NCBI GenBank assembly: GCA_024682995.1
Contig: JAIKYR010000167.1
Location: 1-33,972, forward strand
Source of the DNA: Bacteroidales bacterium
Lineage (GTDB): Bacteria; Bacteroidota; Bacteroidia; Bacteroidales; WCHB1-69
DNA: 33,972 bases
Direction of reading: 5' to 3'
The notes beneath the pieces were generated by a model that saw only the letters and a program-made list of their open reading frames with translations, had not been told where the DNA came from and made no database searches. Of the stretch, positions 1 to 33,972 are shown one piece after another (positions within the stretch are counted from its first letter, which is position 1; each line of letters opens with the position of its first letter). The translations under genes and the position numbers were made by a program.

Positions 1-156
1 ACGGAATACAACGGCATACCGTTCCGGTGTTACAGCATGGCACTTTCACGCTGGGTGTCGGAGTGCCTTCCAGAGAAGTTTCACGTCAAGGGGAGTTTCG
101 ACAACGCCCGTTTCCTGCTGCAGATAGCGGACTATCTCTGGAAGCGGGAGGATTAG
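1..156 (+). CDS. C-terminal fragment of an unidentified protein (5' end outside the window)
   Basis: The frame starting at base 1 is open from the window edge to a TAG at 154-156 and encodes 51 residues ending in ARFLLQIADYLWKRED. The ORF track lists a different frame here (27..218), which reads through this stop and looks like a shadow. The fragment is rich in aromatic and charged residues and looks like the end of a soluble globular protein. I do not recognise the family. The next gene has its own promoter at 285-315, so this gene probably ends a separate transcript. Confidence 0.45.
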   Translation, partial: TEYNGIPFRCYSMALSRWVSECLPEKFHVKGSFDNARFLLQIADYLWKRED

Positions 157-284
157 GGCCTGCTTTAATCCGCGAAATCTGCGGGAGAAACGTTTTACGC
201 CATTTTCTTACTGACTAACTGGGGACGGAAGTTGTACAGTGAAATTATCAGCATATCGTGGGAAAATTATCAGCAGTGACTAAT
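157..284. other. Intergenic spacer with a repeat-like phrase
   Basis: No gene is visible. The stretch around 170-200 (ATCCGCGAAATCTGCGGGAG) contains the short inverted pair CCGC/GCGG and resembles dispersed intergenic sequence of Bacteroidales genomes. That resemblance is from memory and was not searched. Confidence 0.3.
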
Positions 285-315
285 TTTGCGGTCTCACGAA
301 AATGTTGTAATTTTG
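285..315 (+). promoter_or_regulatory. Bacteroidota-type promoter for the flavodoxin-fold gene
   Basis: TTTG at 285-288 and TAATTTTG at 308-315 match the -33 TTTG and -7 TAnnTTTG consensus of Bacteroides primary-sigma promoters, with a 19-nt spacer. The predicted transcription start, around 322, lies downstream of the track's start codon at 319. This favours the ATG at 352 as the real start of the next gene. Confidence 0.65.
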
Positions 316-351
316 TAGTTGTATAATGGATGGCAAAGTCTAAAAAAAATT

Positions 352-1062
352 ATGGAAAAGAAAGTTAAAGCAATGTTTGTGAATGGCAGTCCGCGGAAAA
401 ACTGGAACACTGCCAAAATGTTAGAGAGTGCCATGAAGGGTGCCGCAGAGGCTGGCGCGGAGTGCGAGCTGGTGAACCTCTACAGCATCGACTTTCACGG
501 CTGCAAGAGCTGCTTCGCCTGCAAAATCAAAAACTCCAAGACGAACGGGATTTGTGCGCTGAAAGACGACCTGCGACCAGTGCTGGAACGCGCCCGCCAA
601 GCCGACGTGGTGGTGCTCGGCTCGCCGGTCTATTACAGTTTCCCCACCGGGGACATCCGGTCATTTATGGAGCGGTGGCTGTTCCCCGTCGGCACCTATC
701 TCTACGAAAAGCCCGAGGGCGAGAGCAACGGTCACAGCGGCCGTCATATAACCCTGCGCGACAAAGTGATACCCACGGCAATGATCTTCACGATGAACTG
801 TCCGGAAGACTATATGCGCGAGATCGGATACCCTGCCATTTTGGAGGAAAACGCCAAGGTGATGGCGGATGTGATGGGTTATAGCGAGACGCTTTACGTC
901 TGCAACACCTACCAGTTCAACGACTACTCACGCTACGACTTCAACCTCTTCAGCGAGGAGGACAAACGCCGTTACCGCGACGAACACTTCGCCACCGACT
1001 TGCAACACGCATACGAATTGGGTCAGCGTTTGGTTGCCATGGCGCAAAAGGAGAAGGAGTAA
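352..1062 (+). CDS. Flavodoxin-family / NADPH-dependent FMN reductase-like protein
   Basis: A cytoplasmic flavodoxin-fold protein of 236 residues from the ATG at 352. The track starts at 319, but the promoter predicts transcription from about 322, so that start is unlikely. The N-terminus carries the FMN phosphate-binding loop (VNGSPRKNWNT), and the segment DVVVLGSPVYYSFPTGDIRSF is the usual isoalloxazine-side loop of the FMN_red/flavodoxin_2 group. A GCKSCFACK cysteine cluster near residue 50 is typical of iron-sulfur-flavoprotein-like members, which accept or donate electrons, often to quinones or metals. The substrate cannot be told from the sequence. The gene has its own promoter and is followed by a secreted peptidase with a separate -7 box, so no operon is implied. 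Confidence 0.8.
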   Translation: MEKKVKAMFVNGSPRKNWNTAKMLESAMKGAAEAGAECELVNLYSIDFHGCKSCFACKIKNSKTNGICALKDDLRPVLERARQADVVVLGSPVYYSFPTGDIRSFMERWLFPVGTYLYEKPEGESNGHSGRHITLRDKVIPTAMIFTMNCPEDYMREIGYPAILEENAKVMADVMGYSETLYVCNTYQFNDYSRYDFNLFSEEDKRRYRDEHFATDLQHAYELGQRLVAMAQKEKE

Positions 1063-1218
1063 GCCATCGGATACCCATAGCCGTGCCGATTGTGAGTACA
1101 GTAGATTTGCCAACGACCGATTGGCAACAAATACGGAAATCGTTTCGCCGATAGACCTGACAGATTGCCGACCTCTGCATCAGACTGCAAAGAATAATGT
1201 TTGTTTGCTGAGAATGTA

Positions 1219-1226
1219 TATCTTTG
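1219..1226 (+). promoter_or_regulatory. -7 box (TATCTTTG) ahead of the M28 peptidase
   Basis: TATCTTTG fits TAnnTTTG and lies 24 nt before the ATG at 1250. A TTTG at 1200-1203 is closer than the usual 19-21-nt spacing, so the -33 element is weak or absent. The box lies inside the upstream part of the track's long ORF, which argues that translation starts at 1241 or 1250. Confidence 0.5.
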
Positions 1227-1249
1227 CAAGCTCAAAACACATGTCAATT

Positions 1250-2503
1250 ATGAAAAGGCTACTTATTATATTGCTCGCATTGGCCTTTGTGCAACTCAAC
1301 GCACAAGACCTAACCTATTACAAACAGATTGTCAAGGAGTTAAGCTCCGCCAAATACCAAGGGCGCGGCTATGCCTACGATGGGGCCAACAAGGCCGGAC
1401 TCTATCTCTGGAAAGAGTTTTCCAACGCAGGAGTTGATGAGATAATACTCCAATCATTCAGTCTGGACATTAACACCTTCCCCAAAAAGATGCAGATGTC
1501 GGTGGACGGGCGCAAGCTCACCCCGGGCGTGGACTTCTCAATGCGCGAGTACTCGCCTGGCGTACACGGCACCTTCAAGCTCTATTATGTTGACACAAAC
1601 AACTTCGATGCGGAGAAGATGTTCGCCGATCTGGCTAAACCCGAATATAAGGACTGCTTCGTGGTCTGCGACTTCTGGTTTTCCTATCGTCACCACAAAG
1701 ACTTCCAGCAGTTGTGGGGAGCTTCCGGCTGTACCAACGCGGGGATGATCCAGACATGGAATCCACTGCTGAAGTTCTACAAGGCTTATGGCGAAAAGGT
1801 GACGGGCAAACCCGTCATCTGGGCCACCTCCGACTTCCCTAAAGATGCCAAGAGCATCACCGTCCACATTGACAACAAGTTTTTAGATGACTACAAATGC
1901 TTCAATGTCATCGCCAAGGTGGAGGGCCGACGCCACGACAGCTGCTATGTCTTCACGGCCCACTACGACCATTTGGGCAACCTTGGCAAAAAAGTCTATT
2001 ATGCCGGAGCCAACGACAATGCATCGGGCACCGCCGCCATTGTCACGCTGGCCGCCTACTATGCCAAAACCCGTCCCGCATACGACATGTACTTCATCGC
2101 CTTCTCGGGCGAGGATGCCAACCTGCGTGGCTCGGAGTGGTACACAGAGCACCCCATCGTGCCATTGGCACAAATTAAATACTTGTTCAACATCGATATG
2201 ATCGGCGACAACAATCCGGTACAGTACTGTGAGGTCAGCGACGAGGGAATGCGCGGTTACGCACTGTTTGAGCGTCTCAACAGCGAAAAGCACTACTTTA
2301 AGGCATTGAACCGCGGAGAGCTGGCAGGCAATAGCGACCACTACCCTTTCGCCCTGCGACACGTACCTTGCATCTTCTTCGAGAACGAAGAGGGCGATGC
2401 ATTCAAATACTACCACACTCCCTACGACACCTACGAGAACGCTCGTTTCGACTCCTACGAGCCGATTTTCAAGATGGTACGGGATTTTGTAGAGAAATAT
2501 TAA
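1250..2503 (+). CDS. Secreted M28-family zinc aminopeptidase
   Basis: A Zn-dependent exopeptidase of 417 residues. The track start at 1034 adds a non-secretory extension. The ATG at 1250 opens a clean signal peptide (MKRLLIILLALAFVQLNAQ, cleavage before or after the A-Q), so the protein is exported. M28 metal-site motifs are visible in order: FTAHYDHLG (His238 and Asp240), GANDNASGTAA, SGEDANLRGSEWY, FNIDMIGD and a late NSDHYPFA histidine. Length and motif order fit the family, which trims N-terminal residues from peptides in the periplasm or outside the cell. A -7 box at 1219-1226 supports the chosen start. The following transporter-transglutaminase gene begins 72 nt downstream on the same strand. 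Confidence 0.88.
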   Translation: MKRLLIILLALAFVQLNAQDLTYYKQIVKELSSAKYQGRGYAYDGANKAGLYLWKEFSNAGVDEIILQSFSLDINTFPKKMQMSVDGRKLTPGVDFSMREYSPGVHGTFKLYYVDTNNFDAEKMFADLAKPEYKDCFVVCDFWFSYRHHKDFQQLWGASGCTNAGMIQTWNPLLKFYKAYGEKVTGKPVIWATSDFPKDAKSITVHIDNKFLDDYKCFNVIAKVEGRRHDSCYVFTAHYDHLGNLGKKVYYAGANDNASGTAAIVTLAAYYAKTRPAYDMYFIAFSGEDANLRGSEWYTEHPIVPLAQIKYLFNIDMIGDNNPVQYCEVSDEGMRGYALFERLNSEKHYFKALNRGELAGNSDHYPFALRHVPCIFFENEEGDAFKYYHTPYDTYENARFDSYEPIFKMVRDFVEKY

Positions 2504-2575
2504 ACACACATACTTTTTTGATGACCGCCCGTATCTATTGCAAAAATCCGATTCCAACAAAACTCAATACAACTC

Positions 2576-5500
2576 ATGAACAGACTGATTGAAGGGAACA
2601 ACAAGAAACTGCTCGGCACCGTATGCGGTATTGGCGCCGCCGTATGTTATGGCACCAATCCCATAGGTGCGCGACTGTATGATGAGGGAATGGCACCAAG
2701 CACCGTTCTCTTCTGGCGGTTTGGCTTGGCGTGGCTCATCATCGCCGTGGTGATGCTGTTGCGCAAGGAAAAACTCAAGGTCAGCAAGTCTGAATTCGCC
2801 ACCTTAAGTATGCTGGGACTACTTTTTCTGGCATCTTCGTTTACCCTCTATGCCAGTTTCCAGCTGATGGACGTAGGCATAGCCTCCACCCTACTCTTCG
2901 TCTATCCAGTGCTCACTGCCACCATCATGGCCATTTTCTTCAGAGAAAGGCTCACCTGGTCCACCGTCATTGCCATCGCACTCTCCTTCTTCGGCGTACT
3001 GTTGTTGTATTGGACCCCCGATGGTGGAAATCTATCGGCTGTCGGGGTGGTGCTAGTGTTGATCTCAGCCCTCACCTACGCCTTGTACATCATTGTCATG
3101 AACCGTTCCCATCTGGCCATGTCATCCTTCAAAATCAATTTCTACGTACTCATATACTGCACCTTAGGCAATATGCTTATGTCATTATGCACGGGACAAG
3201 GCATTCAACTGCCAGCCACTGCCATGAGCTGGTTCTACGTGGGATGGCTGGCCGTTGTTCCGGCTATTCTGGCTTTGGTGATGATGGTCTATGCGGCCAA
3301 ATACATCGGCTCCACGCCCACCGCCATCATGGGGGCTTTGGAACCATTAACTGCCGTTCTGATTGGCATCTTTCTGTTCGGGGAAATCTTCACCCTCCGT
3401 CTGGCATTCGGCATCATACTGATATTCAGCGCTGTAATTATAATCGCACTCTACAGCAACCGCAAAACAGAAAAGCATCCGGCAACATTCGCCATCCTAC
3501 CCTTTTTTTTATGCTTTTTGTCTGGGAGCAGCCTTTCAGCCCAATCCAACCGCCACATCCTGTCCAACGAGAACTACCGGCAGCTGGTGTATCACGACTA
3601 TGATATGCGCATGCAAGAGGTGCCGGGCGGCTTTGGCCGATACATACAACAATATATCGGTGAGGTGGAGGATGACGAGACCGCCGACGCCCTGAAATTC
3701 CTGTACGCTTATATGCCGCAAAGCGATTTGGTGGACTACAGCACCGACTTCTTCGAACAACAGGTAAACATCGCGTTAGAGGCGCGGAAAACATTCTCCT
3801 GGGGCAGATCCGTACCCGATGACATCTTCCGCCATTTTGTTCTGGTTTATCGGGTGAACAACGAGAACCTGGACACGGCGCGAGCCTACATCTTCCATCA
3901 GTTGAAAAACAGGATCAGAAACATGAGCATGTATGAGGCCGCCTTGGAGGTGAACCACTGGTGCCACGAGCACGTGGACTACCAGCCCGCCGATGTGCGC
4001 ACCTCTGCGCCGCTGGCCACCTTGAAGACCTCACACGGACGCTGCGGCGAGGAGAGCACGCTCACCGTCACCGCGCTGCGCGCCGTAGGCATCCCCGCCC
4101 GCCAGTGCTACACCCCGCGTTGGGCGCACTGCGACGACAACCATGCCTGGGTGGAGGTATGGGTGAACGGGAAATGGTGGTTCTTGGGGGCCTGCGAGCC
4201 CGACCCCGACCTCAACATGGGGTGGTTCGCCTATCCCGCCACCCGCACGATGATGGTGCACACCAATGTTTTCGGACGCTACAACGGGCCCGAAGAGGTA
4301 AACCGGAAAAACCACTACTTCTCCTGCATCAATGTGCTGTCCAACTACGCCGACACGGTACACCTGACTGTCACCGTGGTGGACGGGAACCATCAGCCCA
4401 TCAAGGACGCTGTGGTGCGGTTCAAGTTGTACAACTATGCCGAATACTATACGTTAGCCAGCAAACGGACCAATGAGAAAGGGCAGGCCTCGCTCGTCAC
4501 CGGCAAAGGCGACCTGTTGGTCTGGGCGAGCAAGGACAACATGTACGCCTTTTCCGAAATCGACGGGCGCACCGACCACACGAGAACCTTGGTGCTGATG
4601 CCGGAGAGCCGCATTGCAGAAGGGGCTGGGCAGCGCGATGACATTGTGGACATGGACATCGTGCCGCCCGTCGGCAATTCCAACATCCGCGCAGCGGATG
4701 CGGCACGGCAGGCGCGCTGCGACCGCCGCAAGCATTACGAGGACTCCCTGCGCGAAGCCTATCGCGCCACATTTCCCAGCAAGGCGCGGGTTAAGGCAAC
4801 CCTGAAAAACGATTACTTTACGGATGACGAGCTGTACGACATCGTGCGCCGGAGCGAAGGCAACCATGCGGAAATCATGGACTTCCTCCGCAGACACAAA
4901 ACCAAAGACATACATATCCTCCTTCGCGAATACATCGCATCCCTTTCCGACAAGGACTTGCGTGACACGCGCGACCAGGTCTTGGAAGCTAATCTTATGC
5001 GTATTGAGACATCCACACCGACGGGTGTCTGGGTGTCGGATTTGGCACACAATCAAAAATTCATACCCAAAGATGTCTTCATAAAAGGGCTTTTGGCTCC
5101 CCGCATCTCCAACGAGCTGCTGAGCCCGTCCGTCGGGCTCCTGTTCAAGGACACATACCTCCAATTGGGGGCAAATCCCACCGTGGCCCAACTGCGGCAA
5201 TACACAACAGAAAACATCACCGTGGATGACGACTGCAACTACTATAACTGTCCCATCAGTCCGAACGGTGTGCTACGGGGCCGGCGTGCCGATGCGCACT
5301 CCTTGGGCATCTTCTTCGTGGCCCTCTGCCGTGCCTACAACGTGCCCGCCTACATGGACAACGCTAACGGCGAGCTTTACGCGTGGGAGAAGGGCCGCTG
5401 GCTGAATGTGAAGCTGCAAGGCGACAATACGGCAAAGGGTAACGAAAGCTATGGCACCATCGTGCTGCACAACCCCAACCACTACGCCTATTATCCGCAA

Positions 5501-6163
5501 TACACGCTGCAACGTTTCGAGGATGGGGAGTATGTCTCCTACGACTACGAGAACGACCCGCGTGTGGACAAGCCCCACATTGTGCTGAACGTGCCAGCGG
5601 GACGGTACTGTCTCTCCACCGGCAACCGATACAGCGACGGAGAGGTGCTCTCACGCTTAGAATTCTTCCACGTGGACGCTGGCCAGACCGTGGAGAAGCA
5701 GATCACCCTGCGCCCGCTCACCGCCCGCGCCCACGACTACGGGCATATCGACGTGAAACAGACACTCGTCGGGGACAAGTCCATGCAAAGCATTATGGAA
5801 GAGAGCGGCAAGGACAAGCTGATTCTTTGCATCGTGACACCCGGCACGGAGCCTGTAAATCATCTCGTAAAGGAAATGGAAGCCAAGCAGAAAGAATACG
5901 AGGCATGGAACGGACCGCTGATATTTGTAACGCAAAACGGCAACTGGAAGCATAACAAGAAACAACCGGACAACCTATCGGTTATCACGCAGGACATCCC
6001 CATGCTGAAGGATACCATCCTGAAAGGATTGGTGGAAAAGAAGCAAGGAGAGAACCCTGTATGCATCGTGGTGGACAAAAGTGGCACTATCCTACTCTAT
6101 TCCGAAGGCTACCACATCGGTCTGGGCGGTTTGTTTTTGGATGAGGTTATCAATGCGCACTGA
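2576..6163 (+). CDS. EamA/DMT transporter fused to a periplasmic transglutaminase-like, thioredoxin-like protein
   Basis: One uninterrupted 1195-residue frame. Residues 1-300 are a ten-helix EamA (drug/metabolite transporter) unit with GAVCYGTNPIGA-like and late APTAIMGALEPLTAVL-like helices. Residues about 303-323 form one more hydrophobic segment ending SSLSAQ, which looks like a signal peptide or eleventh helix and would place the rest outside the cytoplasm. A transglutaminase-like core follows, with Cys490 (HGRCGEES), His523 (DNHAWVEV) and Asp543 or nearby Glu541 (GACEPDPD). Then come a carboxypeptidase-regulatory-like beta domain (about 600-690), a second, degenerate transglutaminase-like unit (about 900-950) with no Cys or His at the expected places, and a C-terminal thioredoxin-like domain (about 1075-1195) with TPGTEP where a CxxC would be. 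The two halves usually occur as separate genes. No ATG, GTG or suitable start separates them here, although the join lies at a T8 run, so a sequence error should be excluded. Confidence 0.82.
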   Translation: MNRLIEGNNKKLLGTVCGIGAAVCYGTNPIGARLYDEGMAPSTVLFWRFGLAWLIIAVVMLLRKEKLKVSKSEFATLSMLGLLFLASSFTLYASFQLMDVGIASTLLFVYPVLTATIMAIFFRERLTWSTVIAIALSFFGVLLLYWTPDGGNLSAVGVVLVLISALTYALYIIVMNRSHLAMSSFKINFYVLIYCTLGNMLMSLCTGQGIQLPATAMSWFYVGWLAVVPAILALVMMVYAAKYIGSTPTAIMGALEPLTAVLIGIFLFGEIFTLRLAFGIILIFSAVIIIALYSNRKTEKHPATFAILPFFLCFLSGSSLSAQSNRHILSNENYRQLVYHDYDMRMQEVPGGFGRYIQQYIGEVEDDETADALKFLYAYMPQSDLVDYSTDFFEQQVNIALEARKTFSWGRSVPDDIFRHFVLVYRVNNENLDTARAYIFHQLKNRIRNMSMYEAALEVNHWCHEHVDYQPADVRTSAPLATLKTSHGRCGEESTLTVTALRAVGIPARQCYTPRWAHCDDNHAWVEVWVNGKWWFLGACEPDPDLNMGWFAYPATRTMMVHTNVFGRYNGPEEVNRKNHYFSCINVLSNYADTVHLTVTVVDGNHQPIKDAVVRFKLYNYAEYYTLASKRTNEKGQASLVTGKGDLLVWASKDNMYAFSEIDGRTDHTRTLVLMPESRIAEGAGQRDDIVDMDIVPPVGNSNIRAADAARQARCDRRKHYEDSLREAYRATFPSKARVKATLKNDYFTDDELYDIVRRSEGNHAEIMDFLRRHKTKDIHILLREYIASLSDKDLRDTRDQVLEANLMRIETSTPTGVWVSDLAHNQKFIPKDVFIKGLLAPRISNELLSPSVGLLFKDTYLQLGANPTVAQLRQYTTENITVDDDCNYYNCPISPNGVLRGRRADAHSLGIFFVALCRAYNVPAYMDNANGELYAWEKGRWLNVKLQGDNTAKGNESYGTIVLHNPNHYAYYPQYTLQRFEDGEYVSYDYENDPRVDKPHIVLNVPAGRYCLSTGNRYSDGEVLSRLEFFHVDAGQTVEKQITLRPLTARAHDYGHIDVKQTLVGDKSMQSIMEESGKDKLILCIVTPGTEPVNHLVKEMEAKQKEYEAWNGPLIFVTQNGNWKHNKKQPDNLSVITQDIPMLKDTILKGLVEKKQGENPVCIVVDKSGTILLYSEGYHIGLGGLFLDEVINAH

Positions 6164-6177
6164 TGAATGGAAGCCCA

Positions 6178-6579
6178 TCACGCGCACACCGGTTCCGGAC
6201 GGAGTTTAGCGCAGCGGTCGATGATGCCATTCGCCTTTTCAAAGCCCACGTCACAGATTTTCTTGTCCTTTATGCCATCGTAGCCCATGGACAAATGCAA
6301 GGTATTGTATCCGTCCACCACAAATGCCAACAACTTCTTATCGCGCTTGCCGGCGGCCTCCTTGTACTTGCCAATGTCTGGACGGCCTTTACGTTTGTTT
6401 ATACCAAACAGCGCGTCAAGTGCAATCAAGCACCCGTTCCATAGCGTGTTACCGGCCATTTTGACGTATTTGTCGTCCGTATATCGTTTCATTTCGGGGT
6501 CATACTGGGCCTTTTTGATAACCTCCTCTGCGTTGGCCACATATCTGCGGGCCTCTTCTATCGGATCTCTCTTTTCCAT
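6178..6579 (-). CDS. DUF5618-like small helical protein (copy 1)
   Basis: A 133-residue, lysine-rich, largely helical cytoplasmic protein with no signal peptide. I recall similar short Bacteroidales proteins as DUF5618; the function is unknown. Conserved blocks shared with the neighbouring copy include ANAEEVIKKAQYDPEMK, GRPxIxKYKEA, KRDKKLL and HLxMGYDG, and both end in PEPVCA. The gene is convergent with the transporter-transglutaminase gene, with only 14 bases between the stop codons. The leader sequence before its ATG is nearly identical to that of copy 2, so the duplication included the 5' region. Confidence 0.7.
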   Translation of the reverse strand: MEKRDPIEEARRYVANAEEVIKKAQYDPEMKRYTDDKYVKMAGNTLWNGCLIALDALFGINKRKGRPDIGKYKEAAGKRDKKLLAFVVDGYNTLHLSMGYDGIKDKKICDVGFEKANGIIDRCAKLRPEPVCA

Positions 6580-6705
6580 AGGTTCTGTTTTTTATTATGG
6601 TTTGTCATTTCTATTGTAATCTCACGGACAAGAACAAGAGTGACGACACGCTGTCAGACCTTATTCTGCCCACTGTTCAGTTATTGCGGAGACCGCGAGC
6701 GGGAA

Positions 6706-7107
6706 TCACGCACACACCGGTTCCGGAAGAAGCATGGCGCAGCGGTCGATAATAGCATTGGCGTACTCGAAACCTTCATCACAGACTTTTTTGCTTTTTG
6801 TGCCGTCGTAGCCCATGGTAAGGTGTAAGAGGTTATAGCCGATATTCACGAAATTAAGCAACTTCTTGTCCCGTTTGGCGACAGCCTCCTTATACTTGTC
6901 TATCGATGGGCGGCCCTTACCCTTGCGAACATGCAATACTGCGTCAAGAGCGAGCAGACATCCCTTCCATAGTATGTCGCCCGCCGTCCTGATGTATTTG
7001 CTGTCGGTGTAACTTTTCATTTCCGGGTCATACTGTGCCTTCTTGATAACCTCCTCCGCATTGGCCACATACCAGCGGGCCTCTTTAATAGGATCGTCAA
7101 TCTCCAT
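6706..7107 (-). CDS. DUF5618-like small helical protein (copy 2)
   Basis: A tandem paralogue of the preceding 133-residue protein, identical in length and about two-thirds identical by eye. Conserved blocks cover the N-terminal helix, the GRP...KYKEA segment and the GYDG region. The middle loop (VLHVRKGKG against LFGINKRKG) differs. It is transcribed in the same direction as copy 1 with about 126 nt between them. A TATCTTTG box lies 44 nt upstream (7151-7158), so copy 2 is probably the promoter-proximal member. The role is unknown. Confidence 0.7.
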   Translation of the reverse strand: MEIDDPIKEARWYVANAEEVIKKAQYDPEMKSYTDSKYIRTAGDILWKGCLLALDAVLHVRKGKGRPSIDKYKEAVAKRDKKLLNFVNIGYNLLHLTMGYDGTKSKKVCDEGFEYANAIIDRCAMLLPEPVCA

Positions 7108-7150
7108 AGGTTCTGTTTTTTATGATGGTTTGTTGTTTCTATTCAGCCCG

Positions 7151-7158
7151 CAAAGATA
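7151..7158 (-). promoter_or_regulatory. -7 box (TATCTTTG) for the DUF5618-like pair
   Basis: The plus strand reads CAAAGATA, so the minus strand has TATCTTTG, matching TAnnTTTG. It lies 44 nt before the ATG at 7107. No clear -33 TTTG was seen at the usual distance. Confidence 0.5.
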
Positions 7159-7230
7159 AAACATAAAAATTATTTCACCAATAGCCAACAAAAATTTTTC
7201 AGCATTGAGAACAAACAAGTTACAAAACAC

Positions 7231-7268
7231 AAATTCAAAATTAGGAATTATTTGTTAATTTTGAATTT
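7231..7268. repeat. Perfect 13-bp AT-rich inverted repeat between DUF5618-like and ORF6N genes
   Basis: The arms AAATTCAAAATTA (7231-7243) and TAATTTTGAATTT (7256-7268) are perfectly complementary around a 12-nt loop. The hairpin sits about 80 nt past the end of the ORF6N gene and upstream of the DUF5618-like genes. It could be a weak terminator for the former or a protein-binding palindrome. No GC-rich stem is present, so a terminator role is uncertain. Confidence 0.5.
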
Positions 7269-7349
7269 TCATTTCGCAAAAAAACAATCATAAATCAGAA
7301 ATAAATTGCGTTTTTCTCACAGACCCGACACCAAGCTCACCACTTTGGG

Positions 7350-7886
7350 CTATTCCCCTTTCTCCCGATGGACGGTGTGGCGGAATTTGAGCATGGCCAG
7401 GTTCAGTTCAAGCGTGGTGTCGCTGCTCTGCTTCGGCAGCACGTCCGACATCAGGTCCTCCACCAGTTGGCCACTGCGGTGAAGCAGCCTCCTCTGCGCG
7501 TCCCTATCGTCTTGTTGCTGGGGAATCTCCACCATCACCCGCGACAGTTCCTTCAATTTGGCGTAGGCCTCCACGATGGCGATGGTGGTCTGCACCGCAC
7601 GCGGACTCTTCAAAATGGTCGCTAACATGTAAAGGCCTTTTTCGGTAAAAGCCTTGGGCAATTGGCGTGTCTTTTGGAATTTTGTGGTCGAAAATTTCGA
7701 CCGCAAAAATGTAAACTCTTGATTATCAACCTCAAAAACATACCCTTCCGGAAACTTTTCCGGATTGTTGTTTACTGCTTCGTTAATTCGTTTGGTTTCC
7801 ACACCGTACAATTCGGCCACATCACAGTCCAGGATGACCTGCTGGTTTCGCAGGGTGATGATTTTCTCTTCCACTTTGGGTAACAA
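7350..7886 (-). CDS. ORF6N-domain DNA-binding protein (copy 1), start displaced by a palindromic repeat
   Basis: About 178 residues from the TTG at 7886 (MLPKVEEKIITLRNQQV...). The track's 241-residue version extends through repeat DNA and is not credible. The N-terminal half is an ORF6N domain (LDCDVAELYGVETKRINEAV, NPEKFPEGYVF, LPKAFTEKGLYMLATILKS), found in phage and mobile-element regulators related to KilA-N/Bro. The C-terminal half is charged and helical (LSRVMVEIPQQQ, RRLLHRSGQLVEDLM). No ATG is available near the usual family start; the palindromic repeat at 7899-7972 begins 13 nt upstream, suggesting that repeat insertion replaced the native 5' end. It may be poorly translated. The C-terminal 100 residues are nearly identical to copy 2. 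Confidence 0.7.
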   Translation of the reverse strand: MLPKVEEKIITLRNQQVILDCDVAELYGVETKRINEAVNNNPEKFPEGYVFEVDNQEFTFLRSKFSTTKFQKTRQLPKAFTEKGLYMLATILKSPRAVQTTIAIVEAYAKLKELSRVMVEIPQQQDDRDAQRRLLHRSGQLVEDLMSDVLPKQSSDTTLELNLAMLKFRHTVHREKGE

Positions 7887-7898
7887 CTGATTTTCCCC

Positions 7899-8078
7899 GC
7901 AGGCCTCCGGCCTGCGCTGTTGTTCGGATGCGGCACCTGTGCTACCAACCCTTGCACCCCGCTGGGGTGCGATTCGCGTGTAAACGAAAAGAGAATGGGG
8001 GTTGAAAATTCTGCCCCAAGATGGCAGGTTTGCGCGAACGGAAGCAGGCCGGAGGCCTGCAGGGGTTGGTAGCACGGA
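7899..8078. repeat. GC-rich palindromic repeat cluster between the ORF6N genes
   Basis: GCAGGCCTCCGGCCTGC (7899-7915) and GCAGGCCGGAGGCCTGC (8044-8060) are both near-palindromic and are reverse complements of each other. The adjacent GTGCTACCAACCCTTGCA and TGCAGGGGTTGGTAGCAC are also inverted. Another hairpin, CACCCCGCTGGGGTG, lies between. The unit recurs at 8753-8826 in the same relation to the second ORF6N gene. It looks like a dispersed REP-like element; no transposase is attached. Confidence 0.65.
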
Positions 8079-8157
8079 TGGTTCCCGATCACATATTACG
8101 CACGCCGTAGGTGTGCGGGGATGGCGCAGACACCAACACCAAACACACCACTTTGGC

Positions 8158-8631
8158 CTATTCCCCTTTCTCCCGATGGACAGTATGGCGGAATTTGAGC
8201 ATGGCGAGGTTCAGCTCCAGCGTGGTGTCGCTGCTCTGCTTCGGCAGCACATCCGACATCAGGTCCTCCACCAGTTGGCCGCTGCGGTGAAGCAGCCTCC
8301 TCTGCGCGTCCCTATCGTCTTGTTGCTGGGGAATCTCCACCATCACCCGCGACAGTTCCTTCAATTTGGCATAGGCCTCCACGATGGCAATGGTGGTCTG
8401 CACCGCACGCGGACTCTTCAAAATGGTCGCTAACATGTAAAGCCCTTTTTCGGTGAAGGCTTTGGGGAATACGGTAGAGTGCTTTTGTCTTTCGAACCGG
8501 TGGAAATTTTCCACCAGTTCTGCTTTTTCTTGATTATCAAGCATTAGCACATACCCTTCCGGAAACTTTTCCGGATTGTTGCTTACAGCTTCGTTAATTC
8601 GTTTGGTTTCCACACCGTACAGTTCGGCCAC
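8158..8631 (-). CDS. ORF6N-domain DNA-binding protein (copy 2), 5' end lost
   Basis: The open frame starts at a GTG (8631) inside the conserved CDVAELYGVETK block. The reading frame continues upstream without an ATG through the homologous KIITLRNQQVILDCD to a TAA near 8720, so the native start is gone or an unusual codon is used. The C-terminal half is nearly identical to copy 1. The central segment differs completely (LMLDNQEKAELVENFHRFERQKHSTVF here, VFEVDNQEFTFLRSKFSTTKFQKTRQL in copy 1), with conserved flanks. A palindromic repeat at 8753-8826 lies just beyond the missing 5' end. It may be a pseudogene or a poorly expressed variant of a DNA-binding regulator. Confidence 0.6.
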   Translation of the reverse strand: MAELYGVETKRINEAVSNNPEKFPEGYVLMLDNQEKAELVENFHRFERQKHSTVFPKAFTEKGLYMLATILKSPRAVQTTIAIVEAYAKLKELSRVMVEIPQQQDDRDAQRRLLHRSGQLVEDLMSDVLPKQSSDTTLELNLAMLKFRHTVHREKGE

Positions 8632-8752
8632 ATCACAATCCAGAATGACCTGCTGGTTGCGCAGGGTGATGATTTTTTCGAAGATTCCACCGCAAAACGC
8701 GTATCGTTATCCGTACAGCATTCCGCAAACGCGCCAACGATGTGATTCCCCC

Positions 8753-8826
8753 GCAGGCCTCCGGCCTGCGCTGTTGTGCGGATGCGTCATCTGCGCTACC
8801 AACCCCGGCACCCCTCTGGGGTGCGG
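8753..8826. repeat. Second copy of the GC-rich palindromic repeat
   Basis: GCAGGCCTCCGGCCTGC at 8753-8769 is followed by GCTGTTGTGCGGATGCG and CTACCAACC, then the hairpin CACCCCTCTGGGGTG. This is the same order as at 7899-7972. It lies between ORF6N copy 2 and the end of the transglutaminase-like gene. Confidence 0.65.
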
Positions 8827-8833
8827 CTACGCA

Positions 8834-10321
8834 CTATTGCAATGAAATCACCGTTCTATCGGATGGGGAGAATTCCGGCATCTCCATCCCCACAGTGGCG
8901 CCAATGTATGTTGGATCACAAATCACATACCGTTTCCCCTTATGGTCAACAGATTTTCCATTCATATCCACAGGGAAATGCACCGCCGTGGCAATGTGGC
9001 CCGGATAATCAATGAGGACAACATCCAAATTCAAAAGATGGCGCACCAAGAAAGCGAAGAGTACACTACGGTCTTCGCAATCGTTTTTCGGATAAAAGTA
9101 GTTTTCCTCACAGAAAAACGGCTTCTCATAGCCGAACTGCTCGTCATCCGTTGCATAGCCAAATCCGAATTGCACATATTCTAACAACAATTTTGTTGCC
9201 TCAACCGGTGTAAGATTTTCAATATAAGGCTTAATGATTCGATCCACGGAGGCACAAAACTCCTTACTGGGTACTGCATTGGCATACACTTCGACGTCCA
9301 CTTGCGGGTATGTCTTATAAAGCTCTATCATATTCATGTTGACACGGATAAGCGTGTCTGGCATCCCGTTAGAAACAGGTTTTAGCGGATGGCGGATGTG
9401 CATGTCCAACGCTTGCGTGCGTTTCGGAAAAGGGATGTCGTAGGTGCGGAACGACATTGTATTCTTGCTGTTTTTCAATTCAGGATCAGTTTCGAAGATG
9501 TAATAACGGATTCCAGCAATATCCGCATAAGAAATCCCGTACAACTGCTGATCCACCGCCAACAGAGAGAACAGATGAGCATTCCCGAAGCCCACCTTGG
9601 CCTCCATGCCGAGCTGGTTAAGCAGGAACACAGCCATTACAGCCTGCTCGTCATATTGATCGGGATAGGTCTGATTGGCCAGTTCCAACACCAGTTGATA
9701 TGTGGCCCAATCGTTGAATCTCCGTTCCGCTTGCGCTTTCTGGCATGTTTGCAACATTGGTTCGTAATCACATTCCGACAACCGGATCCAAAAGTTGGAG
9801 ACGTCTTTGGCTGAGATGCCAGATAGACTTTTTGGGAAAGGATTCTTCTGTATCTGGATATCTTCACCAAACAAGTTGAATTCCATCCTGTTTAGCTGCT
9901 CCGATGACGGTGCGGACGGCGTATTGTCTTGCGGGAGATCGTTGGGTGCGTCCGGCTGCAACGGCTTTACCGGCTCAGGCAGTTTCATATCCGGCAAAGA
10001 TGGTCTCACGGGCTCCGGTTTCAGAGGATCATTTGGTTTCAACGGATTTATCTTGGGCAGTGGGGATGGTGTTTTTGTCGGGGCTTCCGGTGCCTTTACA
10101 GGCTTTGGTTTCGGATCACGCACCTTGGGCTGCATTCCCATAAAAGATTTCATGTTTGCTTCCATCGCCTGCGCAAACTGCTTGTTTATGCTGTCCGCAA
10201 AACTGTTGAACTGCTGTTGGCTGCGGTTCAGAAACGCATTGAATTCATCCTCGAAATTCTGTGCATGTCCCAATATGGCAACGCCCAACAACAAAATACT
10301 GATGACCCACTGTTTTTTCAT
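8834..10321 (-). CDS. Secreted transglutaminase-like protein with proline-rich linker
   Basis: A 495-residue exported protein. The signal peptide MKKQWVISILLLGVAILGHA precedes Q. A helical segment (about 22-65) and a long Pro/Lys-rich linker (about 68-140, many KP and LP steps) would span a surface or periplasmic gap. The C-terminal half (about 370-495) has a transglutaminase/cysteine-protease-fold signature: Cys in KNDCEDRSVLFAFL, His in PGHIATAVHF and Asp in ICDPTYIGA, all in the expected order. The enzyme could cleave or cross-link envelope proteins; the substrate is unknown. It is the last gene of the minus-strand sigma-caspase array, separated from the previous gene by 98 nt that contain a palindromic repeat, so it may be transcribed separately. 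Confidence 0.72.
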   Translation of the reverse strand: MKKQWVISILLLGVAILGHAQNFEDEFNAFLNRSQQQFNSFADSINKQFAQAMEANMKSFMGMQPKVRDPKPKPVKAPEAPTKTPSPLPKINPLKPNDPLKPEPVRPSLPDMKLPEPVKPLQPDAPNDLPQDNTPSAPSSEQLNRMEFNLFGEDIQIQKNPFPKSLSGISAKDVSNFWIRLSECDYEPMLQTCQKAQAERRFNDWATYQLVLELANQTYPDQYDEQAVMAVFLLNQLGMEAKVGFGNAHLFSLLAVDQQLYGISYADIAGIRYYIFETDPELKNSKNTMSFRTYDIPFPKRTQALDMHIRHPLKPVSNGMPDTLIRVNMNMIELYKTYPQVDVEVYANAVPSKEFCASVDRIIKPYIENLTPVEATKLLLEYVQFGFGYATDDEQFGYEKPFFCEENYFYPKNDCEDRSVLFAFLVRHLLNLDVVLIDYPGHIATAVHFPVDMNGKSVDHKGKRYVICDPTYIGATVGMEMPEFSPSDRTVISLQ

Positions 10322-10353
10322 ACTTGATTGGATGTTTGTCGTTCTACATAAAA

Positions 10354-10400
10354 CCGGGGGCTTGCACCCCCGGCTGTGTTCGGATGCCCTTTCAGGGCCG
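10354..10400. repeat. Palindromic repeat (two adjacent hairpins) in the array
   Basis: CCGGGGG (10354-10360) pairs with CCCCCGG (10367-10373), followed by GCTGTGTTCGGATGC and a second hairpin, GCCCTTTCAGGGC. The CTGTGTTCGGATGC phrase resembles CTGTTGTTCGGATGC of the repeats at 7899 and 8753, so all three probably belong to one dispersed family. The first hairpin could also act as a processing or attenuation site between the LPP20-like gene and the transglutaminase-like gene. Confidence 0.55.
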
Positions 10401-10419
10401 TTTAAGGATATTGTTTTGA

Positions 10420-11166
10420 TTATTCGGCAATTTCATCGTATTGGGACAAATCCTTCGCCACCTGCTCCATGATTTTGTCCATACCGAGCAGTTTTTCCAG
10501 TTTAGCCTTGTTGATATCAGATTCCTTCTTGAGTTCCTCCAACATCACTTCACGAGCAATGGATACAGCGGCCTTCAGATCATAGAACATGACAACGCGC
10601 ACCTTGTAGTTACCGTTACTCAACAGCTGATAGATTTCAAGGGTTTTAAAAGTACGGCCCAACTTCTCGGACACGATTCCTTTTGCATTTTCGATCGTTT
10701 TGGAAATTGATGTGGCCTCCGTCGTACTAGTCTGATTGTTGACAAGTTCCATCTCCACATAGGAGGCCACGCTGCTGCTCACTTGGGAGGCGATACGGAG
10801 CTTGGCCACGTTGTCGGCCATGGACTGTGCGGCGGTGTAGGTGTTGCCGGTGGCCTCCACGCGTCCTGCAATGTAGCGCGGGATGCCGGGGGTCTCTTCT
10901 TCCATTTCCTTCATCCATGTTCTGTCAAGTTGCTTGGCGATGGGAAGAGACATGGTCTTCCAGCCTTGCCGTTCTAATTTCTTGGCCGTCTTATAGGCAA
11001 GTTTCTCATCTTTTTTGTAAAGGGCTTTTCGGAGTTCGTTCTGTTCTTTCTGGTACTCCTTCTTTTCCTTTTTCTGCTGCTTGTCGGTTTGCGCGGAAGC
11101 GGGTCCTGCCATCAAAATACCGATGGCCAGAATCATCATGCTGAATAATTTGATTGTTCTTTTCAT
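10420..11166 (-). CDS. LPP20-like secreted protein
   Basis: The ATG at 11166 (MKRTIKLFSMMILAIGILMAGPASAQ) gives a 248-residue exported protein; the track start eight codons earlier lacks support. A highly charged helix (about 27-60, QKKEKKEYQKEQNELRK) is followed by a domain with GRVEATGNTYTAAQSMADNVAKLRIA, the pattern of LPP20/FlgT-N-like envelope proteins in which an alanine-rich helix follows a variable strand. The C-terminus is a charged helix. No enzymatic residues are evident, and a structural or scaffolding envelope role is likely. The DUF4384-like gene upstream has a related N-terminal pattern (TATGSYVAGNNETPAYGQAQ), so the two may be partners or distant paralogues. A 206-nt AT-rich spacer separates them. 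Confidence 0.6.
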   Translation of the reverse strand: MKRTIKLFSMMILAIGILMAGPASAQTDKQQKKEKKEYQKEQNELRKALYKKDEKLAYKTAKKLERQGWKTMSLPIAKQLDRTWMKEMEEETPGIPRYIAGRVEATGNTYTAAQSMADNVAKLRIASQVSSSVASYVEMELVNNQTSTTEATSISKTIENAKGIVSEKLGRTFKTLEIYQLLSNGNYKVRVVMFYDLKAAVSIAREVMLEELKKESDINKAKLEKLLGMDKIMEQVAKDLSQYDEIAE

Positions 11167-11372
11167 TTTTTTGGTTTTAATATTTAACAAATTGAATAAC
11201 TGTCATCGTTTTTACATTACTATATATGCCTAACCATAGCGTAATCTATCAACCCTCATCGTTTTTTCTTATAATATTTTATATGTAATTAATTTACAAT
11301 AACATACACACCAACACCAATACCCAATATCCAATATCCAACAGCCAACGGCCAATAGCTAATGGCTAACGG
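11167..11372. repeat. AT-rich spacer with CCAATA/GGCTAA-type low-complexity repeats
   Basis: The part from about 11309 to 11380 is built of short degenerate units (CCAATA, CCAACA, GGCTAA). It runs into the stop codon of the DUF4384-like gene, whose TAG lies within the repeat. No TAnnTTTG box was seen on the minus strand ahead of the LPP20-like gene, so that gene may depend on read-through. Confidence 0.5.
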
Positions 11373-12227
11373 CTAATCCCTCACAATATTCACCCCATAC
11401 CATTGCACCCGTTTCTCGTTCCGTTTTATTCGGGAAAGCCACGAGATAACATTCTCATAATTAACATCGTCTATGAATGGATATGGCTTTTTAAGAGCGA
11501 CAATCAGAAGGACACCTTGCTCGAGATTCTCTCTTTCATTATCAATTCCCATAGTGTATTCAAAAGGCTTGTCATACAGAAACGGTTTGGTTTCGGGCGG
11601 AAACTGGACAGAAACACCTGCTTTTAGCTGCACATCCTTAAAGATGCCATCTATAGGGAATATTTGTGCGCAGTTGGCAGGCGTTTTCCCGAAGAAAAAG
11701 ATACGAAGATAACAGTCCGCCGTAGGAGTAAAAGCGAATGTCATCCTCTCCTTGTTAAGATATGTATTTTTAATGCCTTCCAATTTGAATTGAAAGTTCA
11801 TGTCCTCATCCGTTTCCTCCACCAGCACTTCGGCGCGGATGGTGGTGCTATATTTGATGAGGCCGTCATTCGTGAATTGTGGCGGTGCATCGGTTTGTTC
11901 CTTCACGCGCACACGGCCCTCCAACTCAATGCGGCCCAGTTCGGAGTTTATTTCCTTGAAATTCTCGGCACCGCTTCCGGTTACGATGATGGCAGTGGAG
12001 GATATGTCCTCCATCACGCCAGCCTCCCGCAGGGCCTGTTTTTTCGCCTCAAACAGCGCTTGCGCCTGTCCGTATGCGGGTGTCTCGTTATTGCCGGCCA
12101 CATAGCTGCCCGTGGCTGTCACCATGCGGGTGCGCTCGCGCTGGGCGGAGAGAGGCGCAACGATTACCAACAGCAATGCCAAGATGATTGTGGTTTGTAA
12201 TATGTGTTTCTGAACAATCCTATTCAT
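11373..12227 (-). CDS. Secreted DUF4384-like envelope protein
   Basis: A 284-residue exported protein with a strong signal peptide (TTIILALLLVIVAPLSAQ). Residues about 35-110 resemble an LPP20/FlgT-like unit (TGSYVAGNNETPAYGQAQALFEAKKQALREAG). Residues about 165-275 resemble DUF4384: FTPTADCYLRIFFF followed by CAQIFPI and later LLIVALKKPYPF, the pattern of a domain that occurs beside peptidases and kinases in envelope-stress contexts. It starts 35 nt after the FISUMP gene and is probably in the same transcript. No catalytic residues are visible. The family assignment is from motif memory and is moderate. Confidence 0.6.
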   Translation of the reverse strand: MNRIVQKHILQTTIILALLLVIVAPLSAQRERTRMVTATGSYVAGNNETPAYGQAQALFEAKKQALREAGVMEDISSTAIIVTGSGAENFKEINSELGRIELEGRVRVKEQTDAPPQFTNDGLIKYSTTIRAEVLVEETDEDMNFQFKLEGIKNTYLNKERMTFAFTPTADCYLRIFFFGKTPANCAQIFPIDGIFKDVQLKAGVSVQFPPETKPFLYDKPFEYTMGIDNERENLEQGVLLIVALKKPYPFIDDVNYENVISWLSRIKRNEKRVQWYGVNIVRD

Positions 12228-12262
12228 GATTTATGATTTGTCACCCAACTTTTCATACCTGT

Positions 12263-12930
12263 TTAATTACGAAGGCAACGAACAGATTGCCCGTAGTACT
12301 TGGAGTAGCTGTACCTGTGCACGCTGGCGTTGTTGTAGAGAAGATAGCGCGAGTAGGCGGTATTGCCATTGTTCTGAGTAGCACTCCAAAAGTAGGCATA
12401 GCTGTAGAGACCGTCGTAGCCGTTGCCATAGTAGCGGCCTGCGGGATGAGCATCAAAACCCGTAGTATTGTTAGCACTCTGATTGTTACCCACAGCACAT
12501 GTGTTGGAACTATTTCCCCAACCTGTGTTGGCAGCCAATGCCTTGGCGATATTTGAGTTGTCGCCGCCGCACACATACTGGCTCTGGCTGCTCACATAGT
12601 TGGTCAGCTGTGTCCATTCCGCATCACTAGGCATATGCCAGCCTGTGGGGCAGACACCTTGTACCCCACTTGGATTTGTACTGGAAGAAGATGAATTACG
12701 CATTGCGGCTTTCCAATTGTACAGATACCCATAGGTGGCGACGTTGGAGGCATTATTGTTTGGATTGTAACGATAGGCGATTGTTGAACTGGTATCGGTG
12801 CCTAAAGGGATTGTCGTACCATTCGCATACCTCGTGGTTCTCAAATTCTCTGCCATCCAGCATTGAGTACCGATTTGCACCGTATAGTATGTGTTATTGT
12901 CAACATCGGTCACTAAGGCGGAACGGGGGC
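12263..12930 (-). repeat. Direct repeat, FISUMP unit 3 (pairs with 13304-13966)
   Basis: DNA of the third FISUMP domain is nearly identical to the second over the N-terminal two thirds; for example, both contain TGTGTCCATTCCGCATCACT on the plus strand. They diverge strongly over 12287-12364. This looks like recent internal duplication with local diversification. Confidence 0.75.
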
Positions 12931-15900
12931 ATGACAGGCCACTGGCGGAAGGACAGGAACTGGAGGTGGAATTAAGAAAGTATGATTCCTGATAGAAGGA
13001 ATCGCCGCCATACCCCATTATAGTGCCATCGTAATAGACCGAATAGGAACCGTGGCCATTGTTGCAGCAGAGACCATCACCATACGAGTCGTTTATAGTG
13101 AAAACATAGCATCCTGTGCCATCCACAAGGATGTCCGGTATATTCTGCACCGTGGTACCCGAATCTGCCAAATCGGAATAGGGGCCACCTGACGCCAGAA
13201 TTGTATTGTTGGACATGTCTTTCACCTGCCAGGTGATATCACTGCCAAATCTGTCTGTTGTCAAGGATACACGAATGACATGCTGGTTGGTGCCGCTTCC
13301 ACCCTCATCGCGCACGCAACGGACCGAAGACCCGACGCGCTTATTGTCGCCGTATCTGCTCAGGGATGCATTGTTGTGGTCAAGACCGCGACCGTAGGCG
13401 GCGAGGCCATTGTTCTGGGTAGTACTCCAGAAGGTAGCACTGAAGGTGAAATTCCAGTACATGACCTCGTAGGATCCAGCAGGAAGGATATTGAAACCCG
13501 TAGTATTATTAGTACTCTGATTGTTACCCACAGCACATGTGGAGGAATTACTACACCAACCAATGCGTGAGGCCAATGCCTTTGCAACGTATGAGCTGTT
13601 GCTGCCGCACACAAACTGGCTCTGGCTGCTCACATAATCGGTCAGCTGTGTCCATTCCGCATCACTGGGCACATGCCAGCCTGTGGGACAGACACCCTGT
13701 ACTCCACTTGGATTTGCACTGGAAGAAGATGAATTACGCATTACAGCTTTCCAATTGTACAAATACCCATAAGTAGTAACATAAGACGAATTATTGTTTG
13801 GATAATAACGATAGGCGGTTGTTGAATTGGTATCTGTGCCTAAAGGGATTGTCGTACCATTCGCATACCTCGTGGTTCTCAAATTCTCTGCCATCCAACA
13901 TTGGGTGCCTATTTGCACCGTGTTGTAAGTGTTATTGTCAATATCTGTCACAGTAGGGGCATTGGGACAAGGCTGACAGTAAGTGACGGAAATGGTATCA
14001 TCGCGAAGGCAACGAACGGAAAGACCATAATTTTTGTACATCGAATAATCGTATATGGAATCGCCATAAAGATATAGAGCCGAGGCATCATAGCTCAACA
14101 TATAGTTGTAGGCATGAAAATTGTCGTATGTAGTAGCCGTCCAAAACACTGCTTTTTCTTTAACACTTGCTATCGATGTGCCTGCCCACCGGAAGCCACC
14201 ACCCCGGGCAGAGAACCCAGAACTATTAGTTGCACCTGTGTTCGGAGACAACCAGTATGTTGTACCCGTGGTTTTCATCTGGCCACCAGGCACCGTCCCA
14301 AGCGTTTCACGAAGTTGCACATGAATTTCATTATACGAAGGAACATGCCAACCTGCTGGGCATAACAGTCCGTCTTCCAACGCGTAGAAATTGTATAGAC
14401 ATCCGTATGATGAAACATTATAATAGCAATAGGCGGCTGAAGTGGTGTTTCCCCAAGAGATGGAATCTTGCACCAAAGGAATAGGAACACCATTGTTAAA
14501 AGTTGTAGTCTTCAAATTCTGCTTCATCCAACACTGCTGGCCAATCTGCACTGTATTGTAGCTATAACCATCAAAATCAGTAATGGAGTTCCCACATGTG
14601 AATGATGAGGTAGTGAAAGTTTTTGTATCACCATACGCCGTCCCACCATTATATATGGCGTATGCCCGCACATAATAGGTGGTGTTAGCCTCCAACCCTG
14701 AAATGTTAAGACTAAAAGAACCCGAACCGCTTCCATTCGCTTTATGGATGTCTGTTAACGTTGGATTTATTGTTGTAGAACTCCAACAAACACCTCGTTC
14801 CGTTACCGTTGCTCCGCCGTTATTCGTCACTATACCACCGCAAGTTGCAGTGGTGGCCGTAAAAGAGGTAACCGTGTTGGTAGTGACGGTAGGAGGAAGA
14901 GGATTTACTGTCACGGTAACATTTGCCGTGCCAGAACATCCATTGCTGTTGGTTCCTGTAACATAATAGACGGTCGTTGTTGTTGGACTGACTGTGATGC
15001 TTGCCGTATTGGCACCATTGCTCCATTGGTAGGTGTTTGCGCCTATTGCGTTAAGAGTGGTACTTCCTCCATAAATAATAGTCGTGTTGCCTGTAATACT
15101 AACATTTACAGTACCACAAAGGGTTGTAAAGGTTTTTTCCGCACCATATGCCGTACCCGCACTGTTGGTGGCATACGCCCGCACATAATAGGTGGTGTTA
15201 TCTGTCAGTCCTGTTATACTGCTAACAAAACTTCCTGTACCACTATTATCATTTGTAAAGCCGAAGTTGTTATTAAGACTTGGATTAGGTGAAGTATTCC
15301 AACAAACACCACAGGCCGTCACGGGAGCACCCCCGTTATTAGTCACCTGGCCGCCGCAGGTGGCGGAGGTACTAGTGATACTGCTTACCGAATTAGTGAT
15401 TACCATCGGTGTGGTTGCGGCGGTTGTAAAGGTTCTTTCTTCCCCATACGCCCTACCCGCACTGCTGCTGGCGAACGCCCGCACATAATAGGTGGCGTTG
15501 GCTGTCAGTCCCGTGATATTGCATGTAAAACTACCAGTGCCACTACTGGCAAGCGCGTGAAGGTTGTTGAATGTAGGATTTGGTGATACGCTCCAGCAAA
15601 CACCTCGTTCCGTCACCGGATTGCCTCCATCATCGGTCACGTTTCCGCCGCAGGTGGCGGAAGTACTGGTAATATTGCTCACCGTATCGGTGGTCACCGT
15701 AGGGCGGACAAGCGTAGTGAACCTTTTCGGAGGCCCGTACACCGTATCCAAAAAATTGATGGCGTATGCCCGAACATAGTAGGAGGCCCCCTCCGTCAGT
15801 CCTGACAAGTCGCAGGTAAAGGAGCCAACACCACCAACATTATCGCACCTGTCGTTGTGCATTGTCGGGTCGGGTGATGTGCTCCAGCAAACGCCGCGTT

Positions 15901-16711
15901 TCGAGATGGGGAGATTGCCATCGGAGATCACAGTAGCGGAACAAGTGGCTGTTGTAGTGGTAATATCGTAAACCTCATCGGTAGTTACGGAAGGTACTAT
16001 AAAATCAAAATTAAAGACTATAGTTTCATTGTCGATTTGCAGTTTTGTCACGGTATTGCTCACATTTTCTCCACTACCTACCCCAGGATAAGCAACATAC
16101 CGCATTTCATCACCCACGTGAAACGGATAGTTCGTATAAGATTTTTCATTATTGAGATAAACTGTAAAATTACCGTTTTTGTCGGTTGTGCCCAAATGTC
16201 GGATGCTGTTTTCTCCTCCATGCCCTTGGTTCACCATCTTGATGGTCATTTGGCCGTCATCCATTCTAGCACTCAACAAGTAGGTTTGCGGCGAGGAAAG
16301 AGTTGCTTGAAACAAGTGTGTGCCTGCGGGTAATGCCGAAAAATGCTGGTTTACGGTCAATTTGCCTGTCACATCATATATTTCCAACAGAACATCGCGT
16401 TTTTCAGGCAGAGCCAGTGCAAACTCAGTAGTGCCATCAAACGGGTTGGGTACATTCTGCATCAGCTGTATCTCTTGCTTTTCCCCGTAATCATCAATGC
16501 CCACCGAACCTAAAACCAATATGGTGTCGGGATAATAAAGTATCTCTTCCCACAGCTGGTCAAGGTTAAAAACGACAACTCTGGAGAGCGGAATACGGTA
16601 GTGGCCGGACCTGTCACGTCCTGTGAAAATGACTGTACGCACTTGGGCGGTTGCCGTCACGCAACATGCTACACACACGAAAACTGCCAATATTTTGTAT
16701 ATTTGTTTCAT
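12263..16711 (-). CDS. Giant surface protein: T9SS-tail-like module, FN3-like repeats and three FISUMP domains
   Basis: 1482 residues from the ATG at 16711; the track begins two codons earlier at a TTG. After the signal peptide (KILAVFVCVACCVTATAQ) comes a module at about 84-163 matching a T9SS type A sorting domain (NVPNPFDGTTEFAL, LEIYDVTGKL, ALPAGTHLF, KMVNQG), which normally sits at the C-terminus. Four FN3-like repeats (VTTxxVxxITxTxATCGG...GVCWS...YYVRAYA...FTT) and one Ig/PKD-like unit fill about 240-703. Three FISUMP (Fib_succ_major) domains follow, at about 705-905, 917-1136 and 1260-1482, each with VQIGxQCWMxxNL and GWHVPS(D/Y). A C-rich SYGDGLCCNNG module lies between the last two. 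FISUMP is a C-type-lectin-like fold, and a binding role at the cell surface is likely. The last two FISUMP copies are near-identical except in their C-terminal third. The gene lies 29 nt after the SUMF1-like gene. Confidence 0.85.
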   Translation of the reverse strand: MKQIYKILAVFVCVACCVTATAQVRTVIFTGRDRSGHYRIPLSRVVVFNLDQLWEEILYYPDTILVLGSVGIDDYGEKQEIQLMQNVPNPFDGTTEFALALPEKRDVLLEIYDVTGKLTVNQHFSALPAGTHLFQATLSSPQTYLLSARMDDGQMTIKMVNQGHGGENSIRHLGTTDKNGNFTVYLNNEKSYTNYPFHVGDEMRYVAYPGVGSGENVSNTVTKLQIDNETIVFNFDFIVPSVTTDEVYDITTTTATCSATVISDGNLPISKRGVCWSTSPDPTMHNDRCDNVGGVGSFTCDLSGLTEGASYYVRAYAINFLDTVYGPPKRFTTLVRPTVTTDTVSNITSTSATCGGNVTDDGGNPVTERGVCWSVSPNPTFNNLHALASSGTGSFTCNITGLTANATYYVRAFASSSAGRAYGEERTFTTAATTPMVITNSVSSITSTSATCGGQVTNNGGAPVTACGVCWNTSPNPSLNNNFGFTNDNSGTGSFVSSITGLTDNTTYYVRAYATNSAGTAYGAEKTFTTLCGTVNVSITGNTTIIYGGSTTLNAIGANTYQWSNGANTASITVSPTTTTVYYVTGTNSNGCSGTANVTVTVNPLPPTVTTNTVTSFTATTATCGGIVTNNGGATVTERGVCWSSTTINPTLTDIHKANGSGSGSFSLNISGLEANTTYYVRAYAIYNGGTAYGDTKTFTTSSFTCGNSITDFDGYSYNTVQIGQQCWMKQNLKTTTFNNGVPIPLVQDSISWGNTTSAAYCYYNVSSYGCLYNFYALEDGLLCPAGWHVPSYNEIHVQLRETLGTVPGGQMKTTGTTYWLSPNTGATNSSGFSARGGGFRWAGTSIASVKEKAVFWTATTYDNFHAYNYMLSYDASALYLYGDSIYDYSMYKNYGLSVRCLRDDTISVTYCQPCPNAPTVTDIDNNTYNTVQIGTQCWMAENLRTTRYANGTTIPLGTDTNSTTAYRYYPNNNSSYVTTYGYLYNWKAVMRNSSSSSANPSGVQGVCPTGWHVPSDAEWTQLTDYVSSQSQFVCGSNSSYVAKALASRIGWCSNSSTCAVGNNQSTNNTTGFNILPAGSYEVMYWNFTFSATFWSTTQNNGLAAYGRGLDHNNASLSRYGDNKRVGSSVRCVRDEGGSGTNQHVIRVSLTTDRFGSDITWQVKDMSNNTILASGGPYSDLADSGTTVQNIPDILVDGTGCYVFTINDSYGDGLCCNNGHGSYSVYYDGTIMGYGGDSFYQESYFLNSTSSSCPSASGLSCPRSALVTDVDNNTYYTVQIGTQCWMAENLRTTRYANGTTIPLGTDTSSTIAYRYNPNNNASNVATYGYLYNWKAAMRNSSSSSTNPSGVQGVCPTGWHMPSDAEWTQLTNYVSSQSQYVCGGDNSNIAKALAANTGWGNSSNTCAVGNNQSANNTTGFDAHPAGRYYGNGYDGLYSYAYFWSATQNNGNTAYSRYLLYNNASVHRYSYSKYYGQSVRCLRN
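13304..13966 (-). repeat. Direct repeat, FISUMP unit 2 (pairs with 12263-12930)
   Basis: This is the partner of the previous repeat, in the same orientation within one gene. The segment 13328-13405 is the divergent counterpart of 12287-12364. Confidence 0.75.
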
Positions 16712-16740
16712 ATTCAAAAAAACATTTGATATTCGTTTTG

Positions 16741-17622
16741 TTATTTACTTACAGCCAATCGCAATCCGACGGACACAGACTGGTTCTTTTCGGGAAGAGA
16801 GTTCCGGGCCTTGCAGCGGCAAAAATCAGATTCGTAGGAAAAACTGCCACCCCTCACCACACGTTTTGTGCCTGTGGCAGGACCTGTCGGGTTATCTGAA
16901 TTGCCGCTTGTATAGCCACCATAATAGTCCGAGCACCATTCCCACACGTTGCCGCTCATATCGTACAAGCCCAAACGATTGGGTTCAAGTTCTCCCGAAA
17001 TATGCATTTTCCCATTCGCATTATCCCGATACCAGGCCACAAAGTCCGCATTATCGCTCCCACTATAGGTATAACCATCGGAGTGTTTCCCTCCACAGGC
17101 AGCATATTCCCATTCCGCTTCCGTGGGCAGTCTGAATTGCATATCATATAGCATCTTGTACGTCAGCCCGGCATATTTATTCAAACGGTTGATGAACTCC
17201 TGTGCCTGCTCGTATGAAATGAAATTGGCCGGATAATCCTCCCCTTTCCCAAAATCCTCACTCCATAGAGGATTTTCCTCACCCATGATGGCTGTCCATT
17301 GTTTCTGGGTAACCGTCACTTTCGCCATATAAAACCATGACAGTGACACATCGTGACGGGGTTTTTCATCCTCCTGCTTATTCGAGCCCATCTTAAATGC
17401 ACCACTTTGCACATATACCATCGATTCCACAATCTCCTGGACTGCTTCCTTGATATTCGGATCCAGGTCATCACTACCCCACTGGATCAACAATCCATTA
17501 ACATATTCCAGACGATTATCATCGTTATAGCGGTAATGTCCCTTGTCAAAATCGTCACAAGAAATTGTCGATAAAATTAATGCAATGGATAATACCGCAA
17601 CGAGCAATCTAAAATTTTTCAT
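16741..17622 (-). CDS. SUMF1/FGE-fold lipoprotein
   Basis: 293 residues with a lipoprotein signal (LILSTISC, Cys22, followed by DD), so it is lipidated and may stay periplasmic or be exported to the surface. Residues about 68-293 are an FGE-sulfatase/SUMF1 domain: MVYVQSGAFKMGSN, LPTEAEWEYAACGG, NRLGLYDMSGNVWEWCSD, RVVRGGSF and a final SVGLRLAV. In Bacteroidota such lipoproteins (GldK/GldJ relatives and others) are usually structural or binding proteins rather than formylglycine-generating enzymes. The expected catalytic cysteine pair was not seen clearly. The start overlaps the end of the barrel gene by 14 nt, implying translational coupling. SUMF1 and FISUMP share the C-type-lectin-like fold, so two related binding folds sit next to each other. 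Confidence 0.85.
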   Translation of the reverse strand: MKNFRLLVAVLSIALILSTISCDDFDKGHYRYNDDNRLEYVNGLLIQWGSDDLDPNIKEAVQEIVESMVYVQSGAFKMGSNKQEDEKPRHDVSLSWFYMAKVTVTQKQWTAIMGEENPLWSEDFGKGEDYPANFISYEQAQEFINRLNKYAGLTYKMLYDMQFRLPTEAEWEYAACGGKHSDGYTYSGSDNADFVAWYRDNANGKMHISGELEPNRLGLYDMSGNVWEWCSDYYGGYTSGNSDNPTGPATGTKRVVRGGSFSYESDFCRCKARNSLPEKNQSVSVGLRLAVSK

Positions 17623-18766
17623 TTTTTAAAACTTTAACGGTTTGTTTTTTTGTGTTTTTATTATCCACAGGCAGACAAAAGCCCAGTCCCACTTTCAGTT
17701 CCGCGCTTCGGAAATTAGTGGTTACAGCTTCAAAAGAAAGAGCAAAGCCTTTGATGTCAAACAGAAAGCCAAACGAGACATCCACCCCATGCAGAGTCTG
17801 TTTCGGATAGGAATACCATTCATTGTCTATGGTTTTGTAAACGAATGTTCGGTAACCATAGCCAACACCGAACAACATGGACATGGGTCTGCAGGGCCGT
17901 ATGACGAGTCCTGTCTGGGCGGACAGCCGTATTGGTTTACGGTCTGTCAGCCAGTAATGCTGTCCGTTCTGAAAAGGATGCTTCCACCCCTTGAAGCGGA
18001 AATTCGTCATCACACCTGCATACCAGCCCACAATCTTCATCTGACCGACTTTGAACCCATAGGACCACACTGAATATGGCATGTATTTTTTATAATTATA
18101 GCCGTAAGTATTAAGCGTGAATGCAGAATTTAAGGTAAAGAAGGTGCTGTAGGGCATACTCTGCATCCTTGATCTTCTCTCTTCTTTTTTAATTTCTTGT
18201 TCATTTGCCTTCTTTTCCTTCTCAAGAGCCTTTTCCTTATCCTTCGCCTCTTTCTCATTCGCTTTAGCTTCCATTGCAAGAGCTTTTTCCTTCTCTTTCG
18301 CTTCCTTTTCATTCGCTTTGGCTTCCATCGCAAGTGCTTTCTCCCTCTCTTTCGCCTCTTTCGCCTTTGCTATCTCATTTGCCTTTCTCTCTTCTTCCTC
18401 CTTTTTTGCCGCCTCACGCAGCTGTTTCTGCCATTGAGCCTCTGCATTGGCATCCACTTTCACCCTGAAGAAGATGTCGTCGTTGTGCAGTTCCTTCATT
18501 TCCGCCTGCACGTCCCACACGATGGTCTTGTGGCCCGGCCCTATGGTTTTGCCCACATCGCCGCTCACTTTGTACAACTGCGTGTAAGTGCCGCCTCCGT
18601 CCATGGAGACAAACAGAGAGATGTCCGCCGCCTTGTCAAGGTCGTACGACACGTGGATGGTCTTCCCCACCTGCTCGGCGGTGACGTTGGAGACATTTTG
18701 GGCGTAAACAGCACATCCGTAAAACATCATCACCAACCACAAGGTTGTTTTACAAATCCTATTCAT
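17609..18766 (-). CDS. Exported Ig-like / charged coiled-coil / outer-membrane-barrel-like protein
   Basis: 385 residues. A signal peptide (TTLWLVMMFYGCAVYAQ) is followed by an Ig/FN3-like domain (about 24-105: NVSNVTAEQVGKTIHVSYDL), then a very charged Lys/Glu/Ala coiled coil (about 106-195) with three 18-residue tandem repeats, then a beta-strand-rich C-terminal domain (about 205-365) with alternating aromatic and small residues (SYGFKVGQMKIVGWY, GVGYGYRTFVY, FGFLFDIKGFALSFEAV, KVGLGFCLPVDNK). This last domain matches that of the gene at 30457 block by block and is probably a small outer-membrane barrel. The coiled coil could span the periplasm or contact peptidoglycan. The 3' end overlaps the SUMF1-like gene by 14 nt. 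Confidence 0.75.
   Translation of the reverse strand: MNRICKTTLWLVMMFYGCAVYAQNVSNVTAEQVGKTIHVSYDLDKAADISLFVSMDGGGTYTQLYKVSGDVGKTIGPGHKTIVWDVQAEMKELHNDDIFFRVKVDANAEAQWQKQLREAAKKEEEERKANEIAKAKEAKEREKALAMEAKANEKEAKEKEKALAMEAKANEKEAKDKEKALEKEKKANEQEIKKEERRSRMQSMPYSTFFTLNSAFTLNTYGYNYKKYMPYSVWSYGFKVGQMKIVGWYAGVMTNFRFKGWKHPFQNGQHYWLTDRKPIRLSAQTGLVIRPCRPMSMLFGVGYGYRTFVYKTIDNEWYSYPKQTLHGVDVSFGFLFDIKGFALSFEAVTTNFRSAELKVGLGFCLPVDNKNTKKQTVKVLKNEKF
18197..18358 (-). repeat. Three 54-bp tandem repeats encoding an 18-residue charged coiled-coil unit
   Basis: Residues 137-190 are EAKEREKALAMEAKANEK, EAKEKEKALAMEAKANEK and EAKDKEKALEKEKKANEQ. The period is 18 residues (54 bp), compatible with a continuous helix. 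Copy number could vary between strains by slippage or recombination. Confidence 0.8.
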
Positions 18767-18800
18767 TGTTCATTATTCATTATTCATTATTCATTGTTAA
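18762..18800. repeat. ATTCATTATTCATT microsatellite-like repeat between the caspase and barrel genes
   Basis: The 37-nt spacer between the caspase stop (18804) and the barrel start (18766) is almost entirely tandem CATTATT/CATTGTT units. It separates two genes of the same apparent transcript. Confidence 0.6.
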
Positions 18801-18803
18801 TTG

Positions 18804-20489
18804 TCAATTGAACCTCCACTCTCCCCAACTCTCCTGCACCTGCGATGCCATATTCACTTCAGGAGTTTGATCCTTACGATTCACACGAAGACTGTGGTCA
18901 CCCACATTTTTATTCAAATAGTTATACAATTCGGAATAGGTGCATTGCCCTTTACTTTCCTGCAATTTCTTTAGGAGGAAATAGGTGAACATACCATGGT
19001 TTTTCTCTGTGTATGGCAAGGCTGTTTGGTCGGCCGAGGTGGCAGAGAACACGACAATGTTGCCGCTCAATGCATCTCTCTTTGGGGTCACTTTTATGCC
19101 TCGGGAGGCCACTAATCCGGCTTCGCGCCCGCCGCCGCTGAAACAGGCATCGAGAAACACGGTCACTTTTTGTGCGCCCGTGCTGCACAGTTTGCTGTAA
19201 AGGTCGTACAGCGGGATGGCGGATTTGAGGTTGGAAGCGTTCACGTCCACCGGTATCAGATAGGGTTCTTTTGTGTTTTCATCCGGGAAACCGTGTCCCG
19301 CATAATAGAAGATGATTTCGGCTTCCGGATCTCTTGCAGCAAGACGTGTTATATAGTCTATTTCCTGATTCATTTTTGCACCAGTAGCATTATTCAAAGC
19401 GACAACATTCCGTTCCTCAACTCCAAGTGTCTTCACACAATACTGTTTGAAAATATTAGCATCCTCGGCAGCAAAGGGCACATCCTGCTCACTATTCAAA
19501 TCCTTCTGGAAGGAATGGTAGTCCTGGTTTCCTATAATGATAGCATATCGGTATGGATTTTGGCTGTTTGATATAGGGATATTCCTATCTACATCCGAAC
19601 GGAGTTGAGCGTCTTCAATTGTGGTTGGAGCAGAAATTTTCGCCGCCACCTCTATAGGGCCTTTCCCTAACGTCTGATTCAGCTCGAAAACGATGGTCGT
19701 GTCTTTGGCGTATTTCCCGTATTTTTCCCTTATAAAGACTTGTAACGGCAGCGTGCTCTTATCATATATGTTGTTAATTAAGAATTTGTATTTCAGTTCG
19801 CGAGTCTCTCCCGCCGACATTTTCGGGAATATGTCCACCAAATCCCGTCCTTCCAAGTTAACCACATTTTCCGGGTATTTGAGTGTCACTGTCACATCTT
19901 CACCAAGACCATACTGTGTGTTTTGAATCAGAATCGTCACTTGGAAAGGGTCCATCTTCACAAGTTTTCCTCCATCTTTGCTGGTGGCCTCACAATCCTT
20001 CACCTCAATCATGGGTGCTTGGAATGCCTGTGTGGTAACCACTATCGGGAACTTGTCGGTAGTGAAGCCCATCGGTTCGTTGATAAAGACCGTAAACGTC
20101 GCTTTCCCGTCCACCGTGTTCATATTGGCGGTGACGGGAAATTCCACCGTTGCGGTGCCGCCAACGGGAATGTCGGGGATTCTCCTGTCGAAGACTGAGA
20201 TGCCATTCGAGCTGCCGGATACTGAAATCTTGGCGGTAAGCCCAGTCCCTTCTCCCGTGCCGATATTCTTCACCTTCATCACAATCTTGCAGTTTTCGTT
20301 GGCATCGATAGCCTGGTTCCCGTCGGCATCCACAAATTCAGGTTCTTGCACAATCTCCCACAATGGCGGTTTCACTTCCTTGGCAATGTGGAAACTATAG
20401 CGCGGAGAGGTGGCCTCCGTCTGGGCGGATGTGTTCAAGGCAAATGCCGTTAAGATAAGGAACGTCAGGGTAAAAAATCTCTTTTTCAT
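18804..20489 (-). CDS. Secreted caspase-family (C14-like) peptidase with Ig-like N-terminal region
   Basis: 561 residues. The signal peptide MKKRFFTLTFLILTAFALNTSAQ directs export, unlike most cytoplasmic metacaspases. Residues about 40-290 form two beta-sandwich regions with CARDB-like patterns (CKIVMKVKNIGTGEGTGLTAKI, VTILIQNTQYGLGEDVTVTL). The caspase domain begins at YRYAIIIGNQDYHSFQKDL (about 315) and has an intact dyad: His399 in FYYAGHGFPDE and Cys449 in FLDACFSGGG. An AIPLYDLYSKL segment and a QTPEVN-type end complete the domain. Such enzymes usually cut after basic residues. The gene starts 13 nt after the anti-sigma gene and is the first non-regulatory gene of the array. Targets are unknown; surface partners in the same operon or the anti-sigma factor are candidates. 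Confidence 0.88.
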   Translation of the reverse strand: MKKRFFTLTFLILTAFALNTSAQTEATSPRYSFHIAKEVKPPLWEIVQEPEFVDADGNQAIDANENCKIVMKVKNIGTGEGTGLTAKISVSGSSNGISVFDRRIPDIPVGGTATVEFPVTANMNTVDGKATFTVFINEPMGFTTDKFPIVVTTQAFQAPMIEVKDCEATSKDGGKLVKMDPFQVTILIQNTQYGLGEDVTVTLKYPENVVNLEGRDLVDIFPKMSAGETRELKYKFLINNIYDKSTLPLQVFIREKYGKYAKDTTIVFELNQTLGKGPIEVAAKISAPTTIEDAQLRSDVDRNIPISNSQNPYRYAIIIGNQDYHSFQKDLNSEQDVPFAAEDANIFKQYCVKTLGVEERNVVALNNATGAKMNQEIDYITRLAARDPEAEIIFYYAGHGFPDENTKEPYLIPVDVNASNLKSAIPLYDLYSKLCSTGAQKVTVFLDACFSGGGREAGLVASRGIKVTPKRDALSGNIVVFSATSADQTALPYTEKNHGMFTYFLLKKLQESKGQCTYSELYNYLNKNVGDHSLRVNRKDQTPEVNMASQVQESWGEWRFN

Positions 20490-20502
20490 AAATTATATTT
20501 TG

Positions 20503-21369
20503 TTATTGTACTTGATAATCGATTTTAACTTGTCCGCTGCGAGTCTCTTGCTTCCCATCCCGGAAAGTCACCTGAAGATGCCAGTCCAACTGCTTTTCGG
20601 GATACACGGTTTTGTATGTCAGGGAAAAATGCTTCGCAGATGGGTCATTGGTCTCCGCAATCAGTTTGCCTTGCGTATTCTTCACCGTAAGACGCAACGA
20701 TTGTACATTTTCCGTTTCCCATTCAAAGTTGAGACTTTTTTCCAAATTCTTGCAAAGCACCCTATAATCATTCTTATCGGGCTTCAGCACCTTCAACAGG
20801 TTGGCTGTCTGTGTGTGGGCATATTGTTTCTCTAACACCTGGGAATTGTAGTTAACCTCAGGAGCAGTCATATCCTCCTTGTTTTCTTCTGCAGATTTGG
20901 GGGATTCAGAAGAGTTCTTCAATGAAGTGTTGGATTGTGCCAAATTCTTATCTGTTTTGGGTTGGGTGGTTGTAACCGCAGAGCTGTCAGTGTTGTTTTG
21001 GACAAACTTCTGTTCCGTAGAATCGGGTCGGAAGAGGACGAACAGGGCTACCGCCAAGACTATAGCCAATGAGGCTGCCATCGCCCACACGACACGCATC
21101 CGTGCTTTCCGCTTCTGCACAAAAAGGTCTGAGGATTTCTGAATGTCGCGATTGAGAGTGGCTCTGATCTGTTCCTCAGCTTTTGCCATGTCGGGCTTTT
21201 TCCGCGGTGGATTATCCGCTAATTGGGCCGCTACCCCAATAGCAGCCAAGTCCTCCAAGGAAAGGTCTTCCGCTTCCATAGCCTGAAGGAGGCGAGCCTC
21301 TTCAAGCTCGTCCGTCTTGCCCTCCAAGAATCTGGAAAACAGCTCGTCTGATATGTTCATTTCCTTCAT
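20503..21369 (-). CDS. Single-pass membrane anti-sigma factor
   Basis: 288 residues. The N-terminal cytoplasmic helical part (1-90; ISDELFSRFLEGKTDELEEARLLQAM) has the look of an anti-sigma domain. A single transmembrane helix covers about 93-113 (VVWAMAASLAIVLAVALFVLF). The periplasmic part is a Ser/Thr/Asn-rich linker followed by a beta-rich C-terminal domain (FEWETENVQSLRLTVKNTQGK, WHLQVTFRDGKQETRSG). The start codon overlaps the sigma stop in an ATGA, the standard coupling for sigma/anti-sigma pairs. It would release the sigma factor on an envelope signal, possibly by proteolysis. No zinc-binding HxxxCxxC motif is present. Confidence 0.82.
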   Translation of the reverse strand: MKEMNISDELFSRFLEGKTDELEEARLLQAMEAEDLSLEDLAAIGVAAQLADNPPRKKPDMAKAEEQIRATLNRDIQKSSDLFVQKRKARMRVVWAMAASLAIVLAVALFVLFRPDSTEQKFVQNNTDSSAVTTTQPKTDKNLAQSNTSLKNSSESPKSAEENKEDMTAPEVNYNSQVLEKQYAHTQTANLLKVLKPDKNDYRVLCKNLEKSLNFEWETENVQSLRLTVKNTQGKLIAETNDPSAKHFSLTYKTVYPEKQLDWHLQVTFRDGKQETRSGQVKIDYQVQ

Positions 21370-21938
21370 GACCTGTAATCTTTTAACATTTTTCTTAAAT
21401 GTGCCATCGCTCTGCTCTTCACCGTATAGGCATAATCCACGGATAGCTGATGTCTCTTTGCAACCTCTTGTATGTCAACCCCGTCCAACAACAGTTCTTG
21501 GGCCACTTCCCGTTCGGTGCTGTTTTTCAGACAACTAACAGCCTTCCTCACATCCAGTCTCACCTGATTATGACATTCCTGTTTGTACTGCATGATTTTA
21601 TCGTCCCACTGCTCATATATAGTTACAAGCCCATTGGAATCTATCTTCCTTTTTTTGAAATTCATGAAAAAACGGAAGGAGACCACAGAAACCCATGTGT
21701 TCAGTTGAGCCTTGCCGGAATCAAAGGAACGCAAGCGCCGCCAATCATCCTCGGCAAGGTGGAGAAAGAACTCATGTACCAATGCCTGCACATCAACCTC
21801 GTATGGGAAAATCCGATATATGTGATACTCGAAAACGCCGTAATACTTCTCGTAGAAAAAATAGAGTATCGCCTTCTCGTCATTGGCGAGAATCCAATTC
21901 AGAAGATTGGTATCCGACATCGTTTTAAAGCGGTCCAT
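21366..21938 (-). CDS. ECF-type sigma-70 family factor
   Basis: 190 residues from the ATG at 21938; the track's TTG start at 21974 adds 12 residues. A strong AAAGGAGG lies 13 nt before this ATG, and a further Met occurs six codons in (MSDTNLL). Region 2 is visible at about 7-100 (FFYEKYYGVFEYHIYRIFP, LVHEFFLHLAEDDWRRLRSF, LNTWVSVVSFRFFMNFKKRK), and region 4 at about 140-188 (STEREVAQELLLDGVDIQEVAKRHQLSVDYAYTVKSRAMAHLRKML). It is the first gene of the array and should direct RNA polymerase to its own operon and perhaps other targets. The start lies about 90 nt downstream of a terminator that ends the structured leader or ncRNA. Confidence 0.88.
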   Translation of the reverse strand: MDRFKTMSDTNLLNWILANDEKAILYFFYEKYYGVFEYHIYRIFPYEVDVQALVHEFFLHLAEDDWRRLRSFDSGKAQLNTWVSVVSFRFFMNFKKRKIDSNGLVTIYEQWDDKIMQYKQECHNQVRLDVRKAVSCLKNSTEREVAQELLLDGVDIQEVAKRHQLSVDYAYTVKSRAMAHLRKMLKDYRS

Positions 21939-22027
21939 AAGCTCTATTTGTCCTCCTTTATGGGTAAGCTGCAACCTTCCACTCGGCGATTCCCGAACCG
22001 ATCAAAAAACACATCCGAATCCACATA

Positions 22028-22066
22028 AAAAAAGCGCGGGAATCTGATTCATCGCTCACCCCGCAC
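22028..22066 (-). terminator. Intrinsic terminator between the ncRNA candidate and the sigma gene
   Basis: On the minus strand GCGGG (complement of 22060-22064) and CCCGC (22036-22040) form a stem, followed by CGC and seven T residues (22027-22033). The loop is about 19 nt and can form a small inner AATC/GATT pairing. It would stop transcription entering the sigma gene. Confidence 0.5.
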
Positions 22067-22342
22067 CTTAGGCTCTCGCATCGCCCACCATCCGAGGATA
22101 AGCAATGCCGAAGCCCACGCTGTTATGTATATCTGAACGGATACTAAATGGAATCCGTTGGCTAGGACACGCCTAAGCGCACCTGCGCCGGAATATACAA
22201 ACCATGGACATTGAACACTGCCTTACCGTGCGGATGGTTTCTGAATTTGCGAGATTCAAGGTGCCGCAGATAAGACGCTGACTCAACGCCTTTTATATAT
22301 GTCTGCTGCCCGCCTTCCGCCCCCCAGGCTTCGGAACGAACA
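22030..22342 (-). ncRNA. Candidate structured ncRNA or attenuating leader upstream of the sigma operon
   Basis: About 313 nt without a convincing ORF on either strand. A TATTTTTG -7 box (22349-22356, minus) lies just upstream, and a GCGGG/CCCGC hairpin with a T7 tract (22028-22064) ends it. Several short perfect hairpins are visible on the minus strand: AACGGAT-10 nt-ATCCGTT, AAACCAT...ATGGTTT, GCGC-AGGT-GCGC and TGAAT...ATTCA. CCACGCTG and CAGCGTGG at opposite ends are complementary, as are CCGAAGCC and GGCTTCGG, giving mutually exclusive long-range pairings. I checked for RNase P, tmRNA and SRP signature sequences and saw none. It is either a free-standing RNA or a leader whose terminator controls read-through into the sigma gene. 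Confidence 0.45.
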
Positions 22343-22348
22343 GCGTGG

Positions 22349-22356
22349 CAAAAATA
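22349..22356 (-). promoter_or_regulatory. -7 box (TATTTTTG) for the ncRNA candidate
   Basis: The plus strand reads CAAAAATA. The minus-strand TATTTTTG matches TAnnTTTG. No TTTG was found at the usual -33 distance. The predicted start is near 22342. Confidence 0.4.
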
Positions 22357-22430
22357 ATGATTTTTCCGTTCGTCTTACCAGGGAGAGGAAAAAAATTGCA
22401 AAAAAATCGGAATACAGGAATTAGGAGTTC

Positions 22431-22560
22431 GGGATTGGGAGTTGGAGGTGTAGTTATTAAGTTAAGAAACTAAGGAGTTAAGATGGGGCGTCGCTGACTG
22501 TCGGATCTTCTCTCAACTCTAATCTCTATACTCTAAACTCTAATCTCTCAACTTTTCTGG
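22431..22560 (+). repeat. Dispersed direct repeat, copy A
   Basis: Contains GGAGTTAAGATGGGGCGTCG followed by CTGACTG, then repeated CTCAACTCTAATCTCT-type units. Copy B at 23507-23631 has the same blocks in the same order and orientation. No ORF is visible. The pair brackets the broken RhuM gene. Confidence 0.75.
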
Positions 22561-22638
22561 CATTTCAACCCACACCCCCGCCATCCATTAACAAACAAAA
22601 TTTATTTACTATTTTAAAATTTATATAGTATAAATTCT

Positions 22639-22646
22639 TATTTTTG
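22639..22646 (+). promoter_or_regulatory. -7 box (TATTTTTG) for the RhuM gene
   Basis: TATTTTTG matches TAnnTTTG and lies 19 nt before the ATG at 22666. The -33 element is not clear. Confidence 0.5.
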
Positions 22647-22665
22647 CAAACTAAAACATAACGGA

Positions 22666-23498
22666 ATGAATACAGGGGAGATCATATTATACCAGCCGGA
22701 CAATTCGATACGATTGGAGATGCGGATGGAGAACGTGACGGTGTGGCTCACGCAGGCGCAGATGGCAATGCTGTTCCAGAGATCCATTTCCGACATTTCC
22801 AGACATATACGAAAGATTTTCACCGAGGGGGAACTTGACGAGAAAAGCAATTTGCATTTTTTGCAAATTGCAAATTCAGACAAGCCCGTTGCTTTTTTCA
22901 GTCTGGACGTAATCATATCTGTCGGATATCGTGTGAAAAGCATTCAAGGGACACGGTTCCGCCAATGGGCAAATTCGATATTGAAAGCATATCTGTTGAG
23001 GGGATATGCTATTAATCAGCGTATCCAGATCCCTGAACAATACATAAACCGTCAACTCCAGGAACATGCAGAAAGGATTCATAATCTCGAAAACAAAGTT
23101 GATTTCTTCGTGCGCACGGCCCTGCCGCCGGTAGAGGGTGTGTTCTACGAGGGTCAAATATTTTATCAACTTTCTTTTTCAGGCAAAAAAAGAAAGTTGC
23201 AAAGAAAAGTTGCCTTCGCCGCTACACAAGTGGATTGCTAAAAAACGGGCAACTGAAGGCTAAACACTGAAACTCGCTTGCTATCGCAAGCTCAAACAGT
23301 CAGTGTTCTTAACGCCTCCACTCACCTCGTTTTTTCACGCAATCCACTTGCAAATGCGGCATTTATTGTTTTGCTGTATGATTACGCTTCCTGATTATCG
23401 ACGGCACCGTGTATCACCTCGGGGCCTCGCTGAAGGATTTGGGCAAGAGGCTGTTTGCGTTCTCGAAGTTGGAACTGCCGGCGGGGAAGATACTGTGA
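22666..23498 (+). pseudogene. RhuM-family gene interrupted by an inverted-repeat element
   Basis: The first 166 or so residues (22666 to about 23165) are a good RhuM N-terminal and middle region: ENVTVWLTQAQMAMLFQRSI, VISVGYRVKSIQGTRFRQWA, ILKAYLLRGYAIN, and LPPVEGVFYEGQIF near the break. The frame then enters repeat DNA, adds a nonsense tail (SGKKRKLQRKVAFAATQVDC) and stops at 23241. The family's C-terminal end reappears in another frame at 23385-23498 (RFLIIDGTVYHLGASLKDLG...). Roughly 120 family-typical residues are missing between them, so the insertion came with a deletion. RhuM proteins are DNA-associated accessory proteins of genomic islands with unclear function. The N-terminal part may still be expressed from its promoter. 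Confidence 0.8.
23167..23350. mobile_element. Nested inverted-repeat element (MITE-like) inserted in RhuM
   Basis: A 13-bp perfect hairpin, CAACTTTCTTTTT/AAAAAGAAAGTTG (23167-23199), precedes a nested set: CAAGTGGATTGC (23227-23238) with GCAATCCACTTG (23339-23350), AAAAAACG (23240-23247) with CGTTTTTT (23328-23335), AACACTGA (23263-23270) with TCAGTGTT (23300-23307), and GCTTGC/GCAAGC around a TATC loop (23276-23291). All four nested pairs fold into one long imperfect cruciform. No transposase is encoded. Target-site duplication was not identified, and a deletion accompanies the insertion. Confidence 0.65.
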
Positions 23499-23506
23499 TG
23501 ATTGGG

Positions 23507-23631
23507 ATTTGGGAGTTGGGGGTGCAGTTAAGGAGTTAAGGAACTAAGGAGTTAAGATGGGGCGTCGCTGACTGGTTGATATTCTCTCAACTATAATCTC
23601 TCAACTCTAAACTCAAATCTCTCAACTTTTC
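23507..23631 (+). repeat. Dispersed direct repeat, copy B
   Basis: Partner of copy A (22431-22560), sharing GAACTAAGGAGTTAAGATGG and the following GGCGTCGCTGACTG, then CTCTCAACT-type tandem units. It lies just downstream of the RhuM C-terminal remnant. Confidence 0.75.
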
Positions 23632-23773
23632 GTCTGGGTTGGTTATGCAGAATAACGACAAATCATCAAAAAAATCCGAAACAACATCACAAAATTAACA
23701 TTTGATTGTAAAATAATTTTTCGAATTTTTTCATCTCATTGATTTTCAACATTAAAAAATTTCGCAACACCAC

Positions 23774-23804
23774 TTGACAAGCGTAGCCTTTTGTCATATC
23801 TTTG
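23774..23804 (+). promoter_or_regulatory. Promoter of the Rpn-type nuclease gene
   Basis: TATCTTTG at 23797-23804 fits the -7 TAnnTTTG box. TTGACA at 23774-23779 lies 17 nt before it. The ATG follows 28 nt after the box. Confidence 0.5.
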
Positions 23805-23832
23805 CCACATCTAACCTTAAATAAATATTAAT

Positions 23833-24744
23833 ATGTATCTGAACATTATAAAATATTACAGTCCCATCACGGACGTGACCTTCCGACGCATCTTCGGGAA
23901 GAACATCGACCTGGCCGCCAGCCTCCTCAACGCCTTCCTACCGCTGGAAGAGGGACGCAAAGTCGAGAGCCTCGAATACATCTCACCCGAACTCATGCCC
24001 GAAACGCCCGCCCGCAAGAACAGCATCGTGGACGTCTGCTGCCGGGACTCCTCCGGCGTGCAGTTCTTAGTGGAGATGCAGATCAACTGGCCGGAGGATT
24101 TCTACCAACGGGTGCTCTTCAACGCTTCCAAGGCCTACGTCAACCAGCTCGGCAAAGGGCGCACCTACAAGATGCTACAGCCCGTCTATTCCCTCAACTT
24201 CGTCAACGGCAACAGCCATCCGGGCCTCACGGAGTGGTACCACCCGTACCGGATCGTGCACCAGTACCACTCGGACCTCGTGATCGAGGGCCTGCACATC
24301 GTCTTCGCGGAAATGGACAAATACCGGAAACTCAACGTAAAGGGAAACAGCAAACGGGACCTGTGGATGCGCTACTTCACGGAGCTGACGGAAAACACCC
24401 GGAAACCGGCAGAGGATCTGTTGGCGGACCCCGAGGTCGGCAAGGCCATCGAGCTGCTAGAGGCCATCAACTACTCGGAGGAGGAGCGCTACCTGTACGA
24501 CCGCTACTGGGACGCTGTGAGCATTGAAGCCACCCTGCGCGACGCCGGCATACAGGAAGGAATGGAGAGAGGTATGGCAAAAGGAATAGAGAGAGGTCTA
24601 GTAATAGGAGTCGAGCAAGGAGTACAACAAGGAATCCAACAGGAGAGGCACCAACTCGTACTCAAGATGCTTAACAAAGGATTACCGCCATCTCTCGTGG
24701 CAGAGGTGACCGGCTTGACAGAAGAGGAGGTGATCAATTATTAA
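23833..24744 (+). CDS. Rpn-family PD-(D/E)XK nuclease (recombination-promoting / transposase-like)
   Basis: 303 residues. The N-terminus PITDVTFRRIFGKNIDLAASLLNAFL is the family opening. The nuclease core is visible as IVDVCCRDSSGVQFLVEMQ (Asp, then E-x-Q), followed by FYQRVLFNASKAYVNQLGKG. Family members are metal-dependent endonucleases that promote RecA-independent recombination and are often multicopy in Bacteroidales. The C-terminal tail has G-x-x-x-G/R-type repeats (QEGMERGMAKGIERGLVIG) and ends in a helix-turn-helix-like segment (PPSLVAEVTGLTEEEVINY), both common in the family. The gene appears intact, has its own promoter, and its stop overlaps the convergent ammonia-lyase stop by four bases. 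It sits beside repeats and a broken gene, consistent with a rearrangement-prone site. Confidence 0.9.
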   Translation: MYLNIIKYYSPITDVTFRRIFGKNIDLAASLLNAFLPLEEGRKVESLEYISPELMPETPARKNSIVDVCCRDSSGVQFLVEMQINWPEDFYQRVLFNASKAYVNQLGKGRTYKMLQPVYSLNFVNGNSHPGLTEWYHPYRIVHQYHSDLVIEGLHIVFAEMDKYRKLNVKGNSKRDLWMRYFTELTENTRKPAEDLLADPEVGKAIELLEAINYSEEERYLYDRYWDAVSIEATLRDAGIQEGMERGMAKGIERGLVIGVEQGVQQGIQQERHQLVLKMLNKGLPPSLVAEVTGLTEEEVINY

Positions 24745-26246
24745 TTGTCTTTCAAATACGCCTGCAGATGCTCTATCTCTTCGTATTTGGGCGTATCCTC
24801 CACAAAAGCGGGCACGATGGCACGCACCTCGTCATAGAATTTGCGGGTGACCGGCGAGAGCTTGTCCTGGATCTTGAGGCAGTCCACAGCCTGCACCAAG
24901 GCCATGCATTGGATGGCAGCCACCTGATAGCCGTTGTCGATCACGCGGCGGGCCAACAGGGCCGAGTTGGTGCCCATGGAGACCACATCCTGGTTGTCGT
25001 TGTTGTTCGGGATGCTGTGCACACATACGGGGTTAGACAGCGTCTGCGACTCGGCAGTGGTGGAGGTGGCGGTGAACTGCGCGGCCTGCAGACCATAGTT
25101 CAAACCGAGGTGGCCGAGGTTCACAAAGGGCGGCAGGATGCCGTTGATGCGATCATGGAACAGGTAGTTGAGCTGCCGCTCCGAGAGCATAGTCATCATC
25201 GTCACCGCAATCTTCAGCTTGTCCATCTCAAAGGACACATAATCGCCGTGGAAATTGCCACCATGATACACGTTGCGGGTTGCGACATCCAACACAGGAT
25301 TGTCATCCACGGAGTTGTACTCGTTCACCAATACTTTGCGCGCATTGACCAGCTCGTCGTACACCGGACCGAGAATCTGCGGCACACAGCGCAGCGAATA
25401 GTAGGGCTGCACCTTGACCTCATTGCCGAAATAGGACTCCTGGTGCTGTTGCTGGTAGAGTTCCGCCTGGCGGTCCTTGAAGCAACGGGAACCGGCAGCT
25501 ATGCGGCGCATCTCGGCAGCCACATAATGCTGACCCTCATGGTGTTTCATCCCATTGAGTTCCTGCGAGAAACAGTCGTCGTATGAGGAAGCGATCTCAT
25601 TCATCATCGTGGAAAAAATCAGCGACCAGTCGAAGAGCTTCTGGGCATAATAGAGATTAACCATTCCGATGCCACTCATCACGGCGGTGCCGTTCACGAT
25701 GGAGAGGCCATCGCGGATGTACATACGCAAGGGCTGGATGCCGAGTTCGCGGAGCACCCCGGCGGTGGGGCGTTTCTCCCCGTTGTAAAACACATATCCC
25801 TCCCCTATCAGCGTCAGCGCCACATGGGCTAACTGCACCAAGTCGCCACTGGCGCCCACGCTGCCATGCTCGGGCACAAACGGATAGACGCCCTTGTTGA
25901 TGAAGGTTTGGAAGGCGCGGACCGTGTCAAGATGCACACCGGAGTTGCCGGACACGAAGGTAAGATAGCGGGCCAGCATGGCAGCACGCACATAAATCGG
26001 TTCTAAAGGCTTGCCCGCACCCGTGGCATGCGAACGGATGATATTATACTGTAAGGCCAGCAGATCCTTGTCATCGATACGGTATTGTGCCATCGGACCG
26101 AAACCGGTGTTGATGCCATATATCACCTTGTCGCGGGCGAAATCTTTCAAAAAAGTATATGCGGACTCTATCTTTTCTTGCTCATTGGGGGTCATCTCCA
26201 ACGTCATCCCGCTGAAAACCACATCAATAATCTCTTCGTATGTCAT
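24741..26246 (-). CDS. Aromatic amino acid ammonia-lyase (HAL/TAL family, TAL-like)
   Basis: 501 residues, full length for the MIO-dependent lyases. The Ala-Ser-Gly that forms the MIO cofactor is in GSVGASGDLVQLAH. NTGFGPMAQYRI, SHATGAGKPL, YYSLRCVPQILGPV, VYHGGNFHGDY and PNNNDNQDVVSMGTNSA follow in order. Annotation pipelines usually call this hutH. True HutH has NQEDHVSM at the last motif, whereas NQDVVSMG and the overall pattern match, as I remember it, the Flavobacterium johnsoniae tyrosine ammonia-lyase group. The reaction would be L-tyrosine (or histidine or phenylalanine) to the corresponding acrylate plus ammonia. No hutU, hutI or ftcD neighbours are present, and no flexirubin or aryl-polyene genes either. 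It has a -7 box at 26267-26274. Confidence 0.88.
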   Translation of the reverse strand: MTYEEIIDVVFSGMTLEMTPNEQEKIESAYTFLKDFARDKVIYGINTGFGPMAQYRIDDKDLLALQYNIIRSHATGAGKPLEPIYVRAAMLARYLTFVSGNSGVHLDTVRAFQTFINKGVYPFVPEHGSVGASGDLVQLAHVALTLIGEGYVFYNGEKRPTAGVLRELGIQPLRMYIRDGLSIVNGTAVMSGIGMVNLYYAQKLFDWSLIFSTMMNEIASSYDDCFSQELNGMKHHEGQHYVAAEMRRIAAGSRCFKDRQAELYQQQHQESYFGNEVKVQPYYSLRCVPQILGPVYDELVNARKVLVNEYNSVDDNPVLDVATRNVYHGGNFHGDYVSFEMDKLKIAVTMMTMLSERQLNYLFHDRINGILPPFVNLGHLGLNYGLQAAQFTATSTTAESQTLSNPVCVHSIPNNNDNQDVVSMGTNSALLARRVIDNGYQVAAIQCMALVQAVDCLKIQDKLSPVTRKFYDEVRAIVPAFVEDTPKYEEIEHLQAYLKDN

Positions 26247-26266
26247 ACCTGAAATTTTTAAGGCCG

Positions 26267-26303
26267 CAAAAGTACAAAAAACAATAAATATTTTTTACTT
26301 TTG
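26267..26303. promoter_or_regulatory. Divergent promoter pair between the ammonia-lyase and threonine dehydrogenase genes
   Basis: TACTTTTG occurs on the minus strand at 26267-26274, 20 nt before the lyase ATG, and on the plus strand at 26296-26303, 35 nt before the dehydrogenase ATG. Both match TAnnTTTG. The two polymerase footprints would overlap, so the genes may be competitively or jointly regulated. Confidence 0.6.
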
Positions 26304-26338
26304 CACGCTTTTTTGGAAAAGAACTAAACCCAACACAG

Positions 26339-27292
26339 ATGAAAAAGATATTAGTCATTGGTGCCTGCGGACAGATTGGTTCCGAGCTGACACCCGCATT
26401 ACGCAAACAGTATGGTACCGACAACGTTGTTGCCGCGGACATGATTTACCCGTTGAAAGGCGACCTGGCTGATGCCGGCCCTTCCTGCAAGATCGACGCC
26501 ACCAACGCCCAGGACATCGCCGATGCTGTCAAGAAGTACAACATCGATGCTATTTATAACCTGGCCGCCATCCTCTCCGCGAAGGCGGAAGCCAACCCTA
26601 TGCTGGGCTGGAACGTGGGCGTGGGCGCCCTGCTCAACTGTCTGGAAGTCTCCCGCGAGATGGGATGCTCCCTGTTCACGCCAAGCTCCATCGGAGCCTT
26701 CGGTCCCGACACCCCGCACGACATGACTCCGCAAGACACCATCCAGCGGCCCAAGACCATCTACGGTGTCACCAAAGTCACGGGCGAGCTGCTGAGCGAC
26801 TACTATTTCAAACGTTTCGGTGTGGACACCCGCTCCGTACGCTTCCCGGGTCTGATTTCCAACGTCACCCTGCCCGGCGGCGGCACTACCGACTATGCCG
26901 TTGAGATCTACTACGCCGCCGTCAAGGGCGAGAAATTCGTCTGCCCCATCGCCAAAGGCACCTACATGGACATGATGTACATGCCCGACGCCCTGAAGGC
27001 CGCCATCGACCTCATGGAAGCCGACCCCACCAAGCTTGTACATCGTAACTCATTCAACATCACGGCCATGAGCTTTGAACCTGAAATGATTTACGCCGAA
27101 ATCAAGAAACACATCCCTGATTTCCAGATGGAATACCAGTACGATGAGCTTCGACAGAACATCGCCGACTCATGGCCCAACCAGATGGATGACCACTGCG
27201 CCCGCGAGGAGTGGGGCTTCAAGCCCACTTACGATCTCGCCTCGATGACCGTGGACATGCTCAAGGTGCTGGGCGAGCGCTATCGGAAATAG
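26339..27292 (+). CDS. L-threonine 3-dehydrogenase, epimerase (short-chain) type
   Basis: 317 residues. The Rossmann motif GACGQIGSELTPAL starts at residue 8. FTPSSIGAFGPDTPHD, the YxxxK of KTIYGVTKVTGELL, and RFPGLISNVTLPGGGTTDYAVEIYYAA identify the UDP-galactose-4-epimerase-like TDH family, which is distinct from the zinc-dependent Tdh. It oxidises L-threonine to 2-amino-3-ketobutyrate with NAD+, which then yields glycine and acetyl-CoA through Kbl. No kbl gene is in the window. The glycine-cleavage gene gcvT lies 5 kb downstream, so both could serve threonine/glycine catabolism. The CHASE2 gene starts only 18 nt after the stop, suggesting co-transcription. Confidence 0.87.
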   Translation: MKKILVIGACGQIGSELTPALRKQYGTDNVVAADMIYPLKGDLADAGPSCKIDATNAQDIADAVKKYNIDAIYNLAAILSAKAEANPMLGWNVGVGALLNCLEVSREMGCSLFTPSSIGAFGPDTPHDMTPQDTIQRPKTIYGVTKVTGELLSDYYFKRFGVDTRSVRFPGLISNVTLPGGGTTDYAVEIYYAAVKGEKFVCPIAKGTYMDMMYMPDALKAAIDLMEADPTKLVHRNSFNITAMSFEPEMIYAEIKKHIPDFQMEYQYDELRQNIADSWPNQMDDHCAREEWGFKPTYDLASMTVDMLKVLGERYRK

Positions 27293-27310
27293 GAACTAAC
27301 ATCACGCCAC

Positions 27311-28663
27311 ATGCGCAAACACCCCCGACAACATACTATAATAAAGAAAGTTGTCCATCGGGTTTCCCTATGGGCTCGGAATGTGCATGATGGGTGTAAC
27401 CGCCTGCTCCGACATATTAACCTCCATAAGCTAGGCAACATCGGGTTCGCCCTTCTTAGTGCCTTCGTCTTGAGTGTATGTTGTTATATTGTTGAAAACC
27501 AACCATATAACCTCATGGAAAAGTCACTCTTATACTATCTGTTAGAGTGGCCTTTCAATAGTGACAGCACCACAGATAATGAAGAAGCCTGCTTCATCAA
27601 CATCAGCCACGACCGCCAGCTAGTCAGCATTGACCCGCGGGACAGCACTGCCGGCAACATCGACATCACCGACCGTGCCAAGTTGCTGGCATTCTTGCAG
27701 ATGCTGGAACGTGACAACGTGCCATACAAATACATACTCTTGGATATCCGTTTCGAGAAAGGGCTCACCACCCCTGTTGACACGCCCCTTTTCCGCCAGA
27801 TATGCCGTATGCGCGACATCGCCATCGCGCACCATGCCAACGATGCGTGGGACAATTATGAGCTTGCCTTTGACAGTCTGCAGGGTAAAACCGGCATGTC
27901 GGATTATGCACAGTTAGGCTTCGCACGCAACTTTTCCCGATACACCTTCCTACAGGACGGCGGGCCCTCGTTGGCATTGAAGATGTACGACGACACGCGG
28001 CACCAGGCCACCTCCATAAAGCGATTCCGCCGCTGGCCTCTGTACACCAGTTGCGGTTTGCTCTGCACCAACTCTCCAATGCTGGCCATCCGAGGCAACA
28101 TCTACAACAAAATGGATGCCCCCGTCATGGAAGAGGGTCCGGGATTCATCTACAATTTCTACGAGGATCTCGGCGCTGACATTCTATCTTTGGAAGGGCG
28201 GAATCTGGCCGAAGACTTTAAAAACAAATACCTGATAGTAGCCAATCTTGAGAGCGACATGCACGACACATACACCGGCCCAATGCCTGGCGCTTATCTC
28301 ACCTGGCTGGCATTCTTGCATCTGCGTGACGGACATCATCTGCTGCACTGGCCTTTTATTATCCTCATGTTCGTATTTTATGCGGCCATCTTTTACTTCC
28401 TGTTTTTCATCAACCGTATGGCCCGCGGCAAATGGGCCTCTCACTCGCGAATACGCCAGTTCCTACTCGGCCTCATTCGCTGGATAGGATCCTGCGGACT
28501 GCTTTATTTAGTGACCTTTATCGCCTATCTCGCCTTTGCCGTACGTTACAACGTCACCATCCCCATCCTGGGCGTCATCATTGCCAATTTTATTATTAAT
28601 ATAGCAAACAACAATGAAAAGAACAACAACCCTTCTGGTCTGGATGCTGCTCCTTCTGCTTAA
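27311..28663 (+). CDS. CHASE2-like membrane sensor protein
   Basis: 450 residues. One transmembrane helix (about 42-62, IGFALLSAFVLSVCCYIVE) is followed by a large extracytoplasmic domain (about 65-340) with the CHASE2-type pattern: FINISHDRQL, a PYKYILLDIRFEKG strand, and a late FKNKYLIVANLESDMHDTYTGPMPGAYL segment. Three helices end the protein (about 345-434). There is no cytoplasmic kinase or cyclase domain, so the output must come from partners. The gene follows the threonine dehydrogenase by 18 nt and overlaps the caspase gene by 50 nt in another frame. CHASE2 is known as an extracellular sensor domain and is often found with adenylate cyclases or peptidases. The ligand is unknown. Confidence 0.75.
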   Translation: MRKHPRQHTIIKKVVHRVSLWARNVHDGCNRLLRHINLHKLGNIGFALLSAFVLSVCCYIVENQPYNLMEKSLLYYLLEWPFNSDSTTDNEEACFINISHDRQLVSIDPRDSTAGNIDITDRAKLLAFLQMLERDNVPYKYILLDIRFEKGLTTPVDTPLFRQICRMRDIAIAHHANDAWDNYELAFDSLQGKTGMSDYAQLGFARNFSRYTFLQDGGPSLALKMYDDTRHQATSIKRFRRWPLYTSCGLLCTNSPMLAIRGNIYNKMDAPVMEEGPGFIYNFYEDLGADILSLEGRNLAEDFKNKYLIVANLESDMHDTYTGPMPGAYLTWLAFLHLRDGHHLLHWPFIILMFVFYAAIFYFLFFINRMARGKWASHSRIRQFLLGLIRWIGSCGLLYLVTFIAYLAFAVRYNVTIPILGVIIANFIINIANNNEKNNNPSGLDAAPSA

Positions 28664-30437
28664 TGCTGAAGCCACCGACTACAAAATATTGAAAATGAGC
28701 TGCGACTCCATCAAAATCGGCAATCAATGGTGTCGAAAAGGTTCTGTATTCAACGATGCGGACAACATCCGCTGGCCTGGAGGGTACCAGTTCCTATGGG
28801 CGCAGAACCAGTCCACCCAGCGGACATACTACATCTCCAGCGATGCCATGAATGCCAAAAGCAGCCGTACCCTCAAGGACTATGTGCTCCGGCTGAACAA
28901 AATGTCAAGCCGTGACGGGGAGATCTGGCAGAGTCTGATAGGGAAAAACAAGGAGAATTTTACTGAAAAAAGAATCGCCTTGGTCATAGGGAATTCTAAC
29001 TATCAGAACAACACGCAATTGAGAAACGCCATCAATGACGCACACGCCGTAAGCGCCGAACTGCAACAATTGGGATTCGATGTATATAGCCTGTACGATG
29101 GTACCGGAGAAGATATGGCCAACGCCGTGGAGCTGTTCCGGAAGAAAGCCGTAGGCAACGGGTATAAAATGGCCCTCTTCTACTATTCCGGACATGGTCT
29201 GCAGGGGGATGATGGTAACAACTACCTGCTGCCAGTGGATGCGAAACTGAACAGCAAAGGCGACTTAAGCACCTGTATTGACGGGCGATGGCTGGTTTCC
29301 AAGCTATCGGACGCCAACTGTGCCAACACCATCGTGGTGCTGGACGCGTGCCGCAACGAGAAACTGAACTGGACTCGCGGGCTCACCGACGGCCTCATCC
29401 CGCTGGCACCGCCTCTCGGCATGCTTCTGGCCTACTCCACGCAGGCAGGCTCCGTGGCACAGGATATGATTGACGATGACCTGCCCTATGGACCGTATGC
29501 CAACGCTCTGGTGACCGCTCTGAAAAAAGACAAAAGCTCTGTGGACGAACTCTTCTCCGAAGTGAAAAACCAAGTCATCCAAAGCACCTCCGCCATCCAA
29601 GTGCCCACCATCTTCAACAACCTGCTCAAAACCGTTTACATCAACGGTCAGAACCAATACGAAGTGCTCACGCCCGAGCAGGCCAGAGCCGAAGCCAAGA
29701 AGGCCTTCGACTCACGCGTGCAGCTGGCCGAGCAGGGCGACCGGGAGGCCCAGTATGAGCTTGGCATGGCATACGAGTTCGGATCGCAGTTCTGCGACAC
29801 CAACCGGGCCGAAGCATACAAATGGTACACCAAGGCCGCCAACCAGGGGCACACAGAGGCAGAGAACAAATTAGGCACCTATTACTTCCTGGACGAGAAC
29901 AACTTGGAAGAGGCCGTGCATTGGTATGATCTGGCCGCCAAAGGGGGAAACGGGAATGCACAATACAACCTCGGGTTCATCTATCTGAACGCCACCGGAA
30001 GTCTCTCGAAACCGTCAGAGGGTTTGGAATGGATGCGCTCTGCAGCGGAATCAGGTGTGGTGAACGCCCAATACGAGCTCGGACGTTGCTACTACGATGG
30101 CATTGACGGCTTGCAAGTACCCTACCGCACCGAAGCTTTCCGATGGTTTAAGGCCGCCAGTGAACAGAACCATCTGGAGTCCCAGTACTATCTGGGCCGT
30201 TGCTACTTCTACGGCGACGGCACTGACCAGAACTACTCGGAGGCTTTCAAACACTATCAGATCGCCGCCAACAAAGGCATGGCTGAAGCCGAATACGCAC
30301 TTGCGCTCTGCTACGAAAAGGGCTATGGCGTGGATCCGAACAAGGAAACCGCTATCGCCTGGTGTCGGAAAGCAGCCGACAAAGGCTACGACAAAGCCAT
30401 CCGCCGCCTGTCCATTTTAGTTCCCGAAGGTCAATAA
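28614..30437 (+). CDS. Exported caspase-like peptidase with Sel1 repeats
   Basis: 607 residues. The ATG at 28614 lies inside the end of the CHASE2 gene and gives a clean signal peptide (TTTLLVWMLLLLLNAEA). The caspase domain runs from about 120 (KRIALVIGNSNYQNNTQLRN) to about 345. The dyad is intact: His194 in FYYSGHGLQGDD and Cys246 in VVLDACRNEK. Residues about 370-605 hold Sel1-like repeats (AEAYKWYTKAANQGHTEAENKLG and several more), which bind protein partners. The combination fits a secreted, scaffolded protease. The 50-nt overlap with the CHASE2 gene suggests translational coupling. The barrel-FISUMP gene follows after 19 nt. Confidence 0.88.
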   Translation: MKRTTTLLVWMLLLLLNAEATDYKILKMSCDSIKIGNQWCRKGSVFNDADNIRWPGGYQFLWAQNQSTQRTYYISSDAMNAKSSRTLKDYVLRLNKMSSRDGEIWQSLIGKNKENFTEKRIALVIGNSNYQNNTQLRNAINDAHAVSAELQQLGFDVYSLYDGTGEDMANAVELFRKKAVGNGYKMALFYYSGHGLQGDDGNNYLLPVDAKLNSKGDLSTCIDGRWLVSKLSDANCANTIVVLDACRNEKLNWTRGLTDGLIPLAPPLGMLLAYSTQAGSVAQDMIDDDLPYGPYANALVTALKKDKSSVDELFSEVKNQVIQSTSAIQVPTIFNNLLKTVYINGQNQYEVLTPEQARAEAKKAFDSRVQLAEQGDREAQYELGMAYEFGSQFCDTNRAEAYKWYTKAANQGHTEAENKLGTYYFLDENNLEEAVHWYDLAAKGGNGNAQYNLGFIYLNATGSLSKPSEGLEWMRSAAESGVVNAQYELGRCYYDGIDGLQVPYRTEAFRWFKAASEQNHLESQYYLGRCYFYGDGTDQNYSEAFKHYQIAANKGMAEAEYALALCYEKGYGVDPNKETAIAWCRKAADKGYDKAIRRLSILVPEGQ

Positions 30438-30456
30438 CCCATTCAACCCTAACGAT

Positions 30457-32217
30457 ATGAGAATCAAAAACATCATACTATCCATAGTGTTGCTTTGCAT
30501 CGGTGTCGTCTTCACCAATCCGACAAAGGCACAGCTGTCGTTCCAGCCGGCACCATTTACCACAACCTTGACGGAGACCTCTAACCCTTCCGCCATCAAA
30601 CCGGTGGAAAAGAAAAGCAAACCGATACGTCATTCCACATTCTTAACCCTGAATGTGCAGACGCTGCCTCTTACGAAGGAGATCGGCTTTTTCGACATTC
30701 ACAATTTCTCTTACGGTCTTAAAATCGGTACGATGCGGAAATCGGGATGGTACTTGAGCCTGATGAGCAACTTCTGGTTCCCTGGCTCTTTCCGCGCCGG
30801 AAACGCCGAGCAGCTGACAAACCCTCTGGATGTCCGGAACTCCTATTTCGAAGGAATGCTGGGTCTTACCGGACGTTATTGGAAACCTATGTCATTCCAT
30901 TTTGGAATCGGTATGAACTACCGTACGACCAACTATCTGTGCAAGGATCACGTGTGGCGCAACCAGCAAACGGAGCGCGGATACGGCCCGGTGGTGGCCA
31001 GCGGCTTCATGTTCCACATCACTGGCTTCGTACTCTCTGCTGAAGCTGTATTACACTACTCGATTCAGGAAGGATCCTTCCGCGACAACCTCTACATCGG
31101 AGCCAAGGTGGGAGTTGGATTTTGCTTAGTGGATAAAAAAGGGAAGAAAAACGCGCCGAAAAAAGAGAAGCATATGGAAAGCTCCCTGACACGCAGTCTG
31201 GTCCCCATCACCGCCACACCCGAATATGGCGGACAATATACAAGTTCGCCCCTACCGAACATTTTGTTCGCAGACAACCGGGCAGTAGAAAGCCTTGACG
31301 ACGAAGACCACCCCGACACACAGGAAAAGCTAGCGCCAGCTACCGCTCCAGCAACCGCAGACCCCACTTCCGTCAACAAGAATGCAGAAGCAACAAGCGC
31401 CACTGAAACAAGCACTTCGCAAAGCGAATCTAAAGATATGGTTGAAACAAAATCCGATGCCATTTCAGCCGAAGATCTTTTAAAAGAGGGTTTGTTTCCG
31501 GAGGAAGAAGAAACAGCCGACTCTCTTGACGCACAATCGTCTGAGCCGAAGCCTTGCGGCAAGTTGAAAGTCACCGACGCGGACCACAACGTCTATCACA
31601 CCGTGACCATCGGCAGCCAGTGCTGGATGGCAGAGAATCTCCGTTCAACCACCGACCCATGGGGCCATCGGATTTTGCAAGGGCGTCATGCCGACAGCAA
31701 CATCGCCTACCGGTATTGTCCCGGCGGCGACACGGCCACCGTGCGCGCCTACGGATATCTCTACAACTGGAAGGCCGCCTCGGGACAGACCTGGATTATG
31801 CAGCAAAACGACACTCTCGGGCGCGGCATCTGTCCGCAAGGCTGGCACCTGCCCAGCAGCGCCGAATGGGACCTGTTGGCCCTCTATTTAGCCAGCTATG
31901 ACGAATATGTCTGCGGCGGACAGAACGGACGCATTGGCAAGTCAATAGCCGCCACACGCGTATGGCGGACCTCCGACAAGGATTGTGCCATTGGCAACAA
32001 TCCTAAGGCAAACAACGCATCGGGGTTCTCGGCCCTGCCAACCGGCAACTACAATGGAACTTATATGGGATTCGGTCGGGAGACAGGCTTTTGGTGCCAC
32101 ATGCCGAATGGCAAAGTGGGCCCGATCCGAGTATTGCGCACCGACAGCGACGCTTTGCTCCCCGCCCAGCCGGAGAACGCCGCCGAAGCGTATGCGGTGC
32201 GGTGTGTAATGGACTAA
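30457..32217 (+). CDS. Outer-membrane-barrel-like protein fused to a FISUMP domain
   Basis: 586 residues. A signal peptide (NIILSIVLLCIGVVFTNPTKAQ) is followed by a beta-rich domain at about 45-230 (STFLTLNVQTLPLTK, SYGLKIGTMRKSGWYLSLMS, FHFGIGMNYRTTNYL, GFMFHITGFVLSAEAV, GAKVGVGFCLVDKK) that matches the C-terminal domain of the gene at 17609. A low-complexity Thr/Ser/Ala/Glu-rich linker (about 235-363) leads to a FISUMP domain (about 364-586: VTIGSQCWMAENLRS, GYLYNWKAAS, GICPQGWHLPSSAEW, YAVRCVMD). The design suggests a surface anchor displaying a lectin-like head. It is the last gene of the CHASE2-caspase group, and the next gene has its own promoter. Confidence 0.82.
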   Translation: MRIKNIILSIVLLCIGVVFTNPTKAQLSFQPAPFTTTLTETSNPSAIKPVEKKSKPIRHSTFLTLNVQTLPLTKEIGFFDIHNFSYGLKIGTMRKSGWYLSLMSNFWFPGSFRAGNAEQLTNPLDVRNSYFEGMLGLTGRYWKPMSFHFGIGMNYRTTNYLCKDHVWRNQQTERGYGPVVASGFMFHITGFVLSAEAVLHYSIQEGSFRDNLYIGAKVGVGFCLVDKKGKKNAPKKEKHMESSLTRSLVPITATPEYGGQYTSSPLPNILFADNRAVESLDDEDHPDTQEKLAPATAPATADPTSVNKNAEATSATETSTSQSESKDMVETKSDAISAEDLLKEGLFPEEEETADSLDAQSSEPKPCGKLKVTDADHNVYHTVTIGSQCWMAENLRSTTDPWGHRILQGRHADSNIAYRYCPGGDTATVRAYGYLYNWKAASGQTWIMQQNDTLGRGICPQGWHLPSSAEWDLLALYLASYDEYVCGGQNGRIGKSIAATRVWRTSDKDCAIGNNPKANNASGFSALPTGNYNGTYMGFGRETGFWCHMPNGKVGPIRVLRTDSDALLPAQPENAAEAYAVRCVMD

Positions 32218-32278
32218 CGGGGCCTTGACTTCCGTTTGCCATTTTTCGAAAAGTGGATTCTTTTCCCAATTTTTATAC

Positions 32279-32286
32279 TATCTTTG
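32279..32286 (+). promoter_or_regulatory. -7 box (TATCTTTG) for gcvT
   Basis: TATCTTTG fits TAnnTTTG and lies 51 nt before the ATG at 32338. No TTTG at the -33 distance was found. It separates gcvT from the preceding gene group. Confidence 0.55.
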
Positions 32287-32337
32287 CAGCCGTAAAAACC
32301 GAATATCATTTTTAACAACACAAATAAAATAATCATT

Positions 32338-33432
32338 ATGAAAGAAACCGTTTACAGAGCGAAACATGAGGCTTTAGGAGCCAAAATGGAAGAGTTTGCC
32401 GGCTTTTACATGCCGATCCAATACGACAGCATCACCAACGAGCACCTGCAGGTGCGCAACAAGGTGGGCGTGTTTGACGTGTCCCACATGGGCGAGTTCA
32501 CCGTGAAGGGCCCGAAGGCGCTGGCCCTGCTGCAGCACATCACCACCAATGACGTGGCTGCCCTCTACCCGGGCAAGGTGCAATACAGCTGCTTCCCCAA
32601 CGGCAAGGGCGGTATTGTGGACGACCTGCTAGTCTATAACCTGCACGATGAAGATTATCTTTTGGTGGTCAACGCCGCCAACATCGACAAAGACTGGGCC
32701 TGGGTTGTGGAGCAGAACAAGAACTTCGGCGCTGAAATCGAGAACATCTCCGACAACATCTCCCAGCTGGCCGTCCAGGGTCCTCTGGCGCTCAAGGCCA
32801 TGCAGAAGCTGACCGACGCCTCCGTCATCGACATGGAGTATTACACCAACAAAATCATCAAGTTCGCCGGTTTCGACAATATTCTCTTCTCCACCACAGG
32901 CTATACTGGCTCTGGCGGTTGCGAGATCTATTTCCCGAACGAATATGCCATGCAGATCTGGGACGCCGTCTTTGAGGCTGGTGCCGAGTTCGACATCAAA
33001 CCCATCGGCTTGGGCGCACGCGACACCCTCCGTTTGGAAATGGCCTTCTGCCTCTACGGCCACGAGATCGACGACACCATCTCCCCCATTGAGGCCGGTT
33101 TGGGCTGGATCACCAAATTCGTGGACGGCAAGGACTTCATCGACCGCAAATTCATGGAAGACCTCAAGGCCAACGGCGTGACACGCCGCATTGCCGGTTT
33201 CGAACTCATCGACCGCGGCATTCCGAGAAACGGCTATGAGGTTTGCGACGCTGAAGGCAACCTCATTGGCGAGGTGCGTTCCGGCACGTTCGGACCGTCC
33301 GTCAACAAGGGCATCGGCACCGCGTTGATCAAGAAAGAATTCGCCAAAGCCGGCACGGAAATCTTCATCAAGGTGCGCAACCGCCTGCTGAAGGCCGTCA
33401 CCGTGAAGATGCCGTTCTACAAACCCGAATAA
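32338..33432 (+). CDS. gcvT: Aminomethyltransferase, glycine cleavage system T protein
   Basis: 364 residues, the normal family length. Motifs of the folate-binding T protein run through the whole length: [103 protein letters not shown] and [16 protein letters not shown]. It transfers the aminomethyl group from the lipoylated H protein to tetrahydrofolate, releasing ammonia and 5,10-methylene-THF in the cytoplasm. The H and P genes are not in the window. The gene has its own -7 box and ends in a strong terminator, so it is a single-gene unit here. The 280-residue reverse ORF over it is a shadow. Confidence 0.96.
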
Positions 33433-33450
33433 TCGGAGGAATACATTGTA

Positions 33451-33523
33451 AAAAAGGTAGCGACGCCACAATGTGACATCACAAAAGGTAGCGACGCCAC
33501 AATGTGACGTCGCTACCTTTTTT
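33451..33523 (+). terminator. gcvT: Strong intrinsic terminator of gcvT with a duplicated 5' arm
   Basis: AAAAGGTAGCGACG (33483-33496), loop CCACAATGTGA, CGTCGCTACCTTTT (33508-33521) forms a perfect 14-bp stem ending in T residues. The same arm and loop (AAAAAGGTAGCGACGCCACA, then ATGTGAC) occurs once more immediately upstream at 33451-33477. The 3' arm could therefore pair with either copy. The symmetric A-tract and T-tract make it potentially bidirectional. Confidence 0.85.
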
Positions 33524-33707
33524 CGTGGGCGCCTTCACCTATAAGGGTTTCGTTTTCAAAACATTTAACGAGGAAAAACAAAATGGCAACGGTTCACCTC
33601 AACAAGCTCGGCATCACAGCGAATGACGACACACCAGACAGGCATTCCAGTGCTTGATATACAATGGAAAATTTTTAATTACAACATATACTTGTTTTCG
33701 CTATATG
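33524..33707. other. Spacer between the gcvT terminator and the GIN-like remnant
   Basis: No supported gene. A 24-residue frame (33583-33657) with an AGGA ten nt before its ATG is present but resembles nothing I know and is below a reportable level. Confidence 0.3.
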
Positions 33708-33947
33708 CTAAAAACGAGGTCTCACCGTTGAGCCGCCAGATGCAGGGCAGTTGATATTGGGATGACACTCGTCGGAATAGGTTCCGTAAGTGAGGGTGCT
33801 GGCACCGCTGAGATCCACATTCAATTGTGAGCAGATGGTTACATCGGCGTTGCTGGCGCCACTCATCTCCCCGTACACTGATTCGGCAGAGAGATAGGGG
33901 GCCTTCAGGGTGCTGGCACCACTGAGGTCAATTTCCATCTTCTCCAA
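33708..33947 (-). pseudogene. C-terminal remnant of a GIN/DUF2807 adhesin-like protein
   Basis: 79 residues with the repeating beta-helix phrases of head-GIN domains: IDLSGASTLKAPYLSAESV, EMSGASNADVTI and VDLSGASTLTYGTYSDE. Intact members are 200-300-residue secreted or lipid-anchored proteins. Here an in-frame TAG (visible as CTA at 33958-33960) lies four codons upstream of the first usable start, and there is no signal peptide. The open part is therefore either a decayed gene, a frameshifted gene continuing beyond the window, or a fragment. Only 12 bases follow, so the rest cannot be seen. Confidence 0.6.
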
Positions 33948-33972
33948 TTTGGTGGGCTAGAAACCGTCAATG

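What the first reader, a model, noticed from the sequence alone, without database searches (positions are those of the whole stretch)
27311..32217. Second, reduced version of the system: CHASE2, caspase-Sel1, barrel-FISUMP
Three overlapping or nearly touching genes encode a CHASE2 membrane sensor with no attached output domain, an exported caspase with dyad His194/Cys246 plus Sel1 scaffold repeats, and a barrel fused to FISUMP. The caspase/barrel/FISUMP set is the same as in the larger array, but CHASE2 takes the place of the sigma/anti-sigma pair. Two independent occurrences of the set within 20 kb argue that the combination is functional rather than accidental.
Basis: partly seen in the sequence, partly recalled or inferred. 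Interest (0 to 1): 0.78.

Follow-up and report, generated by a model that had tools for sequence, protein, structure and literature searches.

The report
Envelope caspase operon with CHASE2 sensor
In rumen Bacteroidales, an exported caspase-type protease is encoded with a membrane sensor that has no output of its own and an outer-membrane barrel protein, and related sensor-protease gene pairs across the phylum suggest a little-studied way for bacteria to control proteolysis inside their cell envelope.

Summary
Three overlapping or abutting genes encode a divergent stand-alone CHASE2 protein (27311-28663), an exported C14 caspase with six Sel1 repeats and an intact His194/Cys246 dyad (28614-30437), and a barrel-FISUMP protein (30457-32217). 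The same order recurs in six related genomes with differing flanks; CHASE2-caspase pairs without a barrel occur at two more loci. CHASE2 membership is indirect: Pfam misses the window protein, but its profile neighbours match PF05226.

A wider survey changes the picture. Stand-alone CHASE2 proteins were examined in 34 other GTDB families. About 26 sit beside a conserved, unnamed secreted protein, and 16 have an exported caspase or CHAT protease within 8 kb, far above the caspase background. In one distant genome the secreted domain, caspase and an outer-membrane barrel form one protein next to CHASE2.

My best reading is a trans-envelope module in which CHASE2 and the protease meet in the periplasm, so the signal need not cross the inner membrane. 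That CHASE2 replaces the sigma/anti-sigma pair is not shown. The two caspases are not sisters, and FISUMP is too common (39 matches) to count as evidence. Caspase plus barrel is a real repeat.

The parts
27311..28663 (+). Stand-alone CHASE2-type inner-membrane protein, 450 aa: TM ~43-61, periplasmic sensor region ~64-347, three C-terminal TMs, 18-residue tail, no output domain
   Evidence: ORF; no direct Pfam hit; profile kinship to PF05226 members; hydropathy and charge
28614..28663 (+). 50-bp overlap of CHASE2 and caspase genes; overlaps of 29-86 bp recur in L003, L004, L005, L020, L021, L023, consistent with translational coupling
28614..30437 (+). Exported C14 caspase with Sel1 repeats, 607 aa, His194/Cys246; acidic residues D142, D244, D284 at the MALT1 S1-pocket positions
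   Evidence: Pfam; signal peptide; invariants in A2; MALT1 alignment
28671..28949 (+). N-terminal region of the caspase (residues 20-112), possibly homologous to the secreted partner protein that accompanies stand-alone CHASE2 elsewhere
   Evidence: hhalign 67.7%, E 4.9e-5 against one partner set; weaker with wider sets, controls worse: suggestive only
28968..29639 (+). Peptidase_C14 catalytic domain
29721..30413 (+). Sel1 repeat array (approximate limits)
   Evidence: Pfam six stretches; confident alpha-solenoid in the AF2 model
30457..32217 (+). Exported barrel-FISUMP protein, 586 aa
   Evidence: ORF; FISUMP Pfam and TIGR02145; hydrophobic signal peptide
30604..31176 (+). Predicted outer-membrane beta-barrel, homologous to the barrel at 17612-18214; one of three copies in the genome
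   Evidence: no Pfam barrel match here, but a distant locus has OMP_b-brl_2 fused to a caspase (L099)
31603..32208 (+). FISUMP (Fib_succ_major) domain
17609..18766 (-). Barrel protein of the larger array, related to the trio's barrel; its N-terminal domain resembles secreted proteins near caspases elsewhere
   Evidence: barrel kinship; N-terminal domain E 2.9e-4
18804..20489 (-). Caspase of the larger array (CARDB + C14), not a sister of the trio's caspase
   Evidence: Pfam; tree

Best explanation
This is a trans-envelope signalling module with a protease as its output. The stand-alone CHASE2 protein sits in the inner membrane with its sensor domain in the periplasm. The caspase is exported by its signal peptide and works in the same compartment, probably held on the CHASE2 sensor domain by its N-terminal region and on other partners by its Sel1 solenoid. 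The barrel-FISUMP protein sits in the outer membrane and senses or presents something there. A signal through the barrel or directly on CHASE2 would switch the caspase on or release it, and it would then cut envelope proteins, most likely after Arg or Lys as paracaspases do. The signal never has to cross the inner membrane. Shown: gene order, domains, intact catalytic residues, signal peptides, co-conservation, phylum-wide linkage. Inferred: barrel placement, physical contact, direction of control, cleavage specificity, substrates.
For: The ordered trio is conserved in six other genomes with varying flanks. CHASE2 and caspase genes overlap by 29-86 bp in seven of ten loci. All three genes are under purifying selection. 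Stand-alone CHASE2 across 34 other families: secreted partner adjacent in 24, plus two with CHAT between; C14 or CHAT within 8 kb in 16. Caspase background is 201 in 198 genomes, giving p~1e-9 or less for the 12 families with C14 even at eight caspases per genome. In the Pfam-recruited set, 4 of 6 stand-alone CHASE2 have a caspase nearby against 1 of 13 CHASE2 proteins with an attached C-terminal part (Fisher p=0.017). Every linked protease whose start is intact carries a signal peptide, L148 by eye only. L099 fuses the secreted domain, C14 and an OMP_b-brl_2 barrel next to CHASE2. Precedent: in Sinorhizobium the outer-membrane barrel receptor NsrA acts with CHASE2 cyclases (PMC7529298; PMC13001267).
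Against: No physical interaction or activity has been tested. 18 of 34 families have stand-alone CHASE2 without a protease within 8 kb, so the protease is not obligatory. The AF2 model of CHASE2 is uninformative (pLDDT 34.5) and that of the caspase is confident only for Sel1. The link between the caspase N-terminus and the secreted partner is only suggestive. The barrel is inferred from sequence pattern and homology; no Pfam barrel model matches it. The query alignments for part of the census were seeded with caspase-linked loci, a mild bias.
Confidence: 0.5

Rival explanations
1. Surface remodelling or nutrient-binding unit: barrel-FISUMP is the functional protein, and the caspase matures or turns over FISUMP and other surface proteins, with CHASE2 merely an anchor or envelope-stress sensor.
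For: FISUMP is expanded in this genome (39 matches) and the barrel family also occurs fused to an FGE-like domain on contig C71, so barrel plus lectin-like domain may be a general surface theme.
Against: CHASE2-caspase pairs persist without any barrel or FISUMP in L024 and L025, and L021 keeps CHASE2-caspase-barrel without FISUMP. Across the phylum the constant parts are CHASE2, the secreted partner and often a protease.
Confidence: 0.2
2. Conflict or cell-suicide module: CHASE2 senses damage or an invader and the caspase kills the cell by cutting envelope proteins, as proposed for other bacterial caspase systems.
For: Caspases with CHASE2 as a C-terminal domain are described beside TRADD-N conflict systems (PMC8195603). 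Distant CHASE2-like relatives L039 and L040 are about 555 aa, and L039 carries a C-terminal TIR domain. Distribution is patchy, 10 of 104 family genomes.
Against: PADLOC gives only a generic caspase match and nothing for the other two. The linked proteases are exported, whereas the described CHASE2-caspase fusions place the caspase in the cytoplasm. No phage-defence genes were seen flanking the trio.
Confidence: 0.2
3. Operon by proximity only: accessory genes travel together by horizontal transfer without a shared function.
For: FISUMP proteins are everywhere in the genome; the trio is sporadic in the family.
Against: Gene overlap, constant order with different flanks, enrichment over the caspase background and the L099 fusion of domain, caspase and barrel.
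Confidence: 0.08

Closest known systems
Cyanobacterial caspase-CHASE2 fusion protein (Trichodesmium; Asplund-Samuelsson 2012 PMC3501461, Jiang 2010 PMC2853523)
   Different: There one protein with the caspase predicted in the cytoplasm; here two proteins with the caspase exported to the sensor's side of the membrane, plus a barrel protein
EACC2-caspase proteins of TRADD-N systems (Kaur 2021, PMC8195603)
   Same: Caspase with CHASE2 among the variable C-terminal domains
   Different: Fused single protein with an EACC2 domain; the trio's caspase has Sel1 repeats and a signal peptide. NCBIfam's EACC1-type caspase model scores below its cut-off (50.5 vs 140 bits); EACC2 was not tested
NsrA with CHASE2 adenylate cyclases CyaK, CyaD1/D2 of Sinorhizobium meliloti (PMC7529298, PMC13001267)
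   Same: Outer-membrane beta-barrel receptor working with inner-membrane CHASE2 proteins
   Different: CHASE2 there carries a cytoplasmic cyclase; here CHASE2 has no output domain and a periplasmic protease is the candidate output. Sequence kinship of the barrels was not tested
BiofilmReg operon of Burkholderia: secreted LysM-FecR protein plus CHASE2 histidine kinase (PMC5192318)
   Same: CHASE2 gene beside a secreted partner gene
   Different: Output is a kinase; the Bacteroidota partner matches no Pfam FecR or LysM model
MALT1 paracaspase
   Same: Closest solved relative of the catalytic domain (1.1e-16); dyad and acidic S1 positions align
   Different: Eukaryotic and cytosolic; no Sel1 repeats and no export (general knowledge)

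Membership tests
CHASE2 (PF05226) | Direct match to the Pfam model above cut-off | tested here: not met
   No match for the window protein or anywhere in its genome
CHASE2 (PF05226) | Homology to accepted CHASE2 proteins through profiles | tested here: met
   hhalign 100%, 5.9e-40 to a set whose members L037 and L038 pass PF05226; 16 of 20 family members match PF05226
CHASE2 (PF05226) | Topology: N-terminal TM, extracytoplasmic domain, three TMs | tested here: met
   Hydropathy and charge
CHASE2 (PF05226) | Cytoplasmic output domain, usual for CHASE2 receptors | tested here: not met
   18 residues follow the last TM; many relatives are stand-alone too
CHASE2 (PF05226) | Fold of the sensor domain | tested here: inconclusive
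   AF2 pLDDT 34.5; no solved sequence relative
Peptidase C14, paracaspase/orthocaspase type | C14 domain with His/Cys dyad | tested here: met
Peptidase C14, paracaspase/orthocaspase type | Acidic S1 pocket for Arg/Lys at P1 | tested here: met
   D142, D244 and D284 align with the MALT1 acidic pocket positions and are invariant in A2; pocket assignment in MALT1 is from general knowledge; activity untested
FISUMP | PF09603 / TIGR02145 above cut-off | tested here: met
   103 vs 33.9 bits and 111.2 vs 41.65 bits
Outer-membrane beta-barrel | Match to a known barrel model or barrel fold | tested here: inconclusive
   No Pfam match; strand-like pattern and signal peptide; a distant locus has OMP_b-brl_2 fused to a caspase
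Known anti-phage defence systems | PADLOC system match | tested here: not met
   Only a generic caspase model, nothing for CHASE2 or the barrel
EACC-associated caspase systems | EACC1/EACC2 domain | tested here: inconclusive
   Caspase model NF047832 below cut-off; no EACC2 model was tested

The most novel reading that the evidence does not exclude
A phylum-wide, undescribed class of trans-envelope receptor in Bacteroidota: a CHASE2 protein without output domain pairs with a conserved secreted adaptor and, in about half the sampled families, an exported caspase or CHAT protease, so that signals are turned into periplasmic proteolysis without crossing the inner membrane. The rumen trio is a lineage-specific version with the adaptor domain fused to the caspase and an outer-membrane barrel-FISUMP protein as the outer sensor.
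Probability: 0.4. Interest if true: 0.78.

Novelty: new variant of a known kind. Interest (0 to 1): 0.6.

Why it matters
CHASE2 ligands and the job of bacterial caspases are both open questions. Linking a stand-alone CHASE2 protein to an exported caspase in one small, conserved operon gives a compact system in which both can be tested. If right, it adds envelope proteolysis to the known outputs of CHASE2 (kinase, cyclase) and moves at least some bacterial caspases out of the cytoplasmic cell-death frame.

Tried and rejected
Direct Pfam, NCBIfam and PADLOC searches of the CHASE2-like protein found nothing. FecR identity of the secreted partner was tested and not found in Pfam. Caspase N-terminus as the partner domain: hhalign 67.7% with one set, 8.8-13.9% with wider sets, controls below 1%, kept as suggestive only. 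A separate partner gene in the host family was sought and not found. The idea that the trio is a reduced copy of the larger array was rejected by the caspase tree. FISUMP as evidence of relatedness was rejected because of its abundance. The A1 search hit in L041 is a false positive by its sequence, and L066 is a weak hit; neither entered the census count.

Full report
OBSERVATION. The caspase matches Peptidase_C14 (1.2e-37) and Sel1 (six stretches); the third protein matches FISUMP (3.2e-29); the first matches nothing. The His194/Cys246 dyad is invariant in ten orthologues.

IS THE FIRST PROTEIN CHASE2? Pfam CHASE2 does not hit it or anything else in its genome. A profile of eleven family homologues aligns over 371 columns with ten stand-alone proteins from other Bacteroidota families (hhalign 100%, 5.9e-40), and members of that set pass PF05226 (L038 1.4e-8, L037 1.3e-6). 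Of twenty proteins in the combined alignment, sixteen match PF05226 at E<=0.01. Topology fits: TM near 43-61, a long acidic loop, three C-terminal TMs, positive cytoplasmic loops. I take it as a divergent stand-alone CHASE2 protein. AF2 could not add to this.

IS THE TRIO REAL AND WIDER THAN THIS GENOME? Homologues of the CHASE2-like protein occur in 10 of 104 family genomes, the window's own included. The complete ordered trio is in L003, L004, L005, L020, L022 and L023. L003-L005 share the upstream epimerase gene with the window; L020, L022 and L023 have other flanks. L021 has a barrel without FISUMP. L024 and L025 have only CHASE2 and caspase, followed by a 153-156-residue secreted protein. 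CHASE2 and caspase genes overlap by 29-86 bp in seven of ten loci. dN/dS is 0.04-0.18. So the invariant core is CHASE2 plus caspase; barrel and FISUMP vary.

TWO OCCURRENCES IN ONE WINDOW. The genome has 39 FISUMP matches, so FISUMP near FISUMP says little. It has only two C14 caspases and three copies of this barrel. The two caspases are each beside a barrel; the third barrel is fused to an FGE-like domain on contig C71 (by eye). The caspase-barrel pairing is therefore a true repeat. The two caspases are not sisters: the trio's caspase groups with a caspase-Sel1 protein from a CHASE2 locus elsewhere in the phylum (L038, support 100/99), while the larger array's caspase groups with L114 (100/99) in another part of the tree.

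PHYLUM-WIDE CONTEXT. CHASE2 searches recruited stand-alone CHASE2 proteins (open frame under 560 aa) in 34 other GTDB families. In 24 families an unnamed secreted protein of about 150-380 residues lies next door, and in two more (L061, L063) it lies beyond an intervening CHAT gene. C14 or CHAT lies within 8 kb in 16 families. Caspases average about one per genome (201 in 198), about 0.5% per locus by chance; even at eight per genome the observed 12 families with C14 would have p around 1e-9. In the set recruited by PF05226 alone, 4 of 6 stand-alone CHASE2 have a nearby caspase, against 1 of 13 CHASE2 proteins of about 730 residues with an attached C-terminal part (p=0.017). Caveats: two of the query alignments were seeded with caspase-linked loci, and the CHAT background was not measured.

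FUSION EVIDENCE. In L099 (another family of the phylum) the gene next to CHASE2 encodes signal peptide, partner-type domain, C14 and an OMP_b-brl_2 barrel in one chain. This joins parts that in the window lie in the caspase gene and the barrel gene. The window caspase's own N-terminal region (20-112) may be the same partner domain: hhalign 67.7%, E 4.9e-5 against the first partner set, but only 8.8-13.9% with enlarged sets, with unrelated controls under 1%. No separate partner gene was found in the host family. I treat this as suggestive.

MECHANISM. Every linked protease with an intact start has a signal peptide (L148 by eye). The caspase and the CHASE2 sensor domain thus share the periplasm, and CHASE2 has only 18 residues after its last TM. 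It carries no cytoplasmic output domain, so the protease is the likely output. The catalytic domain's nearest solved relative is MALT1; acidic positions that line MALT1's S1 pocket are kept (D142, D244, D284), predicting Arg/Lys specificity. If the barrel is an OmpA-like even-stranded barrel, its C-terminal FISUMP domain would also face the periplasm; this is inference. A precedent for barrel-to-CHASE2 signalling is NsrA with CyaK and CyaD1/D2 in Sinorhizobium (PMC7529298).

KNOWN AND NEW. Caspase and CHASE2 were known together as fusions, with the caspase predicted on the cytoplasmic side in the cyanobacterial case (PMC3501461, PMC2853523, PMC8195603), and CHASE2 beside a secreted FecR/LysM protein with a kinase output (PMC5192318). 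In the held literature I found no account of split CHASE2 with exported caspase or CHAT proteases, but most subscription journals are not held. I rate it a new variant of a known kind.

Noticed in passing
L003:2567-5737 vs window 18804-21974: Caspase, anti-sigma and sigma genes of the larger array are 99.7-100% identical between two genomes while the CHASE2 gene nearby is 91% identical, suggesting recent transfer or replacement of the array.
   Followed up: no
L039:8230-9894 and L040:8515-10182: CHASE2-like proteins of about 555 residues; the L039 protein has a C-terminal TIR domain (TIR_2 4.2e-11).
   Followed up: partly
L152:2246-4325 (own genome, contig C71): Third barrel copy is in a 397-residue frame that looks like an FGE-type domain plus barrel, next to another FGE-like gene and near a FISUMP protein.
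   Followed up: partly
window 17609-18766, residues 20-105: N-terminal domain resembles secreted proteins that lie near caspases in L097, L100 and L114 (E 2.9e-4).
   Followed up: partly
L097:5506-6870 and L100:2491-3870: A papain-like (by eye) secreted cysteine peptidase gene lies between the secreted partner and the caspase in two CHASE2 operons.
   Followed up: no
L022:5948-6283 and L023:8321-8647: A small TerB-like (by eye) protein gene lies just upstream of CHASE2 in two trio loci.
   Followed up: no
L024:6606-7076 and L025:7585-8046: A 153-156-residue secreted protein of unknown family follows the CHASE2-caspase pair where barrel-FISUMP is missing.
   Followed up: no
whole genome G000: 39 FISUMP matches, several in very long proteins of 1,100-5,500 residues.
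   Followed up: no
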